From Pararhodobacter zhoushanensis (GTDB lineage Bacteria; Pseudomonadota; Alphaproteobacteria; Rhodobacterales; Rhodobacteraceae): 64,000 nucleotides of DNA. The stretch is from assembly GCF_003990445.1 (NCBI RefSeq), contig NZ_REEZ01000001.1, forward strand, positions 248,001 through 312,000. The letters run 5' to 3'. Position numbers and translations under genes: made by a program. Below are positions 1 to 64,000 of this stretch, piece after piece. The notes below the pieces were generated by a model. It was not told the origin of the DNA. It saw only the letters and a list, made by a program, of their open reading frames with translations, and searched no databases. How positions within the stretch are numbered: position 1 is the stretch's first letter; the number at the start of each line of letters is the position of its first letter.

Positions 1-176
1 GAACATTGGCCTTCATATCGTCTCGACGATGATAGCTTCGAATCAGAGATCTTCCGTTGGCGCTCAAACCCTGCCGACTACACCCCACCCCCTGACCCCG
101 CCCAAACCAGAGGACACCCCTTACCAAAACCCTAACACCCCCACCCAACCCCTTGAATTCGCTCACCCCGAATACC

Positions 177-193
177 TGTCCCATCGTGGGACA
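177..193 (-). terminator. Short hairpin after the SLC13 permease gene
   Basis: A perfect 7-bp stem (TGTCCCA/TGGGACA) with a 3-base loop lies 20 bases beyond the stop codon of the permease gene on the minus strand. It has no U tract, so it may be a weak or Rho-assisted terminator. The rest of bases 1-212 is C-rich sequence in which I see no gene. Confidence 0.35.
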
Positions 194-212
194 CCCCCGC
201 CAGACGGACCCC

Positions 213-1973
213 TCACACCCCCCAGACCCACAGGATCATCGGCACCGAGACCGCCACGATCACCACCTCCAGCGCCAGTCCCAACCGCCAGTAGTCGCCA
301 AAGCGGAACCCGCCCGGACCCAGGATCAGCGTGTTGTTCTGGTGCCCGATCGGCGTCAGGAAGGCGCAGCTCGCCCCGATCGCCACCGCCATCAGGAACC
401 CGTCGGCGCTCGCGCCCAGTTGCGCCGCGATGCCCAGCGCGATGGGGGCCATCACCGCCGCCGTCGCCGCGTTGTTCATCACGTCCGACAGCACCATCGT
501 CACCACCAGCACCACCACCAGCGCCGCCACCGTGTTGCCCTGCGCCAGCCCGTCGACCAACCCGCCCGCCAGCAGATCCGCCGCCCCGGTCGCCTGCATC
601 GCCCCCGCCACCGGGATCAGCGCGGCCAGCAGCACGATCACCGGCCCGTCCAGCGCCGTATAGACCTCACGAAGCGGCAGGGTCCGGGTCAGCATCGTCG
701 CCAGCACCCCCGCCGCGAACGCCACCGCCGCCGGCACCAGACCGACCGCCGAGGCAAGGATCGCCACCGTCATGATCCCCGCCGCCGCGATGGCCTTGCC
801 CTTGTCGGGCACCGACACAGGCGCGGTATCAAGCGGCACGCAGTTCATGTCGCGCGCGAATTCGGCCAGCAGCGCGGGTGTGCCGCGCAGCAAGAGCAGA
901 TCGCCCGATTTCAGCATCAGGCTGCCCAGCCGTCCACGCGGCCGCTGTCCCTCGCGCGAGATTGCCAGCAGCGACACCCCCCAGCGCGAGCGGGGCTGGA
1001 GTTGCCGCGCCGAGCGCCCGATCAGCGCCGAGCCGGGCAGCAGGGCAAATTCACGCAGGACGATCTCGTCGTCGTCCTCTTCCTCCTCAAACGCCGACAA
1101 CCCGTCCAGCGCGATGCCGTGCTGGGCAGCGCTCTCGGTCAGCGCTTTCGCCTCGGCCTCGACGATCAACAGATCCCCCGCCTTGATCTTGCGCCCCCGA
1201 TGCGGGTTGTTCTGCCGCGTCGTGCCGCGCACCAGCGCCAGCACTTCGATGTCCAGCCCGTCGAGCGCATCCTCAAACCCGCGCAGGGTCAGGCCAACGG
1301 CCTTGCTGTCCTCCGGAATGCGCAACTCGGTCAGGTAGGCGCCGGTTTCAAACGGTGCCTCGCCGCCGGGGTTACGCGCCGGTACCAGCCGCCAGCCGAT
1401 CAGCGCCACGAAGGCAATGCCGATGGCGGCCACCGGCAGGCCGACCCAGGTGAAGTCGAACATCCGAAACGTCGAGTCAGGTCGGAAGCCGGCGACGATC
1501 AGGTTCGGCGGCGTCCCGACCAGCGTAACCATGCCACCGAGGATGGTGCCAAAGGCCAGCGGCATCAGCACCTGTCCCGGCGGCAGCTTGAGCCGCCCTG
1601 CCAGCTGCACCGCCAGCGGCATGAGCAGCGCCATCGCACCCACGTTATTCATGAACGCCGACAAGCCCGCGCCCAGACCCATCAGCGCCGCCACGGCAGG
1701 GACCTGCCCCGCCTGCGCCGGCAACACCCGCCGCGCCAGCGCGTCGACGGCCCCGGTATGCTGCAACGCCCGGCTGAGGATCAGCACGCAGGCCACCGTG
1801 ACCACGGCGGGATGGCCGAACCCGGCAAAGGCGGTCTCGACCGGCACCAGCCCGGTCAGCACACAGGCGACCAGTGCCGCCAGCGCGACGGCATCATGGC
1901 GAAAGCGGCCCCATAGAAAACCCGCCACGGTCAGGCCCAGCACGGCTAGGATCATCATCTGTTGGCTGTCCAT
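213..1973 (-). CDS. SLC13-family permease with two TrkA-C domains
   Basis: Encodes a 586-residue polytopic inner-membrane protein of the SLC13/divalent anion:sodium symporter type. Two hydrophobic transporter halves flank a soluble central part of about 200 residues. That part carries two RCK-C/TrkA-C-like repeats (for example around GDLLIVEAEAKAL and GDLLLLRGTPALL), as in large SLC13 permeases that probably bind a regulatory ligand. Family substrates include dicarboxylates, sulfate and other anions; nothing here picks one. The start at 1973 is preceded by GAGAGGGG at good spacing, and in-frame sequence further upstream is low-hydrophobicity and not transporter-like. It is divergent from the ABC exporter across about 160 bases. 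The family call is firm, the substrate unknown. Confidence 0.85.
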   Translation of the reverse strand: MDSQQMMILAVLGLTVAGFLWGRFRHDAVALAALVACVLTGLVPVETAFAGFGHPAVVTVACVLILSRALQHTGAVDALARRVLPAQAGQVPAVAALMGLGAGLSAFMNNVGAMALLMPLAVQLAGRLKLPPGQVLMPLAFGTILGGMVTLVGTPPNLIVAGFRPDSTFRMFDFTWVGLPVAAIGIAFVALIGWRLVPARNPGGEAPFETGAYLTELRIPEDSKAVGLTLRGFEDALDGLDIEVLALVRGTTRQNNPHRGRKIKAGDLLIVEAEAKALTESAAQHGIALDGLSAFEEEEDDDEIVLREFALLPGSALIGRSARQLQPRSRWGVSLLAISREGQRPRGRLGSLMLKSGDLLLLRGTPALLAEFARDMNCVPLDTAPVSVPDKGKAIAAAGIMTVAILASAVGLVPAAVAFAAGVLATMLTRTLPLREVYTALDGPVIVLLAALIPVAGAMQATGAADLLAGGLVDGLAQGNTVAALVVVLVVTMVLSDVMNNAATAAVMAPIALGIAAQLGASADGFLMAVAIGASCAFLTPIGHQNNTLILGPGGFRFGDYWRLGLALEVVIVAVSVPMILWVWGV

Positions 1974-2134
1974 TGGTGCCCCTCTCGCGATCCTGAACCG
2001 GCGACAAGCGGCCAACCTGACCGATTTTCTACCAAGGAGCAAACCCCTGCGCGCGCTCGCGGTTCCGCATGCCCGGTTTCCCTGCGCCACAATCCGCGGT
2101 ATAGACCCGCGCGATCCCCAACAGGCCTGCCGCC

Positions 2135-3913
2135 ATGCGCTCTACCCCTGAGTCCGACGCCCCTACCGTCTCCCGCGCCCATGATCGCGTGCTGGCGCGC
2201 TGGTTCTGGAACGGCTATGCGCGCCGCTGGATCCCCTGGCTGCTGCTGGGCGCGCTGTGCATGGTGATCGACGGTGCCATGACGGGCGTGCTCAGCGCGC
2301 TGCTCAAGCCAATGTTCGACGATGTGCTGGTCGCGGGTCGGGCGGATATGGTGCTGTGGGTGGCCCTGGCGTTCGGCGCGACATTCGTGGTGCGCGCCAT
2401 CACGTCGTTCACCTATCGCACAGTCATGGCCTATGTCTCCGAGAAGGTGGTGACCGGCCTGCAATCCAAGCTGACCAGCCATCTGATGACGCTGGATCAG
2501 GGGTTCCACCACACGCATCCACCGGGCCATCTGATTGACCGGGTGCGCGGTGACACGGTCGAGGTGGCGGCGATCTTTGACAGGCTCATCCCCGGCGTCG
2601 CGCGCGACTCGATCTCGATCCTGGCCTTGTTGGCGGTGGCGCTCTGGACCGACTGGCTCTGGACGGTCGTCGCTCTGGTCGGTGTCCCGCTTCTGGTGCT
2701 GCCCGCCGCAATCCTGCAACGCGCGGTGCGCAAGATGGGCATCCGCGCGCGGGATGCCTCGGCGGCGGCCTCGACCCGGCTGGATGAAATCTTCCACGGT
2801 GTCGTCACGATCCAGCGTGCTGGTCTGGAAGAGCAGGAAACCACCCGCCTCAGTCAGGTGCTGTCGCGCTTCGTCAAGGCGCGCGTGCGCGTGGCCGGCG
2901 GTCAGGCGGCGATGGGCTCGATGTCGGATCTGGTGGCCGCTCTGGGCTTTGCGCTGGTGTTGGTGCTGGCGGGTGGCCAGATCGTCGCCGGAGAGCGCAC
3001 TGTGGGCGAATTCATGACCTTCTTCTCGGCCATCGCCTTCCTGTTTGATCCGTTGCGCCGTCTGGGGGCGCTGGCCGGGACGTGGCAGAACGTGCTGGCC
3101 TCGCTCGAGCGCATCTACCGGCTGCTCAACGAAAAGCCGCGCATCGCCCAACCCGAGGGACCGCTTGATCCGCTTCCCGCCCCGGGCACCGAAGAGATCC
3201 GCTTTGACGATGTCACCTTTGCTTATGACGGCGAACCGGTGTTGCGCGGCCTCAGCTTCACCGCCGAGCCGGGCAAGACCACGGCACTGGTCGGCCCGTC
3301 CGGAGCGGGCAAAACCACGGTCTTCACGCTGGTCACCCGGCTGGCCGATGCGCAGGCCGGGCGAGTCAGTGTCGGCGGCGCGGATGTGACGCGCACCGAC
3401 CTGCGCGGGTTGCGCGATCTGTTCAGCGTCGTCGCACAAGACAGCGCCCTGTTTGACGAAACGCTGCGCGATAACGTGTTGATGGGGGCCAGCGATGTCT
3501 CTGAAGCACGCTTGGCCGAGGCCCTCTCGGCCGCGCATGTCGACGAATTCCTGCCCTCGCTCAGCGATGGGCTCGACACCCGCGTCGGACCGCGCGGCTC
3601 GGCGCTGTCGGGCGGCCAGCGCCAGCGCGTGACCATCGCGCGCGCCCTGCTGCGCGAATCCCCGATCCTGCTGCTGGACGAGGCGACCTCGGCCCTCGAC
3701 GCCCGCTCGGAAGCGCTGGTGCAGCAGGCGCTCGACAAGCTCAGCGCCAACCGCACAACGCTGGTCATCGCGCACCGCCTCTCGACCATCCGCCACGCCG
3801 ACAAGATCGTGGTGATGGAGGCCGGGCGCGTCGTCGAGGAAGGCGATCACGAAACCCTGCTGGCCAATGGCGGCACCTACGCCCGCCTCTACGCCCTTCA
3901 ATTCAAGGACTGA
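2135..3913 (+). CDS. MsbA-like ABC exporter (membrane domain fused to ATPase)
   Basis: Encodes a 592-residue half-transporter: an N-terminal six-helix ABC membrane domain (about residues 25-330) followed by a nucleotide-binding domain. The ATPase part shows Walker A GPSGAGKTT, signature LSGGQRQR, Walker B ILLLDEATSALD and the switch histidine in VIAHRLST. This architecture and length fit MsbA/lipid-linked exporters or type-1 multidrug exporters acting as homodimers in the inner membrane. Homologues in this group are usually labelled lipid A export MsbA-like, but the substrate cannot be read from sequence. The start is the first ATG in frame; the ribosome site in front of it is weak. It is convergent with the kinase gene, with a structured repeat between them. 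Confidence 0.88.
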   Translation: MRSTPESDAPTVSRAHDRVLARWFWNGYARRWIPWLLLGALCMVIDGAMTGVLSALLKPMFDDVLVAGRADMVLWVALAFGATFVVRAITSFTYRTVMAYVSEKVVTGLQSKLTSHLMTLDQGFHHTHPPGHLIDRVRGDTVEVAAIFDRLIPGVARDSISILALLAVALWTDWLWTVVALVGVPLLVLPAAILQRAVRKMGIRARDASAAASTRLDEIFHGVVTIQRAGLEEQETTRLSQVLSRFVKARVRVAGGQAAMGSMSDLVAALGFALVLVLAGGQIVAGERTVGEFMTFFSAIAFLFDPLRRLGALAGTWQNVLASLERIYRLLNEKPRIAQPEGPLDPLPAPGTEEIRFDDVTFAYDGEPVLRGLSFTAEPGKTTALVGPSGAGKTTVFTLVTRLADAQAGRVSVGGADVTRTDLRGLRDLFSVVAQDSALFDETLRDNVLMGASDVSEARLAEALSAAHVDEFLPSLSDGLDTRVGPRGSALSGGQRQRVTIARALLRESPILLLDEATSALDARSEALVQQALDKLSANRTTLVIAHRLSTIRHADKIVVMEAGRVVEEGDHETLLANGGTYARLYALQFKD

Positions 3914-3940
3914 AACCAAAAACCGCGCGTTTCTTTGCTC

Positions 3941-4023
3941 TCAAAATATCCACGGGGGGATTTTCAAGGGGGGCGCGTGCGTCCCCCTTGAAGCAGGGGG
4001 CCCGGGGGGCGGCAGCCCCCCGG
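3941..4023 (-). repeat. Structured 3'-end repeat element, copy a (after the kinase gene)
   Basis: Reading on the minus strand after the kinase stop codon: a hairpin with a 9-bp stem (4002-4023), a second hairpin with an 8-bp GC-rich stem extended by further pairs (3965-3990), then CCCCCCGTGGATATTTTGAG. The same order of parts recurs at 11040-11137 and 57177-57273. It probably acts as a transcript end or processing signal. This copy has the most degenerate core. Confidence 0.7.
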
Positions 4024-4054
4024 CACTAACAGCAACCCCCCGCACCAAAAGACC

Positions 4055-6784
4055 TCACCGGGCGGCGCGGCTGGGCCGGGCCTGCAACACTGCCGGAAAG
4101 CTGACCCGGAACGCCGCGCCGCCCTGCCCCGGCAGATAGGCGATCTCGCCGCCCAGATTCTGCATGATCTCGCGGCAGATCGCCAGACCCAGCCCGGCAC
4201 CGCCAGCCTGGTGTGTATCGGTCAGCCGGGCGAATTTTTCGAAGATCAGCATCTGGCTTTTCTTCGGAATGCCAGAGCCGTTATCCACAAACTCCACCGT
4301 GACCCGCCCGCCGCGCTGACGCGTGGTGATGCGGATCTCGGGCTGGGTGGCATCGCAATACTTGCGGGCATTGGACAGCACGTTGATGAACACCTGCGTC
4401 AGCCGCCCGATGTCGGTGCGCAGGGCGATGTCCTCGTCAACCGTCTGGCGGCGGATGGTGAACACCCGCTGCGGCTGCACCGAATTCGACGCCATCAGTG
4501 CCCGGTCGAGCAGAACGCTCAACCGTTCGCTCTGGATATCCAGATTGACCTGCCCGTGCTCCAGCACACTCAGATCCAGCAGATCATCTAGCAACCGGGT
4601 CAGACGGATGCTTTCGTCATGGATGATACGCGCGTAGCGAGAGATCTCGTCGGGGCTGACTTCGTCGTCCATCAGGATTTCCGAAAACGCCCGGATCGAG
4701 GTCATCGGCGTGCGCAGCTCGTGGCTGATCTGGCTGAGAAAGCTGTCCTTTTGCACCGAGAGCTTCTGCAGCATCTCGTTGGCCTCGCGCAGCTGGCGGG
4801 CGGTGCGGGCCAGTTCCTCGGACTTGGCTTCCAGCTGGGCGGAATGCTCCATGATCTGCGCGGTCTCGGATGCCACCGCCATCAGGTCATCCACGGTCAC
4901 CAGCCGCCCGCCGACGATCTGCGCGATCATCGCGTGGCCCGTCGCCGCGCCGACCGAGCCTGCCAGTTCGCGCTCCAGCCGGTCCAGAAAATCAGGCGTG
5001 GGATCGGGCAGGAAGCCGCCTTTGCCCTGCGCACGCGCCTCGGCCTGAAAGAACCCCTGCGCATCGGCCCCGCCAAGGATGCGCTGTGACATCGCCAGCA
5101 GATCCTCAGCCTCGTTCTCGGCGGCCTCGCGCGACCAACCGCGGGCGCTGGGGCGATCCTCGCCGCGGCTATAGTCGAAGACATTGACGAACTGCGCCGA
5201 TTGCACGCGCTCGACGGGGCTGGGAAAGCTGAGCAGCGAGCCTGCGATAAAGGCCACCGCGTTCAGTGCCAGCGACCAGAACAGCGCGTGCAGCAGCGGG
5301 TCCATCCCCTCGACACCGAACAGCGCGTGGGGGCGCAGCCAGTTGATGCCCAGCGGCCCCTGCGCCATCAGATCCGCGCTCATCATCACGCCCGGCCCAA
5401 AGGACGGCAGAAACAGCGTATAGAGCCAGGCCAGCGCGCCAACGACCAGCCCCGCCACAGCGCCCAGACGGCTGGCACCGCGCCAGTACAACGCTCCCAT
5501 CAGCGCCGGAAACACCTGCGCCATTCCGGCAAACGAGATCAATCCGATCGCCGCCAGCGCGCGCGAGCCGCCCGAGACGGCAAAATACAGATACCCCAGC
5601 CCCAGAATGACCCCGATCGACAGCCGCCGCGCGTTCAGCACCAGCCCGCGCATGTCGCCAGCCTCGGGCACCGGCCATGGCGCGCGCCTGCGCGTGCTCA
5701 GCCACAGCGGCACGACGATATGGTTCGATACCATCGTCGCCAGCGCCAGCGCCGCGACGATCACCATCGAGGTTGCTGCCGAAAACCCACCCAGAAACGC
5801 CAGCATCGCCAGCGCGTCCTGCCCCAGTGCGTGCGGCAGGGTCAGCACGAACAGGTCCGGGTTCATCCCCGGTGGCAAATAGGTCAGCCCGGCTACCGCG
5901 ATGGGCAGCACGAACAGGCTCATCGCCATCAGATAGAGCGGAAAGGCCCAGCTGGCGACGCCGACATGGCTTTCGTCGGCATTCTCGACCACCAGCACCT
6001 GAAACATGCGCGGCAGGGTCATCACTGCCACCCCGGCCAGAAAGGTCAGCCCCAGCCAGCGGCCCGGCTGGATTTCCCATTCGGGGCGTTCGGCCTCGCT
6101 GATGCGCGCCATGATGTCGGCGGGCCCATCGGCCAGCCCCCAGACCACCCAGATCCCCACGGCCAGCAAGGCCACAAGTTTGACCACCGCCTCGACCGCG
6201 ATGGCGGTGACAACGCCGTGGTGCTGCTCGTTGGCATCCAGATTGCGCGTGCCGAACAGAATGGTGAACAGCGCCAGCCCCACCGCCACCCACAGCGCCA
6301 GCTGGCGCGGGGCCAGCGGCTGGTCGGCGGCAAAGGCGCCAAAGGCCAGCGCGATGGATTGCAGCTGCAGCGCGATATAGGGCGTGGTGGCGACGACGGC
6401 CAGAATGGTGACGATCACCCCCACTGCGTTAGACTTGCCGTAGCGCGACGAGATCAGGTCGGCGATCGACGTCACCCGCTGCGCCTTGCCGATCCGCACC
6501 AGCTTGCGCAAGAGCCACCACCAGCCGACGAAAACCAGCGTCGGCCCCAGGTAGATGGTGACGAATTCCAACCCCGACCGCGCCGCGTAACCAACCGCGC
6601 CGTAAAACGTCCACGCCGTGCAATAGACCGACAGCGACAGCGTGTAGATCAGCGGCGAGCGCAGAAAGCGCGGTTTGCGGCCCGAGGCGCGCAGGCTTTC
6701 CGCCCGGCGCTCGGCCAGCGAGGCGATGACGAACAAAAAGACGACGTACCCCAGCGCCGCGGGGATCAGAATGTTCAGGGTCAT
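4055..6784 (-). CDS. Sensor histidine kinase fused to a sodium/solute symporter domain (CbrA-like)
   Basis: Encodes a 909-residue membrane kinase. Roughly residues 1-540 form a multi-helix sodium:solute symporter (PutP/PanF-like) domain. A linker with heptad-like sequence (about residues 630-675) follows, then HisKA and HATPase domains. The phosphoacceptor is His688 in SHELRTP; the N box (NVLSNARKY), G1 (DNGSGIP) and G2 (GGAGLGLAI) are intact, so it should be active. The layout matches CbrA-type sensors that link transport of an amino acid or organic acid to signalling. The start at 6784 overlaps the stop of the small membrane protein gene (ATGA), showing translational coupling. Response regulator, small protein and kinase form one minus-strand operon. 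The ligand is unknown. Confidence 0.92.
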   Translation of the reverse strand: MTLNILIPAALGYVVFLFVIASLAERRAESLRASGRKPRFLRSPLIYTLSLSVYCTAWTFYGAVGYAARSGLEFVTIYLGPTLVFVGWWWLLRKLVRIGKAQRVTSIADLISSRYGKSNAVGVIVTILAVVATTPYIALQLQSIALAFGAFAADQPLAPRQLALWVAVGLALFTILFGTRNLDANEQHHGVVTAIAVEAVVKLVALLAVGIWVVWGLADGPADIMARISEAERPEWEIQPGRWLGLTFLAGVAVMTLPRMFQVLVVENADESHVGVASWAFPLYLMAMSLFVLPIAVAGLTYLPPGMNPDLFVLTLPHALGQDALAMLAFLGGFSAATSMVIVAALALATMVSNHIVVPLWLSTRRRAPWPVPEAGDMRGLVLNARRLSIGVILGLGYLYFAVSGGSRALAAIGLISFAGMAQVFPALMGALYWRGASRLGAVAGLVVGALAWLYTLFLPSFGPGVMMSADLMAQGPLGINWLRPHALFGVEGMDPLLHALFWSLALNAVAFIAGSLLSFPSPVERVQSAQFVNVFDYSRGEDRPSARGWSREAAENEAEDLLAMSQRILGGADAQGFFQAEARAQGKGGFLPDPTPDFLDRLERELAGSVGAATGHAMIAQIVGGRLVTVDDLMAVASETAQIMEHSAQLEAKSEELARTARQLREANEMLQKLSVQKDSFLSQISHELRTPMTSIRAFSEILMDDEVSPDEISRYARIIHDESIRLTRLLDDLLDLSVLEHGQVNLDIQSERLSVLLDRALMASNSVQPQRVFTIRRQTVDEDIALRTDIGRLTQVFINVLSNARKYCDATQPEIRITTRQRGGRVTVEFVDNGSGIPKKSQMLIFEKFARLTDTHQAGGAGLGLAICREIMQNLGGEIAYLPGQGGAAFRVSFPAVLQARPSRAAR

Positions 6785-7077
6785 GACACGCCGTCCCTGT
6801 CGCCTCCGGCCTCGGCGGCGGGGGGCGTGGTTTCGCGCCGAAGCGCCGCACGCAGCGGGCGCGAGAGCAACCCGGCGGCAAGGATCAGCCCGATCCACAG
6901 CACGAAAAGATAGACCGTCTCACCCGCTGTACCGATGCCGCCTTCGCTGCTGGACCAGAGCACCGGCAACAGGATCATCACCAGCCCGACCACCGGCAAA
7001 ATGCGCGCCGCGTCCATCAGGCGACGGCGGCGATAGGTCTTGCGTTCCAGAAACAGGGGGGCTCGGGGCGCTTTCAT
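6781..7077 (-). CDS. Small two-helix membrane protein of the kinase operon
   Basis: Encodes a 98-residue protein with two clear hydrophobic segments (around ILPVVGLVMILLPVLW and TVYLFVLWIGLILAAGLL) and a charged tail. It lies between the response regulator (7-base gap) and the symporter-kinase (ATGA overlap), so it is co-translated with the kinase. I recognise no named family. It could be a stabilising or modulating subunit of the sensor, but that is inferred only from position. Confidence 0.72.
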   Translation of the reverse strand: MKAPRAPLFLERKTYRRRRLMDAARILPVVGLVMILLPVLWSSSEGGIGTAGETVYLFVLWIGLILAAGLLSRPLRAALRRETTPPAAEAGGDRDGVS

Positions 7078-7084
7078 CGGGCGA

Positions 7085-7522
7085 TCATAGCCCGGCAAGC
7101 TGGCGCACGGCAGCCAATAACTCGGCATTGGCGAAAGGCTTGGCCATGAACCGCGAGGCCCCGGCCTGCAGCGCCGTATCGCGAACGGCAACCGAGCCTT
7201 TGGCGGTCAGCACGATGACTGGCAGATCCTCGGTCTCGGGCCGACTGCGCAGGGCGTGCAGAATATCGAAACCGCTGACGCCAGGCAGCATGACGTCCAA
7301 TATCATCACCGACGGGCGCGCTGTTGTGACGAAATCCAAAGCCTCGGCCCCGCTGTCGACCAGCGTTACCGACCAGCCATCCCGTTTAAGGATATAGCGA
7401 ATCGCTTCCGAGATGTTCGGCTCATCCTCGACCACCAGCACCGAACGACCGCCGCCAGCGCCCGGGCTGCCGGGGCCCGTCACCGCCGCAGTCCCCGAGG
7501 GTGCGGTGCCATCGTGCTCCAT
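7085..7522 (-). CDS. Single-domain response regulator
   Basis: Encodes a 145-residue receiver-domain protein with no output domain. The acidic pair is in VVEDEP, the phosphoacceptor Asp76 in ILDVMLPG, the conserved Thr in VLTAKG and the Lys in MAKPF. A Gly/Pro-rich N-terminal extension of about 25 residues precedes the domain. The start at 7522 is backed by a strong GGGGGAGG ribosome site. It is first in the operon with the small membrane protein and the symporter-kinase and is presumably the kinase's partner. With no DNA-binding domain it would act by protein contact or phosphotransfer. Confidence 0.88.
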   Translation of the reverse strand: MEHDGTAPSGTAAVTGPGSPGAGGGRSVLVVEDEPNISEAIRYILKRDGWSVTLVDSGAEALDFVTTARPSVMILDVMLPGVSGFDILHALRSRPETEDLPVIVLTAKGSVAVRDTALQAGASRFMAKPFANAELLAAVRQLAGL

Positions 7523-7637
7523 GCCGTGGTCCTCCCCCGGTGCTGTCGCCTGCGCCGCCCTCCCCGGACAGCGTCTGGCACAGACTATTGCGTCTTATCA
7601 CATCTCTGTCAAAGCATGCCTCAACGGGTCGAAGGAC

Positions 7638-8975
7638 TTACCCGGCGACAATCGACGGCTCGCGCCGTGCCGGGCAGTCCATGCGCGGGCAGACCCGGCA
7701 ACTGGTCCCGACGCCACGCGGCGTGGTGGTATCCCCCGACATCGTCGCAACCAAAGCGGGCGTCACCAGCATGCTGGCTTCCCACACATGCGGCGGTTCA
7801 AAGCGCAGCGGATCGCGTGCCCCGGCGATGGCATGAGCGACAAAGCGCGCCGGCGGGCGTCCGGCAAACTCGACGAGCGCCCGCACCGGGCGGTCGGGCT
7901 GCCCCAGCGCTTCATACAGCGGCCAGAGCGGACAGGCCCCGCCAAACCGGGGCAACTGGAAGCCGTCGACCGGGCGCCGGAAGGTCAGCGTTCCCGAACC
8001 ATCGCAGACCGCCAAGCCAAACCGAGGGACACCCGGCGCGGCCGGCAGCGTGGCAAGGCGGCGGAACAGCTGCGCCAGACTGACGCCGAACTGGCGCGCC
8101 AGAACCTCGGGCGCAAAGACCCCGCCGCCGCCCAGCATCGCCGTCAACACCGGCATCAGTCGCGCCAAGGGCAGCGCCTGCGCATCAACGCGGGCGCGTT
8201 CCAGCCAGCTGACGGCCAAAGTGCGCGCGGCGGCAGAGGCCAGCTCGGCCTGCCCGCTGGTCAGGGCATTCCAGTCGGGACCGGCGGGCTGCTCGATGGC
8301 GGCGACGTGAAAGCCCTGATGCTCGAGCCAGCTTTCCAGCTCTTCCTGCGGGGCGGCAAGGCCGGTCTCTTCGCCCGAGGTATCCAGAAATGCCACCAAG
8401 GCCTCGGCCGCATTGGCCAGCCGGACCGAATCCTGATGGATATTGCGGTGAAAACGGGCGCGCCATTCTGGCTCAAGATCCTCGGATTCCGCCAGAATCG
8501 CCGCTGTGGACTGCACCGCCGTCACCGCCGAGACGATCTCGTGCAGCGCCTCGGACAGGTTGGGGTCATGCGCCATACGGTCCGAAAGCCGTTCGATCGT
8601 GCGGTCCTGCGTTTCGGTCGCGGTGTGCAGCTGGGTGATCAGCGCGGCCCAGCCGGGAAAGCGGCCGGTCAGCTCTTCGGCGCGGTCAATCTCGGGCGCG
8701 GTGCCGGTGACAGACGCAGGCTGCGCGCGGGCAGCCGCGGCGCGCAAGGCCTCGACCTGGGCATCTCCGGCGCGTTCGTCCAAGGCCTCGGGCGGGATTT
8801 GCAGCGCCCCGGCGATGGCCTCGATGATGCGGGGACTGGCGCGGCGGCGGTTGTGCTCGATAAGGTTGAGATAGGAGGGCGACACACCGGCCATGCGCGC
8901 GAGATCGGCCTGGCCGAGCCGCCGAGCCGTGCGCAATGCGCGGATACGCGTGCCTGAGAGCGCCGATTTGGGCAT
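7638..8975 (-). CDS. XRE-family regulator with DUF2083 domain (ScfR/RamB-like)
   Basis: Encodes a 445-residue cytoplasmic regulator. An N-terminal Cro/C1 helix-turn-helix (about residues 9-62, including LARMAGVSPSYLNLIEHNRR) is followed by a long middle part. The C-terminal DUF2083-type part is rich in conserved aromatic and Cys residues and ends in a Cys cluster (CRVCPRMDCPAR). Proteins of this build include RamB and other short-chain acyl-metabolism regulators. I do not see the HExxH motif of the IrrE-like metalloprotease domain common in the family. The start at 8975 places the helix-turn-helix at the N-terminus; in-frame sequence upstream lacks domain features. It is divergent from accB-accC, so acetyl-CoA carboxylase is a possible target. 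Confidence 0.82.
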   Translation of the reverse strand: MPKSALSGTRIRALRTARRLGQADLARMAGVSPSYLNLIEHNRRRASPRIIEAIAGALQIPPEALDERAGDAQVEALRAAAARAQPASVTGTAPEIDRAEELTGRFPGWAALITQLHTATETQDRTIERLSDRMAHDPNLSEALHEIVSAVTAVQSTAAILAESEDLEPEWRARFHRNIHQDSVRLANAAEALVAFLDTSGEETGLAAPQEELESWLEHQGFHVAAIEQPAGPDWNALTSGQAELASAAARTLAVSWLERARVDAQALPLARLMPVLTAMLGGGGVFAPEVLARQFGVSLAQLFRRLATLPAAPGVPRFGLAVCDGSGTLTFRRPVDGFQLPRFGGACPLWPLYEALGQPDRPVRALVEFAGRPPARFVAHAIAGARDPLRFEPPHVWEASMLVTPALVATMSGDTTTPRGVGTSCRVCPRMDCPARREPSIVAG

Positions 8976-9181
8976 ATCCCTTGCCTCCCTCTTAAACCTG
9001 TTACACCATGCACCGGCCCAACGCGCGGGAAAAGCGCCCCGACAGACACCGGGGCGAATGGCACTTTTCAGACGCAGGGGCCTGACGTATAACGCCGCGG
9101 CAAAGCGCATGACGCGCCAGACACGCAGCCAGACAAGCATCGGGGCCGGGGCGCAAGCCTTCTTCCCCAACGAGGATGTCC

Positions 9182-9676
9182 ATGAGCAAAGATCACATCA
9201 CGGCCGACGTGGCCTTCATTCAGGCACTCGCCGAGCTTCTGAACACCAACGAGCTGACCGAGATTTCGGTCAAGCGCGAGTACGGTGAAAACGACACGCT
9301 CAACGTGAAAGTCGCCAAGCACGCGCCGGTCGTTCAGGCCGCGCCGGTCAATTACGCCCCCGCACCGACCGCCGCCGCCCCTGCGGCAGCCGCGCCGGCA
9401 AGCGCCGCCGCCACCACCGCGTCGTCCGATCCGTCCGAGCATCCGGGCGCCGTGGCCTCGCCGATGGTCGGCACCTGCTATCTGGCCGCCGAGCCGGGTG
9501 CCGCTCCCTTTGTCAGCGTCGGCCAGCAGGTCAGCGCCGGTGATACGCTGCTGATCATCGAAGCGATGAAAACGATGAACCATATTCCGGCGCCGACGTC
9601 GGGCACGGTCAAGCGCATCCTCGTTTCCGACGGGACGCCGGTCGAATACGGCGCCCCCCTGATGATCATCGAATAA
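9182..9676 (+). CDS. accB: Acetyl-CoA carboxylase biotin carboxyl carrier protein
   Basis: Encodes the 164-residue BCCP subunit of acetyl-CoA carboxylase, which carries biotin for the first step of fatty acid synthesis. It has an N-terminal assembly part, a flexible Ala/Pro-rich linker (about residues 45-80) and a biotinyl domain with the EAMKTMN motif, where Lys130 takes biotin. Two in-frame ATGs lie at 9176 and 9182. The sequence CGAGG ends directly before the first, so the second, at a 6-base spacing, is the better start. It is followed after 9 bases by accC, the usual accBC operon. The 206-base upstream gap is shared with the XRE regulator. Confidence 0.97.
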   Translation: MSKDHITADVAFIQALAELLNTNELTEISVKREYGENDTLNVKVAKHAPVVQAAPVNYAPAPTAAAPAAAAPASAAATTASSDPSEHPGAVASPMVGTCYLAAEPGAAPFVSVGQQVSAGDTLLIIEAMKTMNHIPAPTSGTVKRILVSDGTPVEYGAPLMIIE

Positions 9677-9685
9677 GGCAGGTCC

Positions 9686-11032
9686 ATGTTCGACAAAATC
9701 CTCATCGCGAACCGCGGCGAGATCGCGCTGCGGGTCATCCGGGCCTGTCGCGAGATGGGCATCCAGTCGGTTGCCGTGCATTCGACCGCCGATTCGGACG
9801 CCATGCATGTGCGCATGGCCGACGAGGCGATCTGCATCGGACCCGCCCCCTCGGTTGACAGCTATCTGCACATGGCCGCGATCATCTCGGCCTGTGAAAT
9901 CTCGGGCGCGCAGGCGATCCATCCGGGCTATGGCTTCCTGTCGGAAAACGCCAGTTTCGTGCAGATGGTCGAAGATCATGACCTGACCTTCATCGGTCCC
10001 AGCGCGGCGCATATCCGCATGATGGGCGACAAGATCACCGCCAAGGAAACCGCCAAGGCGCTGGGTATCCCGGTGGTGCCGGGATCCGAGGGCGGCGTGC
10101 CGGATGTCGAGACGGCCAAGAAGGTCGCGGGCGCCATGGGCTATCCGGTGATCATCAAGGCGACCGCCGGCGGTGGCGGGCGCGGCATGAAGGTGGCGAA
10201 ATCCGAGCCCGAGCTGGAAGTCGCCTTTCGCACCGCGCGTTCGGAATCCAAAGCGGCCTTCGGCAACGACGAAGTCTATATCGAGAAATATCTGCAAAAG
10301 CCGCGTCACATCGAGATTCAGGTGTTCGGCGACGGCAAAGGCAACGCGGTCCATCTGGGCGAACGCGACTGCTCGCTGCAGCGCCGCCACCAGAAGGTGC
10401 TGGAAGAGGCCCCCGGCCCGTCGATCACGCCCGAGCAGCGTGCTGAGATCGGTGCGATCTGCGCCAATGCCATCGGCGCGATGAAATACTCGGGCGCGGG
10501 CACCATCGAGTTTCTGTACGAGGACGGCGAGTTCTATTTCATCGAGATGAACACCCGTCTGCAGGTCGAGCACCCGGTGACCGAAGCGATCTTCGGCGTC
10601 GATCTTGTGCGCGAGCAGATCCGTGTTGCCTCGGGCATGGGCCTGTCGTTCACGCAAGATGAGCTGGTGCTCAACGGCCATGCCATCGAAGTGCGCATCA
10701 ACGCCGAGAAACTGCCGAACTTCTCACCCTGCCCCGGTCTGGTGAACACCTTCCACGCACCCGGCGGGCTGGGCGTGCGGATGGATTCGGCGCTCTATGG
10801 CGGCTACCGCATCCCGCCCTATTACGACAGCCTGATCGGCAAGCTGATCGTCCACGGCCGCGACCGGCCCGAGGCGATCGCGCGGCTCAAGCGGGCCTTG
10901 GGTGAGCTGATCATTGACGGTATCGACACGACGATCCCGCTGTTCTTTGCGCTGCTTGAGAATGAAGCCGTCGTGACCGGCGAGTACAACATCCACTGGC
11001 TGGAGAAGTTTCTGGCCGAAGAGCTGGGGTGA
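9686..11032 (+). CDS. accC: Acetyl-CoA carboxylase, biotin carboxylase subunit
   Basis: Encodes the 448-residue ATP-grasp enzyme that carboxylates biotin on AccB using bicarbonate and ATP. It has the normal order of pre-ATP-grasp domain ([20 protein letters not shown]), the ATP-grasp with its glycine-rich loop ([12 protein letters not shown]), metal and bicarbonate-site residues around [14 protein letters not shown], and the biotin carboxylase C domain. Full length and intact. It is second in the accBC operon. The stop is followed within 8 bases by a structured repeat element that probably ends the transcript or separates it from aat. Confidence 0.98.
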
Positions 11033-11039
11033 CCGGGAA

Positions 11040-11137
11040 CCGGGGGGCTGCTCGCCCCCCGGACCCCCTCGCCCAAGGGGGGCGCACGCGCCCCCCTTGG
11101 GGATCCCCCCGTGGATATTTTTAGACAGAAAATAGGG
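11040..11137 (+). repeat. Structured 3'-end repeat element, copy b (after accC)
   Basis: Begins 8 bases after the accC stop. It contains a hairpin with stem CCGGGGGGC/GCCCCCCGG (11040-11062), then a perfect 13-bp hairpin with a 2-base gap at its centre (11073-11100). The core follows at 11105-11137: CCCCCCGTGGATATTTTTAG then ACAGAAAATAGG. It is the best-formed copy of the long version. It probably acts as a transcription or RNA 3'-end signal; the copy ends only 5 bases before the aat start codon. Confidence 0.78.
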
Positions 11138-11142
11138 GCGCG

Positions 11143-11775
11143 ATGCGGTTGACGCCGGAGTTGATCGTCAGGGCCTATGCGGGCGGGGCCTTTCCGATGG
11201 CCGAGACCGCCGACGATCCCACCATTCACTGGTTCGAACCGCGTCAGCGGGGTGTGTTGCCCTTGGACCGGTTCCGCGCCTCGCGCAGCTTGCAGCGGTC
11301 GCGGCGGCGGGGTGGGTTCCGCTTTTCCTGCGACAGCGATTTCGGCGGCGTGATGCGCGCCTGTGCTGACCGTGAAGTCACCTGGATCAACGACGAGATT
11401 TTCCGGGTTTTCAATGAGCTGCACGCGATGGGACTGGCCCATTCGGTCGAGGTTCGCAGCCCGGACGGGTCACTGGCCGGGGGCGTCTACGGGCTGGCGA
11501 TCGGCGGTGCGTTCTTTGCCGAGAGCATGGTGTCGCGGGTGACTGATGGCTCGAAACTGGCGCTGGCCGAGCTGGTGGCGCGGTTGCAGCGCGGCGGGTT
11601 TCAGTTGATGGACACGCAGTATCTGACACCGCATCTGGCCAGTTTGGGCGGCACCGAGATCCCCCGCGCGCGCTATCGTCAGCTGCTCGCCGAGGCGCTG
11701 ATCGCACCGGCACAGGCCGACGCCGCCTTTGCGCCCGTTAACCCTGACAGCGTGGACGGGGCCTTCTGGTCATAG
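11143..11775 (+). CDS. aat: Leucyl/phenylalanyl-tRNA--protein transferase
   Basis: Encodes a 210-residue cytosolic aminoacyl-transferase that adds Leu or Phe from charged tRNA to proteins with N-terminal Arg or Lys, marking them for ClpS/ClpAP. Family signatures include the N-terminal GGAFPMAE, WFEPRQRGVLPLDRF, the GGVYGLAIGGAFFAESMVSR core and the C-terminal LMDTQYLTPHLASLGG. Length is typical for the alphaproteobacterial form. Its stop overlaps the stop of the convergent phospholipase-D gene by 6 bases, so the two transcripts have complementary 3' ends. The start lies just after copy b of the repeat. Confidence 0.95.
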   Translation: MRLTPELIVRAYAGGAFPMAETADDPTIHWFEPRQRGVLPLDRFRASRSLQRSRRRGGFRFSCDSDFGGVMRACADREVTWINDEIFRVFNELHAMGLAHSVEVRSPDGSLAGGVYGLAIGGAFFAESMVSRVTDGSKLALAELVARLQRGGFQLMDTQYLTPHLASLGGTEIPRARYRQLLAEALIAPAQADAAFAPVNPDSVDGAFWS

Positions 11776-13290
11776 GAAGCGGTGGATCGGCAGGTGGCCG
11801 ATGGCAAAGGTCAGCACGCGTTTCCACGCTGTGGTGCCCGGTTCCGTATGGGTGCTCTCGTCGCCGCGCTGCCAGCGGATAAAGCGGCCGTCCATTGACA
11901 GACGCCAGGCTTTGTCGGGCGTGCAGGCTTCTTCGAACAGCGCGGTCAGATCCTCGATCAACCCCGGATCGTCAAACAACATCCCCAGCTCGGTGTTCAG
12001 AAACGCCGAGCGCAGATCGAAGTTGAACGAGCCGACAAAGGCGCGCTGGCCATCGACGATAAAGGTCTTGGCGTGCACCATCGTGTCGGGCGCGCCGGGG
12101 GTTGCGGCCTCGACCAGCTTGATCCCGGCGGCCAGCAAGCGCGGACGATACCAGCGATAGGCCCCGTAGACCAACACGCTGTCGGTGCGGCGCAAACCGT
12201 TGGTGATGATCTCGATCTGCACGCCGGATTTCTGCAGATCGACCAGCGCCTTGAGCCCCGGCCCTCCGGGCACGAAATACGGCGTCATGATGCGCAGTTC
12301 GCGCTTGGCCGATTGCAGAAGCGGCATCAATTCGCTGGCCATCCAGCCATTGCGGCGGGTGCCCAGCGTCTTTTCGGGCGGGTCGCCGATAAACGACAGC
12401 CCGTCGCTCCAACGCAGGGTCTCGACGTTGAGCACTTCTTCGGCATGATCGGCGAGCGGCAGGTCAAGCTTTTCGATCCGCTCCTGGCTGGGTTTCTTCG
12501 CCAAAATCCGGTTCAGGTTGCGGCGAAAGCGCTTGAGCCGGGTGGATTTTCCCAGCCAGAGCCGACGCACCGGCAGCGAGAGGCCGGAGTTCCAGAATCG
12601 GTCATAGAGCGCGCCCATGTCACGCAGAACGGCCCCCGACAGCAGCATGTCGAGGTCGTCGTAATCGGTGTCCCAGCCCCGTTGCAGACCGAAATAGGCA
12701 TCGCCCACATTGCGTCCGCCCGAGATGGCAAGTCGTTGATCCGCCAGCCACATCTTGTTGTGCATACGTCGGTTGTAAGGCATCAGGTTGAACAGGATTT
12801 CCAGCCCGCGCAGCACGCCCCGGTCGCGGTTGCGGATCGGATTGAAGAGCCGGACCTCGATCCGCGGATGGCGGTCGAGCGCGCGGTAGGTCGGGTCGCG
12901 GTTGAGCGTGTTGACGTCGTCAAACAGCATCCGTACCCGCACGCCGCGATCCGCCGCGTCCAGCACCGCCTGCGCTAGCAGACGGCCGCTCAGGTCATCC
13001 TCCCAGATGTAATACATCAGATCGAGGCTGCGCTCGGCGCTGTGCGCCAGCGCCAGCCGCAGGGTCAGCGCGTCCTTGTCGACCGGCACAAGTCGCGCGC
13101 CCGTCAGCCCCGGATGCGCGCGTTCCAGCGGTTCCATCAGTGCATCGAGCCGGGTGTCCGACCCGGCGGGCAGCACATGCGTGGCCTTGCCGCGCTTGCG
13201 TTTGGCAAAGCGGCCGGTGGCCCAGAGCGTCATCAACGCCCCCGCCCCGGCCACCAGCAGCGCGATCACGATCCAAGATTGCCAGTGCAT
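11770..13290 (-). CDS. Phospholipase D-family / cardiolipin synthase B-like protein
   Basis: Encodes a 506-residue membrane-anchored PLD-superfamily protein. One N-terminal hydrophobic helix (residues 5-25) is followed by two PLD repeats with HxKxxxxD motifs: HNKMWLAD in the first, with a following GGRNVGD, and HAKTFIVD in the second, with SFNFDLRS. Both catalytic motifs are intact. Bacterial proteins of this build are cardiolipin synthases or related phosphatidyltransferases. The gene directly in front encodes an endonuclease/exonuclease/phosphatase protein whose stop overlaps this start by one base (TAATG), the same pairing as E. coli ybhP-clsB. That favours a clsB-like lipid role. Confidence 0.87.
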   Translation of the reverse strand: MHWQSWIVIALLVAGAGALMTLWATGRFAKRKRGKATHVLPAGSDTRLDALMEPLERAHPGLTGARLVPVDKDALTLRLALAHSAERSLDLMYYIWEDDLSGRLLAQAVLDAADRGVRVRMLFDDVNTLNRDPTYRALDRHPRIEVRLFNPIRNRDRGVLRGLEILFNLMPYNRRMHNKMWLADQRLAISGGRNVGDAYFGLQRGWDTDYDDLDMLLSGAVLRDMGALYDRFWNSGLSLPVRRLWLGKSTRLKRFRRNLNRILAKKPSQERIEKLDLPLADHAEEVLNVETLRWSDGLSFIGDPPEKTLGTRRNGWMASELMPLLQSAKRELRIMTPYFVPGGPGLKALVDLQKSGVQIEIITNGLRRTDSVLVYGAYRWYRPRLLAAGIKLVEAATPGAPDTMVHAKTFIVDGQRAFVGSFNFDLRSAFLNTELGMLFDDPGLIEDLTALFEEACTPDKAWRLSMDGRFIRWQRGDESTHTEPGTTAWKRVLTFAIGHLPIHRFL

Positions 13291-14009
13291 TATGTGCCCA
13301 ATCGGATGCGCGCCCGGATGGGCAGGTGGTCAGAGGCCATGCGCGACAGCGCCGAGGTATGCGGTGACAGGTCGACCACTTCGGCCCGCGTGCAGCCGAT
13401 GATGCGGTCCAGTGCCAGCATCGGGCGGGCCGAGGGAAAGCTGGCGACGGTCGAGGCGCGGGCCACCGCGTCCAGACCGGTTTTCAACGGCATCAGCGAA
13501 CAACCCGGCCCACGCCGCCATTCATTCAGATCGCCCATCATCAGCGTCGGGCGGTCGGGGCTGATCTCGTCGGCCAGCCTGCGCGCCTGCAACAGGCGCG
13601 AGCCCTTGAGCAGCCCCAGATGCGCGGCGATGATGCGGATCGGCTGCCCGGCAAAGCTCAGGTCGGCGACAATGGCCCCGCGCGGCTCCATGCCCGGCAG
13701 ATCGATGGTGCGCACGTCCTCAAGCTCGGCATTCTTGAACAGGATCAGATTGCCGTGCCAGCCATGCGCCAACTCGCTTTTGCGCAGGCTCAGGCGGACG
13801 GGTTGCAGCCCGGTCTGGGCGTAAAGCTCATCCAGATCCAAAATCCCGCGACGGTCGCCAAAGCGCTTGTCGACCTCTTGCAAGGCGATCAGGTCGGGCG
13901 CCATTTCGCGAATGACCGAGATCACGCGATGCGGATCAAGGCGGCGATCGGTGCCCACGGCCTTGTGGATATTGTAGGAGCCGACAATCAGCTCTGGACG
14001 GTGCGGCAT
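13290..14009 (-). CDS. Endonuclease/exonuclease/phosphatase-family protein (YbhP-like)
   Basis: Encodes a 239-residue metal-dependent phosphoesterase of the EEP superfamily. The active-site landmarks are present: SYNIHKA near the start, the metal-binding Glu in IALQEVDKR, the His in IIAAHLG, the Asp/Asn pair in MMGDLNEW and the final His in ASDHLPI. No signal peptide is visible, so it looks cytoplasmic. Its stop overlaps the start of the PLD-family gene by one base, so the two are co-translated. The arrangement resembles ybhP-clsB of E. coli, where YbhP's substrate is also unsettled. Confidence 0.88.
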   Translation of the reverse strand: MPHRPELIVGSYNIHKAVGTDRRLDPHRVISVIREMAPDLIALQEVDKRFGDRRGILDLDELYAQTGLQPVRLSLRKSELAHGWHGNLILFKNAELEDVRTIDLPGMEPRGAIVADLSFAGQPIRIIAAHLGLLKGSRLLQARRLADEISPDRPTLMMGDLNEWRRGPGCSLMPLKTGLDAVARASTVASFPSARPMLALDRIIGCTRAEVVDLSPHTSALSRMASDHLPIRARIRLGT

Positions 14010-14110
14010 GGGACGTTCTTTGCTGGGACTTAGCCGAGTATAGGGCGCAACCCCGCCGCGGCAATGGCTGCGCGGCCGAAAGCCTCACACACGACAGTGA
14101 AGGCTGCGGG

Positions 14111-15919
14111 CTAGGCCAGGCAGCGTTCGGCAAAGGCGCGGATCTCGGCAAGGACGACGCTGGGCTGGCTGTAGAGCAAAAGCTGACCCTCGCCGTCGAT
14201 CTCGTGCAGGTGCACCCGGGCCTGTCGCTGGGCGAAGTGCCGCACGCTCTCTAACCGGACCACCGGATCTGCACCGCCGTGGATCAGCGCGACCGGACAA
14301 TCGGACGCAGCAACCAGCGCCGACCAGTCCCGCGTCACATGCCAGGCGTCGATCTGAAACGCCTTTTGCCCCTGCGCCACGGTGAAGCGGTAGCCCTCGA
14401 GCAAGGCCTCGGCGATGCCCTCGCGCTCGACGACCTCGCGATCGCGGGTGCCCTTGGGGTAGAGCGGTGTCATGAAGTTCTGGGCGTTATGGCTGTCGAT
14501 CTGGGCGATCCCGGCCCGCAGCACGGCGGGCAACAGCGCGGGCGCAAAGCGGGCGGTATAGGCGACTGCGCGCTGGCGCGGGGTCATCTGGGCGAATTGC
14601 TCGATTGTGACGATGGGCACACAGCCCGCCACACAGACCACCCCGGCGACCTGCTGAGCCAGCCGCGCAGCGGCGCCGTACGCATAGATCGCCCCCGCCA
14701 TATGGCCGATCACCACCACCCGTGACAGGCCCAGCACGCCAAGCGCCAGACCCAGATCGCGGGCAAAATGATCCGGGGCTTCACGGATGCGGGTCGCGGG
14801 GTAGGAAATGCCGAAATTGGGCCGCATCGGCGCATAGAGCCGCAGACCCGCCGCATGCAGCGCCGGGCCAAGGCGGTGCAGCGCGGCCAGCCCTTCGAGC
14901 ATACCGTGAAGGAAAACCACCGGCAGCCCGTCTTCTGGCCCCAGCACAGCGACCGGCATGATCCGCCCGTCGCCCAGATCCACCGCGACTTCGGTGCCAT
15001 CGCCAACGGCAGCCTCGGCACGGCTGTCTTCGGCACCGTGCAGCACCATCGCGGCGATCAGGCGCATCAGCTCGGACTGCGCATTGGTGCGGGTCTTGGC
15101 AAAGACCGATTTCAACTGCGCGCGCAGGGTGTTGAGCGAGCGCCCGATGCGCAGCGCCACAGCGGGCAAATCGCCGCCACGGGTGAGTTCGCGCACCAGT
15201 TCGGTTTCGCGCGGGGTCAGGTGGAAGGTTTCGACCAGCACGCTGGCCAGTGGCGCACTCCAGCCGATGCTCATGGCCCGCAGCTCGACCACGAAATCCT
15301 GTCCCGCCGGATCGCGCGTCGTCACCACCGAGACCAGCCCCCCGCCCGGCAAGGTACCCGCGCCGGTCTCTGGCGGTTCGGACAGCGACAGCACCGCAAA
15401 GCGCCCCGATGCCGGAGCCCGGTCAAAGGCCGCCAGCAGCGTGGTCAGCCGCGCGGCGCTGTCAGGTTCGAGTGCAGCACGGATTGTGGCCAACGAGAGT
15501 GTGTCGCCAAACAGCTGCGCCGCGTCCTCTTGCGCCGACAACACCACGCCGCCGCGCCCCAGCCGGACCAGCGGCGCGCGGTGGCCGCCCAAAGGCTCGC
15601 TGGGCTCGCCGCGCCCCATGCGCTCGAACAGCGCGAAGGCGCGGCGGAAATGCGCCTCGATCACCGGGTCTTGCAACTGGCGGGCCGACGGGCCGTCGGT
15701 GACATGCAACTCGCCCAATCGGCGCGCCAGTTTGTCGACGAAATCGGACCAGTCGGTCATGAAGCTGTCGTAATGCTCGGGCGAGAGCACGACGTCATAG
15801 ATGCTGCCAATCAGCCGCGCCCGTTCAGCGTCGAGGGCGTCGTCCTCGTTCTGATCTCTCACTGGCCCTGCCCCGCATTTTGCAACAATTCTTGCGTTAA
15901 CTGGGTCAGATTGCCTCAT
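14111..15919 (-). CDS. LuxR-type regulator fused to a catalytically dead alpha/beta-hydrolase domain
   Basis: Encodes about 602 residues. An N-terminal region of about 230 residues with no clear family is followed by a LuxR helix-turn-helix (about residues 233-288; LTPRETELVREL then LRIGRSLNTLRAQLKSVFAK). An alpha/beta-hydrolase fold fills residues 320-602. The nucleophile elbow reads GHMAG, with Met407 in place of Ser, and the usual late histidine is Gln in GEGQLLLYSQP, while the acid position (GGADPVV) is kept. The domain therefore probably binds a ligand without hydrolysing it. The start is uncertain: ATG at 15919 is used here, TTG at 15964 and GTG at 15862 are also possible. The gene is monocistronic. 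Confidence 0.82.
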   Translation of the reverse strand: MRQSDPVNARIVAKCGAGPVRDQNEDDALDAERARLIGSIYDVVLSPEHYDSFMTDWSDFVDKLARRLGELHVTDGPSARQLQDPVIEAHFRRAFALFERMGRGEPSEPLGGHRAPLVRLGRGGVVLSAQEDAAQLFGDTLSLATIRAALEPDSAARLTTLLAAFDRAPASGRFAVLSLSEPPETGAGTLPGGGLVSVVTTRDPAGQDFVVELRAMSIGWSAPLASVLVETFHLTPRETELVRELTRGGDLPAVALRIGRSLNTLRAQLKSVFAKTRTNAQSELMRLIAAMVLHGAEDSRAEAAVGDGTEVAVDLGDGRIMPVAVLGPEDGLPVVFLHGMLEGLAALHRLGPALHAAGLRLYAPMRPNFGISYPATRIREAPDHFARDLGLALGVLGLSRVVVIGHMAGAIYAYGAAARLAQQVAGVVCVAGCVPIVTIEQFAQMTPRQRAVAYTARFAPALLPAVLRAGIAQIDSHNAQNFMTPLYPKGTRDREVVEREGIAEALLEGYRFTVAQGQKAFQIDAWHVTRDWSALVAASDCPVALIHGGADPVVRLESVRHFAQRQARVHLHEIDGEGQLLLYSQPSVVLAEIRAFAERCLA

Positions 15920-16392
15920 TTCGCCCAGTATGGCGAGGGATTTAGCCCGAATGGGTGAAGCCAAGCGCGCCGAATCCGATCACATTAGGACAATCTTAAG
16001 CACGTATTCATTTTAACTATCCCTTTTTTGCTGAACTCTCTGTCGACTGGCGGCGTCCCGGTTCCCAGCCCAGCCCTCCTCTTTCAGGCGATCTGCGCCG
16101 TAAGGCGCGACCATTGTGGCGCGTCGTGCAAGGCAAGGTTGCAGCATGCGCGCGCGGGCGAATGATCCGGGTCGTGGTGAGCGGTTTCGCCGCCGAAGCG
16201 GCCGGTGTCCTTGTACGGGGCGGCTATGAAATTCCACCTTAGCCCCTTGGTTTCCTTACAAGCTTTCCTCCGCCGCGGCGCAACGCGGGCCCCAGGGTTT
16301 TACTCTGGGAACGAGGCTGTTAAACTCAGGCCTCAACCGGAGAAACCGCGCCAAGGGCGCCTCCGCCATTCACTCCGATCTCAGGAGATTTC
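15920..16392. other. Long intergenic region in front of the FKBP gene
   Basis: About 470 bases separate the LuxR-hydrolase start from the FKBP gene. They should hold the promoters of both divergent genes. The left part is AT-rich for this genome (around 15985-16030). A small hairpin (CCCAG/CTGGG, near 16291-16309) and a strong CAGGAG ribosome site lie before FKBP. Short open frames here show no protein features, and I could not fix a -35/-10 pair with confidence. Confidence 0.4.
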
Positions 16393-16821
16393 ATGACCCA
16401 GTCAAAGGCGGGTGACACCGTTCAGTTCCATTACACCGGCACCCTGTCCGACGGCACCGTGTTCGACAGCTCGGAAGGCCGCGAGCCGCTCAGCTTCACG
16501 CTGGGGTCGGGTCAGATCATTCCCGGTCTCGATGCCGCGATTGACGGCATGGCCGTGGGCGACAAGAAAACCGTCACCATTCCGGCGAACCAGGCGTATG
16601 GCGAGCATGACGCCAACGCCCGGCAGGCCGTCCCGCGCGCTCAGATCCCCGACCATATCCCGACCGATCCGGGCACCCAGCTGCAGATGCAGTCGGCCCA
16701 GGGCCAGGTGATTCCGGTCGTCGTGATCGAGGCCGATGACGAGCAGGTCGTGCTCGACGCCAATCACCCGCTCGCGGGCAAAGACCTGACCTTCGCGGTC
16801 GAGGTTGTCGCCGTCAGCTGA
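16393..16821 (+). CDS. FKBP-type peptidyl-prolyl isomerase (SlyD-like)
   Basis: Encodes a 142-residue cytoplasmic prolyl isomerase. The FKBP half (GDTVQFHYTGTLSDGTVFDSS and SFTLGSGQIIPGLDAAIDGM) is interrupted by the insert-in-flap chaperone part typical of SlyD (ANQAYGEHDANARQAVPR and onwards). The His/Cys-rich metal-binding tail of E. coli SlyD is absent; the protein ends at VVAVS. The start follows CAGGAG at a good distance. It stands alone behind a long leader region. It probably acts as a folding helper. Confidence 0.93.
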   Translation: MTQSKAGDTVQFHYTGTLSDGTVFDSSEGREPLSFTLGSGQIIPGLDAAIDGMAVGDKKTVTIPANQAYGEHDANARQAVPRAQIPDHIPTDPGTQLQMQSAQGQVIPVVVIEADDEQVVLDANHPLAGKDLTFAVEVVAVS

Positions 16822-16928
16822 ACCGGCTGAGGCAAGGCCCCTCGTCCCGGGCGACGGTTCTCAACCCGCCTGCGGACGAGGGTGCAAACGGGCTTTTCAG
16901 CCCGCGTGCCGCGCGCTAAACCGCGACG

Positions 16929-17507
16929 ATGGCCAAGCTCTATTTTCACTATTCGACCATGAACGCCGGTAAATCGACGATCCTGTTGCAGGCGTCGCAT
17001 AACTACCGCGAACGTGGGATGCAGACTTATCTGATCACCGCGCAGTTCGATAACCGCGCGGGGGATGGCCGCATCGCCTCGCGCATCGGCATCGGCGAGC
17101 AAGCCGATACCTTCGCCCCCGGCGAAGACCTTTTCGCCAAGATCGAGGCGCGCATCGCCCAAGGCCCCATCGCCTGCGTGTTCATCGACGAGGCGCAGTT
17201 TCTCTCGCACGAACAGGTCTGGCAACTGGCCCGCGCCGTTGACGATCTGGACGTGCCGATCATGGGCTACGGTCTGCGGGTCGATTTCCGCGGTGAGCTG
17301 TTCCCCGGTTCGGCCGCGCTGCTGGCGCTGGCGGACGAGATGCGCGAAGTCCGCACGATCTGCCATTGCGGCAAGAAGGCGACGATGGTGATCCGACAAG
17401 GCGCCGACGGCCAGCCCTTGCGCGAGGGCGCGCAGGTACAGATCGGCGGAAACGAAACCTATGTCTCGCTCTGCCGCCGCCACTGGCGCGCGGCGGTCGG
17501 GCGCTGA
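16929..17507 (+). CDS. tdk: Thymidine kinase
   Basis: Encodes a 192-residue type II thymidine kinase, which phosphorylates thymidine in pyrimidine salvage. Walker A is MNAGKSTILL, Walker B is CVFIDEAQFLS, and the C-terminal lasso with zinc-binding cysteines is seen in CHCGKKATM and SLCRRHW. The substrate-binding loop (YGLRVDFRGELFPGS) is intact. Length is normal. It follows the FKBP gene after about 100 bases and probably has its own promoter. Confidence 0.97.
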   Translation: MAKLYFHYSTMNAGKSTILLQASHNYRERGMQTYLITAQFDNRAGDGRIASRIGIGEQADTFAPGEDLFAKIEARIAQGPIACVFIDEAQFLSHEQVWQLARAVDDLDVPIMGYGLRVDFRGELFPGSAALLALADEMREVRTICHCGKKATMVIRQGADGQPLREGAQVQIGGNETYVSLCRRHWRAAVGR

Positions 17508-17572
17508 GCGCTCTTGCCTCGCCGTTGGCGCTGCGCCAGTCTGGCCGCTGCTGACATCATAAGGTGACTCCC

Positions 17573-18019
17573 ATGCCCGACACCCTGCGCTATGCCGCGA
17601 TCATGCTCGCCGCTGGGATCGGCATCCCCGTCCTTGCTGCGCTGAACGCGCAGCTGGGTGCGCGGCTTGCCTCGCCGACCGCAGCGGCGGTGGTGTTGTT
17701 TTGCGTGGCGATGCTGGGGGCTCTGGTCGTGATGCTGGTCACCGGCGGCCAAAGCGGCTTTGCCAGCCTGCCCGGCCAGCCGTGGCACCTGTTTCTGGCC
17801 GGGCTTTTCGTGTGCTTTTACGTGCTGTCCGTTACCTTCGTGGCGCCCCGGTTCGGTGTGGGCAATGCGGTGTTCTTTGTGTTGCTGGGACAGGTGATCA
17901 GCGCAGCGGCCATCGATCAGTTCGGTCTGTTCGGTGCCATCCTGCGCCCGATCACCCTTGCCCGGGCTGCGGGCCTTGGCTTCATGGGTTTGGGCTTGTT
18001 TCTGATCCAGCGCGCCTGA
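17573..18019 (+). CDS. DMT-superfamily transporter of the YdcZ/DUF606 type
   Basis: Encodes a 148-residue integral membrane protein with about five hydrophobic helices. It starts with the typical MLAAGIGIPVLAALNAQLG, where the Asn-Ala-Gln helix is a family hallmark, and ends in FMGLGLFLIQ. YdcZ-like proteins are small drug/metabolite transporter relatives of unknown substrate. ATG at 17573 is chosen because AAGGTG lies 6 bases upstream; an in-frame GTG inside that site (17564) is less likely. It runs into trmB with a 39-base gap. Confidence 0.86.
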   Translation: MPDTLRYAAIMLAAGIGIPVLAALNAQLGARLASPTAAAVVLFCVAMLGALVVMLVTGGQSGFASLPGQPWHLFLAGLFVCFYVLSVTFVAPRFGVGNAVFFVLLGQVISAAAIDQFGLFGAILRPITLARAAGLGFMGLGLFLIQRA

Positions 18020-18058
18020 GGCTTGCCAGCCAGCCGCAGGCGCGCTATTCGCCCGCGC

Positions 18059-18793
18059 ATGAGTGACCAGCCCAAGAAACCCGACCTGCCGCCGCACCCC
18101 GCGCTTGCCGCGCTGCGCACGCATCGCAATTTCTATGGCCGGGTGCACGGCAAAACCCTGCGCCCGGCGCAGCGAAGCTATCTGTCCGAGGATCTCACCG
18201 ACTTGCGCCTGCGCGGCGTGTCGATAGACGAGAACCCCGAGCGCAGCCCGCTGGACATGGCACAGGCGCTGCCCGGTGACGGGCCGATCTGGCTGGAAAT
18301 CGGCTTTGGCGGCGGCGAGCATATGGTGCATATGGCTGCGGCCTATCCGAAGGTCCGCCTGATTGGGTGCGAGCCGTTCGTCAACGGCGTCGCCATGGCG
18401 CTGGGGCTGCTGCGCAACCGCCCCTGCCCCAACCTGCTGCTGCATCCCGGCGACGCGCGCGATCTGTTCGACGTGATGCCCGATGCGACGCTCGACAAGG
18501 TCTTTCTGAACTATCCCGACCCTTGGCCCAAAGCGCGCCATCACCGTCGCCGCTTTGTGACCCAGGACCATCTTGTGCCGCTGTTTGCCGCCTGCAAACC
18601 CGGTGCCGAGTTCCGGGTGGCCACCGATATTGCAGACTACGCGCGTCAGACGCTTGAAGAAGTGCCGTTGGCCGGTTTCGAGCTGGTCTCCGACAGCCGG
18701 ACCGCCTGGGCGGACTGGTTTTCGACCCGGTACGAGCAAAAAGCCCTGCGCGAAGGCCGCACGCCCCATTACATGACGTTCCGCAAGCCCTGA
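18059..18793 (+). CDS. trmB: tRNA (guanine-N7-)-methyltransferase
   Basis: Encodes a 244-residue SAM-dependent enzyme that makes m7G46 in the variable loop of tRNAs. The SAM-binding loop LEIGFGGGEHMVHMA is clear. The conserved NYPDPWPKARHHRRRF, which holds catalytic and tRNA-binding residues, and the C-terminal TRYEQKAL are also present. The start at 18059 puts MSDQPKKPD at the N-terminus. It is convergent with the ABC ATPase gene; only 15 bases separate the stop codons. Confidence 0.96.
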   Translation: MSDQPKKPDLPPHPALAALRTHRNFYGRVHGKTLRPAQRSYLSEDLTDLRLRGVSIDENPERSPLDMAQALPGDGPIWLEIGFGGGEHMVHMAAAYPKVRLIGCEPFVNGVAMALGLLRNRPCPNLLLHPGDARDLFDVMPDATLDKVFLNYPDPWPKARHHRRRFVTQDHLVPLFAACKPGAEFRVATDIADYARQTLEEVPLAGFELVSDSRTAWADWFSTRYEQKALREGRTPHYMTFRKP

Positions 18794-18808
18794 GGCTTGC
18801 GGTCCGGC

Positions 18809-20893
18809 TTATTCAGCCGCCACTTTGAACACGGGCTCCATATCCGCAAGGATCTGGGCGCTGAGGTGGCATTTGACCTGATGACCGCCCCCCAGATCGC
18901 GCATCGGTGGCATCTCGGTGTCGCACAGGTTGCCCGGCACCTGAGATTTCCAGCGGCAACGGGTCTGGAACGGGCAGCCCGGCGGCGGGTTGACGGCCGA
19001 GGGGATGTCACCTTCCAGCACGATGCGTTTCTTGACGATCTTGGTGTCGGCGATGGGCACCGCTGAGAGCAGCGCCTCGGTATAGGGGTGATAGGGCGGG
19101 GCAAAGACCTGATCGGTGGTGCCCAGTTCGACCACATGGCCCAGATACATCACCAGCACCCGGTCGCTGAGATAGCGCACAATGCTGAGGTCATGCGAGA
19201 TGAACAGCAGCGTGGTGCCATGCTCGCGCTGAATGTCCATCAACAGTTGCGTCACCGCCGCCTGTACCGAGACGTCGAGCGCCGAGACCGGCTCGTCGGC
19301 GATGACCACCTTGGCATTGCCGGCGAAGGCGCGGGCGATGCCGACGCGTTGCTTCTGACCGCCTGACAGCTGGCGCGGCATGCGCGTGGCAAATTCGCGC
19401 GGCAGTTTGACCAGATCGAGCAGTTCCAGCATCCGGGTCTGGCGTTCGGCATCCGTCTTGCCGACGCCGAAGATTTCCAGCGCCCGCACGATCTGGCGGC
19501 CCACGGTCATCGAGGGGTTGAGCGTGTCGAACGGGTTCTGGAACACCATTTGCAGCGAGGACACCGTGTCGGTGTTGCGCGACTGGATCGGGGTGGATTG
19601 CACGTTCTCATCGAACAGCATGATGTTGCCCGAGGTCGCGGTTTCCAAGCCCATGAGCACCTTGGCAAAGGTCGACTTGCCGCAGCCGGATTCGCCCACA
19701 ATCGCCAGCGTCTCGCCCTCGCGCGCGTCGAAGCTGAGTGTCTCGTTCGCCTTCACCACCTTGGTGTCGCCGCTGGAGAACATCGACGAGGCCGCGATCT
19801 CGTAATATTTGCGCACGTCATCCATGCGCAGCACCACATCCCCGATCGGCGACGGCGCGTATTGCTTGCCGACCGACAGCGCTGCGTCCCAGTCGATTTC
19901 ATCGAACTTCAGGCAGCGGCTGGCGTGTCGGCTGTCGCCTGCGACGGGGATCATGGCGATCTCGGTGGCGTTGCAGCGCCCGTCCTCGAAATAGTCGCAG
20001 CGCGGGCCAAAGTTGCAGCCCTGCGGGCGCTCGTGCGGCAGCGGGAAATTGCCGGGAATGGCGCGCAGCGGGCGTTCGGATTTGTTGGCACTTGGCAACG
20101 GGATCGAGCGGAACAGCGCCTGCGTATAGGGGTGGCGCATCACGTCGAAGACATCCTTGATGTCGCCGGTTTCCACCGCCTCGCCCGAATACATCACCGT
20201 CAGGCGGTCGCAAACCTCCATCACCAGCCCGAGGTTATGCGAGATGAACAGCATCGAGGTGCCGTATTCTTCGGCCAGCACGTTCACCAGATCGACGATC
20301 CCGGCCTCGACCGTCACGTCGAGCGCGGTGGTCGGCTCGTCCAGAATCAGCAGCGCTGGCTTGGACATCAGCGCCATGGCGATGACGATGCGCTGTTGCT
20401 GACCGCCCGAGAGCTGGTGCGGATAGGCGTTCAGGATGCGGTCAGGGTCTGGCAGGCGCACATCGGCGACGACCTTGCGCGCCAGTGCCCAGGCCTCGGC
20501 CTTGGGCATGTTCTGGTGGATGATCGGCACCTCGGCCAGCTGCGCGCCGATCTTCATCGCCGGGTTCAGCGAGGCCATGGGTTCCTGATAGATCATCGCG
20601 ATCTCGGAGCCGCGCAGCTTGCGCAGCTCGTTTTGACTCATCTTGGTCAGATCGCGGCCCTTAAAGGTGATCGAGCCGCCAACAATGCGCCCGTTGACGC
20701 CCAGATCGCGCATCACCGCCAGCGCGACGGTGGATTTGCCGCAGCCGGATTCACCGACAAGGCCCATCGCCTCGCCGGGCATGACGGTGCAGGAGAAATC
20801 CATCACCGCCGGAATTTCCCGCAAGCGGGTGAAGAACGAGATCGAGAGATTCTTGATCTCGAGGATCGGCTGCGACGGGTCCCAGTTGGTCAT
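18809..20893 (-). CDS. Fused dual ATPase of a peptide/oligopeptide-type ABC importer (DppD-DppF fusion)
   Basis: Encodes 694 residues containing two complete nucleotide-binding domains in tandem. The first has Walker A GESGCGKSTVAL and signature LSGGQQQR; the second has GESGCGKSTFAK and LSGGQKQR. Each is followed by the C-terminal oligopeptide/dipeptide extension with Cys clusters (NFGPRCDYFEDGRC and CPFQTRCRW), which bind iron-sulfur in some homologues. It supplies both ATPase subunits of the importer encoded upstream. The start at 20893 follows AGGAG at good spacing. It is the last gene of the minus-strand operon SBP-permease-permease-ATPase. Confidence 0.93.
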   Translation of the reverse strand: MTNWDPSQPILEIKNLSISFFTRLREIPAVMDFSCTVMPGEAMGLVGESGCGKSTVALAVMRDLGVNGRIVGGSITFKGRDLTKMSQNELRKLRGSEIAMIYQEPMASLNPAMKIGAQLAEVPIIHQNMPKAEAWALARKVVADVRLPDPDRILNAYPHQLSGGQQQRIVIAMALMSKPALLILDEPTTALDVTVEAGIVDLVNVLAEEYGTSMLFISHNLGLVMEVCDRLTVMYSGEAVETGDIKDVFDVMRHPYTQALFRSIPLPSANKSERPLRAIPGNFPLPHERPQGCNFGPRCDYFEDGRCNATEIAMIPVAGDSRHASRCLKFDEIDWDAALSVGKQYAPSPIGDVVLRMDDVRKYYEIAASSMFSSGDTKVVKANETLSFDAREGETLAIVGESGCGKSTFAKVLMGLETATSGNIMLFDENVQSTPIQSRNTDTVSSLQMVFQNPFDTLNPSMTVGRQIVRALEIFGVGKTDAERQTRMLELLDLVKLPREFATRMPRQLSGGQKQRVGIARAFAGNAKVVIADEPVSALDVSVQAAVTQLLMDIQREHGTTLLFISHDLSIVRYLSDRVLVMYLGHVVELGTTDQVFAPPYHPYTEALLSAVPIADTKIVKKRIVLEGDIPSAVNPPPGCPFQTRCRWKSQVPGNLCDTEMPPMRDLGGGHQVKCHLSAQILADMEPVFKVAAE

Positions 20894-20918
20894 CGGTGGC
20901 TCCTGTGGCGACTGACGG

Positions 20919-20971
20919 ACCGGGGGTTTCACACCCCCGGACCCCCGTGGGATATTTTCAGACAGATGATG
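20919..20971. repeat. Repeat element copy c, inside the ABC operon
   Basis: A hairpin with stem CCGGGGGT/ACCCCCGG (20920-20940) is followed by a core (20942-20971) that reads ACCCCCGTGGGATATTTTCA then GACAGATGATGG. On the plus strand it has the element's usual sense order, yet both neighbouring genes are on the minus strand. It sits between the second permease and the ATPase, opposite to the direction of transcription. Confidence 0.65.
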
Positions 20972-20987
20972 GAGCGAGCGCGGCGCA

Positions 20988-22148
20988 TCAGTCCCGCAGG
21001 CTTTCTTCGCGCAACCCGTCGGCGAGCAGGTTGAGGCCCAGCACGAGGCTCATCAGCGCCAGCGCCGGGACCAGTGCCGGGTGCGGGTAGACGGTCAGCA
21101 GGCGGCGACCGGCGTTGATGGTCGAGCCCCAGTCCGGGCTTTCGGGGCTTACGCCGAGGCCGAAGAAACCGAGCGTGCCCAAAAGGATGGTGGTGTAGCC
21201 GATGCGCAGGCAGAAATCGACGATCAGCGGGCCGCGGGCGTTGGGCAGGATCTCCCACAACATGATGTACCACGGCCCCTCGCCCCGCGTCTGGGCGGCG
21301 GCGACGTAGTCGCGCGTCTTGATGTCCAGCGTGATGCCGCGCACGATACGGAACACGGTGGGCGCGTTGACGAAGACCACGGCGACGAAGACGTTCAAGA
21401 GGTTGGGCGACATCGACCAGATGCCGGTCGGATCAGCGTTGAACACAAGGCCGATATAGGCCCAGGCGCCAATCAGCAGCACGCCGCCGACATAGAGATT
21501 TCGCTTCTGCGGCTGGGTGAAGAAACGCGCGTTCAGCAACACCGTGAGGAACAAGATCGGCGCAATAAACAGCACGCCGGCCATGATCAGCGGGATGATG
21601 GTTTCCTGAATCTCGGGCGCGACAAGCAGGAAGAACAGCAAGATCACCGGGAAGGCCAGCACGAGGTTGGCCAGAAAGGTCAGCCCCGTGTCCAGCTTGC
21701 CGCCGAAATACCCGGCAGGCAAGCCCAGCGTGATGCCGATCATGAACGAGATCATCGCGGCGAAGGGGGCGATGCGCAGCACCTCACGCGCGCCCATGAT
21801 CACCCGCGAGAACACGTCGCGGGCGAGGCTGTCGCCGCCGAGCAGGTAGTAGGGGTAAAGATCGCCGGGATCGGGCAGCGGCGAGCCGGGTACCGCGTTG
21901 CGCATACGGCTGACCTGGCTGAGCGCGTCATGGGTGATGATCAGGTCGGCGAAGATCGCGCTGAACACCCAGAACAGCACGATGCCGAAGCCGATCATGC
22001 CGACGGTCGAGTCAAACAGCTTGCCATAGAGGCCCAGCCGCCGCCGGTAGCGGATCGACAAGCCGAAGGTGAGAACGAGGGCGATCCACACCGGCAGCAG
22101 TTGCTGGGCGAGGCGGGCGAAGATCTGGAGCCAGCTTAGGGGGTCCAT
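20988..22148 (-). CDS. ABC importer permease, DppC-type
   Basis: Encodes a 386-residue inner-membrane permease with about eight hydrophobic stretches and the binding-protein-dependent transport (BPD) domain in its C-terminal part. The EAA-like loop lies around YVAAAQTRGEGPWYIMLWEILPNARGPLIV. It pairs with the DppB-type permease upstream; 12 bases separate the two genes. Two ATGs are possible at 22154 and 22148; AAGGAG is only 2 bases from the first and 8 from the second, so 22148 is preferred. It is longer than standard DppC (about 300) because of extra helices in the middle. Confidence 0.92.
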   Translation of the reverse strand: MDPLSWLQIFARLAQQLLPVWIALVLTFGLSIRYRRRLGLYGKLFDSTVGMIGFGIVLFWVFSAIFADLIITHDALSQVSRMRNAVPGSPLPDPGDLYPYYLLGGDSLARDVFSRVIMGAREVLRIAPFAAMISFMIGITLGLPAGYFGGKLDTGLTFLANLVLAFPVILLFFLLVAPEIQETIIPLIMAGVLFIAPILFLTVLLNARFFTQPQKRNLYVGGVLLIGAWAYIGLVFNADPTGIWSMSPNLLNVFVAVVFVNAPTVFRIVRGITLDIKTRDYVAAAQTRGEGPWYIMLWEILPNARGPLIVDFCLRIGYTTILLGTLGFFGLGVSPESPDWGSTINAGRRLLTVYPHPALVPALALMSLVLGLNLLADGLREESLRD

Positions 22149-22160
22149 CGACATGGCTCC

Positions 22161-23246
22161 TTACGAAATCCGGATGCGGGGATTGAGGTAGACATAGCCG
22201 ATGTCCGAGATCAGCTGCGTCACCAGCACGACCACCACGGCGACGACCGAAGACGCCAGCAGCAGTTCGATGTCGTTGTTCACGGCGGCTTCATAGAGGG
22301 TCCAGCCAAAACCGGGGTAGCTGAACAGCACCTCGGTGATCACCACCCCGTTCAGCAGCCACGGGATCTGCAGCATGATCACGGTAAACGGCGCGATCAG
22401 CGCGTTGCGCAGGGCGTGGCGCATGACGATGCTGGCAAACCCCACGCCCTTGAGGCGCGCGGTGCGGATGTATTGCTGGGTCATCACCTCGGTCATCGAG
22501 GCACGGGTGATGCGGGCGACGTAACCCATGCCGTAAAGCGCGACGGTGAGCACCGGCAGGGTGAAGTTCGACAGTGTGATCCCCTCGATCGCCGAGCGGG
22601 CGTTGCCCTGAAACAGCACGCGCCCGTCGATCCAGCCCCACTCGGCAAGGATCGGCGAGATGCCGACGGTGGACGAGGCCAGCAGCGCGATGAACACCAC
22701 GCCGGAGACATATTCGGGGGTGGCGGTTGAGGCGATGGCGAAGGTCGAGAGCGTCCGGTCGGTGCGCGACCCCTCGCGCATGCCGGCCAGCACGCCGGTG
22801 ATCAGCGCCATGGGCACCATCACGATGAGCACCCACATCATCAACAGGCCGGTTGCCCCAAGCCTTGCGCTCAGCACGGTGCCGACATTGTCCTGAAAGC
22901 GGGTGGAATAGCCCCAGTCGCCTTGCAGCAGCCCGCAGCGTTCACCGGCCCTGCCCGGATCGTTGGTCAGATCAACGCAGCGCCCGCGGACAACAACGCC
23001 GTCTTCCTCGCGCACCCAGCCCGGCACCACGCCCAACCATTCGCCGTAGCGCGTCAGCATCGGCGTGCCGTAGCCATTCTCGTTGATCCAGCTGACGACC
23101 TCGGCGTCGGTCAGGCGACCGCCCGCCTGCGTCTTGGCCAGCGTTTTCAGCTTGGCGGGCATGTTGGTGAGCGCGAAGACGATGAAGGTCAGGCACAACG
23201 CCGTGATCAACATCAGGCCGATACGCCGGGTAAGAAACAGCAGCAT
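22161..23246 (-). CDS. ABC importer permease, DppB-type
   Basis: Encodes a 361-residue permease. An N-terminal helix (FLTRRIGLMLITALCLTFIVF) is followed by a soluble insert of about 80 residues and the six-helix BPD domain. The coupling loop (YIRTARLKGVGFASIVMRHALRNALIAP) contacts the ATPase. It is the first permease of the importer, between the binding-protein gene (130 bases upstream) and the DppC-type permease. The family is peptide/nickel/opine-type uptake; the substrate is not readable from the permease. Confidence 0.93.
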   Translation of the reverse strand: MLLFLTRRIGLMLITALCLTFIVFALTNMPAKLKTLAKTQAGGRLTDAEVVSWINENGYGTPMLTRYGEWLGVVPGWVREEDGVVVRGRCVDLTNDPGRAGERCGLLQGDWGYSTRFQDNVGTVLSARLGATGLLMMWVLIVMVPMALITGVLAGMREGSRTDRTLSTFAIASTATPEYVSGVVFIALLASSTVGISPILAEWGWIDGRVLFQGNARSAIEGITLSNFTLPVLTVALYGMGYVARITRASMTEVMTQQYIRTARLKGVGFASIVMRHALRNALIAPFTVIMLQIPWLLNGVVITEVLFSYPGFGWTLYEAAVNNDIELLLASSVVAVVVVLVTQLISDIGYVYLNPRIRIS

Positions 23247-23376
23247 GGCGACTCCTGTGGCGGGCAGCGTCAGGGTGCGAAATGCAGCCCCTTGCGCCGC
23301 TGCGGCGAAGGATTCCGGGAGGGGACGGGCTTAGAAAGACGCAGGGCGCGTGATGAACGCGCCCTGCCCCGGTGTC

Positions 23377-25020
23377 TTACGACTTCCAGTAGTGGACATA
23401 GTCCACAACGAAGGTCGGGTGCATTTCTGCCCCGTGGACGTTCTCGGCCACGTTGCGGAAGATCGAGCGCCAGTAGGGCTGAATGAGCACGCCTTCTTCC
23501 TGCATGATCTCTTCCAGACGGTGCATGACCTCGCGGCGCGCATCGGCGTCGGCAATGCCGTTGGCCTGATCGAGCAGCGTGTCGAACTCTTCGTTCGAGA
23601 AGGCAGCCTCGTTCCACGGAACGCCGGTCTTGTAGGCCAGGTTGAGGATCTGCACACCCAGCGGACGCATGTTCCACTCGGTCGCCGAGAACGGATACTT
23701 GGTCCAGTCGTTCCAGAAAGTCGCACCCGGCAGGATGGTCCGCTTGATGTTGATGCCCGCGTCGCGGATCTGAGCGGCGACGGCATCGCAGGTTTCGGCC
23801 TGCCACGGTTCATCCACCGAGATCAGCTCGAACTCGTAATCGGCAAAGCCCGCTTCGGCGATTTCGGCAGCAGCGGCAGCCGGATCGACAACCAGCGGCG
23901 GCAGTTCGGCATATTCGGGGTGGATCGGGCAGACATGGTGGTTTTCAGCCACGGTGCCCAGATCGCTGTAGCCCAGCTCAAGCACCACGGCGTTGTTGAC
24001 GGCCTTTTGCAGCGCGCGACGTACGGCGAGGTTGTCGTACGGCTCGCTGTCCTGGTTGAAGCGCACGGTGATGGTGGAGGCGGTGACTGCTTCCGAGCGC
24101 GGGTAGCCGATGGCATCGAAGATATCGATGATGTCGCCCTGCGCCTGATAGTTCAGGTCGATCTCGCCCGCTTCTGCTGCCGCAACCCAAGCCGCCGGGT
24201 CGGTGCCCAGATCGACGAACTCGATACGGTCCAGATAGGCGCCATTGCCCTCATTCCACCACGTGTGATCGGTGTTGCGCTCGACAACGCAGCCGATGCC
24301 CGGCTCATAGCTGACCGGCAGATAGGGCCCGGTGCCGATCGGGTTGGCGACAACATCGTCACCCTCGAACGAGGGGTGCATCATCACGGCCGGGTAGTCT
24401 GCCATCGACACGATCAGCGCGATGTCGGCGGTCGCGAGGTTCAGGCGCAGCGTGTAATCGTCGACGACCTCGACCCCGCCTTCGCGCAGCTGACCATCCT
24501 CGACCAGCGCGCCCATACGGGTGGCCATCGAGTTGCCTTCAACGCTGGTGTCGCACCAGGCGGCGATGTTGTGGGCGACGTCGGCGGCGGTGAAGTCGTC
24601 ACCGTTGTTCCACTTGACGCCCTGACGGATGTGCAGCGTGTAGGTGGTGGCGTCGTCCGAGGCTTCCCAGCTTTCCATCAGCACGGGCTTGAGCGAGCCG
24701 TCGCGCTGGTACTCGACCAGGTATTCCAGCCAGCCGCGGACCGCGTTGGCGTGCTCGGACCAGTCCCAGGTGCGCGGATCGCGCTGTGCTTTGATGATCA
24801 TCTGCATGCGCAGCGTGCCGCCCATGACGGGGGTCTCTTGCGCGACAGCCTCAGGCGCGGCCAGACCCAGCAGGCCATAAGCGGTGACCGAGGCGACACC
24901 CAGCGCGGTCGTCCGCGTCAGAAACTCGCGACGGCTCAGTTTGCCGTCCTGACATTCGCGCGCGTACATCTTGGCGGCGGGATGGATACGATCAGAAACG
25001 GCTTCCTTGGAAAAATTCAT
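23377..25020 (-). CDS. Family 5 solute-binding protein of the ABC importer
   Basis: Encodes a 547-residue periplasmic binding protein. A Tat-like signal ([15 protein letters not shown] then a hydrophobic stretch ending in PEAVAQE) lies about 26 residues in, which is a long n-region. The mature part shows family 5 features: an early [22 protein letters not shown]-type strand, [15 protein letters not shown] and a C-terminal [22 protein letters not shown]. The family carries peptides, opines, nickel chelates and other solutes. The start at 25020 follows AGGGAGA at good spacing. It is first in the importer operon and downstream of an enolase-superfamily gene on the same strand. Confidence 0.93.
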
Positions 25021-25234
25021 AACAGTCTCCCTGTTTGTTATCATCTTGCGGGCGGCGGTTCTGTGCCTGCTCCATCCTTGCCGTCATGGCGCCTCAGGAG
25101 TGCGACACACGCCGCTCCAAATGCGACCCGTCCTTATCCAAACGCGACGGGTCCAGTTTTTCAACCCGAATTCCGGTGCCATCGCGGAAACTTCACCCTT
25201 GCACGCAGGCCGGTTTTGCCGGGGGGCCTGTTTT

Positions 25235-26467
25235 TTACTCGCGCGGCGCACCGCCCGTGAAGGCGTTTTCCGCCGCGTAATTGCACGGTGCTTCCTGCAC
25301 CTGAAGGTGCAGATCGCGGCCGGTGTAGGGGTGCGCGCGGGCCAGATCTTCGTCAAACTCGATACCCAGACCGGGGGCGGTCGGGACCGGGATATAGCCC
25401 TCCTCGACCCGCAGCGAGTGGCAGATCAGCGGCAGATGGAAGGTACCGCCGGTCTGGATCGTCTCGACCAGCAGGAGGTTGGGCAGCGTCGCGCCCAGTT
25501 GCACATTCGCCGCCCATTCGACCGGCCCGGCATAGAGATGCGGTGCGACCTGCGCGCCAAAGGCCTCGGCCATGGCGGCGATCTTCTTTGTCTCAAGAAT
25601 GCCCCCCGACCGGCCCAGCGCCGGTTGCAGGATCGACGCCCCGCCACTGCGCAAAAGCGTGCCGAACTCGGCCTTGGTCGTCAGCCGCTCGCCCGTGGCC
25701 AGCGGGATGCGCACCGCCTGCGCCACCTGCGCAAAATCGAGCAGGTTGTCGGGCGGGATCGGTTCTTCGTACCAGAGCGGGCTGTAGGGTTCCAGCGCCT
25801 GCCCCAGCCGGATCGCGCCTGCGGGGGTGAATTGCCCGTGCGTACCAAACAGCAGATCCGCCCGGTTGCCCACCGCTTTGCGGATCGCGGCGCACATCCG
25901 CACGCTCAGATCGATGTCATAGAGCGCCGGCTGGTGGCCGCCATGGATGGTGTACGGCCCGGCGGGGTCGAATTTGATCGCTGTAAAGCCCTGATTGACG
26001 GCCGCAATCGCCGATTCCGCCTGCATCTCGGGTGAGGACCAGAAGGCGGCGGCATCCATCCCGTCGAGCGGATAGAGATAGGTATAGGCGCGCAGCCGTT
26101 CGTTCAGAAACCCGCCCAGAAGCGCATGAACCGGACGGTCCAGTGCCTTGCCGATCAGATCCCAGCAGGCGATCTCCAACCCCGAAAACGCGCCCATCAC
26201 CGTCAGATCCGGGCGCTGGGTAAAGCCCGAGGAATACGCGCGCCGGAACATCTTCTCGATGCTCTCAGGGTTTTCGCCCTGCATGTGGCGCTCGAAGACA
26301 TCCTCGATCACCGCCACCATCGCCTTGGGACCGACCGAGGCGGCATAGACCTCGCCATAGCCGGTGATCCCGTTGTCGGTGGTCAGCTTGACGATCAGCC
26401 AATAACGCCCACCCCAGCCGGGGGGCGGGGTGCCAATGACGAAGGTCTCAAGGTCTGTTAGCTTCAT
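25235..26467 (-). CDS. Mandelate racemase/muconate lactonizing enzyme-family protein
   Basis: Encodes a 410-residue enolase-superfamily enzyme. The N-terminal capping domain begins MKLTDLETFVIGTPPPGWGG. The barrel holds the substrate-side AIKFDPAG, the metal-ligand candidates in WYEEP and ATGERL, and the distal histidine in APHLYAG. These enzymes abstract a proton next to a carboxylate, and many are sugar-acid dehydratases; the exact reaction cannot be fixed. The start at 26467 has GGTGAGGG in front. It lies 214 bases upstream of the importer operon on the same strand, so the importer may carry its substrate. A GNAT gene starts divergently only about 30 bases away. Confidence 0.88.
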   Translation of the reverse strand: MKLTDLETFVIGTPPPGWGGRYWLIVKLTTDNGITGYGEVYAASVGPKAMVAVIEDVFERHMQGENPESIEKMFRRAYSSGFTQRPDLTVMGAFSGLEIACWDLIGKALDRPVHALLGGFLNERLRAYTYLYPLDGMDAAAFWSSPEMQAESAIAAVNQGFTAIKFDPAGPYTIHGGHQPALYDIDLSVRMCAAIRKAVGNRADLLFGTHGQFTPAGAIRLGQALEPYSPLWYEEPIPPDNLLDFAQVAQAVRIPLATGERLTTKAEFGTLLRSGGASILQPALGRSGGILETKKIAAMAEAFGAQVAPHLYAGPVEWAANVQLGATLPNLLLVETIQTGGTFHLPLICHSLRVEEGYIPVPTAPGLGIEFDEDLARAHPYTGRDLHLQVQEAPCNYAAENAFTGGAPRE

Positions 26468-26498
26468 GCCCTCACCTCTGCGCAATCGGGGAAATGCC

Positions 26499-26933
26499 GT
26501 GACGGAACTTTTCGTGAAACGTCTGGAGCCTGCCGACCTGCCCCTGCTTCTGGCAACGCCGCCGGGGCTGTTCGACAATGCCGTTGACCCCAAGCAAAGT
26601 GCAGCGTTCCTCGGCGATCCGCTGCACCACATCGTTGTCGGCCTGCTCGACGGGGAGATCGTCAGCTTTGCGTCGGGCACAGTCCTGCTGCACCCTGACA
26701 AGGCACCATCGTTGTTCATCAACGAGGTCGGCACCCGCGACGCTGTGTTGCGCCGCGGCTATGCGACGGCGGTGACGCAGGCACTGATCGACCATGCCCG
26801 CCGCCTTGGCTGCAAGGGGATCTGGCTGGGCACCGAGCCAGACAACACCGCCGCCCGCGCGCTGTACCGGCGGCTGGGCGCCGACGAAGTGCCCTTCGTC
26901 GGCTATGGCTGGGACGGCGCGCTGGACGACTGA
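26499..26933 (+). CDS. GNAT-family N-acetyltransferase
   Basis: Encodes a 144-residue acetyl-CoA-dependent acetyltransferase. The acetyl-CoA loop is in the segment VLRRGYATAVTQAL, and the late segment TEPDNTAARALYRRLGA is standard GNAT. It resembles AAC(3)-I-like members, but that similarity is common and does not prove aminoglycoside activity. GTG at 26499, preceded by GGGGAAA, is preferred; earlier in-frame ATGs would run into the divergent enolase-family gene. It ends 2 bases before the stop of the convergent dehydrogenase gene. Confidence 0.8.
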   Translation: MTELFVKRLEPADLPLLLATPPGLFDNAVDPKQSAAFLGDPLHHIVVGLLDGEIVSFASGTVLLHPDKAPSLFINEVGTRDAVLRRGYATAVTQALIDHARRLGCKGIWLGTEPDNTAARALYRRLGADEVPFVGYGWDGALDD

Positions 26934-26935
26934 CA

Positions 26936-28018
26936 TCAACGGTCCATAAGGATCACATTGCGCCGGACATGGCCTTGGCGGGCGTCCGCAATGGCCTCGT
27001 TGATCTGATCGAAGGCATAGGTCTGCGTCACCAGCTCTTCCAGTTTCAACCGGCCCTGCCGCCACATCTCGACCAGATAGGGAATGTCGCGCTGCACGAC
27101 GGTCGCCCCCATGAAACTGCCTTTCAGAGTCTGCGCAGTGGCGGCAACGATGACCGGCTCGACCTCCATCTTCGCGCCCGACGGCGGCATGCCGACCATT
27201 ACCACCTGCCCGCCCTTGCACGCCAGCGAGGGCGCTTGCGCATAGGCGGCAATCGCGCCCACGGCGACAAAAACGTGATCCGCACCATAGCCGTCCGTCA
27301 GGCCCATGACCGCCCGGCGCAGGCCTTTCATATCAGCGCGCAGCGTGTCGGTGGCCCCGAACTCCAGGGCTGCGGCAAGCTTTTCCTCGGCCAGATCGAT
27401 GGCGATGATCTTGTTGGCACCCGCCAGCTTCGCGCCCTGCAGCGCGTTGAGCCCCACACCGCCCGCGCCGATCACCACGACATTGTCGCCGGGCGCGACC
27501 TGCGCGGTGTTGATCACCGCCCCGGTGCCGGTGATCACCCCGCAGGCCAGCAGAGCGCCCAGCTGCATCGGCAGATCGTCGGGCACTTTGGCGACCTGAC
27601 TGGCGTGCACGACACAGGCTTCGGCAAAACCGGCGGTGGACAGGCCCTGCTCGACCACGGTGCCATCGGGCAGGCTCAGCACACCGTTGCCCCGGTTATA
27701 GCCCGTGGCACACAGGAACGGCTTGCCGGTCCGGCAGGCGCGGCACTGACCGCAGGCGCGGATCATCGACACAACGACAGCATCGCCCACCGCAAGGCCC
27801 TGCACCCCGTCCCCCAGCGCGGCAATGCGCCCTGCCGCCTCGTGGCCGTAAACCGCGGGCAACTGGCTGGCCCAGAGCCCGTCCAGAAAGCCGATGTCGG
27901 AATGACAGATGGCGACGGCCTCGACGGTGACCTGCACCTCGCCCGGCCCGGGGGCACGCAGCGCGACCTCTTCGATGGTCAGTTTTTCGCCAAAGGCTCG
28001 GCAAACAGCGGCTTTCAT
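26936..28018 (-). CDS. Zinc-dependent alcohol dehydrogenase (MDR family)
   Basis: Encodes a 360-residue medium-chain dehydrogenase. Catalytic zinc ligands are Cys38 in AICHSD and the histidine in GHEAAG. The structural zinc site is the four-cysteine lobe in CGQCRACRTGKPFLC. The nucleotide-binding loop GAGGVGLNAL has the acidic residue at the end of the next strand (IIAIDLAEEK), which suggests NAD. The start at 28018 begins MKAAVCRAFGEKL, normal for the family. The substrate is unknown. It is on the same strand as the enolase-family and importer genes, which might indicate a shared catabolic role. Confidence 0.92.
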   Translation of the reverse strand: MKAAVCRAFGEKLTIEEVALRAPGPGEVQVTVEAVAICHSDIGFLDGLWASQLPAVYGHEAAGRIAALGDGVQGLAVGDAVVVSMIRACGQCRACRTGKPFLCATGYNRGNGVLSLPDGTVVEQGLSTAGFAEACVVHASQVAKVPDDLPMQLGALLACGVITGTGAVINTAQVAPGDNVVVIGAGGVGLNALQGAKLAGANKIIAIDLAEEKLAAALEFGATDTLRADMKGLRRAVMGLTDGYGADHVFVAVGAIAAYAQAPSLACKGGQVVMVGMPPSGAKMEVEPVIVAATAQTLKGSFMGATVVQRDIPYLVEMWRQGRLKLEELVTQTYAFDQINEAIADARQGHVRRNVILMDR

Positions 28019-28130
28019 ACAGGCTCCTCTCCCAGATTGGTGCCACAGAACACCGCACAGCAGCGGTGGGCAACCCCTGTGAAGCGTCAGGACGCGTGGC
28101 AAAGGCGCAAAGAGGCGCGGTTAAGCCTTC

Positions 28131-28209
28131 GTTAACCGCGCATTTTCTGTCGGCAAATATCCTCGGGGGGTGAGGCCCGGCACGGGCCGAGGGGGGCAGA
28201 CGGCCCCCC
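28131..28209 (-). repeat. Structured 3'-end repeat element, copy d (after the DUF5765 gene)
   Basis: On the minus strand, starting about 10 bases after the DUF5765-type gene's stop: stem GGGGGGC/GCCCCCC (28191-28209), stem GGCCCG/CGGGCC (28174-28188), then CCCCCCGAGGATATTTGCCG and ACAGAAAATG. Plus-strand bases 28130-28150 are shared almost exactly with copy e2 at 49965-49985. Confidence 0.72.
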
Positions 28210-28218
28210 TGCCCCGTC

Positions 28219-28935
28219 TCACGCAGGCGACGGCGGCGGCGCGGTGAACTGGCGGCGGATAAAGGGGCTGAGGCCAATCAGCACGATGGCGATCGAGAAC
28301 AGGCACCAGATGGCCGGGATCTCATTGGGATTGGTGGTGAGCAACCCGGCCGCGATCGGCCCGGCCAGCGCGTGAAATAGCACCAGCCGCCACGCGCCAT
28401 AGAGCAGCGGAAGCGCAAAGGTGACGACAATATAGCTTGGAAAGCCCCATTTCAGGCCCAACGATTGCTCAAGTGGCACCATCAGCCCGTTGAACGGTAC
28501 GTCCCACGCCTGATGCCAGTCGCCGCTCACCGTGCACAGCTGCGCCGCGCACAGATTGGAGCCGGGCGCGCAGCTGCCCGCCCAGTCGAACGGGTAGAGT
28601 TGCAGGATCATCAGCACCGACGACGCCGCGCAAAGCGAAAACACCAGCGAGCGCATGCCGCGCCCGACGGGTTTGGACACCAGCGTCATGGCAAAGGCGT
28701 TGATGAACAAGGGCTGGAAGACGATGTGAAGCACGGACAGCAAAGTCACCGTCTGGTTCACCGGCGACGAACATTGGTCGATCACTGCATAGCCCGCGAC
28801 CTGTAGCGCTTCCATCAGCGTGAAGTACCCAAGCGTCACCGGGATCGCGAGAGGATCCTTGCGCCGGGCCGAGACCACCGTGGCGGTTCCGCCAAGCGCG
28901 ACCATGGCCGCGGAGACACCCATCGTCCAGCACAT
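28219..28935 (-). CDS. DUF5765-type multi-helix membrane protein
   Basis: Encodes a 238-residue membrane protein with about seven hydrophobic segments, starting MCWTMGVSAAMVALGGTA and containing YFTLMEALQVAGY and a Cys-rich loop near residues 133-146 (GSCAPGSNLCAAQLC). I recognise it as the DUF5765 family, common in Rhodobacteraceae; its function is not known to me. The start at 28935 has GGAAGGA upstream. It is transcribed after the DUF808 gene on the same strand with a 64-base gap. Confidence 0.78.
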   Translation of the reverse strand: MCWTMGVSAAMVALGGTATVVSARRKDPLAIPVTLGYFTLMEALQVAGYAVIDQCSSPVNQTVTLLSVLHIVFQPLFINAFAMTLVSKPVGRGMRSLVFSLCAASSVLMILQLYPFDWAGSCAPGSNLCAAQLCTVSGDWHQAWDVPFNGLMVPLEQSLGLKWGFPSYIVVTFALPLLYGAWRLVLFHALAGPIAAGLLTTNPNEIPAIWCLFSIAIVLIGLSPFIRRQFTAPPPSPA

Positions 28936-28999
28936 CGGCGTTGTCCTTCCCCCAAAGGTGCGCGCACTCAAGCATACGCGCGGGGGCCAAGGCAAACGT

Positions 29000-29968
29000 T
29001 CAATGCGCGGGTTTGTCCCGGCTGAACGCGTTCAGCACCGGATTGATCACCCATGTCGCCACGGGGATCAGCAAGAGCCCGTAGCCCAGTCCCACGATAC
29101 CATCGAAGAACGCGGTCACCGCCCATTCGACGAAACCGGACACACTGCCGACCAGCGCCGCAGCCGCCACGGCCTGATGGTGGATCCATTCATAGGGCAG
29201 CGGCCAGACCAGTTCGTACAGCCCATGAACGACAATCGAGCCGCCGACCCAGATCATTGCCGCCGTGCCGACAATGGTCAGCGTTTTCATGAACCCCGGC
29301 ATCACCCGCACGACGCCACGGCCCAGCCCACGGGTCAGCGAAAAATGCCCCTCGCGCGCCAGCCACAGACCGACGTCATCGGCCTTAACGATCAGTGCAA
29401 CACCACCATAAACCACGACCGTGATCCCCACCGCCGCCAGTCCCAGCGCCGCGCCCTGCACCCAGATGCCCTGATCCTGTGGCAAGGCCGAAAGGATGAT
29501 GGTCATGATCTCGGCCGAGAGGATAAAGTCGGTCTTGATTGCCCCGGCGACTTTCTCGCTTTCAAGATGTTGGGCATCGCCGTTGAGCACCTTGCCATCG
29601 GCGTGCGGGGTGTGGGGCCGGAACAGGTGCCAGATTTTCTCTGCCCCCTCAAAGCACAGATACGAGCCCCCCAGCATCAGGAGTGGCGTGATCAGCCACG
29701 GTGCAAAGGCCGACATCAGCATGGCGGCGGGCAACAGGATCAACAGCTTGTTGCGGATCGAGCCCAGAGCGATCTTGCCGACGATGGGCAATTCGCGGGC
29801 GGGGGCGAATCCCTGCACGTAGTTCGGCGTGACCGCGGCATCGTCGATCACCGCACCGGCGGCCTTGGCGCCAGCCTTGGCGGCGGCTCCGGCGATGTCG
29901 TCGATCTGGGCTGCCGCCACTTTGGCAATACCCGCCACGTCGTCGAGAAGCGCGAGAAGTCCGCTCAT
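29000..29968 (-). CDS. DUF808 (YedI-like) membrane protein
   Basis: Encodes a 322-residue inner-membrane protein of the DUF808/YedI family. The signature N-terminus MSGLLALLDDVAGIAKVAAAQIDDIAG is followed by several helices and the segment SEKVAGAIKTDFILSAEIM. Family function is unknown. The start at 29968 follows AGGAG at good spacing. It stands between the AEC transporter gene and the DUF5765 gene, all on the minus strand. Confidence 0.9.
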   Translation of the reverse strand: MSGLLALLDDVAGIAKVAAAQIDDIAGAAAKAGAKAAGAVIDDAAVTPNYVQGFAPARELPIVGKIALGSIRNKLLILLPAAMLMSAFAPWLITPLLMLGGSYLCFEGAEKIWHLFRPHTPHADGKVLNGDAQHLESEKVAGAIKTDFILSAEIMTIILSALPQDQGIWVQGAALGLAAVGITVVVYGGVALIVKADDVGLWLAREGHFSLTRGLGRGVVRVMPGFMKTLTIVGTAAMIWVGGSIVVHGLYELVWPLPYEWIHHQAVAAAALVGSVSGFVEWAVTAFFDGIVGLGYGLLLIPVATWVINPVLNAFSRDKPAH

Positions 29969-30023
29969 GTTGGCTCCTGTTTTGCGCGGAAGCGTAGCGG
30001 CGGTGCTGCGCCGCCGCAACCCG

Positions 30024-30944
30024 TCAGACCAAGGCCCCCACCACGATCGCCAGCACAGGGATCAGCGCCACACCCAGTAGCGTCTGCCAGGTGAGGATCG
30101 CGGCATAAAGCTCGGCGTCACCGCCCATCTTGCGGGCCAGAATATACCCGTTCGAGGCGGCAGGAACGACAAAGACCAGTGCGCCCGCCAGCACCGCCGA
30201 TGGCTCAAGCCCCAGCACCAGCGCCACGCCGACAAAAAGCGCCGGCGCCACCACCGGGCGCAGCAGGATGCCGGTCACCATCGGGGCCGAGGCCTGAAAC
30301 AGCCGCGCCGGCATCAGACCTGCCCCGACAGCCAGCAGCCCGACGGCCAGCGCCGCGCGCCCGACTAGGTCCAGGGTTGTCATCAGAACCTCAGGCATCG
30401 GCAGGCCCGAGAGATTCAGCGCCAGTCCGATCAGACATGCCTGCATCAGCGGGTTTCTGACGATCATCGACAAAACCGCGACGGGACCAGAGCTGCCGGT
30501 CCCCCACAGGCTGAGCACACCGATATTGACCACGTTGATAACCGGGACGGTGACCGCCATCGCCACGGCGAGCCACAGCTGTCCTTCGGGTCCGGCCAGC
30601 TGTTCGGCGGCGGTGAGGGCAATAAAGGCGTTCCAGCGCGTCGCGGCCTGAAAAAGCGTGGTGAAAACCGGCGCGCTCATCCCCGGTGACAGGGCCTTGA
30701 GCGCCAGCACCAGCGCGGCCAGCAAGGCCAGCGTGATCAGAAGCGCGGGCACAAAGGGACCATGGGTGACGCGCGACAGATCCGACAGGGCAATCGCGCG
30801 GATCAGCATTGCCGGGATCAGCAGCCGGAAGGCCAGCGTATCGATGCCCTGCCACTGCGCGCGCGGGATCACGTCAAGCCGAACCAGCAAATAGCCCGCC
30901 AGAATCAGCGCCAAAACCGGCAGGGTCGCAAGGATATAGGTCAT
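30024..30944 (-). CDS. AEC-family transporter (auxin efflux carrier-like permease)
   Basis: Encodes a 306-residue permease with about ten helices and the two-fold repeat of the bile/arsenite/auxin-type fold, for example [16 protein letters not shown] and the late [19 protein letters not shown] with the conserved Asn-Gly. Bacterial AEC members move malonate, malate or other small anions; the substrate here is unknown. The start at 30944 is the first ATG. It is divergent from cobS. Confidence 0.9.
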
Positions 30945-31147
30945 GGCAGCGACTCAGGGGGACGGACGGGCGCGACGCTAGGGGCGCGTGCCGCCGGGGA
31001 CAAGGGTACGGCGGCATTCTTTGCTGCACCGCACGACTGACGTGCCGTTGCGTGACCCAGCGCCCCCTTGCGCAGGCTGGCGGAATGCTCCACAAAACCC
31101 CGAACGGCGCGCGCGTGCGGGCTGCGATACGGATAAAAGGCGGCCCC

Positions 31148-32122
31148 ATGCTCGATACCATTGCGAAACCCACCGAGGAAATCTCTGTCAGCGAGGTCTT
31201 CGGGATCGACACCGAGATGAAGGTCAAGGGTTTTGCCGAGGCCACCGACCGCGTGCCCGACTTTGACCCGACCTATAAATTCGACCCCGACACCACGATG
31301 GCGATTCTGGCCGGTTTTGCCTATAACCGCCGCGTGATGATCCAAGGCTATCACGGCACGGGCAAATCGACCCATATCGAACAGGTCGCCGCCCGCCTGA
31401 ACTGGCCGACGGTGCGCGTCAACCTCGACAGCCACATCAGCCGGATCGACCTGATCGGCAAGGATGCGATCAAGCTGCGCGACGGCAAGCAGGTCACCGA
31501 ATTCCACGAGGGCATCCTGCCCTGGGCGCTGCGCAACCCCTGCGCCATCGTGTTCGACGAATACGACGCGGGCCGCGCGGACGTGATGTTCGTGATCCAG
31601 CGGGTTCTGGAGCATGACGGCAAGCTGACGCTGCTCGATCAGAACGAGATCATCACCCCGCACCCGTCCTTCCGCCTGTTCGCCACGGCCAACACCGTCG
31701 GTCTGGGCGATACGACCGGCCTGTATCACGGCACCCAGCAGATCAACCAGGCCCAGATGGACCGCTGGTCGCTGGTCGCGACGCTGAACTATCTGTCGCA
31801 TGATGCCGAGACCAACATCGTGCTGGCCAAGAACCCGCATTACAACACCGCCAAGGGCCGTCAGGAAATCAGCCAGATGGTGACCGTTGCGGATCTGACG
31901 CGCACGGCGTTCATGAAAGGCCAGCTGTCGACCGTGATGTCGCCGCGTACTGTGATCAACTGGGCAGAAAACGCCCGGATCTTCCGCAACACCGGCTATG
32001 CATTCCGCCTGACCTTCCTGAACAAATGCGACGAGCTTGAGCGCCAGACGGTCGCCGAGTTCTATCAGCGGTGCTTTGGCGAAGAACTGCCCGAGAGCGC
32101 GGCGAGCATCGCCCTGGGCTAA
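31148..32122 (+). CDS. cobS: Cobaltochelatase subunit CobS
   Basis: Encodes the 324-residue AAA+ motor subunit of the aerobic cobaltochelatase (CobNST), which inserts cobalt into hydrogenobyrinic acid a,c-diamide during B12 synthesis. Walker [11 protein letters not shown] lies at about residues 66-75 and Walker B in [11 protein letters not shown]. The C-terminal helix with [26 protein letters not shown] is typical. The start at 31148 is preceded by AAAAGG. CobT is encoded 1.7 kb downstream on the same strand; CobN is not in the window. A strong terminator follows. Confidence 0.97.
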
Positions 32123-32148
32123 GACCCCGGCGCCTGCCCCGAGATTGG

Positions 32149-32174
32149 AAAAACGCCCTGCGGGGCGTTTTTTC
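32149..32174 (+). terminator. Rho-independent terminator after cobS
   Basis: The hairpin AACGCCC-TGC-GGGGCGTT is followed by a run of T residues, 27 bases after the cobS stop. It is the clearest classic intrinsic terminator in the window and ends the cobS transcript before the convergent flavin reductase gene. Confidence 0.88.
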
Positions 32175-32307
32175 GTGTCCGCAGTGTTGGTTTCAGACGC
32201 TTGACGGGACCCGACACAAAAAGGGCGGCCCCCGAAGGGACCGCCGTTCTTCACGAGGTAGCGTGAAGGGTCGTCGCTCAGGCCGCGCCGACAGCCGTCT
32301 TTGTACA

Positions 32308-32365
32308 GGTGGGGTTGAACCCCACCCTACGCAGGCGCTCTGGTAGGGTGGGGTTTCACCCCACC
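32308..32365. repeat. 23-bp near-perfect inverted repeat around a 12-base centre
   Basis: Two arms (32308-32330 and 32343-32365) match as reverse complements at 22 of 23 bases. Each arm also contains its own smaller palindrome (GGTGGGGTT/AACCCCACC in the left arm). It lies between the convergent cobS and flavin reductase genes, ending 9 bases before the reductase stop. It could be a bidirectional terminator or a small mobile palindromic repeat. Confidence 0.75.
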
Positions 32366-32374
32366 AACAAGGCC

Positions 32375-32959
32375 TCAGCCCCGGGCAGCCATCGTGGCGC
32401 GGGTCCACCAGTCCAGCTCGTCCAGCATCGCACCAGCCGACGGGCCGATCGAACCTTCGATCTCCGACATCGGCTTGTTTTGCTGACCCAGCGGGTGGAT
32501 CGCGATGAAGTCGCCACCGCCGATGTACACGCCCGACCGCGTCGACGCCATTTGCAGCTCGACACCGATGGTGCGCAGGTGTTCGGCGGCACGGGCGGCA
32601 CCAACGCCACCGTAACCGACAACACCAAAGGCTTTGCGGTTCCATTCGACGTAAGCCTGATCCAGCGCGTTCTTCAGAGCGCCGGTGATCGAGTGGTTGT
32701 ATTCGGCCAGCACAAAGATGAAGCCGTCAAACGTGGCGATCTTTTCCTGCCATTTGATCGCCGCCGGATCCGACGAGGGCATCCAGGCGTTCGAGGCAGG
32801 CTCGTTGAAGAACGGCAGATCGAAATCCTTGATGTCAACCAGCTCGACGTCCCAGTCTTTCGCCTTGGCTTTTTCAAGGATCCACTGGGCGGGCTTGTCG
32901 GCGAAGCGCGAGTCGCGGGTCGAGCTGATGATAACGCCGATGCGGGGTTTGCTGGTCAT
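32375..32959 (-). CDS. NADPH-dependent FMN reductase-family protein
   Basis: Encodes a 194-residue flavodoxin-fold oxidoreductase. The phosphate-binding loop is IISSTRDSRFADKPA, the conserved LAEYNHSITGALKNALDQ segment lies in the middle, and YGGVGAARAAEHLR follows. Related enzymes reduce FMN, quinones, chromate or azo dyes with NAD(P)H; the physiological substrate is not readable. The start at 32959 follows AGGAGA. It lies between cobS and cobT on the opposite strand. A link with B12 synthesis (a flavin-dependent cobalt reduction step is needed there) is possible but only suggested by position. Confidence 0.9.
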   Translation of the reverse strand: MTSKPRIGVIISSTRDSRFADKPAQWILEKAKAKDWDVELVDIKDFDLPFFNEPASNAWMPSSDPAAIKWQEKIATFDGFIFVLAEYNHSITGALKNALDQAYVEWNRKAFGVVGYGGVGAARAAEHLRTIGVELQMASTRSGVYIGGGDFIAIHPLGQQNKPMSEIEGSIGPSAGAMLDELDWWTRATMAARG

Positions 32960-33114
32960 TGGAAGTCTCCTGGCACTGTGTTGTTTGCTGTGCCTAAGAT
33001 GTGCATGACGCAGCATTTGTCATTCCCGCAATGCCGCACATGCAGTGTGCGCAACTGCGTGAAACGCTTGGCAAGGACTTGCCAAGGCGCAGCCGTCGGT
33101 GGCACAATAGCCTC

Positions 33115-33717
33115 ATGAAACACGAAATTTCTCCGTATCTGCAGGGGTTTGCGGCCCTGATCTGCCTTGGCTCGGCCCTGCCTGCTCAGGCGGAATCGCG
33201 GATCGTTTCGGTGCTGTCGGGCGACTGGAACGCCAATCAAAGCGCCGATGCGGCCATCCTGTTCTTGCGCGATGAGGGAATGGCGGATCTGGTGCTTTAT
33301 GAGGGCAACGAGATGACCGGGCTCGAGCCGGTGTTGCGGCTCGACGGGGTGATCTGGGCCGGACCCATGGCCGGGCAGACGCCCCGGCTTGAGGCCCGCA
33401 GCGCCACCAGCTTCGCGATCCGCTCCACGCAGACCGCCATCGGGCGAACCCCGTGGGACCAGCACATCACCGTGGCCTGGCGCGACGGGATGTGGAAGGT
33501 CGCGGGCTATGACTACACGTTCCACGACCGGATTGACCTCGACCACTACGGCACTTGCTCGGTCAACCTGTTGACCGGCCGCTACACGCTGACTTACGGC
33601 CCGGGCGAAGGCCGCGCCGAGGTGATCGAAGCCGGGACCAGCAGCAGCCGGGCGATCGCGCTGAGTGCGCTGACCGAAGACTTCGTGCCGCCCGTCTGCA
33701 GCAGGCTTTTCGACTGA
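33115..33717 (+). CDS. Secreted protein of unknown function upstream of cobT
   Basis: Encodes a 200-residue protein with a signal peptide (residues 1-25, hydrophobic core LQGFAALICLGSALP, likely cleavage after AQA). The mature part has many beta-strand-like stretches, two cysteines (GTCSVN and PVCSRLF) that may form a disulfide, and no catalytic motif I recognise. The start at 33115 is chosen because it gives the signal peptide; the ribosome site is weak. It lies 133 bases before cobT on the same strand. Confidence 0.7.
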   Translation: MKHEISPYLQGFAALICLGSALPAQAESRIVSVLSGDWNANQSADAAILFLRDEGMADLVLYEGNEMTGLEPVLRLDGVIWAGPMAGQTPRLEARSATSFAIRSTQTAIGRTPWDQHITVAWRDGMWKVAGYDYTFHDRIDLDHYGTCSVNLLTGRYTLTYGPGEGRAEVIEAGTSSSRAIALSALTEDFVPPVCSRLFD

Positions 33718-33850
33718 CGCCACGCTGCGGGCCGTGGTTCCCCTTGCCCCGACCCGGCGAGGGTGGTTTACCTGTTGCAAAGAGACCTGCGCGATGGCCA
33801 GCAAGGCTTGCGTGCGCCCCTCACGACAAATGAACGGCCGACGCTGACCC

Positions 33851-35725
33851 ATGCAAAAACCCTCAGATAACCCCGCCGATCCCTTCAAGAAGGCGCTGAC
33901 CGAAGCGACGCGCGTTCTGGCCGATGACGCCGACCTTGCGGTCAGCTTCACGGTTGATCCTCCGGGGATGACCAAAGAGACCATGCGCCTGCCGCAGGTG
34001 ACCCGTCGCATGACCCGCGATGAGGTCCTGTTGGCGCGCGGTACGGCGGACAGTTTCGCCATGAAACGGCGCTATCACGATGAGGGCGTGCACAACCGCT
34101 ATCTGCCCCAAGGCCAGATGGCGCGTGATCTCTATGAGGCGATGGAAACCGCCCGTTGCGAGGCCGTCGGCGCGCAATACATGCCCGGCACCGCGTCGAA
34201 CATCGACGCGCGCATCGGCTATGAGGCGGATCGCAAAGGCTATTCACAGATCCGCAGCCAGGCCGAGGCCCCGCTGTCGGTTGCGGCAGGGTATCTGATC
34301 CGCGAGATGGCCTCGGGCCGTCCGCTGCCCAAGGGCGCGAACACCGTCGCCGACATGTGGCGTCCGTTCTTTGAAGAACAGGCCAGCGGCACGCTGGAAG
34401 GTCTGGACAAGGCGCTGCGCGACCAGTCGCAATTCGCCAAGCTGGCGCGTCAGGTGATCAGCGATCTGGGCTATGGCGATCAGCTGGGCGACGATCCCGA
34501 CGACATGGGCGATGACGAAGAGGGCACCGAGGATCAGTCCGAAGAGGCCCCCGAAAACCCGGATTCGCAGGGCGACGACGACCAGCAGCAGGACGAGACC
34601 GAGCAATCGGACGAAGGCCCGCGCGAGGAATCCGCCGAAACCGAAACGGTGATGGACGATCAGGCCGAGGACGAAATGTCCGAGGAAACCGAGATGCCGC
34701 AGGCCGAGGCTCCGCCCGAGCCGCCGGCACCCGCGCCCTACTCGGACGCCGATCCCAATTACACCGTCTTCACCTCGCAGTTCGACGAAGAGGTTCTTGC
34801 CGAAGAACTGGCCGAGCCCGCCGAGCTGGAGCGCCTGCGCGCCTATCTGGACCAGCAGCTTGAGCCGCTCAAGGGCGCGGTGAGCCGTCTGGCCAACAAG
34901 CTGCAACGCCGCTTGCAGGCACAGCAGAACCGCTCATGGGAATTCGACAAAGAGGAAGGTATCCTCGATGCCGGTCGTCTGGCCCGTGTCGTTGCCAACC
35001 CGACCACGCCGCTCAGCTTCAAGTGGGAAAAAGACACCGATTTCCGCGACACGGTTGTGACGCTGCTTCTGGATAACTCAGGCTCGATGCGGGGTCGTCC
35101 GATCTCGATCGCCGCCATCTGCGCCGATGTTCTGGCCCGCACGCTGGAGCGCTGTCAGGTCAAGGTCGAGATCCTCGGCTTTACCACCCGCGCGTGGAAG
35201 GGCGGCCAGAGCCGCGAGAAATGGCTCGCCGAAGGCCGCAAGCAAAGCCCCGGTCGACTGAACGATCTGCGCCACATCGTCTACAAGGGCGCCGATGCGC
35301 CGTGGCGGCGGGTGCGCGACAATCTGGGCCTGATGATGAAAGAGGGTTTGCTGAAAGAGAACATCGACGGCGAGGCGCTGGAATGGGCGCACCGGCGGAT
35401 GACAGGTCGGCGCGAGCAGCGCAAGATCCTGATGGTGATCTCGGACGGCGCGCCGGTGGACGATTCGACCCTGTCGGTCAACTCGGCCAATTTCCTGGAA
35501 AAACACCTGCGCGACGTGATCGAGATGATCGAAAAGCGCAAGGCCGTCGAGCTGCTGGCCATCGGCATCGGCCATGACGTGACCCGCTACTACGAACGCG
35601 CGGTGACGATCACCGATGTCGAGCAACTGGCGGGCGCGATGACCGAGCAACTGGCGGCGCTGTTCGACAGCGACCCGCGCGCGCGGGCCCGGGTGATGGG
35701 CATGGCGAACGTCGGGCGGCGGTAA
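33851..35725 (+). CDS. cobT: Cobaltochelatase subunit CobT
   Basis: Encodes the 624-residue adaptor subunit of aerobic cobaltochelatase, which forms a chaperone-like complex with CobS and activates CobN. Residues 1-215 are the N-terminal domain. A very acidic Asp/Glu-rich linker fills about 215-285. The C-terminal von Willebrand A domain has an intact MIDAS motif DNSGSM near residue 408, and the family end [20 protein letters not shown]. The length fits the family. CobS is upstream on the same strand, with a convergent reductase gene and a secreted-protein gene between them. Confidence 0.97.
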
Positions 35726-35749
35726 CGCCTGCCCGAGTCAGTCTGCGCG

Positions 35750-36163
35750 TCAGTCGATGATTTGGGCGCCCTGCGCACGCAGGCGCGCCAACCCGTCTTT
35801 CATCTGCTGCACCTGCTCGGGCGGGTGCCCCTGCCAGCGCACGACCTCGGCCACCACCCGCAGCGGATCGCGCGAGCGGTAGGATTGCGTCGGATTGCCC
35901 GCGAATTTCTTGTCGGTGACGTTGGGATCATCCTCGACCGGCCCGGTGGGTTCCACGACATAGATCCGCCCGGCCCCCTCGCCGGTGGCCAGCTCCGCCG
36001 CCCAGATCGCCGCGTCCAGCGTCCCGGTACAATAGACCCAGGACAGCGCGCTGCCCGTTGTGAAATTCGACCTGTAGCCCACGCTGATCACATCACCGGG
36101 GGCCAGATCGGCCCGCGTGCCGTGGAAATACTGCCGCGTGAACACGGTGACGGCTGCGGACAT
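35750..36163 (-). CDS. arr: NAD+--rifamycin ADP-ribosyltransferase
   Basis: Encodes a 137-residue Arr enzyme, which inactivates rifamycins by ADP-ribosylation. The whole family pattern is present: FHGTRADL near the start, YCTGTLDAAIWAAELA, YVVEPTGPVEDDPN and the nearly invariant KKFAGNPTQSYRS. The H-Y-D active-site set corresponds to His14, Tyr44 and Asp79. Length matches characterised Arr proteins. The start at 36163 is preceded by AAGGGA. It stands alone between cobT (convergent) and the divergent aminopeptidase gene, without any mobile-element sign, so it looks like a resident chromosomal gene. Actual resistance is not shown by sequence. Confidence 0.93.
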   Translation of the reverse strand: MSAAVTVFTRQYFHGTRADLAPGDVISVGYRSNFTTGSALSWVYCTGTLDAAIWAAELATGEGAGRIYVVEPTGPVEDDPNVTDKKFAGNPTQSYRSRDPLRVVAEVVRWQGHPPEQVQQMKDGLARLRAQGAQIID

Positions 36164-36307
36164 GCTGGTGTCCCTTTCTGGCGACAGGTCAGGTGGGCAA
36201 GGTAACACCGGCATGCGATAAGGCGATCCCTTTTGTGGCGGTTCTGCTTTGGTTGCCAGTGCCTTGCGGCAATGCCATGGTGGCCGCAAATGACAGCGAG
36301 TTGCCCC

Positions 36308-38098
36308 ATGTTCCAATCCTTCACCGCCTCGACCCGCCCCTCTGACGGCCCGCCCCGTCTGGCCGCGTTGCGCGCCGAACTGGCGGCGCGCGGGTTGGCG
36401 GGGTTTCTGGTCCCGCGCTCGGATGCGCATCAGGGCGAGTACGTCAGCGCGCAGGACGAGCGGCTGGCATGGCTGACCGGGTTCACCGGCTCGGCCGGGT
36501 TTTGCGTGGTGCTGCCGGATGTGGCGGGCGTGTTCATCGACGGGCGCTACCGGCTGCAGGTGCGCGATCAGGTGGCGTTGAGCGATTTCACCCCCGTTGA
36601 CTGGCCCGAAACCAGCGCCGCCGACTGGCTGCGCGGGCATGCCGCCGAGGGGGCGGTGATCGGCTTCGATCCGTGGCTGCACACCCCCGACGAGATCGCC
36701 AAGATCGAGGCCGGGCTGAGCGGCACCGGCATCACCCTGCGCGCGGCGGACGACAACCCGCTGGATGCGGTCTGGTCGGATCGGCCTGCGGGTACTTCGG
36801 GGACGGTGCGCGAGCATCCCTTGGCGCTGGCCGGGGTCACGGCGGCGCAAAAGCGGGCGACGCTGGCGGCGGAGCTCAAACGCGCGGGCGTGGGGGCAAC
36901 GGTGATCACGCTGGCCGATTCCATCGCCTGGCTGATGAACTGGCGCGGCTCGGACATCATCCGCAATCCCGTCGTGCAGGGTTTCGCGATCCTGCATGAT
37001 GACGCGCGGCTGGATCTGTTTGTCGAGGCGGGCAAAGTTTCGCATATCCCCGAAGAAGCGGGCGTCACCCGGCACGCGCCTGAAAGCTTTGAAACCGCCC
37101 TGAAGGCGCTGAACGGCGCGACCCGCTATGATGCTGCGACAGCACCCGTGGCCGTGCAGCGCGCGCTGGCGCATGGGGTGGCTGGGGCAGACCCGTGCCT
37201 GATGGCCAAGGCGGTCAAGAATGCCGCCGAGCTGGACGGGATGCGCGCAGCCCACCGCCGGGACGGCGCGGCGATGGTCGAGTTTCTGGCCTGGTACGAT
37301 TCGCAAGACCTTGAAACCCTGACCGAAATCGACATGGCGAAGGCACTTGAGGGCTTTCGGGCCGCGACGGGCGAATTGGGCGATCTGAGCTTTGATACGA
37401 TCTCATCCACCGGCCCCAACGCCGCCGTCATCCACTACCGCGTGACCGAAGACACCAACCGCCGTCTGCAAAACGGCGATCTGTTCTTGCTCGACTCGGG
37501 CGGCCAGTATCCCGACGGTACCACCGACATCACCCGCACCCTGCCCGTAGGCCCGGCGGTAGCCGAGGACCGCAAAGAGGCCTACACCCGCGTTTTGCAA
37601 GGCATGATCGCCGTCAGCCGCGCGCGCTTTCCGCGCGGCGTGGCGGGCGGTCATCTGGACGCGCTGGCCCGCTATCCGCTGTGGCTGGCGGGGCTGGATT
37701 ACGACCACGGCACCGGGCATGGCGTCGGCGCGGCGCTGAGTGTGCACGAGGGGCCGGTGCGGCTGTCGCGGACCTCGCTGCTGCCGCTTGAGCCGGGGAT
37801 GATCCTGTCCAACGAGCCGGGCTATTACCGCGCCGGGGGTTGGGGTATCCGCATCGAAAACCTGGTGGTGGTGCAAGAGGCCCCGGCACTGGGGGACAAC
37901 CGCCGGATGCTCGATTTCGAGACGATCACGCTCTGCCCGATCGACACGCGGCTGATCGCTGCGGGCACGCTGTCAGAGGACGAAGTGAGCTGGCTCAACG
38001 CCTATCACGCGCGTGTCCTGGCCGAGATTGCCCCGCTGGTCAGTGACAACGCCAGGGCGTGGCTGGCCAAAGCCTGCGCGCCGTTTACGAGCAGCTGA
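36308..38098 (+). CDS. pepP: Xaa-Pro aminopeptidase P (M24B)
   Basis: Encodes a 596-residue metallopeptidase that removes N-terminal residues in front of proline. It has the three-domain long form: two creatinase-like N-terminal domains (from about residue 15 to 310) and the pita-bread catalytic domain. Metal ligands are visible as Asp in LLDSGGQY and in TTDITRT, His in GTGHGVG, and Glu in SNEPGYY and RIENLVVV. The start at 36308 (MFQSFTAS) fits homologues. Its 3' end overlaps the convergent DUF2155 gene by 14 bases. Confidence 0.95.
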   Translation: MFQSFTASTRPSDGPPRLAALRAELAARGLAGFLVPRSDAHQGEYVSAQDERLAWLTGFTGSAGFCVVLPDVAGVFIDGRYRLQVRDQVALSDFTPVDWPETSAADWLRGHAAEGAVIGFDPWLHTPDEIAKIEAGLSGTGITLRAADDNPLDAVWSDRPAGTSGTVREHPLALAGVTAAQKRATLAAELKRAGVGATVITLADSIAWLMNWRGSDIIRNPVVQGFAILHDDARLDLFVEAGKVSHIPEEAGVTRHAPESFETALKALNGATRYDAATAPVAVQRALAHGVAGADPCLMAKAVKNAAELDGMRAAHRRDGAAMVEFLAWYDSQDLETLTEIDMAKALEGFRAATGELGDLSFDTISSTGPNAAVIHYRVTEDTNRRLQNGDLFLLDSGGQYPDGTTDITRTLPVGPAVAEDRKEAYTRVLQGMIAVSRARFPRGVAGGHLDALARYPLWLAGLDYDHGTGHGVGAALSVHEGPVRLSRTSLLPLEPGMILSNEPGYYRAGGWGIRIENLVVVQEAPALGDNRRMLDFETITLCPIDTRLIAAGTLSEDEVSWLNAYHARVLAEIAPLVSDNARAWLAKACAPFTSS

Positions 38099-38495
38099 GC
38101 ACCCAGACGTCATAGCGCGGGTGATCGAGCGCGTTGAGCGCGGGGCTGGAGGCGATCATCCAGCCCCGAAACACCGATTCCGCGCCAATGTTGTCGGTGA
38201 TCTGCAGGAACGCGAAGGCGTCCGAGGCCGGGTTTTCGGTCGGAAAACGGCAGGCGGTCAGCGCGATGGTCAGGCGGCCATAGCTGGTGGTCGCGCCCAC
38301 GTCGACCGGCAGATCCTCGACATCGCCCGACACTTTGTCCAGCGCCCTGAGCACGGCCTGCGTGCCCGAGGACATCTCAGGGCCCTGCGGCCGGGTGTCG
38401 TGCAGTGCCTCGCCCAGCGTGCGCCAGTCGACCTGTTGCGCGCTGACCGGCAATGCGGCAAGGGACAGAGCAAGAGCGGCGGCGATGCGGATCAT
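38085..38495 (-). CDS. DUF2155 periplasmic protein
   Basis: Encodes a 136-residue secreted protein with a signal peptide (residues 1-19, ending PVSAQQ). The mature part carries the DUF2155 pattern, with LTACRFPTENPASDAFAFLQI, then FRGWMIASSPALNALDHPRYDVWVLSC. Two cysteines may form a disulfide. Function is unknown, but it follows mlaD and the NDUFA12 gene in many alphaproteobacteria. It overlaps mlaD by ATGA and is therefore co-translated. Its end overlaps pepP by 14 bases. Confidence 0.92.
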   Translation of the reverse strand: MIRIAAALALSLAALPVSAQQVDWRTLGEALHDTRPQGPEMSSGTQAVLRALDKVSGDVEDLPVDVGATTSYGRLTIALTACRFPTENPASDAFAFLQITDNIGAESVFRGWMIASSPALNALDHPRYDVWVLSCS

Positions 38496-38956
38496 TCTGC
38501 AACCGCCGACGCATCGGAACCGGTGAAGGCGCGCAGCAACAATGTGACCAGACTGACAGCGCTTTGCGTGTCCTGAAACTGGTCGCCGGCGGCAAGATTG
38601 TCCATGTCGCCGCCCGGCAGAATCTCGACGAAGGTGCCGCCAAGGATACCCTCGGACGCAATCTGGATCGTCGAATCGCGCGGCAGGTCGATGCCGTTGT
38701 TGATGGTGACCGACAATTGCGCGCGAAAGCTCTGCGGGTCCAAACTCAGCGACGAGACGGTGCCGATCTTGACCCCGGCCAGACGCACATCCGTTCCCGG
38801 ACGCACCCCCTCAGCCGAGCGGAAAGTCGCGGTCAGCGCGTAGCCCTGCGATTCGGACAGGCGGGTGCCCGTGGCGGACAGCGCGAAGACGACGAACACC
38901 ACGGCAGCGGCCATGACGACAGCACCCAGCGCAATCTCCCAAAGGCGGTAAGCCAT
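38492..38956 (-). CDS. mlaD: MlaD-type MCE-domain protein (outer membrane lipid asymmetry)
   Basis: Encodes a 154-residue protein with one N-terminal helix (IALGAVVMAAAVVFVVFAL) and an MCE domain (about residues 35-120; GLRPGTDV-like EGVRPGTDVRLAGVKIGTV and EGILGGTFVEILPGG). MlaD hexamers sit in the inner membrane with MlaE and MlaF and move phospholipids between membranes. It starts directly after the NDUFA12 gene's stop (TAAATG) and overlaps the DUF2155 gene, so the three form an operon. The other Mla genes are not here. Confidence 0.92.
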   Translation of the reverse strand: MAYRLWEIALGAVVMAAAVVFVVFALSATGTRLSESQGYALTATFRSAEGVRPGTDVRLAGVKIGTVSSLSLDPQSFRAQLSVTINNGIDLPRDSTIQIASEGILGGTFVEILPGGDMDNLAAGDQFQDTQSAVSLVTLLLRAFTGSDASAVAE

Positions 38957-39331
38957 TTATTCCGGCTGCCAGGCTTCGTAATCACGCCGGTCAGCCGGGA
39001 CAGCCTGACGCAGCGAGCCCGCAGGCGCATAGGCCGCCGCAGTGCCGGTAAAGTTGGCGTGGTGCGGTTTTTCCCAGGTTTTGTGAACCAGCGGGCGCTC
39101 AGCGGGCGTCTGGTCCCAGGTGCCGTGCAGCCAGCCGTGCCATTCGGGGTCGATGCGGCTTGCCTCGATCTCTCCGTTGTAGATCACCCAGCGGCGCTTG
39201 CCGTCACGGGTCTTGTAGAACAGGTTGCCCTGCGCGTCCTCACCGACCTTGACGCCTTTGCGCCAGGTAAAAAGCTGGGTGCCAACGGTCTGGCCGTTCC
39301 ACCATGTCAGGATGCGAAGCAGGAAATTCAT
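38957..39331 (-). CDS. NADH:ubiquinone oxidoreductase NDUFA12-family subunit
   Basis: Encodes a 124-residue homologue of mitochondrial complex I accessory subunit NDUFA12/B17.2. It has the family core [33 protein letters not shown] and [12 protein letters not shown]. In Alphaproteobacteria it is a supernumerary complex I subunit. The start at 39331 gives the normal N-terminus. It is first in the operon with mlaD and the DUF2155 gene; the coupling is tight (no bases between this stop and the next start). Confidence 0.94.
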
Positions 39332-39414
39332 GGGCAGGTCCCCGGTTCTTGGATTGCCCCGACATATGACGCAGTTCGCCGGGGAAATAAAGCCCCGCTG
39401 CACTGCGGCGGGAC

Positions 39415-39445
39415 GGGGCGGGCGGGATTTGCCCCGCCCTGCCCC
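39415..39445 (-). terminator. GC-rich hairpin after the periplasmic cyclophilin gene
   Basis: A 12-bp stem with one bulged base (GGGGC-GGGCGGG against CCCGCCCTGCCCC) lies 18 bases beyond the cyclophilin stop on the minus strand. A second small hairpin (CGGGG/CCCCG) lies at about 39381-39397. There is no U tract. Confidence 0.55.
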
Positions 39446-39463
39446 ATGATGCTGACCGCCGCC

Positions 39464-40042
39464 TTAGGGGACGACGCTGACCGAGACCATCACGTCCGGC
39501 GCGCCGATCATGGCGCCGTTCGGGCCTTCGCCGCGCTTGATCGCGTCGAGGACATCCATGCCTTCGATAACCTGCCCCAGAACGGTGTATTGACCGTTAA
39601 GATGCGGGGCCGCGTCGAACATCAGGAAGAACTGGCTGTTGGCCGAGTTGGGGCTGCGCGAGCGGGCCATGCCCATCACACCAGCCTCAAAGGGCTCATC
39701 GCTGAACTCGGCGGGCAGGTCGGGCAGCTCCGAGCCGCCCATGCCCGCGCGCGCGGTATCCGCACCGGCGCGACCGAACTGCACATCGCCGGTCTGCGCC
39801 ATGAAGCCGTCGATCACGCGGTGAAAGACGACGCCATCGTAAGCCCCCTCTTCGGCCAGCGCCATCACCCGCTCGACATGCAGCGGCGCCAGATCGGGGC
39901 GCAGCGCGATGCGAATCGTGCCGTTGGCCTGGCCCGCGACTTCGATCACCAGTTGCGGCGCGTCGGCGGGCGCATCGCTCGCCAGAGCGCCGAAGGGCAG
40001 CAGCGCAAGGGCTGCCGCAGCCAGCAGATTACGACGCAGCAT
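39464..40042 (-). CDS. Secreted cyclophilin-type peptidyl-prolyl isomerase
   Basis: Encodes a 192-residue cyclophilin with a signal peptide (residues 1-21, LLAAAALALLPFGALA), so it acts in the periplasm. Active-site features include FHRVIDGFMAQTGD, SANSQFFLMFD and YTVLGQVIEGMDVL. The segment before the catalytic part (PDLAPLHVERVMALAEEGAYDG) is normal. The start overlaps the cytoplasmic paralogue's 3' end by 14 bases, which couples the two. Confidence 0.94.
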   Translation of the reverse strand: MLRRNLLAAAALALLPFGALASDAPADAPQLVIEVAGQANGTIRIALRPDLAPLHVERVMALAEEGAYDGVVFHRVIDGFMAQTGDVQFGRAGADTARAGMGGSELPDLPAEFSDEPFEAGVMGMARSRSPNSANSQFFLMFDAAPHLNGQYTVLGQVIEGMDVLDAIKRGEGPNGAMIGAPDVMVSVSVVP

Positions 40043-40541
40043 CGGCGGCCACTTTCACGCTGATCATGCGGTCGGGGGTCGCAGGCGGCTCGCCGCGCAC
40101 GATCTGGTCCACATGCTCCATCCCCGACACGACGCGGCCATAGACCGTGTACTGGCGGTTCAGGAAATGGTTGTCCTTGAAGTTGATGAAGAACTGGCTG
40201 TTGGCCGAGTTCGGGTTCTGCGAGCGCGCGGCGCCCAGCGTGCCGCGGTCATGCGGGATGCCCGAGAATTCCGCCGGCAGATCCGGCAGCTCGGACGCAC
40301 CCGTGCCAGCGCGGCGCAGGTTGAAGTCTTTCTCGGCATTACCATTGGCGACGTCGCCGGTCTGGGCCATGAAGCCGTCGATAACGCGGTGGAAAACCAC
40401 GTTGTCATAGGCCCCGGCGCGCGCCAGTTCCTTCATCCGCTCGGCGTGCTTGGGGGCGATTTCCGGCAGCAGCTCGATCACGACGGTGCCGGTCTTCAGC
40501 TCCATCAGGATGGTGTTCTCGGGGTCCTTGTACTCGGCCAT
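40029..40541 (-). CDS. Cytoplasmic cyclophilin-type peptidyl-prolyl isomerase
   Basis: Encodes a 170-residue cyclophilin without a signal peptide. The catalytic core matches its downstream neighbour: FHRVIDGFMAQTGD, SANSQFFINFKDN and YTVYGRVVSGMEHVDQI. Together the pair provides prolyl isomerases on both sides of the inner membrane, probably from one ancestral duplication. The start (MAEYKDPENT) is the conserved alphaproteobacterial N-terminus. Confidence 0.95.
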   Translation of the reverse strand: MAEYKDPENTILMELKTGTVVIELLPEIAPKHAERMKELARAGAYDNVVFHRVIDGFMAQTGDVANGNAEKDFNLRRAGTGASELPDLPAEFSGIPHDRGTLGAARSQNPNSANSQFFINFKDNHFLNRQYTVYGRVVSGMEHVDQIVRGEPPATPDRMISVKVAADAAS

Positions 40542-40619
40542 GCCGGTCTCCTTTGCGATTTGCGCGCACCCTAGCGCGGGTTTCGGCCAAGGGAAACGGT
40601 TATGACCGTGAAAATCGCG

Positions 40620-42197
40620 TCAAGACACAGCGAGATGCGCGCTGACATAGGCTTCCAGCAGGGCAACCTGGCCTTCGTCCAGGTGCAAACCCAGTTTGGT
40701 GCGCCGCCACAGGATGTCTTCAGCGCTGCGCGCCCATTCCTTGGCGATCAGCCAGTCCACCTCGCGCGCGGTGAGCGTGGCGCCGAAATCCTCGCCCAGA
40801 TCCGCGGCGTTTTCAGCGCCGTGCAACAGCTCTGCCGCCTCGGTCCCGTAGCTGCGCACCAGACGTTTCGCCCAGGGCGCGGTCAGAAACAGATGCCGCG
40901 CGCGCAGATCGGCGATCAGGTCGGCCACGCCGTCGACCGGGAAATCCCCGCCCGGCAGCGGCACGCCCGCCGTCCAGTCGCCCGACATCGGCAGATGCGC
41001 GCCCAGCTTCTCAAGCGCCGATTCCGCCAGCCGCCGATAGGTGGTGATCTTGCCACCAAAGACGTTAAGCACCGGCGCACCGGCCCCGGTGTCGAGCACC
41101 AGCACATAGTCCCGCGTCGCTGCCGTGGCACTGCGCGCGCCATCGTCATAAAGCGGGCGGACGCCGGAATAAGTCCAGACGACATCCTCAGGCGAGACCG
41201 GTCGCTTGAAGTACTCCGAGGCAAAGGCGCAGAGATAATCGCGCTCTTCCTCGGTGCAGCGGGGTTTGACGTCGGGGTCGGAATGCTCGGCGTCGGTGGT
41301 GCCGATCAGCGTGAACTCCTGCTCATACGGGATCGCAAAGATGATGCGCCCGTCCTTGCCCTGAAAGAAATACGCCTTGTCATGGTCGAACAACTTGGCC
41401 GTCACGATATGCGAGCCGCGCACCAGGCGGACATGGTCCTTGGTGTTACGGTGCATGACACCCTTGATCACATCCCCGGCCCACGGTCCGGCAGCATTGA
41501 CCAGCGCGCGGGCTTTCACTGTGCGGCCAGTGCTAAGCGTAACGGTCCAGACCCCCTCCTCTACCCGTGCTTCTGTCACTTTGGTCCGCGTCAGCACCTC
41601 AACCCCGCGCGCAGCCGCATCGCGCGCGTTTAAGGCCACCAGCCGCGAATCCTGCACCCAGCAATCCGAGTATTCATAGGCAGTCCTGAAGATTTCCTTA
41701 AGCGGACCGCCCTCGGGCACGTGCTGCAGGTCCAGCTTTTCCGTGCCCGGCAGGATCTTGCGACCGCCCAGATGGTCATACAGGAACAGCCCCAGCCGGA
41801 TCAGCCACGCCGGGCGGCGGCCCTTCATCCAGGGCATTACCCAACCCAGCAGGCGCGAGGTCGGCGTTTCGGCGTCAAAGCGCATCGCCTTGTGATACGG
41901 CAGCACAAAGCGCATCGGCCAGGCGATATGGGGCATGGCGCGCAACAGCACCTCGCGCTCGATCAGTGCCTCGCGCACCAGACGGAACTCGAAATACTCC
42001 AGATACCGCAGCCCGCCGTGGAACAGCTTGGTCGACGCCGACGAGGTTGCGCCCGCCAGATCCCCCTGCTCGGCCAGCAGGACGCTGAGACCCCGCCCCG
42101 CCGCGTCGCGCGCGATGCCGCAGCCGTTAATCCCCCCGCCAATGACGACGAGGTCCAGCACATCGGGGCTGTCGGACGGAGTCTGGGAGCGAATCAT
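40620..42197 (-). CDS. glpD: Glycerol-3-phosphate dehydrogenase (aerobic, FAD)
   Basis: Encodes a 525-residue membrane-associated flavoprotein that oxidises glycerol-3-phosphate to dihydroxyacetone phosphate and feeds electrons to quinone. The FAD fingerprint is VIGGGINGCGIARDAAGRG, followed by the family motif STKLFHGGLRYLE. The GlpD-type C-terminal domain is intact. It is divergent from a DeoR-family regulator gene, which by position is its repressor. The start at 42197 is the ATG closest to the FAD motif. Confidence 0.95.
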   Translation of the reverse strand: MIRSQTPSDSPDVLDLVVIGGGINGCGIARDAAGRGLSVLLAEQGDLAGATSSASTKLFHGGLRYLEYFEFRLVREALIEREVLLRAMPHIAWPMRFVLPYHKAMRFDAETPTSRLLGWVMPWMKGRRPAWLIRLGLFLYDHLGGRKILPGTEKLDLQHVPEGGPLKEIFRTAYEYSDCWVQDSRLVALNARDAAARGVEVLTRTKVTEARVEEGVWTVTLSTGRTVKARALVNAAGPWAGDVIKGVMHRNTKDHVRLVRGSHIVTAKLFDHDKAYFFQGKDGRIIFAIPYEQEFTLIGTTDAEHSDPDVKPRCTEEERDYLCAFASEYFKRPVSPEDVVWTYSGVRPLYDDGARSATAATRDYVLVLDTGAGAPVLNVFGGKITTYRRLAESALEKLGAHLPMSGDWTAGVPLPGGDFPVDGVADLIADLRARHLFLTAPWAKRLVRSYGTEAAELLHGAENAADLGEDFGATLTAREVDWLIAKEWARSAEDILWRRTKLGLHLDEGQVALLEAYVSAHLAVS

Positions 42198-42211
42198 GGG
42201 GTGCCTGTGCG

Positions 42212-42235
42212 CGAAGGTTTTCGTTTTCACGCGAA
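42212..42235. promoter_or_regulatory. Candidate GlpR operator between glpD and glpR
   Basis: Within 24 bases of the 156-base divergent gap lie CGAA, TTCG and CGAA half-sites (CGAA-N4-TTCG-N8-CGAA), directly upstream of glpD. TTCG/CGAA half-sites are the core of GlpR operators in E. coli. The spacing differs from the E. coli site, so this is a candidate only. Confidence 0.3.
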
Positions 42236-42353
42236 TATATGCGCTTTGTAACGATTTTCTCAAGGAACGATGGGGAAGTTAGCGCGGAAACGCGCACTCT
42301 TGCTTGCCACCGGCGCGCCCAACGCCGAAAATCGCGCCAAAAGGAGCCGAATC

Positions 42354-43127
42354 ATGGCCCAGGGTTTTCGTTTGCCAGAGATCCTTGAACGCGCCCGCAG
42401 CGAGGGGCGCGTGACGGTGGACGAGCTGGCGCAGCATTTTGGCGTCACGGCGCAAACCATCCGCCGCGATCTGGCCGAGCTGGACGATGCCGGCAAACTG
42501 GAGCGCGTGCATGGCGGCGCGATCCTGCGCTCGGGCACGGTGAATATCGGCTATCAGGAGCGCGCGGCGCTGCATGCCGAAGAAAAGCGCGCCATTGCCC
42601 GCGCCTGCGCCGACGAGATCCCCGAGGGCGCGTCGATCTTCCTTGCCATCGGCACCACGACCGAGGCCGTCGCGCGCGAACTGCGCCGCCATGCCGGGCT
42701 GATGGTGGTGACGAATAACATGAACGTCGCCAATATCCTGGCGGAGAACCCGCAATGTCAGGTGATCGTCACGGGCGGCACGCTGCGCCGGTCGGATGGC
42801 GGCCTGACCGGGCCCCTGACCGAAGCCGCGATCCGGCAGTTCAAGGTGGATATCGCCGTGATCGGCTGCTCGGCTCTGGATGCCGCGGGCGACATGCTCG
42901 ACTACGACATCCATGAGGTCGGTGTCAGCCGCACGCTGATCGCGCAGGCGCGCAAGGCGTGGCTGGTGACCGATGAAAGCAAGTTGAGCCGCACCGCCCC
43001 GGCACGGATCGATTCGCTGGCGGTGCTGGACAGCGTGTTCACTGACCAGCCCCTGCCCGCGCCGCTGATGGCGCGCTGCGCGCAGTGGCAAACACGGGTG
43101 GTTACCGCGCCCGCCGAGGCGGTCTAA
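42354..43127 (+). CDS. glpR: DeoR-family repressor, GlpR-like
   Basis: Encodes a 257-residue DeoR-type regulator. The N-terminal helix-turn-helix (ERARSEGRVTVDELAQHFGV, then QTIRRDLAELD) is followed by a phosphosugar-sensing DeoR C-domain (FLAIGTTTEAVARELRR and VTNNMNVANIL). The start at 42354 has a strong AAAAGGAG site. Divergence from glpD makes a role as glycerol-3-phosphate-responsive repressor the natural reading. Its stop overlaps the stop of soxG by 3 bases on the opposite strand. Confidence 0.9.
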   Translation: MAQGFRLPEILERARSEGRVTVDELAQHFGVTAQTIRRDLAELDDAGKLERVHGGAILRSGTVNIGYQERAALHAEEKRAIARACADEIPEGASIFLAIGTTTEAVARELRRHAGLMVVTNNMNVANILAENPQCQVIVTGGTLRRSDGGLTGPLTEAAIRQFKVDIAVIGCSALDAAGDMLDYDIHEVGVSRTLIAQARKAWLVTDESKLSRTAPARIDSLAVLDSVFTDQPLPAPLMARCAQWQTRVVTAPAEAV

Positions 43128-43654
43128 AGCGCAGCCCGGGCGGCGACGGCCTGCATCGCGTGGTGGAGCTCTTCTTTGAGTGTGCCAGCCATGGAGCGGA
43201 AACTGGCCAGCTCGAAACGCGTCTCGCTGGTGCGGATGATCAGCGCGGGCAGATGGTTGAGCGTCGAGCGCGCGGCAGTTCCGGGAGCGAAGCTGGCGGG
43301 GCGCAGGTCCAGCGGGGAGAGCCGGGCCAGCACAGCGGCGGCATCGTCACCCTCAAGGGAGACCCAGACCCACCCGTCGCTTTGATCCGTGACCGCCGCC
43401 AGCCCGGTCAGATCCGGCGCGGGCGCACCCAGCAGGAACGCCATCTCGCGCCCGGCCCAGACCAGACGGATGCTGCCGTTGCTGACCACCTCACCGGGGG
43501 CCGGAAAGCGCAATGGGGCAAGTGCTGTGGACAGATCACGGCCCGGATAGGGCGCGATCGAGGTGACGCGGCCGGGATCCAGCGCCGCCACTGTGGCGCG
43601 CCCCAAGGTGACAGGCAGGCCCGTCAGGGCCGGTTGAGAGATCAGATCAGCCAC
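43124..43654 (-). CDS. soxG: Sarcosine oxidase gamma subunit
   Basis: Encodes the roughly 176-residue gamma subunit of heterotetrameric sarcosine oxidase, which resembles part of the aminomethyltransferase fold and supports the complex. Typical stretches are DGWVWVSLEGDDAAAVLARL and LPALIIRT. GTG at 43654 is preferred because GGAGG lies 8 bases upstream and it overlaps the soxA stop by 8 bases; an in-frame ATG at 43678 is the alternative. It is the last gene of the sox cluster. Confidence 0.9.
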   Translation of the reverse strand: MADLISQPALTGLPVTLGRATVAALDPGRVTSIAPYPGRDLSTALAPLRFPAPGEVVSNGSIRLVWAGREMAFLLGAPAPDLTGLAAVTDQSDGWVWVSLEGDDAAAVLARLSPLDLRPASFAPGTAARSTLNHLPALIIRTSETRFELASFRSMAGTLKEELHHAMQAVAARAAL

Positions 43655-46574
43655 GCATCCGTCCTCCGTCAGGATCAAAAAACACCGGATTGCAGACCTC
43701 GACCAGCACCGACAACCCGCGCAACCCGTCGACGAGGCGGATCACCTCGCCATGCCGTGCCCGACCGTTCTTCAGAAAACCGATGCCCAGCCAGCACCCC
43801 AGCGTCGGCGAGGGCGCGACCGAGGTGACATAGCCCTGATTATGCTCGCGTTTCGCAGGGTCACTTTCGTTGTACAAATGCGCCCCGGCGCTGAGCACTT
43901 CGCCCTGATTGACCGGCATCAGCCCGACCAGCTGCTCGCGCCCCTCTTCGACAAGACCGGGCCGCAGGCTGGCGCCCTTGCCGATACAGTCCTTCTTGGC
44001 GGACACCATCTTGCCCAGCCCCACATCCCCGGCGGTCACCCGACCGTGGATTTCGGCGTGGGTGATAAAGCCCTTTTCGACGCGCAGGACGTTGAGCGCC
44101 TCCATCCCGTAAGCGCAGCCGCCCAAGGCTTCGGCGGCACTGACCAACTGCGCAAACAGTGCGGCACCGTAGCGTGTGGGCACGGCGATCTCGTACCCCT
44201 CCTCGCCCGAGAACGAGATGCGGAACAGCCGCGCCTGCACACCGCCCAGCGCGATGTCGGCGCAACCCATGAACGGCAGATCGGCCGTGATGCCCAATGC
44301 CGCGAGCAGATCGCGCGCCTTGGGCCCGGCAACAGCGAATTGCGCCCAACCTTCGGTGACCGAGACCATGCGCACGTCCCATCCCGCGCAAAAAGCCTGA
44401 TGGATGAAATCCATGTGCCGCATCACCTGACCGGCCCCGGCAGTGGTGGTTGTCACCACAAACTGCTGATCGCCGATGCGCGCGCAGGTGCCGTCATCCA
44501 TGACAAACCCGTCCTCGCGCAGCATCAGGCCATAGCGGACGCGGCCCAGCGGCAAGGTGGACATGGTGTTGGTATAGATGAAATCGAGAAAACGTGCGGC
44601 GTCAGGGCCTTGTACGTCTATCTTGCCCAGGGTCGAGACATCGCAGACCCCGACCGCGTTGCGCACTTGCCCGACCTCCCGGTCGCAGGCGGCGCGCCAT
44701 GAGGTCTCGCCACCTTGCGGGAAATAGCTGGGGCGATACCACAGCCCCGCCTCGATCATCGGCGCACCCATGCTGCGGGTCTGCGCGTCCGAGGTCAGCA
44801 AGCGCTGGGGCGCGAAGCCCTCGGCCCGGCCCCCGGCCCCCAGCGCCGCAATCGAGATCGGCACATAGGGCGGGCGATAGGTGGTGGTGCCGGTGGCGGG
44901 GATGCCCTGTCCGGTCGCCTCGGCCAGCACTGCAAGTGCTGCGACGTTCGACGATTTCCCCTGATCCGGCGCCATGCCCTGCGTCGTGTAGCGTTTCATG
45001 TGCTCGACGCTGGAATAGCCTTCCTGCGCGGCCAGTTTCACGTCCTTGGTGGTCACGTCATTGGCGAAATCGAGCCACGCGCGCCCGCCCGCCTCGACCG
45101 CCCAGAAGGGGGCGATGGCGTAGGGTGTATCCTCGGCGTCGGGCACGTCGGCGGGGCGTGCGGTCAGACCCAGATCGCTGAGTGCCTCGGCGGCAACAGC
45201 AGCGCCGTCAGCCAGACAGGCGGCGGTCGAGAAGCGGCCTCGCGCGGCCCCGGCGACGCTCAGGCCCGGCACCATGCCCGGTGTTGGCACAAAGGCGGCG
45301 ATGCTATCATCCCACGTTGGCCGCCCGTTGCGGTGGCAGGCCAGATGCAGCGTCGGGTTCCAGCCCCCGGCCAGCGCCAGCGTGCGCGCCTCGATCATCG
45401 AGGTGCCGCCCGCGTGACGGATCGCCACGTCGCGCAGGCCCAGACGGCCGCGCGTGCCGGTGACCTGCGCGTTCGCGTAGACCGGGAAGTCCTCAAGCAC
45501 CGATACGGGACGTGGATCGACATAGGCGGCAATTTCAACGCCTTGCGCGGTGAGGTTGCGCGCAGTCTGCAGCCCGGAATCGTTGTTCGAGAACACCACC
45601 ACGCGGCCCGGATTCACCCCCCATTTTGCCAGATGCGCCGTGACGCCCGAGGCCAGCATGACACCGGGCCGGTCGTTATCGGGGTGAGCAATCGGACGCT
45701 CCAGCGCGCCCGTGGTCAGGATCGCGCGCTTGGCGACGATGCGCCAGAAACACTCGCGCGGCAGCGTGTCCGACGGCGCGCGGTGCAGGCCTACGCGTTC
45801 CAAAGCGCCATAGGTGCCGTCGTCATACGCGCCGGTCACGGTGGTGCGGGTCATCACCCGGACGTTGGGCAGGGACGCGAGTTCATCCGCCGCCCACTCG
45901 GCCCAGACCGGCCCGGCCATGCCGCCGACCATCGGCTGATCGGCCAGCAGACGGCCGCCAAGGCGCACGTCCTCTTCCACAACGATCACATCCGCCCCAG
46001 CCCGTGCGGCACTCAGCGCGGCCATCAGCCCGGCAGGCCCGGCACCGATCACCAACAGATCGCAATGCGCCCAGGCCTTTTCATAGATGCTCTCGTCGTG
46101 CAGCCCTGACAACCGCCCCAGCCCGGCGGCGCGGCGGATCAGCGGCTCGTAGAGCTTTTCCCAGAAGGCGCGCGGCCACATGAAAGTCTTGTAATAGAAC
46201 CCGGCGCTGAAGAAGGGCGCGAGCAGGTCATTCAACGCCAGCAGGTCGAAATTCAGCGGGCCGACATGGTTCTGGCTGCGCGCCTGCATCCCCTCGTAAA
46301 TCTCTTGCACGGTCGCGCGGACATTGGGCGTTTGTTGTGCGCCGTCAAGGATTTCCACCAGCGAGGACGGATCTTCGCTGCCCGCCGTCATCGCGCCGCG
46401 CGGGCGGTGGTACTTGAAGCTGCGCCCCATGAGGCGCGTCCCGTTGGCCAAGAGCGCCGAGGCCAGGGTGTCGCCCTGAAACCCCTCGACCTCGCGCCCG
46501 TCGAAGGCAAAGCGCACCGGGCGCGACCGGTCGATGAGCAGGCCCTTGCCGGGGATGCGGTGCGCGTTGGTCAT
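43647..46574 (-). CDS. soxA: Sarcosine oxidase alpha subunit
   Basis: Encodes the 975-residue alpha subunit, which with beta, gamma and delta oxidises sarcosine to glycine and passes the methyl carbon to tetrahydrofolate. The order is an N-terminal 2Fe-2S-ferredoxin-like part (RPVRFAFDGREVEGF), an NAD-binding Rossmann domain (DLLVIGAGPAGLMAALSAAR) and a C-terminal aminomethyltransferase domain from about residue 580 (VGVCDVSTLGKIDVQG). Full length. The start overlaps the soxD stop by ATGA. Cytoplasmic. Confidence 0.97.
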   Translation of the reverse strand: MTNAHRIPGKGLLIDRSRPVRFAFDGREVEGFQGDTLASALLANGTRLMGRSFKYHRPRGAMTAGSEDPSSLVEILDGAQQTPNVRATVQEIYEGMQARSQNHVGPLNFDLLALNDLLAPFFSAGFYYKTFMWPRAFWEKLYEPLIRRAAGLGRLSGLHDESIYEKAWAHCDLLVIGAGPAGLMAALSAARAGADVIVVEEDVRLGGRLLADQPMVGGMAGPVWAEWAADELASLPNVRVMTRTTVTGAYDDGTYGALERVGLHRAPSDTLPRECFWRIVAKRAILTTGALERPIAHPDNDRPGVMLASGVTAHLAKWGVNPGRVVVFSNNDSGLQTARNLTAQGVEIAAYVDPRPVSVLEDFPVYANAQVTGTRGRLGLRDVAIRHAGGTSMIEARTLALAGGWNPTLHLACHRNGRPTWDDSIAAFVPTPGMVPGLSVAGAARGRFSTAACLADGAAVAAEALSDLGLTARPADVPDAEDTPYAIAPFWAVEAGGRAWLDFANDVTTKDVKLAAQEGYSSVEHMKRYTTQGMAPDQGKSSNVAALAVLAEATGQGIPATGTTTYRPPYVPISIAALGAGGRAEGFAPQRLLTSDAQTRSMGAPMIEAGLWYRPSYFPQGGETSWRAACDREVGQVRNAVGVCDVSTLGKIDVQGPDAARFLDFIYTNTMSTLPLGRVRYGLMLREDGFVMDDGTCARIGDQQFVVTTTTAGAGQVMRHMDFIHQAFCAGWDVRMVSVTEGWAQFAVAGPKARDLLAALGITADLPFMGCADIALGGVQARLFRISFSGEEGYEIAVPTRYGAALFAQLVSAAEALGGCAYGMEALNVLRVEKGFITHAEIHGRVTAGDVGLGKMVSAKKDCIGKGASLRPGLVEEGREQLVGLMPVNQGEVLSAGAHLYNESDPAKREHNQGYVTSVAPSPTLGCWLGIGFLKNGRARHGEVIRLVDGLRGLSVLVEVCNPVFFDPDGGRMRG

Positions 46575-46831
46575 GCCGACACCTCGCTGACGGGATGCGC
46601 CGACAGGATCTCATGCGTGACGGTGTTGCGCGTCACTTCCAGCCACGCCTGACAGGGGTCATGATACCACAGATCACGCGTTACCCCGGCGGGGTTGTCG
46701 CGTAGATGCAGGTAGTTGTCCCATGCCTCAAGGTCCGCGCCCTCGGCGGGACGGTCAAGATAGTCGGAGGCACCGTAATAGGTGAACTCACGCCGGTCAC
46801 GCGGGCCGCAACAGGGACAGGGGATGCGCAT
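46571..46831 (-). CDS. soxD: Sarcosine oxidase delta subunit
   Basis: Encodes the 86-residue zinc-binding delta subunit. The N-terminal MRIPCPCCGPRDRREFTY carries the zinc cysteines, and GVTRDLWYHDPCQAWLEVTRNT is the conserved C-terminal part with further His and Cys ligands. It overlaps soxA by ATGA. Unusually it is separated from soxB by a gene for a secreted unknown protein. Confidence 0.96.
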   Translation of the reverse strand: MRIPCPCCGPRDRREFTYYGASDYLDRPAEGADLEAWDNYLHLRDNPAGVTRDLWYHDPCQAWLEVTRNTVTHEILSAHPVSEVSA

Positions 46832-46896
46832 GGGTTACTCCTGCAGGCCGCGCGATGGGGCGGGCCTTACGTGTTTGGGGATCGTGGGAGAGGGGC

Positions 46897-47838
46897 TCAT
46901 TCCATCCCCCGGCACGCATCATCGGGCATCAGCCGCAGCTGGTGGCGCGTGCGTTCTTGCGTTGGGTCGGCGATGTCGAAGGTTTCCGAGTCGGGCCCGT
47001 ACACCAGAAACCGCGCCGTCGACAGCGCCAGCCCCTGCCCCATGGGCACCACAGCCAGCGATCCGTCACCGGGGCTTGAGTGACACGCGCCGTCGCGCGC
47101 CGAGCAGACCACCGGCAAAGAAACCCTGACCCCGGCCAGTCCAGCCTCACGGGCGCGCGCGGCATCGGGCAGGCGCACGGCAATGCTGCCTTCGGCCACC
47201 GGATAGGTGAAACCGGGCTGCGGCGCGCGCAAGAGCAGGCGCAGCGCCAGCAGGCCCTGCCCATGGCCCCGGTCGGAATAGTCGATGCCATAGCAGCCGG
47301 GACCGGGCAGCGGGTGGATCTGGGCAAGGGTTTCGCAGGCGGCGGTCGGGGCCGGGTTCAGCACATAGGTTGTCGGCGTACCGCTTTGTTCGGCCAGATC
47401 CGAGCTGCCGCCGCAGGAATCCGCGTCACCGATGGCAAACGAAGACGTCTCGATCTGCACCCGGCCGTCCGCAAGGCTTTGCGCCTCGAAATGCCCGCCG
47501 TCGCATTCGACGAAACAATCCCCCGACGCCTCGCACAGCGCGTCCTGCGTCAGCGTCTGACCACCTACCCCGTCGCGTGCGCCCTGCCCCTGATCGGCCA
47601 TCTGCGCCTCGATGATCGCGGCGGGCGACGGGCGGTCGTTGGTCTCGGAATAAAACCACAGGCGCAGCGCCGCCACGCCATGCTCGGGATGCGCCTGCAG
47701 ATGCGCCGCATCATAGCTGCGCACAAAGCACCCCTGTTGGGGCGCCTGGGCAATGGCGGTTCCGGCCAGCATCAGGGCAACCCCGGTGGCCAGCGCCCGC
47801 TCAATGCAGGTTGTGCTGCGAGCCTGTGCCTTCTTCAT
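46897..47838 (-). CDS. Secreted cysteine-rich protein inside the sarcosine oxidase cluster
   Basis: Encodes a 313-residue protein with a signal peptide (hydrophobic core GVALMLAGTAIA, cleavage near AQA). The mature part holds about ten cysteines and seems to be an internal duplication: each half begins with a Cys-aromatic pair, has a GVAALRLWF / GLLALRLLL strand, then Cys pairs and a late SFAIGDADS / RFLVYGPDS strand. I recognise no family. The start at 47838 has an AGGGGA-like site and overlaps the soxB 3' end by 38 bases in another frame. A periplasmic role does not fit the cytoplasmic sarcosine oxidase, so its presence between soxB and soxD is odd. Confidence 0.72.
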   Translation of the reverse strand: MKKAQARSTTCIERALATGVALMLAGTAIAQAPQQGCFVRSYDAAHLQAHPEHGVAALRLWFYSETNDRPSPAAIIEAQMADQGQGARDGVGGQTLTQDALCEASGDCFVECDGGHFEAQSLADGRVQIETSSFAIGDADSCGGSSDLAEQSGTPTTYVLNPAPTAACETLAQIHPLPGPGCYGIDYSDRGHGQGLLALRLLLRAPQPGFTYPVAEGSIAVRLPDAARAREAGLAGVRVSLPVVCSARDGACHSSPGDGSLAVVPMGQGLALSTARFLVYGPDSETFDIADPTQERTRHQLRLMPDDACRGME

Positions 47839-49054
47839 CCATCAATCCCCTGCCGGTGCGGAACCGGTCCAGCCTGAACCTTGCCGCCACCGGATGCGGT
47901 GCGTCGGTTGCCATGAGATGCGCAAGGCACCAGCCTGAGGCAGGCACCGCCTTGAACCCCCCGTAATTCCAGCCACAATTGACGTAGAGCCCGTCGATAT
48001 GCGTCTTGTCGATGATCGGCGACCCATCGGGCGACATGTCCATGATCCCGCCCCACGAGCGCAGAACCCTGGCGCGCCCGATCATCGGCATCAGGGTCAT
48101 GCCGGCCTCCATCACATGCTCGACCATCGGCAGATTGCCCCGCGCGGCGTAGGAGGCGTAAAAATCCAGATCGCCGCCAAAGACGAGACCGCCCTTGTCG
48201 GACTGGCTGATATAGAAATGCCCCATGCCGAAGCTGACAACGTGGTCGATGACGGGCTTGAGGCCTTCGGTCACAAAGGCCTGCAACACATGGCTCTCGA
48301 TCGGCAGGCGCATGCCCGCCATCGCCGCCACCTGACTGGACCGCCCTGCGGCAACCATCGCCACCTTCTTGGCCTTGATCGCGCCGCGCGTGGTCTGCAC
48401 GCCGGTGACTTTGCCGTTCTCGATGTCGATGCCGGTCACTTCGCAGTTCTGGATCAGATCGACGCCCAACTGATCCGCCCCGCGCGCATAGCCCCATGCG
48501 ACGGCATCATGCCGGGCCGAGCCGCCGCGCGGGTGGTAAAGCCCGCCGTAGATCGGATAGCGCGTCTGCTCGAAGTCCAGATAGGGCAGCTTTTCGCGCA
48601 CCCCCTCGCGGTCGAGCAGGATCGCGTCATCGCCCTGCGCCAGCATCGCATTGCCCCGCCGCGCGAAAGCGTCGCGCTGGCCGTCCGAATGGAACAGGTT
48701 GATCAACCCACGCTGCGAATGCATGACATTATAGTTCAGCTCTCCCTCCAGCCCTTCCCACAGCTTCAGGGAATGGCTGTAGAATTCGCTGTTGCCGGGC
48801 AGGAAGTAATTGGCGCGCACAATCGTCGTGTTGCGGCCAATGTTGCCACTGCCCAGATAGCCCTTTTCCAGCACGGCGATGTTCTTCAGCCCGTGCTTCT
48901 TGGCCAGATAATACGCCGTCGACAGCCCGTGCCCGCCACCGCCGATGATGATGATATCATAGGCCGGTTTCGGCTCCGGCCGCCGCCAGGCAGGCCGCCA
49001 GCCCCGGTTACCGGACAGACCCTGCGTAAAGACGCGAAAACCGCTGTAGCGCAT
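47801..49054 (-). CDS. soxB: Sarcosine oxidase beta subunit
   Basis: Encodes the 417-residue flavoprotein subunit that binds FAD and FMN and oxidises sarcosine. The FAD loop is IIIGGGGHGLSTAYYLAKKHG, followed by the family's VLEKGYLGSGNIGRNTTIVR. The C-terminal VNCGWNYGGFKAVPASGW is intact. The start at 49054 (MRYSGFRVFTQGL) is the conserved N-terminus and has AAGGGG upstream. It is first in the soxB-unknown-soxD-soxA-soxG operon; the promoter should lie in the 57 bases between it and the MerR gene's stop, or further upstream. Confidence 0.96.
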   Translation of the reverse strand: MRYSGFRVFTQGLSGNRGWRPAWRRPEPKPAYDIIIIGGGGHGLSTAYYLAKKHGLKNIAVLEKGYLGSGNIGRNTTIVRANYFLPGNSEFYSHSLKLWEGLEGELNYNVMHSQRGLINLFHSDGQRDAFARRGNAMLAQGDDAILLDREGVREKLPYLDFEQTRYPIYGGLYHPRGGSARHDAVAWGYARGADQLGVDLIQNCEVTGIDIENGKVTGVQTTRGAIKAKKVAMVAAGRSSQVAAMAGMRLPIESHVLQAFVTEGLKPVIDHVVSFGMGHFYISQSDKGGLVFGGDLDFYASYAARGNLPMVEHVMEAGMTLMPMIGRARVLRSWGGIMDMSPDGSPIIDKTHIDGLYVNCGWNYGGFKAVPASGWCLAHLMATDAPHPVAARFRLDRFRTGRGLMDEEGTGSQHNLH

Positions 49055-49111
49055 CACCGAACCCCTTGTCTCAGGCTCCAGACAACCCTGTCCAGAGCGC
49101 GAAGACAAGCC

Positions 49112-49573
49112 TCAATCCGACGCTTGCGCTCCGATTGCGGCCTCGCGCCCCAGTCGGTGATCACTCTGGCAATGGGCGTGACCCGACAGGCTCTCGATGA
49201 CCTGACACTGGGCAATATACGCACCGTCGCAGGCGGTGGCCATTTGGGTCAGCGTGGCCTTGAGCGCTTCCAGCGCCCTGATGCGCGCCTCGACCGCGGC
49301 AAGGTGACGACGCGCAAGGGAATCAGCAGGGGCGCACGAGGCCCCGGGCTGACCCTGCGGGGCGAGCAGCTCGGCGATGTCCTCAAGCGCAAAACCCAGA
49401 TCGCGGGCGTGGCGGATGAAACTGAGCCGGTCGATGGCGGTGCGGTCGTACAGGCGGCGGTTGCCCTCGGTGCGGGGGGCTTCGGGCAGCAGCCCGCGCC
49501 CCTCGTGGAACCGGATGGTGTTAACCTTGATGCCGCTGACGCGCGCGGCCTCGCCGATGGTGTGGTCAGCGAT
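49112..49573 (-). CDS. MerR-family metal-type regulator with a damaged or unusual start
   Basis: Encodes about 153 residues of a MerR-type regulator: helix-turn-helix TIGEAARVSGIKVNTIRFHE, wing GNRRLYDRTAIDRLSFIRHAR, a coiled-coil dimer helix, and the C-terminal metal-type motif CDGAYIAQCQVIESLSGHAHC. A strong AAGGAGG site lies 8 bases before the codon ATC at 49573-49571, exactly where an ATG is expected; no ATG, GTG or TTG occurs there. The only other in-frame start is TTG at 49618, which would add 15 odd residues. Either ATC is used, or the gene is decaying along with its divergent transporter partner. Confidence 0.72.
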   Translation of the reverse strand: MADHTIGEAARVSGIKVNTIRFHEGRGLLPEAPRTEGNRRLYDRTAIDRLSFIRHARDLGFALEDIAELLAPQGQPGASCAPADSLARRHLAAVEARIRALEALKATLTQMATACDGAYIAQCQVIESLSGHAHCQSDHRLGREAAIGAQASD

Positions 49574-49662
49574 AAAAAATTCCTCCTTGCTCCTCCAGCG
49601 ACTTGAGATGTTCCGCAAGACCCAGGCCGCGACTCAGGCCCCGAGAAGCTGGAAGAAAGAGA

Positions 49663-49837
49663 ATGCCCCACGACCATTCCCATGATTTCGACGGTGCCTC
49701 GGGCGGCGGTCGCGGTAACCACGCTGAACTCGGGCTGGCCGGATCTGGTGGTCGCGGTCGGGATGGCTGGGCTGTTTCTGTCTTCGTCAGTGCAAATCCT
49801 GCGCCGCGCCGGCCACGAGATCGCGCACGGGCATTGA
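49663..49837 (+). pseudogene. Remnant of a cation diffusion facilitator (CDF) transporter gene
   Basis: A ribosome site (GGAAGAAAGAGA) and ATG at 49663 start a typical His-rich CDF N-terminus (MPHDHSHDFDGAS). After about 15 codons the frame changes. From 49715 to 49837 another frame gives a typical CDF end (NSGWPDLVVAVGMAGLFLSS, then SVQILRR) and the stop. About 500 bases of transmembrane coding sequence are missing. It is divergent from the MerR-type gene, the usual regulator-transporter pair, so an internal deletion with frameshift is the simplest account. Confidence 0.72.
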
Positions 49838-49849
49838 GCCGGCAGGTGC

Positions 49850-49947
49850 GGGGCTCGGCCCCCCTTCGAGGGGGCCGAGCCCCGTCCGGGGGCGCTGCCC
49901 CCGCCGGGCCGTACCGGCCCGCCCCCGGGATATTTAAAGACAGAAAA
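49850..49947 (+). repeat. Structured 3'-end repeat element, copy e1 (after the CDF remnant)
   Basis: Three hairpins follow the remnant's stop: a 14-bp stem GGGGCTCGGCCCCC (49850-49883), CGGGGGC/GCCCCCG (49887-49903) and CGGGCCG/CGGCCCG (49905-49921). The core then reads GCCCCCGGGATATTTAAAG and ACAGAAAATAGG. It faces copy e2 in inverted orientation. Confidence 0.72.
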
Positions 49948-49964
49948 TAGGGGCGTTAACATTC

Positions 49965-50046
49965 CGTTAACCGCGCATTTTCTGTCTGAAAATATCCTCG
50001 GGGGGTGAATTCGGCTTTAGCCGAAGAGGGGGGCAGACGGCCCCCC
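49965..50046 (-). repeat. Structured 3'-end repeat element, copy e2 (after anmK)
   Basis: On the minus strand after the anmK stop: stem GGGGGGC/GCCCCCC with loop CGTCT (50028-50046), stem TTCGGC/GCCGAA (50010-50025), then CCCCCCGAGGATATTTTCAG and ACAGAAAATG. It shares the extended block TTAACCGCGCATTTTCTGTC with copy d. Confidence 0.75.
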
Positions 50047-50064
50047 TTTCTGTTGCGCTATCGG

Positions 50065-51144
50065 CTAAGGCTTGCTCAGTATCCCGCCGCCAACGGGCGC
50101 AGCCACACCGGTCGTCATCGGCCCCGAGGTCGGCAGCCCCCGCGCCACGCGTGCGGCAAGAAAGGCGAAAGCCTGCGCCTCGATCATGTCGCCGTCCAGA
50201 TTGACAGCCTCAATCGCCATGACCGGACAATCACAGCCCGCCGCGATCATCGCCATCAGCGTCGCGTTGTGCCGCCCGCCGCCGCAGACCAGCACTTTCT
50301 CCGGTGCTTTCGGGAAATGCTCGAACGCCAGCGCCACCCCGGTCGCGCAGGCAGCGGCGAGGGTTGCGAGCGCGTCCTGGGCGCTGAGGCCCGACACATC
50401 GGGGACAGGCGCTGCACGGTCCAGCGATTTGGGCGGGATACGCCGGAAGAAACCGTGCTCGGCGAAACGGTCCAGCAGCGCGCCTTGCGGCGTCCCCTGC
50501 GCAGCCAATGCGCCGTCCTCATCGCGCGCCACGCCCAGATGCTGCGCGCAATAGTCATCCATCGGTGCGTTCCCCGGCCCGCAGTCAAAGGCCACGCAGC
50601 CCTGTTCCGGCGCAACGACCGTCGGGTCCACCCAGGTCACATTCGCCACCCCCCCGATGTTGAGAAACACCACCGGCGCGCGCAGGCCCAGATACCGGGC
50701 GAGCGCGTGGTGATAGAACGGCGCAAGCGGCGCGCCCTGCCCGCCCAGCCGCACATCGGACGAGCGGAAATCCCAGACCACCGGCCAGCCCAGCACCTGC
50801 GCCAGCACCTGCCCCGAGCCCGCCTGATGCGTGCCGCGCCCGCCCGGCTCATGCGCCAGCGTCTGGCCATGAAAGCCCACCATATCGACGGCCTCAAAGC
50901 CCGCGAGCAGCTCGGCATGCGCCGTCTCGACTACCTCGGCCGCGGCCTCGACCCGCGGATCCCCCGGCCAGCACCCCAGCGCCGCGCGCAGCACTGCGCG
51001 CTCCGGCGCGGTGTAGGCCCGGTAGGCACTTTCGCCGAACCCCGCGATCTCGACCCCGTCGGTCAGCAGCACCGCCGCATCCACCCCGTCCAGCGAGGTT
51101 CCCGACATCGTGCCCAGCACGCGTTGCACTCCGGCTTTCAACAT
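50065..51144 (-). CDS. anmK: Anhydro-N-acetylmuramic acid kinase
   Basis: Encodes a 359-residue kinase that converts 1,6-anhydro-MurNAc to MurNAc-6-phosphate in cell-wall recycling. The N-terminal ATP-binding loop [15 protein letters not shown] is diagnostic, with [12 protein letters not shown], the [10 protein letters not shown] strand, [12 protein letters not shown] and the late [12 protein letters not shown]. The start at 51144 follows AAGGGA; an extended in-frame region upstream lies over the tyrS start and has no domain features. It is divergent from tyrS with 64 bases between starts. Confidence 0.96.
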
Positions 51145-51208
51145 GGCTTTCCCTTCGTGCGGCCTTCGCGCTATAGACAGCCCGACCCGCGCGCCGAGGA
51201 CAAGCGAA

Positions 51209-52459
51209 ATGAGCCACCAACCCAAATCCGAATTTCTGCGTATCATCATCGAGCGCGGCTTTCTGGCCGATTGCACCGATTTGCAGACCCTCGATGACCG
51301 GCTGATGGCCGGTGTGGTGCCAGCCTATATCGGCTACGACGCGACAGCACAGTCGCTGCATGTCGGCCATCTGCTGAACATCATGCTGCTGCGCTGGCTG
51401 CAAAAGACCGGGCACAAGCCGATCACCTTGATGGGCGGCGGCACCACCAAAGTGGGTGACCCGTCGTTTCGCGCCGATGAGCGCCCGCTGCTGACCACTG
51501 AAGCCATCGACGCCAATATCGCCAGCATGAAGCAAGTATTCGCCAAGTATCTCGACTATGGCGACGCGCCTGCCGACGCGATCATGCTGAACAATGCAGA
51601 ATGGCTGGATCACCTGAACTACTTGGAATTCCTGCGCGATATCGGGCGGCATTTCAGCGTCAACCGGATGTTGTCCTTTGAAAGCGTGAAGTCGCGGATC
51701 GACCGCGAGCAGTCGCTCAGCTTCCTCGAATTCAACTACATGATCCTGCAAGCTTATGACTTCCTTGAAATCCACCGCCGCTACGGCTGCTTGTTGCAGA
51801 TGGGCGGCTCGGACCAATGGGGCAATATCGTCAACGGCATCGACCTGACCCGTCGGGTTCAGGATGCGCAGATCTTTGGCCTGACGACGCCGCTTCTGAC
51901 AACCTCGGACGGCCGCAAAATGGGCAAAAGCCAAGGCGGCGCGGTCTGGCTTAACGGTGACATGCTGTCGCCCTACGAGTTCTGGCAGTTCTGGCGCAAC
52001 ACTACCGACGCCGATGTCGGACGGTTCCTCAAGCTCTACACCGAATTGCCGGTGGACGAGTGCGACCGTCTGGGTGCGCTTGAGGGGTCCGAGGTCAACG
52101 CGGCCAAGGTGATCCTGGCGAATGAAGTGACGGCCCTGTGCCATGGTGCCGAGGCGGCCGCTGCCGCCGAGGCCACCGCCCGCGCAGTGTTCGAGCAGGG
52201 CGGCACCGGCGACGATCTGCCGCGTGTGGTGCTGAGCGCCGAGGAGGCCGCCGAAGGCGTGTCCATCGCGCAGCTTTTCGTGCGCGCAGGCTTGGCCAAG
52301 TCAGGCAAGGACGCCAAGCGGTTGATCACCGAGGGTGGCGCAAGGCTCAATGACGAGGCGCTGTCGGATGCCGGTCTGATGATCAAGGCCGAAGATCTGG
52401 CGGAACCGTTGAAACTGACGGCGGGCCGCAAGCGGCATGCTCTGGTGGCGCTGGATTGA
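51209..52459 (+). CDS. tyrS: Tyrosyl-tRNA synthetase
   Basis: Encodes the 416-residue class I synthetase that charges tRNA-Tyr. The HIGH-type motif is HVGHLLN, the KMSKS motif is seen as KMGKSQGG, and the tyrosine-binding [11 protein letters not shown] is intact. A C-terminal S4 RNA-binding domain covers about residues 350-416 ([17 protein letters not shown]). The start at 51209 has GAGGA upstream. A perfect hairpin starts at its stop codon. Confidence 0.97.
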
Positions 52460-52486
52460 ATGACAGACATTTAATTGTCTGTCATT
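52459..52486 (+). terminator. Hairpin overlapping the tyrS stop
   Basis: A perfect inverted repeat AATGACAGAC...GTCTGTCATT with an AT-rich loop starts on the last base of the tyrS stop codon and is followed by TTAT. It may terminate tyrS transcription or protect its mRNA 3' end. Confidence 0.6.
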
Positions 52487-52537
52487 TATCCATGCCATTA
52501 ACTTACTGTTAGTGAATTGATTTCCGTCTCTGAATTG

Positions 52538-52567
52538 AAGGGCGTGAGGAGTTATCCTCGCGCCCTT
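52538..52567. terminator. 13-bp hairpin between tyrS and the CdhR-like gene
   Basis: The stem AAGGGCGTGAGGA/TCCTCGCGCCCTT (one G-T pair) has a four-base loop. It lies 16 bases beyond the CdhR-like stop and can serve as a bidirectional terminator between convergent genes. Flanking T runs are short on both sides. Confidence 0.65.
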
Positions 52568-52583
52568 TCCTGTTCACCCTCGC

Positions 52584-53561
52584 CTAACGCCCGGCCCGCG
52601 CCGCCCTCGGCGCCACGCCGAACCGCCGACGAAACGCCCGCGAGAAACTCGACCGATCGGCAAAGCCAGTCCTGAGCGCGATGTCCTGAATCGGATGCGT
52701 CGTATCCGCCATCATCCGCCGCGCCGCCTGCAGGCGCAGCTCCAGATAGGCGGCCCCCGGCCCCTGCCCCAACCCATCGCGAAACAGCTGCTCCAGCCGC
52801 CGCAGGCCGACGCCCTGCGCCGCCGCCACAGCCTCCAGCGACAGCGGCTCGTCCAGATGCTGGCTCATCAGCGTCAGCGCCGCCGACAGGCGTGGGTCAC
52901 GCGCACCGGGCAGCAGCCCGGGCCGTTGCGGTCTTGCACCATCGGCGCGGGTCTCGAACAGGAACGAGTCCGCGACCCTCCCCGCCACCCCGGCACCGCA
53001 GCGTGTGCCGATCAGGTGCAGCATCAAGTCGGCGGCTGGAACCGCACCGCCCGCCGTAAAGCGGTTGCGCGAGAGCACGAAGCGGTCCGGCACCACCTCA
53101 ACTGCCGGGAAGGCAGTAGAAAAATCCTCAAGATCCTCCCAATGAACCGTCGCCCGGTGCCCGTCCAGCAACCCCGCCCGCGCCAGCACCCAAGGCCCCG
53201 CATCGACCCCACCGACCGCGCGGAACCGTCCCGCCGCGCGCCGTAGCCCGGCCAGCAACCCCCGCGTAACAACCTCGGCCTGCGAATACCCGGCGATGAC
53301 GATAAGCACATCTGCCCCGTCCGCTGCCGCCAAGCCTCCGCGCGCCGGCAACTCAATCCCACAGGTCAGCGGCGCGGGTTGGCCGTCGGGTGTGATCACA
53401 CGCCAGCGAAACCCCTCGCGTCCCAAATGCCGGTTGGCGGCGCGCAACGGGTCGAGCACCGAGGCCACCTCAAGGATCGAGGCGCGCGGCAAAACCAGCA
53501 CCGCGATGTCGAGCGGCTCTGTCGAGGGGGCAAAAATCGTTGCGGGAATGGCCATATCCAT
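52584..53561 (-). CDS. GATase1/AraC-family regulator, CdhR-like
   Basis: Encodes a 325-residue regulator with an N-terminal DJ-1/PfpI (class I glutamine amidotransferase-like) sensing domain (about 12-190; IAVLVLPRASILEVASVLDPL) and a C-terminal AraC DNA-binding domain (about 220-320; LSLEAVAAAQGVGLRRLEQLF and DIALRTGFADRSSFSRAFRRRFG). This build is that of CdhR, GbdR and SouR, which control carnitine, betaine and sarcosine catabolism in Pseudomonas. It is divergent from the BKACE and carnitine dehydrogenase genes by 63 bases, which supports a CdhR role. ATG at 53561 or 53555 are both possible. Confidence 0.87.
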   Translation of the reverse strand: MDMAIPATIFAPSTEPLDIAVLVLPRASILEVASVLDPLRAANRHLGREGFRWRVITPDGQPAPLTCGIELPARGGLAAADGADVLIVIAGYSQAEVVTRGLLAGLRRAAGRFRAVGGVDAGPWVLARAGLLDGHRATVHWEDLEDFSTAFPAVEVVPDRFVLSRNRFTAGGAVPAADLMLHLIGTRCGAGVAGRVADSFLFETRADGARPQRPGLLPGARDPRLSAALTLMSQHLDEPLSLEAVAAAQGVGLRRLEQLFRDGLGQGPGAAYLELRLQAARRMMADTTHPIQDIALRTGFADRSSFSRAFRRRFGVAPRAARAGR

Positions 53562-53578
53562 TTCGTAAATCGCCAAGT

Positions 53579-53591
53579 CTTGCGCCGCAAG
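53579..53591. promoter_or_regulatory. Candidate operator in the divergent carnitine promoter region
   Basis: A perfect 13-base palindrome with a single central base (CTTGCG-C-CGCAAG) lies in the 63-base gap between the CdhR-like gene and the catabolic operon, 34 bases before the BKACE start codon. Its place suggests a regulator or promoter role; no binding data are implied. Confidence 0.4.
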
Positions 53592-53624
53592 CCTGTTACG
53601 CTGACCGCAACAAGGGAGTTTACC

Positions 53625-54539
53625 ATGCCGCTGACCATGAACCGTGAGGTCTTTATCACCTGTGCCGTGACCGGCTCGGGCGGAACGCAGGACCGCAGCC
53701 CGCACGTGCCCCGCTCGCCACAACAGATCGCCGACAGCGCCATCGACGCCGCCAAGGCGGGTGCTGCGGTGGTGCATTGTCACGTCCGCGACCCCGAGAG
53801 CGGTGCCCCCTCACGCGATCCGGTGCTCTACCGCGAGGTGACCGAGCGCATCCGCGATTCGGGCACCGATGTGGTGCTGAACCTGACGGCGGGCATGGGC
53901 GGCGACCTTTTGTTCGACGGCACCGAGACGATGAACCGCATGTCGCAACGCTCGGACATGGCCGGCGCCGAAGAGCGCGTAGCACATGTGGTCGAGTGCC
54001 GCCCGGAAATCTGCACCCTCGATTGCGGCACCATGAACTTCGCCGAGGCCGATTACGTCATGGTCAACACCCCCGGCATGTTGCGCGACATGGCCGCGCG
54101 GATGACCGCCTCGGGCGTGCAGATCGAGATCGAAGCCTTTGATACTGGGCATCTTTGGTTCGCCAAGCAACTGGTTGCCGAGGGCATCATCAAAGACCCG
54201 GTTCTGGTGCAGCTGTGCATGGGCGTTCCGTGGGGTGCGCCGGATGACCTGAACACCTTTCTGGCAATGGTGAATAACGTCCCCGCCGACTGGCACTGGT
54301 CCGCATTCGCACTTGGGCGCAACCAGATGGCCTATGTCGCGGCCTCGGTTCTGGCGGGCGGCAATGTGCGTGTCGGGCTCGAGGACAACCTGTGGTTGGA
54401 CAAGGGCGTGCTGGCGACCAACGCGCAACTGGTCAAGCGCGCCGTTGGCGTGATCGAGGGCATGGGCGCGCGTGTGATCACACCGGCCGAGGTGCGCACC
54501 CGGCTGAACTTGGAAAAACGCGCGCCGCTGGCACGCTGA
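53625..54539 (+). CDS. BKACE family beta-keto acid cleavage enzyme (3-dehydrocarnitine:acetyl-CoA type)
   Basis: Encodes a 304-residue DUF849/BKACE enzyme. It cleaves a beta-keto acid with acetyl-CoA; in carnitine catabolism it turns 3-dehydrocarnitine plus acetyl-CoA into betainyl-CoA and acetoacetate. Zinc ligands are His51 and His53 in VVHCHVRDP, and late GLEDNLWLDKG carries another conserved acidic site. The start follows AAGGGAG. The next gene is the fused carnitine dehydrogenase/thioesterase, 10 bases away, which fixes the substrate with good probability. Confidence 0.92.
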   Translation: MPLTMNREVFITCAVTGSGGTQDRSPHVPRSPQQIADSAIDAAKAGAAVVHCHVRDPESGAPSRDPVLYREVTERIRDSGTDVVLNLTAGMGGDLLFDGTETMNRMSQRSDMAGAEERVAHVVECRPEICTLDCGTMNFAEADYVMVNTPGMLRDMAARMTASGVQIEIEAFDTGHLWFAKQLVAEGIIKDPVLVQLCMGVPWGAPDDLNTFLAMVNNVPADWHWSAFALGRNQMAYVAASVLAGGNVRVGLEDNLWLDKGVLATNAQLVKRAVGVIEGMGARVITPAEVRTRLNLEKRAPLAR

Positions 54540-54549
54540 GGGGACGGAT

Positions 54550-56010
54550 ATGGCACGCAAGGCAGCAATCATCGGCGGGGGCGTTATCGGCGGCGGTTGG
54601 GCCGCACGCTTCCTGCTTTCGGGCTGGGACGTCGCGGTGTTCGACCCCGACCCGGAAGCGCCGCGCAAGATCGGCGAGGTGCTGGCCAACGCCCGCGCTG
54701 CGCTGCCGGCGCTCGCCGATGTGCCGATGCCCGCCGAGGGAAGTCTGACATTTGCCGAAACGCTAACGGACGCCGTGCAAAGCGCTGACTATATTCAGGA
54801 ATCTGTTTCCGAACGGCTGGATCTGAAACACCGGGTCTTTGCGCATATCCAACAGGCGGCGCCCGATGCGCTGCTCGGCTCTTCAACGTCCGGCTTCAAG
54901 CCCTCGGAATTGCAGGAGAACTCCGCAAATCCGGCGGTGATCTTCGTCGCACATCCGTTCAACCCTGTCTATCTGCTCCCACTGGCCGAGATCGTCCCGT
55001 CGCCAAAGAACGATCCGCAACGCATTGAGGAGGCGAAAGAAATCCTGCGCGAGATCGGGATGTTCCCGCTGCATATCCGCAAAGAGATCGACGCCCATAT
55101 CGCCGACCGCTTCCTCGAAGCCGTCTGGCGCGAGGCGCTCTGGCTGGTCAAGGACGGCGTCGCCACCACCGAGGAAATCGACGAAGCCATCCGTATGGGC
55201 TTTGGCCTGCGCTGGGGACAAATGGGGCTGTTCGAGACCTACCGCGTCGCCGGGGGCGAGGCGGGCATGAAGCACTTCATGGCGCAGTTCGGCCCCTGCC
55301 TGAGCTGGCCCTGGACCAAGCTGATGGATGTGCCTGAATTTACCGACGAACTTGTCGATCTGATCGCCGGTCAGTCTGATGCGCAATCCGGCCACCACAC
55401 GATCCGCGAGCTGGAACGCATCCGCGACCGCAACCTGATCGGCTTTCTGCGCGTGCTGAAAGACAGCAACTGGGGCGCGGGAAAGGTGCTGCTGGAGCAT
55501 GACGCCCGCCGCCGCGTGACCGCACCGGACCCGACGCCTGACAGCGCAGTGCCGTTGGTGCTGGCCCATATGCAGGTGCTGCCGGGTTGGATCGATTACA
55601 ACGGTCATATGACCGAAAGCCGATATTTGTTCGCTTCGTCAGAGACTTGCGACGCTTTCCTTCGACATATCGGCGCCGATATGGACTATGTTGCGGGCGG
55701 CTTCAGTTACTATACCGCCGAAAGCCACATCATGCATGCGGGCGAAGCCAAGCTCGGTGACCGGCTGACCGGCTCGGTGCAGGTGCTGGGGGCGGACGAC
55801 AAACGGCTGCATCTTTTCATCCGTATCGAGCGCGGCGAGACGCTGGTCGCCTCGATCGAGCAAATGCTGCTGCATGTCGATATGGCCGCCGGGAAATCCT
55901 GCTCGGCCAGGCCCGAGGTTCTGGCGCGCCTGCGTCCGCTGGCCGAAGCACACGCCGCGCTGCCGCGCCCGGAAACCGCAGGCCGCCATGTCGGACAGAG
56001 GAAAAGCTGA
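54550..56010 (+). CDS. L-carnitine dehydrogenase fused to a betainyl-CoA thioesterase
   Basis: Encodes 486 residues. The first part (1-320) is a 3-hydroxyacyl-CoA dehydrogenase-like enzyme with NAD loop IIGGGVIGGGWAARFL and the family's VFVAHPFNPVYLLPL. The C-terminal part (about 335-470) is a hotdog thioesterase with GWIDYNGHMTESRY. The pair of activities oxidises L-carnitine to 3-dehydrocarnitine and frees glycine betaine from betainyl-CoA. Together with the BKACE enzyme just upstream this is a complete carnitine-to-betaine route. Such fusions are known in Alphaproteobacteria including Sinorhizobium meliloti. Its stop overlaps the next gene (TGATG). Confidence 0.93.
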   Translation: MARKAAIIGGGVIGGGWAARFLLSGWDVAVFDPDPEAPRKIGEVLANARAALPALADVPMPAEGSLTFAETLTDAVQSADYIQESVSERLDLKHRVFAHIQQAAPDALLGSSTSGFKPSELQENSANPAVIFVAHPFNPVYLLPLAEIVPSPKNDPQRIEEAKEILREIGMFPLHIRKEIDAHIADRFLEAVWREALWLVKDGVATTEEIDEAIRMGFGLRWGQMGLFETYRVAGGEAGMKHFMAQFGPCLSWPWTKLMDVPEFTDELVDLIAGQSDAQSGHHTIRELERIRDRNLIGFLRVLKDSNWGAGKVLLEHDARRRVTAPDPTPDSAVPLVLAHMQVLPGWIDYNGHMTESRYLFASSETCDAFLRHIGADMDYVAGGFSYYTAESHIMHAGEAKLGDRLTGSVQVLGADDKRLHLFIRIERGETLVASIEQMLLHVDMAAGKSCSARPEVLARLRPLAEAHAALPRPETAGRHVGQRKS

Positions 56011-57173
56011 TGGATTTCGGACTGTCAGACGAGCAGCGGATGATCGTTGAGACGACGCGCGCCTTCGTCGAAAACGAACTATATCCACACGAAGCGCTGG
56101 TCGAGCGGACGGGTCATTTGCCGATTGAGCTGATCCGCGAGATCCAGAAAAAGGCCATGGACGCAGGGCTTTACGCGGCGAACATGCCAGAGGACATCGG
56201 CGGCGCCGGCCTCGATACGCTCAGCTGGCTGCTCTACGAGCGAGAGCTCGGCCGGGCGAATTATGCGCTGCATTGGACCTGTGTTGCGCGCCCGTCCAAC
56301 ATCCTGCTGGCCGGAACGCCCGGGCAGCGTGAAAAGTACCTCACGCCCTGCATTCGGGGCGAAACCTGGGATTGCCTGGCGATGACGGAACCCGGTGCGG
56401 GTTCTGATCTGCGTGGAATGACCGCTTCGGCGCGGCAGGACGGCGGCGACTGGGTGCTCAACGGCACCAAGCATTTCATCAGCCACGCCGATATCGCGGG
56501 TTTCACCATCGCCTTCATGGCAACCGGAGAAGAGGAGACCGCGCGCGGGCGCAAGAAACGCATCACGGCCTTCTTCGTCGACAAGGGCACGCCGGGATTC
56601 ACCGTTCGCGACGGGTACCGCAACGTCTCGCATCGCGGCTATTCCAACGCGGTGCTGGAGTTCGATGCCTGCCGCGTTCCTGCCGAGAATGTCTTGGGGG
56701 AGGTTCATCACGGCTTTGATGTCGCCAACCAATGGCTCGGCGCCACCCGCCTGCAGGTCGCTGCCACCTGTCTCGGCCGCGCCGACCGCGCACTGGGCCA
56801 CGCGCTGAGCTGGGCCGCCGAGCGCAAGCAGTTTGGCCAGCAGATTGGCAAATTCCAGGGCGTCTCTTTCAAGTTGGCCGACATGGCGCTCGAACTGAAG
56901 GCCGCGCAATTGCTGACGCTCGAAGCCGGATGGAAATTTGATCAAGGCAGCGTGACCGATGCCGATATGGCGATGGCCAAGCTCAAGGCCACCGAGGCGC
57001 TGGCGATGATTGCCGACGAAGCGATCCAGATCCACGGTGGCATGGGGCTGATGGACGAGCTGCCCCTGGAGCGGATCTGGCGCGATGCGCGGGTCGAGCG
57101 GATCTGGGAAGGCACCAGCGAAATCCAAAGGCATATCATTTCACGAGAACTGTTGCGCTCGGTCGGCGGCTGA
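56010..57173 (+). CDS. Acyl-CoA dehydrogenase (CaiA-like, gamma-butyrobetainyl/crotonobetainyl-CoA type)
   Basis: Encodes a 387-residue flavoenzyme with all acyl-CoA dehydrogenase parts: N-terminal helical domain (MDFGLSDEQRMIVETTRAFV), middle beta domain (AMTEPGAGSDLRGM) and C-terminal helices ending in the catalytic-Glu motif RIWEGTSEIQRH. The sequence begins like E. coli CaiA. Position after the carnitine genes, with a one-base overlap, points to oxidation of gamma-butyrobetainyl-CoA to crotonobetainyl-CoA. Copy f1 of the repeat follows directly. Confidence 0.92.
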   Translation: MDFGLSDEQRMIVETTRAFVENELYPHEALVERTGHLPIELIREIQKKAMDAGLYAANMPEDIGGAGLDTLSWLLYERELGRANYALHWTCVARPSNILLAGTPGQREKYLTPCIRGETWDCLAMTEPGAGSDLRGMTASARQDGGDWVLNGTKHFISHADIAGFTIAFMATGEEETARGRKKRITAFFVDKGTPGFTVRDGYRNVSHRGYSNAVLEFDACRVPAENVLGEVHHGFDVANQWLGATRLQVAATCLGRADRALGHALSWAAERKQFGQQIGKFQGVSFKLADMALELKAAQLLTLEAGWKFDQGSVTDADMAMAKLKATEALAMIADEAIQIHGGMGLMDELPLERIWRDARVERIWEGTSEIQRHIISRELLRSVGG

Positions 57174-57176
57174 AGA

Positions 57177-57273
57177 TCGGGGGGCTCCTCGCCCCCCGAA
57201 CCCCCTCGCCAAAGGAGGACGCACGCGCCCCCCTTTGGTAACCCCCCGTGGATATTTTCAGACAGATGATGGA
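57177..57273 (+). repeat. Structured 3'-end repeat element, copy f1 (after the acyl-CoA dehydrogenase)
   Basis: Begins 4 bases after the stop: stem TCGGGGGGC/GCCCCCCGA (57177-57199; copy b has C-G at the first pair instead), an imperfect second hairpin (57209-57238), then CCCCCCGTGGATATTTTCAG and ACAGATGATGG. It should end or process the upstream carnitine transcript. Confidence 0.75.
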
Positions 57274-57351
57274 ACGAAATGTTTACTTTTTGTCCCTATG
57301 ATAGCGGGGCGGTACAGGCAGGGATGCCGATGACCGCGGCAGGTGATGTTT

Positions 57352-57377
57352 CCCGGTCCCCTTGGCTGGGGACCGGG
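57352..57377. repeat. Perfect 10-bp hairpin between repeat copies f1 and f2
   Basis: CCCGGTCCCC and GGGGACCGGG flank a 6-base loop. It lies midway in the 320-base gap before the CoA-ligase gene. No T run follows, and its role is unknown. Confidence 0.55.
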
Positions 57378-57390
57378 CGACAACGCCGCG

Positions 57391-57461
57391 ATATCATCTG
57401 TCCGGAAATATCCTCGGGGGGTGAATTGGCCATCGGCCAAGAGGGGGGCAGACGGCCCCCC
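57391..57461 (-). repeat. Structured 3'-end repeat element, copy f2 (wrong-facing, before the CoA-ligase gene)
   Basis: On the minus strand: stem GGGGGGC/GCCCCCC (57443-57461), stem TTGGCC/GGCCAA (57426-57440), then CCCCCCGAGGATATTTCCGG and ACAGATGAT. In other copies a minus-strand gene ends just beside the hairpins; here the neighbour is the start of a plus-strand gene, so this copy has no gene to terminate. Confidence 0.72.
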
Positions 57462-57493
57462 TGCCCGGATGCCTATCCGCGCTGGTGTCGGGG

Positions 57494-59482
57494 ATGAGAG
57501 ATCTGTCGCGCCTGCTCAGACCGCGCTCCATCGCCGTGCTTGGCGCCGGATGGGCGGCGAATGTCATCACGCAATGCGCCAAGATGGGCTTCGACGGGCC
57601 GGTCTGGCCGGTCCACCCGACACGCGACGCAATTGCGGGCGTTCCCTGCTTGCGGTCGCTGGCAGAGTTGCCGCAGGCGCCGGATGCCGTTTTCGTCGGC
57701 GTGAACCGTCACGCGACGCTTGATGTGGTCGCAGACCTGTCGGCCATGGGCGCTGGCGGTGCGATCTGCTTTGCCAGCGGTTGGGAAGAAACCGGCGATG
57801 CCGCTCTGCAAGCGGCACTTGTCGCAGCGGCAGGAGCGATGCCGATTCTCGGGCCGAATTGCTACGGCATCATCAACTATCTCGACGGCGCGCTCCTGTG
57901 GCCCGATCAGCATGGCGGACGCCGGGTTGAGCGCGGTGTGGCGCTGATCAGCCAGTCGTCGAATATCGTGATCAACCTCACCATGCAGGCGCGCGGATTG
58001 GCTGTGGCCTATGTCGCCTGCCTGGGGAATGCCGCTCAGGTCGGGCTGGCTGAGTTGGCGGCGGCGGTACTGGGGGACCCACGGGTCACGGCGCTGGGGC
58101 TTTATGTTGAGGGCTTCGACGATACCGCTGGCTTTGCCGCGCTGGCCGAGGCGGCGCGGGCGGCGGGCAAGGGGATCGTTGCGGTGAAATCGGGCAAGAC
58201 CGAGGCCTCGCGCGCCGCCGCGACCAGCCACACGGCAGCGCTCGCCGGGAGCGGTGCCGCGAGCGCTGCCTATCTGCGTCAGACCGGGGTTGCCGAGGTT
58301 TCCACCTTGGGGGCGCTGATCGAAGCGCTCAAGATCCTGCACGTCCACGGCCCCGGTTTGGGCACACGCCTGTGCTCTTTGTCCTGCTCGGGCGGAGAGG
58401 CCGGGCTGGTCGCGGATCTGGGTGCCAAAGCGGGGATCGCGTTCGAGCCACCAAGCGCGGGACAAAAGGCCCGCATGGGCGCGGTGCTTGGCCCTTTGGT
58501 GACGCTCGCCAACCCGTTGGATTACCATACTTTCATCTGGGGGGACGGGCCGAAGACCACCGAGGTTTTCACCGCCATGCTTGACGGTTACGACGCCGGC
58601 CTCTTCCTCATTGATCCGCCCCGACCAGACCGCTGCGACCCGTGCAGCTTCGAACCTGCAATAGCCGCGATTGAAGCGGCGCAGGCGGCGACGGGGAAAC
58701 CGGCTTTTCCGGTCGCTTCGCTGCCCGAGAATTTCGACGAAACGCGTGCAGTCGCGATGATCGACCGAGGTGTCGTGCCGTTGATGGGGCTGGAGACGGC
58801 GCTTGAGGCGCTCGCTGCCCTGCAAGTCCCTGCCGGACAGATCGGGTGGCGGCCGTGGTCCGTGACGCCAACCGGTCGCGCGCGGATGCTGGACGAAGCG
58901 GCAGCGAAGGCCGCGCTCGCAAGGGCCGGCGTGGCGGTGCCCAAGGGGGTGACGGCGGCGACGCTGTCGGCGCTGGACACGTCGAGCCTGTGTGTGCCCT
59001 TCGCTCTGAAAGGCCTTGGCTTTGCACACAAAACCGAGGCCGGGGCGGTACGTCTGGGCGTAACCAACCCGTACACCGAGGCAGAGATGCCGGGCGCGGA
59101 AGGTTACTTGTTGGAAGAGATGGTCCAGGGCGGCGTGGCCGAGCTGCTCATTGGCCTGCGCCGCGATCCGGTTTACGGGGCCACGCTGACGCTGGGGCTT
59201 GGCGGCGTGACGGCAGAGTTGATCGCCGATACGGTGACGCTGATCGCGCCGGTCACCGACGCGGACATTGACGCAGCGTTGCATCGCCTGAAGCTCTGGC
59301 CTTTGCTCGACGGCTGGCGCGGGCGGCCCCGGGCGGATACCGAGGCTGTGATCACAGCCGTTCTGGGCATGCAGGCGATGATGCAGGCCGACGCCAGCTT
59401 GCACGAGATTGAGGTCAACCCCTTGATCGTGAAAACAAACGGCGCTGTCGCCGCCGATGCCGTCATCTGGAGGGATGCATGA
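57494..59482 (+). CDS. NDP-forming acyl-CoA synthetase (acetate--CoA ligase family)
   Basis: Encodes a 662-residue fused alpha-beta acyl-CoA ligase that makes acyl-CoA with ATP giving ADP and phosphate. The order is an N-terminal CoA-binding domain (IAVLGAGWAANVITQ), succinyl-CoA-ligase-like domains with the phosphohistidine loop TSHTAALAGS, and a C-terminal ATP-grasp domain (from about 450) ending HEIEVNPLIV. It probably activates a trimethylammonium acid such as gamma-butyrobetaine or crotonobetaine, replacing CaiC. GTG at 57485 is an alternative start; neither has a strong ribosome site. It overlaps the CaiD-like gene by ATGA. Copy f2 lies in front. Confidence 0.9.
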   Translation: MRDLSRLLRPRSIAVLGAGWAANVITQCAKMGFDGPVWPVHPTRDAIAGVPCLRSLAELPQAPDAVFVGVNRHATLDVVADLSAMGAGGAICFASGWEETGDAALQAALVAAAGAMPILGPNCYGIINYLDGALLWPDQHGGRRVERGVALISQSSNIVINLTMQARGLAVAYVACLGNAAQVGLAELAAAVLGDPRVTALGLYVEGFDDTAGFAALAEAARAAGKGIVAVKSGKTEASRAAATSHTAALAGSGAASAAYLRQTGVAEVSTLGALIEALKILHVHGPGLGTRLCSLSCSGGEAGLVADLGAKAGIAFEPPSAGQKARMGAVLGPLVTLANPLDYHTFIWGDGPKTTEVFTAMLDGYDAGLFLIDPPRPDRCDPCSFEPAIAAIEAAQAATGKPAFPVASLPENFDETRAVAMIDRGVVPLMGLETALEALAALQVPAGQIGWRPWSVTPTGRARMLDEAAAKAALARAGVAVPKGVTAATLSALDTSSLCVPFALKGLGFAHKTEAGAVRLGVTNPYTEAEMPGAEGYLLEEMVQGGVAELLIGLRRDPVYGATLTLGLGGVTAELIADTVTLIAPVTDADIDAALHRLKLWPLLDGWRGRPRADTEAVITAVLGMQAMMQADASLHEIEVNPLIVKTNGAVAADAVIWRDA

Positions 59483-60273
59483 AAGACTTGACCACGGGCC
59501 CGATCAAAACCCGCCGCGAGGGGGGCATTCTGGAAGTAACCCTCGACCGCCCCAAGGCCAACGCGATTGATCTGGCCACCAGCCGGATCATGGGGGGCGT
59601 CTTCGCGGATTTTCGCGACGACGAGGCGCTCCGTGTCGCGATCTTGCGCGCCGAGGGTGACAAGTTCTTTTGCCCCGGCTGGGATCTGAAAGCCGCTGCC
59701 GGGGGCGACGCGGTGGACGGGGATTACGGCGTGGGTGGCTTCGGCGGCTTGCAGGAGCTCCCCGATCTGAACAAGCCGGTGATTGCTGCGGTGAACGGGA
59801 TCTGCTGTGGTGGCGGGCTGGAACTGGCGCTGAGCTGTGATCTGATCCTTGCGTCCGAAACGGCCAGCTTCGCGCTGCCCGAGATCCGCTCGGGCACGGT
59901 GGCCGATGCGGCCTCGATCAAGCTGCCCAAGCGCATTCCCTATCATGTGGCGATGGACCTTTTGCTCACCGGGCGCTGGTTTGACGTCCAAGAAGCAAAG
60001 CAATGGGGCCTGATCCGCGAGATTTGCGCGCCGGATCAATTGCTTGATAAAGCGTGGGAGTTGGCGCGGCTGTTGGAAAGCGGCCCGCCGCTGGTGTATG
60101 CCGCGATCAAGGAGGTCGTGCGCGAGGCCGAAGCGATGCGTTTTCAGGAAGCACTGGACCGGATCACCGGGCGCAAGTTTCCCACCGTCGACCGGCTCTA
60201 TGGGTCAGAGGATCTCAAGGAAGGGCAGATCGCCTTTACCGAAAAGCGCGATCCGGTCTGGCGCGGGCGTTAA
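59479..60273 (+). CDS. caiD: Enoyl-CoA hydratase-family protein, CaiD-like (crotonobetainyl-CoA hydratase)
   Basis: Encodes a 264-residue crotonase-fold enzyme. The oxyanion-hole segments are FFCPGWDLKAAAGGD and NGICCGGGLELALSCD, and catalytic acids lie in GGLELAL and LPEIRSGTVAD. The C-terminal REAEAMRFQEALDRITGRKF and DLKEGQIAFTEKRDPVWRGR closely follow CaiD, which hydrates crotonobetainyl-CoA to L-carnitinyl-CoA. It is coupled to the CoA-ligase gene, and the carnitine dehydrogenase lies upstream, so the cluster is coherent. Confidence 0.9.
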   Translation: MKDLTTGPIKTRREGGILEVTLDRPKANAIDLATSRIMGGVFADFRDDEALRVAILRAEGDKFFCPGWDLKAAAGGDAVDGDYGVGGFGGLQELPDLNKPVIAAVNGICCGGGLELALSCDLILASETASFALPEIRSGTVADAASIKLPKRIPYHVAMDLLLTGRWFDVQEAKQWGLIREICAPDQLLDKAWELARLLESGPPLVYAAIKEVVREAEAMRFQEALDRITGRKFPTVDRLYGSEDLKEGQIAFTEKRDPVWRGR

Positions 60274-60336
60274 GGCGCAACCCTTGCCACCCCGCCGCCC
60301 GGGCGCTAGTCAATCGGGCGAAAGGGTCTTTGCTCC

Positions 60337-61650
60337 ATGCCGTTGCTTTTGCGCCTGTATCTTGGCTTTGCCGCCGTCTCGGCCCCGTTCTGGCGCACTG
60401 TGCTCTGGCTGCGCCAGCGCAAAGGGCGTGAGGACGCGGAGCGCGTAAGTGAAAAGCGCGGGTATTTCACCCTGCCCCGGCCGACCGGACGACTGCTGTG
60501 GTTCCACGCCGTCTCGGTCGGTGAGGCGCAATCCCTGGTGACGCTGCTGGACCGGCTGACCAAAGCGCACCCTGAGCTGAGCATTTTGCTGACCACGCAC
60601 ACCGTAGCCTCGGCGCAGGCGCTGGCACAGCGGGGTCTGCCCGAGCGGGTGATGCACCAATATGCCCCCGCCGATTACCCCGGCGCGGTGCGGCGGTTCA
60701 TGGCGCATTGGCAACCCGACGCGCTGATCGTGGCCGAGGCCGATATGTGGCCGGTGATGCTGATGCAGGCCAAGCGCGCCGGCCTGCCGATGGTGCTGCT
60801 CAACACCCATGTGACCGAACGGCGTTATAACCGGCGGCGCAAGGCTGCCGCGACGAACGGCTATCTGATGAATATGTTCGATCAGATTCTGGTGCAGGAC
60901 GCGGTTTCGCTGGAGCGGTTCAAGGATCTGGGCGCACCGGCAGAGAAAATGCACCTGATGGGTGTGCTCAAGGCGGCCAGTGACCCACTGCCCGACAAGC
61001 TTGAGGAACGCGCGACAATGCAGGCGGCGATCGGCACGCGGCCTGTGTGGCTGGCGGCGTCGACCAAATCGGCGGAAGAGCCGCTGTTGATGCAGGCGCA
61101 GGCTTTGGCGGTCGCGCAGGTGGCGGATCTGTTGATGCTGATCGCGCCGCGCCAGAAGGCCGAAGCCGACAAGACCGAGGCCGCCGCGCGCGCTCTGTTT
61201 CCGGCAACGGCAATCGCCCGGCGGTCACGCGGCGAACAGATCACGCCGGAAACCGTGGTCTATATCGCTGATACCATTGGCGAAATGGGCCTTTGGTATC
61301 GTTTGACGCCGGTCGCTTACACCGGCAGTTCAATGCCTGTTGAGGGCATGGTGTTGACCGGCCACAACCCGTTCGAAGCCATCGCGCTGGGGGTCATGGT
61401 GCTGCACGGCCCGCAGATCGGCGACTTTGCGCATGTCTACGGGCGCCTGCACGCCGAAGGCGGCGCGCTTGAAGTGGCCAGCGCCGTCGAGATGGCACAG
61501 GCTGTGACGGCGGCACAAGACCCGGCTTTCCGCGCCCCGTTTCTGGCCGGAGCCGCCAGAATTCACGCCGAGAACATGCACCCGCTGACGATGGTGGTGG
61601 CGCTGATGGACGATTTGCTCCGGGATCTGGATCAGTCGAAACCGGTCTGA
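60337..61650 (+). CDS. waaA: 3-deoxy-D-manno-octulosonic acid transferase
   Basis: Encodes a 437-residue membrane-anchored Kdo transferase that adds Kdo to lipid A precursors. The N-terminal anchor (LLLRLYLGFAAVSAPFW) is followed by the acceptor half (LLWFHAVSVGEAQSL, where the Glu is catalytic; LLTTHTVASAQ; VAEADMWPVML) and the donor half (WLAASTKSAEEPLL, ADTIGEMGLWYRL, GHNPFEAIALG). Length and motifs are complete. It begins 63 bases after the CaiD-like gene and has no functional link to it. Confidence 0.95.
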   Translation: MPLLLRLYLGFAAVSAPFWRTVLWLRQRKGREDAERVSEKRGYFTLPRPTGRLLWFHAVSVGEAQSLVTLLDRLTKAHPELSILLTTHTVASAQALAQRGLPERVMHQYAPADYPGAVRRFMAHWQPDALIVAEADMWPVMLMQAKRAGLPMVLLNTHVTERRYNRRRKAAATNGYLMNMFDQILVQDAVSLERFKDLGAPAEKMHLMGVLKAASDPLPDKLEERATMQAAIGTRPVWLAASTKSAEEPLLMQAQALAVAQVADLLMLIAPRQKAEADKTEAAARALFPATAIARRSRGEQITPETVVYIADTIGEMGLWYRLTPVAYTGSSMPVEGMVLTGHNPFEAIALGVMVLHGPQIGDFAHVYGRLHAEGGALEVASAVEMAQAVTAAQDPAFRAPFLAGAARIHAENMHPLTMVVALMDDLLRDLDQSKPV

Positions 61651-61691
61651 GCGCTGCCTGTCGTGCTGACTGACTGTGCGCCAGGTCACAG

Positions 61692-61707
61692 ACTCTGTGC
61701 ACAGAGT
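61692..61707. promoter_or_regulatory. Perfect 16-bp palindrome upstream of the cytochrome c' gene
   Basis: ACTCTGTG-CACAGAGT is an exact palindrome without a spacer, 97 bases before the cytochrome c' start and 42 bases after waaA. Such a dyad could be an operator. It does not match the FNR consensus, and a second short dyad (CGCAT-TTC-ATGCG) lies nearer to the gene. Confidence 0.35.
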
Positions 61708-61804
61708 GCGCATCGATCACGCATTCGCGACCGCAGCATTGCGCATTTCATGCGTATCCTTCACGATGCCACACGACCCAGATTTCACTCCAGGGAGTTT
61801 TCCA

Positions 61805-62263
61805 ATGACCAGCCGTTTCGCCGCACTGGCTCTTGCCGCCGCCTTCGCATTCCCCAGCCTCGCCTCGGCCCAAGAGGTCGACCCCAATGTCCACGCGCGT
61901 CAGTCGTTGATGGATCTTTACGCCTATAACCTCGGCGTGCTGGGCGCGATGGCGCAGGCGCGCATGCCCTATGACGCAGACGCGGCCAGCTCGGCGGCAA
62001 CCAGCCTGTATCATCTGGCACGCTCGGGCTCGGCCCGGATGTGGCCCGAAGGCACCGACAGCATGAGCATCGAAGGCACCCGCGCCCTGCCCGCGATCTG
62101 GGATGATATGGCAGGCTTTGGCGAGGACTTCATGGCGCTGCAAACCGCGACCGAAACCATGATGAACGCCGCCGGCACCGATCTGGCGTCGCTCCAGGGC
62201 GCGATGGGTCCCTTGGGCAGCGCTTGCGGCGGCTGCCACCAGTCCTTCCGTCAGCCGCAATAA
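61805..62263 (+). CDS. Cytochrome c' family protein
   Basis: Encodes a 152-residue periplasmic cytochrome. The signal peptide (FAALALAAAFAFPSLASA) is cleaved before QEVDP. A four-helix bundle follows, and the single haem motif CGGCH lies 8 residues from the C-terminus region (GSACGGCHQSFRQ), as in class II cytochromes c. Family members bind NO or CO or carry electrons. The start follows AGGGAG. The dihaem cytochrome gene starts 4 bases after its stop, so the two are expressed together. Confidence 0.93.
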   Translation: MTSRFAALALAAAFAFPSLASAQEVDPNVHARQSLMDLYAYNLGVLGAMAQARMPYDADAASSAATSLYHLARSGSARMWPEGTDSMSIEGTRALPAIWDDMAGFGEDFMALQTATETMMNAAGTDLASLQGAMGPLGSACGGCHQSFRQPQ

Positions 62264-62267
62264 GCTG

Positions 62268-63182
62268 ATGATGAAACGGCTGGTACAAGGCGCCATCGTC
62301 CTCGCCGCTCTTGGTGGAGGCGTTTTTTGGGTCCTGACCCGGCCATCGGCGCTGCCAGAGGAAACTTTGGCAGCGCTCACCGCCCATGACGCTGACGCAG
62401 CGCGCGGCGAGGCGGTTTTCTGGCAGGGCGGCTGTGCCAGTTGCCATACCGGCCCCGGTGTGGGGTTCGATGCGCTGACCGAGGCGCGTCTGGTGCTTGG
62501 CGGCGGGCGCGAATTTGCCACACCCTTTGGCACCTTTTACGCCCCCAACATCTCGATGGACCCGCAACAGGGCATCGGCACCTGGACGCTGACCGAATTC
62601 GCCACAGCCCTCACCGAAGGTGTCTCGCCCGAGGGTGAGCACTACTATCCCGCCTTCCCTTACACGACCTATACCCACGCCACGCCGGGCGATGTCGCCG
62701 ATCTGTGGGCGTTCTGGCAGACGCTGCCCGCCGATCCGACACCGTCACGCGCGCATGACGTGAGTTTTCCCTTCTCGATGCGCCGGGCGGTCGGCATGTG
62801 GAAGCTGCTGAATTTCAACACTGATTTCGTGCGCCCCGTCCCCACGGATCCGGTGGAATCCCGCGGTCACTATCTGGTCGAGGCTTTGGGCCATTGCGGC
62901 GAATGCCACACCCCGCGCGACGCGCTTGGGGGACTGGACCGCGCAAACTGGCTGGCCGGAGCGCCCAATCCCGTGGGCCAGGGCCGGATCCCTGCGCTGC
63001 CACCCCAAGGCTGGAGCGCTTTCGACATCACCGCCTATCTTGAGACAGGCTTCACCCCCGAATTTGATACGGCCGGAGGTGAAATGGCTGGGGTCATTGC
63101 GAACACCAGCCGGATTTCGGCCCAGGATCGCGCAGCGATCGGGGCTTATCTGGTGACGCTCAGATCATCGCCCAGTCCGTGA
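62268..63182 (+). CDS. Dihaem cytochrome c (membrane-anchored)
   Basis: Encodes a 304-residue protein with an N-terminal hydrophobic anchor (VLAALGGGVFWVLT) and two class I haem domains, with CASCH (about residue 56) and CGECH (about 211). The segment APNISMDPQQGIGTWTLTEF and the TPSRAHDV region are typical of dihaem cytochromes that accept electrons from dehydrogenases. It follows the cytochrome c' gene directly. Start choices ATG 62268 and 62271 are next to each other. Confidence 0.92.
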   Translation: MMKRLVQGAIVLAALGGGVFWVLTRPSALPEETLAALTAHDADAARGEAVFWQGGCASCHTGPGVGFDALTEARLVLGGGREFATPFGTFYAPNISMDPQQGIGTWTLTEFATALTEGVSPEGEHYYPAFPYTTYTHATPGDVADLWAFWQTLPADPTPSRAHDVSFPFSMRRAVGMWKLLNFNTDFVRPVPTDPVESRGHYLVEALGHCGECHTPRDALGGLDRANWLAGAPNPVGQGRIPALPPQGWSAFDITAYLETGFTPEFDTAGGEMAGVIANTSRISAQDRAAIGAYLVTLRSSPSP

Positions 63183-63441
63183 AGCGCGTCGTCGGGCGCG
63201 GTTGCTTGGGTGCCGGCTGAGGGGCGGATTTACGAGCGGTGGTCGACATTTGCCTGTCCTTGGGTGCTGCACGATCCGGGTTCGAATCGCACGGTGTACA
63301 TCTATGGGTCGTGCCTTGACCTCAAGAGGTTCAATGAAAAATCGGGTCACTTTTGGGCGAGTTTAAGACAAGCTCGGCGGAACTGTGCCGGGCCTGCTTT
63401 CGCGCTTGACTTGAGCGGGCCGGAACGGGAAACCAACGGGC

Positions 63442-64000
63442 ATGACAGCCGCACGTTTGACCATCGATCTCGACGCGATCGCCGCCAATTGGCAGGCGCT
63501 GTCGCGCCTGTCCGAAACCGAAACCGGGGCGACGGTGAAAGCCGATGCCTATGGCCTTGGCATCGGCCCGGTGGCGCAGCGTCTGGCCGAAGCGGGTGCG
63601 CGCACCTTCTTCGTCGCGCTGGCCGAAGAAGGGGCGACGCTGCGCAAGGCGCTCGGCACAGGTCCGCGGATCTTCGTGTTCTCGGGGCATATGGCGGGCG
63701 ACACGCAGAGCCTGCGCAACCTGAACCTGATCCCGCTGATCAACTCGGCCGAGCAGATGGTGCGCCATGCCGAGGCCTTGGCCGGACACCCGTTCGGCGT
63801 TCAGCTTGACAGCGGCATGAACCGTCTGGGGATGGAGCCCGCTGAATGGGCCGCCGTGCGCCCCATGGTCTTGCAGGCCGGTCCCCAACTGATCATGTCG
63901 CACCTTGCCTGCGCCGACGACCGGCTGCATGTGATGAACGCCGAGCAACTTGAGACCTTTACCCGCATGACAAGCGGCATCGACGCGCCGCGCTCGCTGG
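63442..64000 (+). CDS. alr: Alanine racemase (3' end beyond the window)
   Basis: The first 186 codons of a fold III PLP enzyme that interconverts L- and D-alanine for peptidoglycan. The PLP lysine is in VKADAYGLG near residue 34, and [15 protein letters not shown] is the conserved barrel segment. The start at 63442 ([17 protein letters not shown]) is the usual N-terminus with the conserved IDLDAI. The coding sequence is open to the right edge. The 259 bases before it hold no recognisable gene. Confidence 0.93.

Follow-up and report, generated by a model that had tools for sequence, protein, structure and literature searches.

A repeat with a covarying third pyrimidine run at gene ends of Pararhodobacter zhoushanensis, a candidate non-canonical transcript-end element

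Known triplex repeats, extragenic palindromes and terminators

The intrastrand triplex repeats PIT, BoxC and TM of E. coli (Holder et al. 2015, PMC4666352) are the closest described counterparts of the element reported here. As that paper describes PIT, BoxC and TMECO, they are short G/C-rich repeats with three consecutive blocks of triplex complementarity, reach very different copy numbers among close relatives and occur in palindromic copies, all of which holds for our element as well. TMECO is, by the same account, of class II (Y-R-R) and commoner upstream than downstream of genes, at no specific distance, whereas our element reads as class III on the sense strand and class I on the template strand, is tied to RTATTT and lies mainly at gene 3' ends. 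The same paper reports no terminator activity for PIT elements and no stable triplex in vivo for TM, and states that class III is possible in RNA while the purine motif is not; the words Rhodobacter, Paracoccus and Alphaproteobacteria are absent from the main text (PMC4666352). A second likeness is to REP/BIME repeats, which PMC2817692 presents as mosaic extragenic palindromes in more than 100 copies, with pairs in inverted arrangement on either side of a middle segment (BIME-1), compensatory changes and strain-to-strain differences. Our element has these traits too, with many extragenic palindromes that are often inverted, and differs from REP/BIME in its mostly stable positions, its AT-rich core and third run, and the absence of a RAYT match from the genome.

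As in intrinsic (Rho-independent) terminators, a GC hairpin soon after a stop codon is followed by an AU-rich stretch; unlike them, the element has extra C's between hairpin and AU stretch, no U-run, and a conserved module that runs on for about 10 bases downstream. The preliminary description had set it apart from ordinary U-run terminators, and a C-run and RTATTT do stand directly after the hairpin, where the U-run would be. In the open-access literature that we searched, mostly by listings, intrastrand triplex repeats are known as a kind, and a family with an AT core, modules, a gene-end place and sense polarity was not found described, a statement that extends to that search. Bacterial triplex-forming repeats have so far been without clear function. 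The triplex-type motif here is tied to one kind of place, points mainly one way with respect to transcription and has a single signal beside it, and its letters covary in the manner that a triplex calls for, both in its own genus and in a dozen others; place, polarity, signal and covariation therefore make possible a direct genetic test of a triple-helix role in bacterial expression. Our best guess is that it is a non-canonical transcript-end element, and as such a candidate terminator or insulator part for alphaproteobacteria.

Copies, modules, pairs and their placement

In the window, the whole 64,000-nucleotide stretch of DNA analysed, a search for GATATTT-N3-GACAGA allowing up to 2 mismatches returned 8 sites against 0.24 expected in the shuffled window. 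Seven are exact; the eighth (10277-10292, 2 mismatches) lies within the accC reading frame without a preceding hairpin or C-run. The seven exact copies (b to h) and the variant copy a bear out an earlier count of about eight, every core falling inside the interval assigned to its copy, and the common plan of one or more hairpins, a C-run and GATATTT is present in all eight. The core had been called fixed and AT-rich; an AT-rich core is indeed present, but GACAGA is not invariant and is one of several modules. With Rfam 15, nothing scored above the gathering score on the eight copies in a scan of the whole window, and the e/f pair gave sub-threshold matches only, the top one to a miRNA model, so that a known Rfam family was rejected as the identity of the element. 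The same scan matched Cis52_sRNA (RF02647, 73.1 bits) at 22406-22582 on the plus strand, antisense to a predicted minus-strand gene at 22161-23246.

Copy a (3941..4023, minus strand) is a single copy between convergent genes, 3' of a histidine-kinase gene (stop 4055), with hairpin arm AAGGGGG, third run TCCCCCC and TGAGAGCAAAG after its GATATTT (3944-3950). It had been said to keep only the left part of the core, and GATATTT is indeed kept, but what follows is a different module, GAGCAAAG, and not a broken core. Copy b (11040..11137, plus strand; core 11114-11129), also single, has a biotin-carboxylase gene (stop 11032) on one side and aat (start 11143) on the other, and joins hairpin arm AAGGGGGG to third run TCCCCCC. 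Single copy c (20919..20971, plus strand; core 20951-20966; runs GGGGG / CCCCC / CCCCC) is flanked by transport genes that both lie on the minus strand, opposite to it, and single copy d (28131..28209, minus strand; core 28146-28161) has arms GGGGGG and CCCCCC, then a small inner hairpin and then CCCCCC.

Copies e and f form one palindrome around TTAA-N7-TTAA (49956..49970). In its left half, copy e (49850..49947, plus strand), a hairpin (49850-49883) is followed by the purine arm GGGGG (49888-49892), CCCCC (49898-49902), an inner hairpin, the third run CCCCC (49922-49926), GG, GATATTT (49929-49935) and GACAGA (49939-49944). The right half, copy f (49965..50046, minus strand), lies 3' of anmK (stop 50065) and comprises GGGGGG (50041-50046), CCCCCC (50028-50033), a small hairpin (50010-50025), the third run CCCCCC (50000-50005), GATATTT (49990-49996) and GACAGA (49981-49986). 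The RNA fold predicted for the pair has -154.3 kcal/mol (z = -9.8), a value that 0 of 200 shuffled sequences reached. A 51-codon plus-strand reading frame (49682-49837) stops just before copy e; it resembles the last part of a membrane protein and is possibly what remains of a gene. The gene ahead of copy g (57177..57273, plus strand; core 57251-57266) has its stop at 57173 and, by its translation, looks like an acyl-CoA dehydrogenase gene; copy h (57391..57461, minus strand; core 57397-57412) faces copy g, and both genes that flank h are on the plus strand. Between the facing cores of g and h lie 130 bases (57267-57396), against about 29-36 in the 19 close pairs described below, and the two are perhaps an enlarged pair. 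Six of the eight copies had been placed within about 30 bases after a sense stop codon, where we find them: counted from the gene end to the start assigned to each copy, the distance is 32 for copy a, 8 for b, 10 for d, 13 for e, 19 for f and 4 for g; copies c and h have no same-strand stop before them.

The 4.83-Mb genome holds 154 exact copies of GATATTT-N3-GACAGA and, as a control, 0 of the reversed pattern. We analysed 100 of the 154, and closer analyses used an 852-kb sample of the same genome, made up of the window and further stretches that were partly picked for having copies. GATATTT occurs 91 times in this sample, in 76 cases with a C-rich stretch directly before it; of these 76, 47 lead to GACAGA, 28 to GAGCAAAG or GCATAAAG, and 1 is a chance site in a gene. 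The resulting 75 copies carry GACAGA-TGAT (23), GACAGA-AAAT (23), GACAGA-AAAC (1), GAGCAAAG (17) or GCATAAAG (11). GATATTT-N3-GACAGA is one dialect of a larger element in which the segment after GATATTT-N3 is an exchangeable module, and the idea that GACAGA is the core was discarded because other modules take the same place. By proportion, the whole genome would hold about 400 copies, a figure that may be too high because the sample was partly chosen for copies.

The 75 copies amount to 56 elements, 37 singles and 19 head-to-head pairs, each pair being one palindrome; regarding the copies as separate units, as had been done, thus suits the 37 singles but not the many that are halves of one palindrome. 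In the pairs the two GATATTT starts are 54-61 bases apart (54-55 in 8 pairs, 57-61 in 11), and the same module class occupies both halves in 15 of 19, against 8.2 expected (p = 0.0007), although mixed pairs occur. By eye, the centres are often TTAA-N7-TTAA, which, as at 49956-49970, resembles the full CtrA site. The tight spacing and the shared module class, together with the occurrence of copies in both orientations, would suit an intergenic element that works at the DNA level, as a topological sink or as an insulator, whether it is a palindrome bound by a protein or a non-B structure (cruciform or triplex). Its symmetric RTATTT core and module would then be a protein site with half-sites at a set spacing. 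It also counts for such an element that, of the possible triplexes, the class I form of the purine motif, on the template strand, is chemically the easier one. We nevertheless regard it as unlikely: singles outnumber pairs (37 versus 19), a symmetric DNA site should not show sense polarity, and both the spacing and the module identity may be inherited because the copies share ancestry.

None of the 75 copies lies within a predicted gene and 53 follow a same-strand stop, 33 at convergent junctions and 20 between co-directional genes, with 37-237 bases from stop to GATATTT; as the preliminary description had anticipated, placement relative to gene ends is not random. The remaining copies comprise 18 that face the wrong way between antisense genes, 10 of them in pairs, and 4 between divergent genes. 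Among the 37 singles, 27 have a same-strand stop ahead of them, 8 face the wrong way and 2 lie between divergent genes. In 10 of the 17 convergent and 6 of the 8 wrong-way singles, the distance from the end of GATATTT to the opposite gene's stop is 15-30 bases; most copies therefore lie at some gene's end. The 19 pairs are distributed over convergent (8), co-directional (10) and divergent (1) neighbours. Orientation toward gene ends is a strong bias and no rule, and the orientation counts for copies, pairs and singles carry some error because the simple codon-usage caller that supplied the genes is imperfect, having missed the 51-codon frame that ends at 49837. Four annotated 30-kb plasmid stretches hold few copies by our filter: 1 copy (L370), 1 clear copy besides two weak matches, one of them inside a gene (L371), 2 copies (L372) and 0 copies (L373); 2 of the 4 clear plasmid copies follow a same-strand stop, by 68-69 bases, and the 2 copies in an annotated Cereibacter plasmid stretch are one wrong-way and one divergent.

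Canonical U-run terminators occur at 1 of 46 element-bearing gene ends versus 22 of 272 ends without the element (p = 0.12), and among convergent ends at 1 of 29 versus 11 of 71 (p = 0.08), a depletion that is suggestive only. Copy b has 13 bases between its core and the aat start codon, a spacing that is identical in the genome G166 (where the core is GATACTT), and in G149 the distance from a GATATTT-N3-G to the aat match is 17 bases. With copy b so close to its start, aat must therefore be read through or have its promoter inside the element, and this copy and the wrong-way copies argue against a simple strong terminator. The position of copy b between the biotin-carboxylase gene and aat, with its spacing kept in G166, and the very stable fold of the e/f pair are what one might expect of a REP-like mRNA 3'-end stabiliser or processing barrier, with read-through, exonucleases halted at the hairpin or triplex, and the core as a cleavage or protein site. 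Such a role seems to us rather unlikely, since neither the fixed AT-rich core nor the parallel third run is needed for it and 8 of the 19 pairs lie between convergent genes, each half serving one gene. In R. sphaeroides, a PNPase study reports that MEME found no motif upstream of pnp-enriched 3' ends (PMC7866481).

Parallel covariation of the third run with the hairpin

The element begins with a GC-rich hairpin whose 5' arm is purine (R) and whose 3' arm is pyrimidine (Y). A short linker or a small additional hairpin leads on to the C-run that precedes GATATTT (Y3), and the AT-rich core RTATTT and the exchangeable module come last. Y3 is more than a passive stretch, as it covaries with R in parallel order: where R has internal A's, Y3 tends to have T's in parallel register, as in the R/Y3 combinations AGGAGGG/TCCTCCC, GAGGAGGG/CTCCTCCC, GAAGGGGG/CTTCCCCC and GGGAGGA/CCCTCCT. 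Y3 thus tends to be the parallel complement of R, which is the order of a pyrimidine-motif intrastrand triplex, with R, Y and third strand in Hoogsteen-type mirror or parallel arrangement. In a first count, 187 distinct hairpin/run combinations included 104 with a purine tract, of which 31 were informative; parallel order was better in 19, antiparallel in 0, and 12 were tied, and 0 of 2000 permutations reached the score.

A wider and looser detection covered 607 distinct anchors, 459 of them with a run and 421 with an R:Y hairpin, and its 49 informative unique combinations divided into 29 parallel, 9 antiparallel and 11 tied. The parallel score was 294 versus 241.8 +/- 6.6 after permutation, a value that 0 of 5000 permutations reached; the antiparallel score, 262 versus 235.4 +/- 6.1, also exceeded all 5000, less strongly. 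All nine antiparallel winners won by one base, and 8 of them have A's only at the end of R. Mismatches in this set are 23 unique combinations with A in R and no T in Y3 and 23 of the reverse kind, and run lengths in all-G/all-C combinations correlate weakly (r = 0.35, n = 69). When both an internal A and an internal T were required, 23 combinations gave 17 parallel, 5 tied and 1 antiparallel, the last with a shortened hairpin.

The same order appeared when loci were fetched solely by a T-bearing run beside the core. Among the matches listed there were 104 such loci, 43 parallel, 0 antiparallel and 13 tied, the remainder being 3 duplicates and 45 uninformative loci (17 with an all-G arm and 28 without a detected R:Y hairpin, some of these 28 being chance matches inside genes); in distinct combinations among the loci listed, 19 were parallel versus 0 antiparallel. 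The 43 parallel loci, again among those listed, fall into 13 genera, 22 in the own genus and 21 in 12 others, one of these 21 (L396) being parallel by 4 bases versus 3. Examples from other genera are GGGGGAGG with CCCCCTCC in the genomes G134, G053, G065 and G068, GGGGAGG/CCCCTCC in G068 and G118, and GGGAGGGG with CCCTCCCC in G142. At L326 the rule is kept despite a small hairpin between Y and Y3 (run CTCCTCCCC after GAGGAGGGG); L329, with an all-G arm and the run CCTCCC, is an exception, although with many all-G arms the T looks like a part of the linker. Two other explanations were rejected. Strand exchange, in which Y3 rivals Y for R by Watson-Crick pairing, would need a direct repeat of Y, whereas runs with internal T's show mirror order, as a triplex needs; and pairing of Y3 solely with the opposite G-run of the palindrome leaves the T's of CCTCCC unmatched (434107/434162) and is further excluded because single copies obey the same rule.

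Scanning the 852 kb for R-Y-Y3 with at least 6 parallel matches and a linker of at most 10 gave 28 motifs, 21 of them with RTATTT within 14 bases after and 1 in a gene. The antiparallel scan gave 15 motifs, 10 of them before RTATTT, since an all-C run matches in either order. Among the motifs that have an A in R and also a T in the run, 21 are parallel and 6 antiparallel. The reversed 852-kb sequence contained 0 motifs, parallel or antiparallel, and since reversal turns class III into class IV, the E. coli-type polarity of TMECO and BoxC (class II Y-R-R, class IV on the other strand) is absent from the sample, 0 versus 28 of class III/I. The motif is polar and lies mainly at gene ends, and by its letters it would be class III on the sense strand or, equivalently, purine-motif class I on the template strand.

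We tentatively favour a model, to which we give somewhat less than an even chance, whereby a triplex hairpin forms the transcript end. During transcription of a gene end, R, Y and Y3 of the sense RNA or of the template DNA would come together as a three-stranded clamp whose end lies about 3 bases ahead of the AU-rich core, and the clamp together with a weak AUAUUU hybrid would cause RNA polymerase to be released or to pause, leaving a protected 3' end. In the case of RNA, Y3 would have emerged from the polymerase when AUAUUU is in the hybrid, that is, a terminator geometry with a three-stranded hairpin, and head-to-head pairs would have the same effect for both genes of a junction. Covariation, polarity and place are what the sequences show; the folded strand (RNA or DNA) and the effect (termination or protection) are what we infer. 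Several points weigh against a terminator geometry: the element lacks a U-run, some copies face the wrong way, one lies just before aat, and PIT elements tested negative as terminators. Consecutive C+.G-C triples are unfavourable at neutral pH, which speaks against the proposed triplex. It is a doubtful extension of this model that the element represents a lineage-wide class of terminators or transcript ends working by intrastrand triplex, in which Y3 would dock, the polymerase would let go at RTATTT, and pairs would act two-way for converging genes. The elemental-pause consensus is G-10 Y-1 G+1; a reading of GATATTT-N3-G as such a pause was rejected, because N3 ends in A or G in 68 of the 75 copies and in C in only 7.

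Relatives and change at fixed positions

A search across Rhodobacterales had been proposed, and the element is present in many of them. The exact GACAGA form occurs in 11 of 19 genomes of the own genus, its own included, with 0 to 162 copies, and across the family in 22 of 149 genomes (one per genus); a stricter pattern with C-run was found in 1 of 190 class-wide genomes, its own, only 3 of the 190 belonging to the family. Among the matches listed, named genomes with the GACAGA form include Gemmobacter, Pseudogemmobacter, Tabrizicola, Pseudotabrizicola, Cereibacter, Paracoccus, Pararhodobacter, Tropicimonas, Antarctobacter and others. AGTATTT and further modules are also seen in stretches of other genera, and 33 of the 149 family genomes have a T-bearing run ahead of GAGTATTT. 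A palindrome pattern search found 74 in its own genome (G000), 66 in G149, 63 in G166, 41 in G160, 22 in G158 and fewer in seven others; palindromes thus occur in 12 of the genus's 19 genomes, and all controls gave 0. The element was also seen on contigs L166, L173, L253, L256 (Enemella evansiae TN21-6) and L257 (Novosphingobium sp. MW5); in assemblies named outside Rhodobacteraceae it perhaps reflects contamination of those assemblies, or transfer.

G149, G150, G158 and G160, members of the same genus, have 0 exact GACAGA copies, yet the element is present with other modules. The 3' end of anmK carries the palindrome in G000, G166, G149 and G160 and an imperfect one in G158, while in G150 the second half has decayed; the plan is shared by G166, G149, G160, G150 and G158, four of them with other modules (GAACAAAG in G149 and G150, GCGCAAAG in G160, GATTAAAG in G158). 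At the same gene end G162 has one single GACAGA copy and G151 one single GAGTATTT copy, and none was visible within 330 bases in L125, L129, L131 and L132 (G152, G164, G155 and G163). G166 and G000 are collinear over the compared stretch at about 93% identity. Of 20 element loci, all but 383604 inspected in G166, 17 still have one or more GATATTT copies there; one more (259114) has the element with a changed core, and one lies in unrelated sequence. The module differs between the two genomes at five loci, 151339 (both halves, GCATAAAG versus GAGCAAAG), 297929, 251944, 430837 and 434162, and at loci 121780 and 143820 the hairpin alleles are swapped, both arms and the third run having changed together, which looks like gene conversion among copies at fixed positions.

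The differing and swapped alleles and modules of two close relatives, the range of 0 to 162 exact copies within the genus and the varying number of hairpin units are what a selfish or neutral repeat of the REP, BIME or MITE kind, homogenised by gene conversion and without host function, would be expected to leave. We hold this to be decidedly unlikely, given that positions are mostly kept while letters change and structure persists, that 0 of 75 copies lie inside predicted genes and that, among the loci listed, parallel covariation extends over 13 genera. Nor did the RAYT-type transposase family (PF01797, Y1_Tnp) have a match in G000, G166, G149 or G160, 2 of the 19 genomes of the genus having one, and a RAYT-driven REP was rejected as the own genome is without a family match. 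Beside the elements, the copy number of GGGGCGGCAGCCCC-type hairpin units varies between G000 and G166, namely at the G166 counterparts of window positions 3950-4050 and of C1 121780 and C1 143820.
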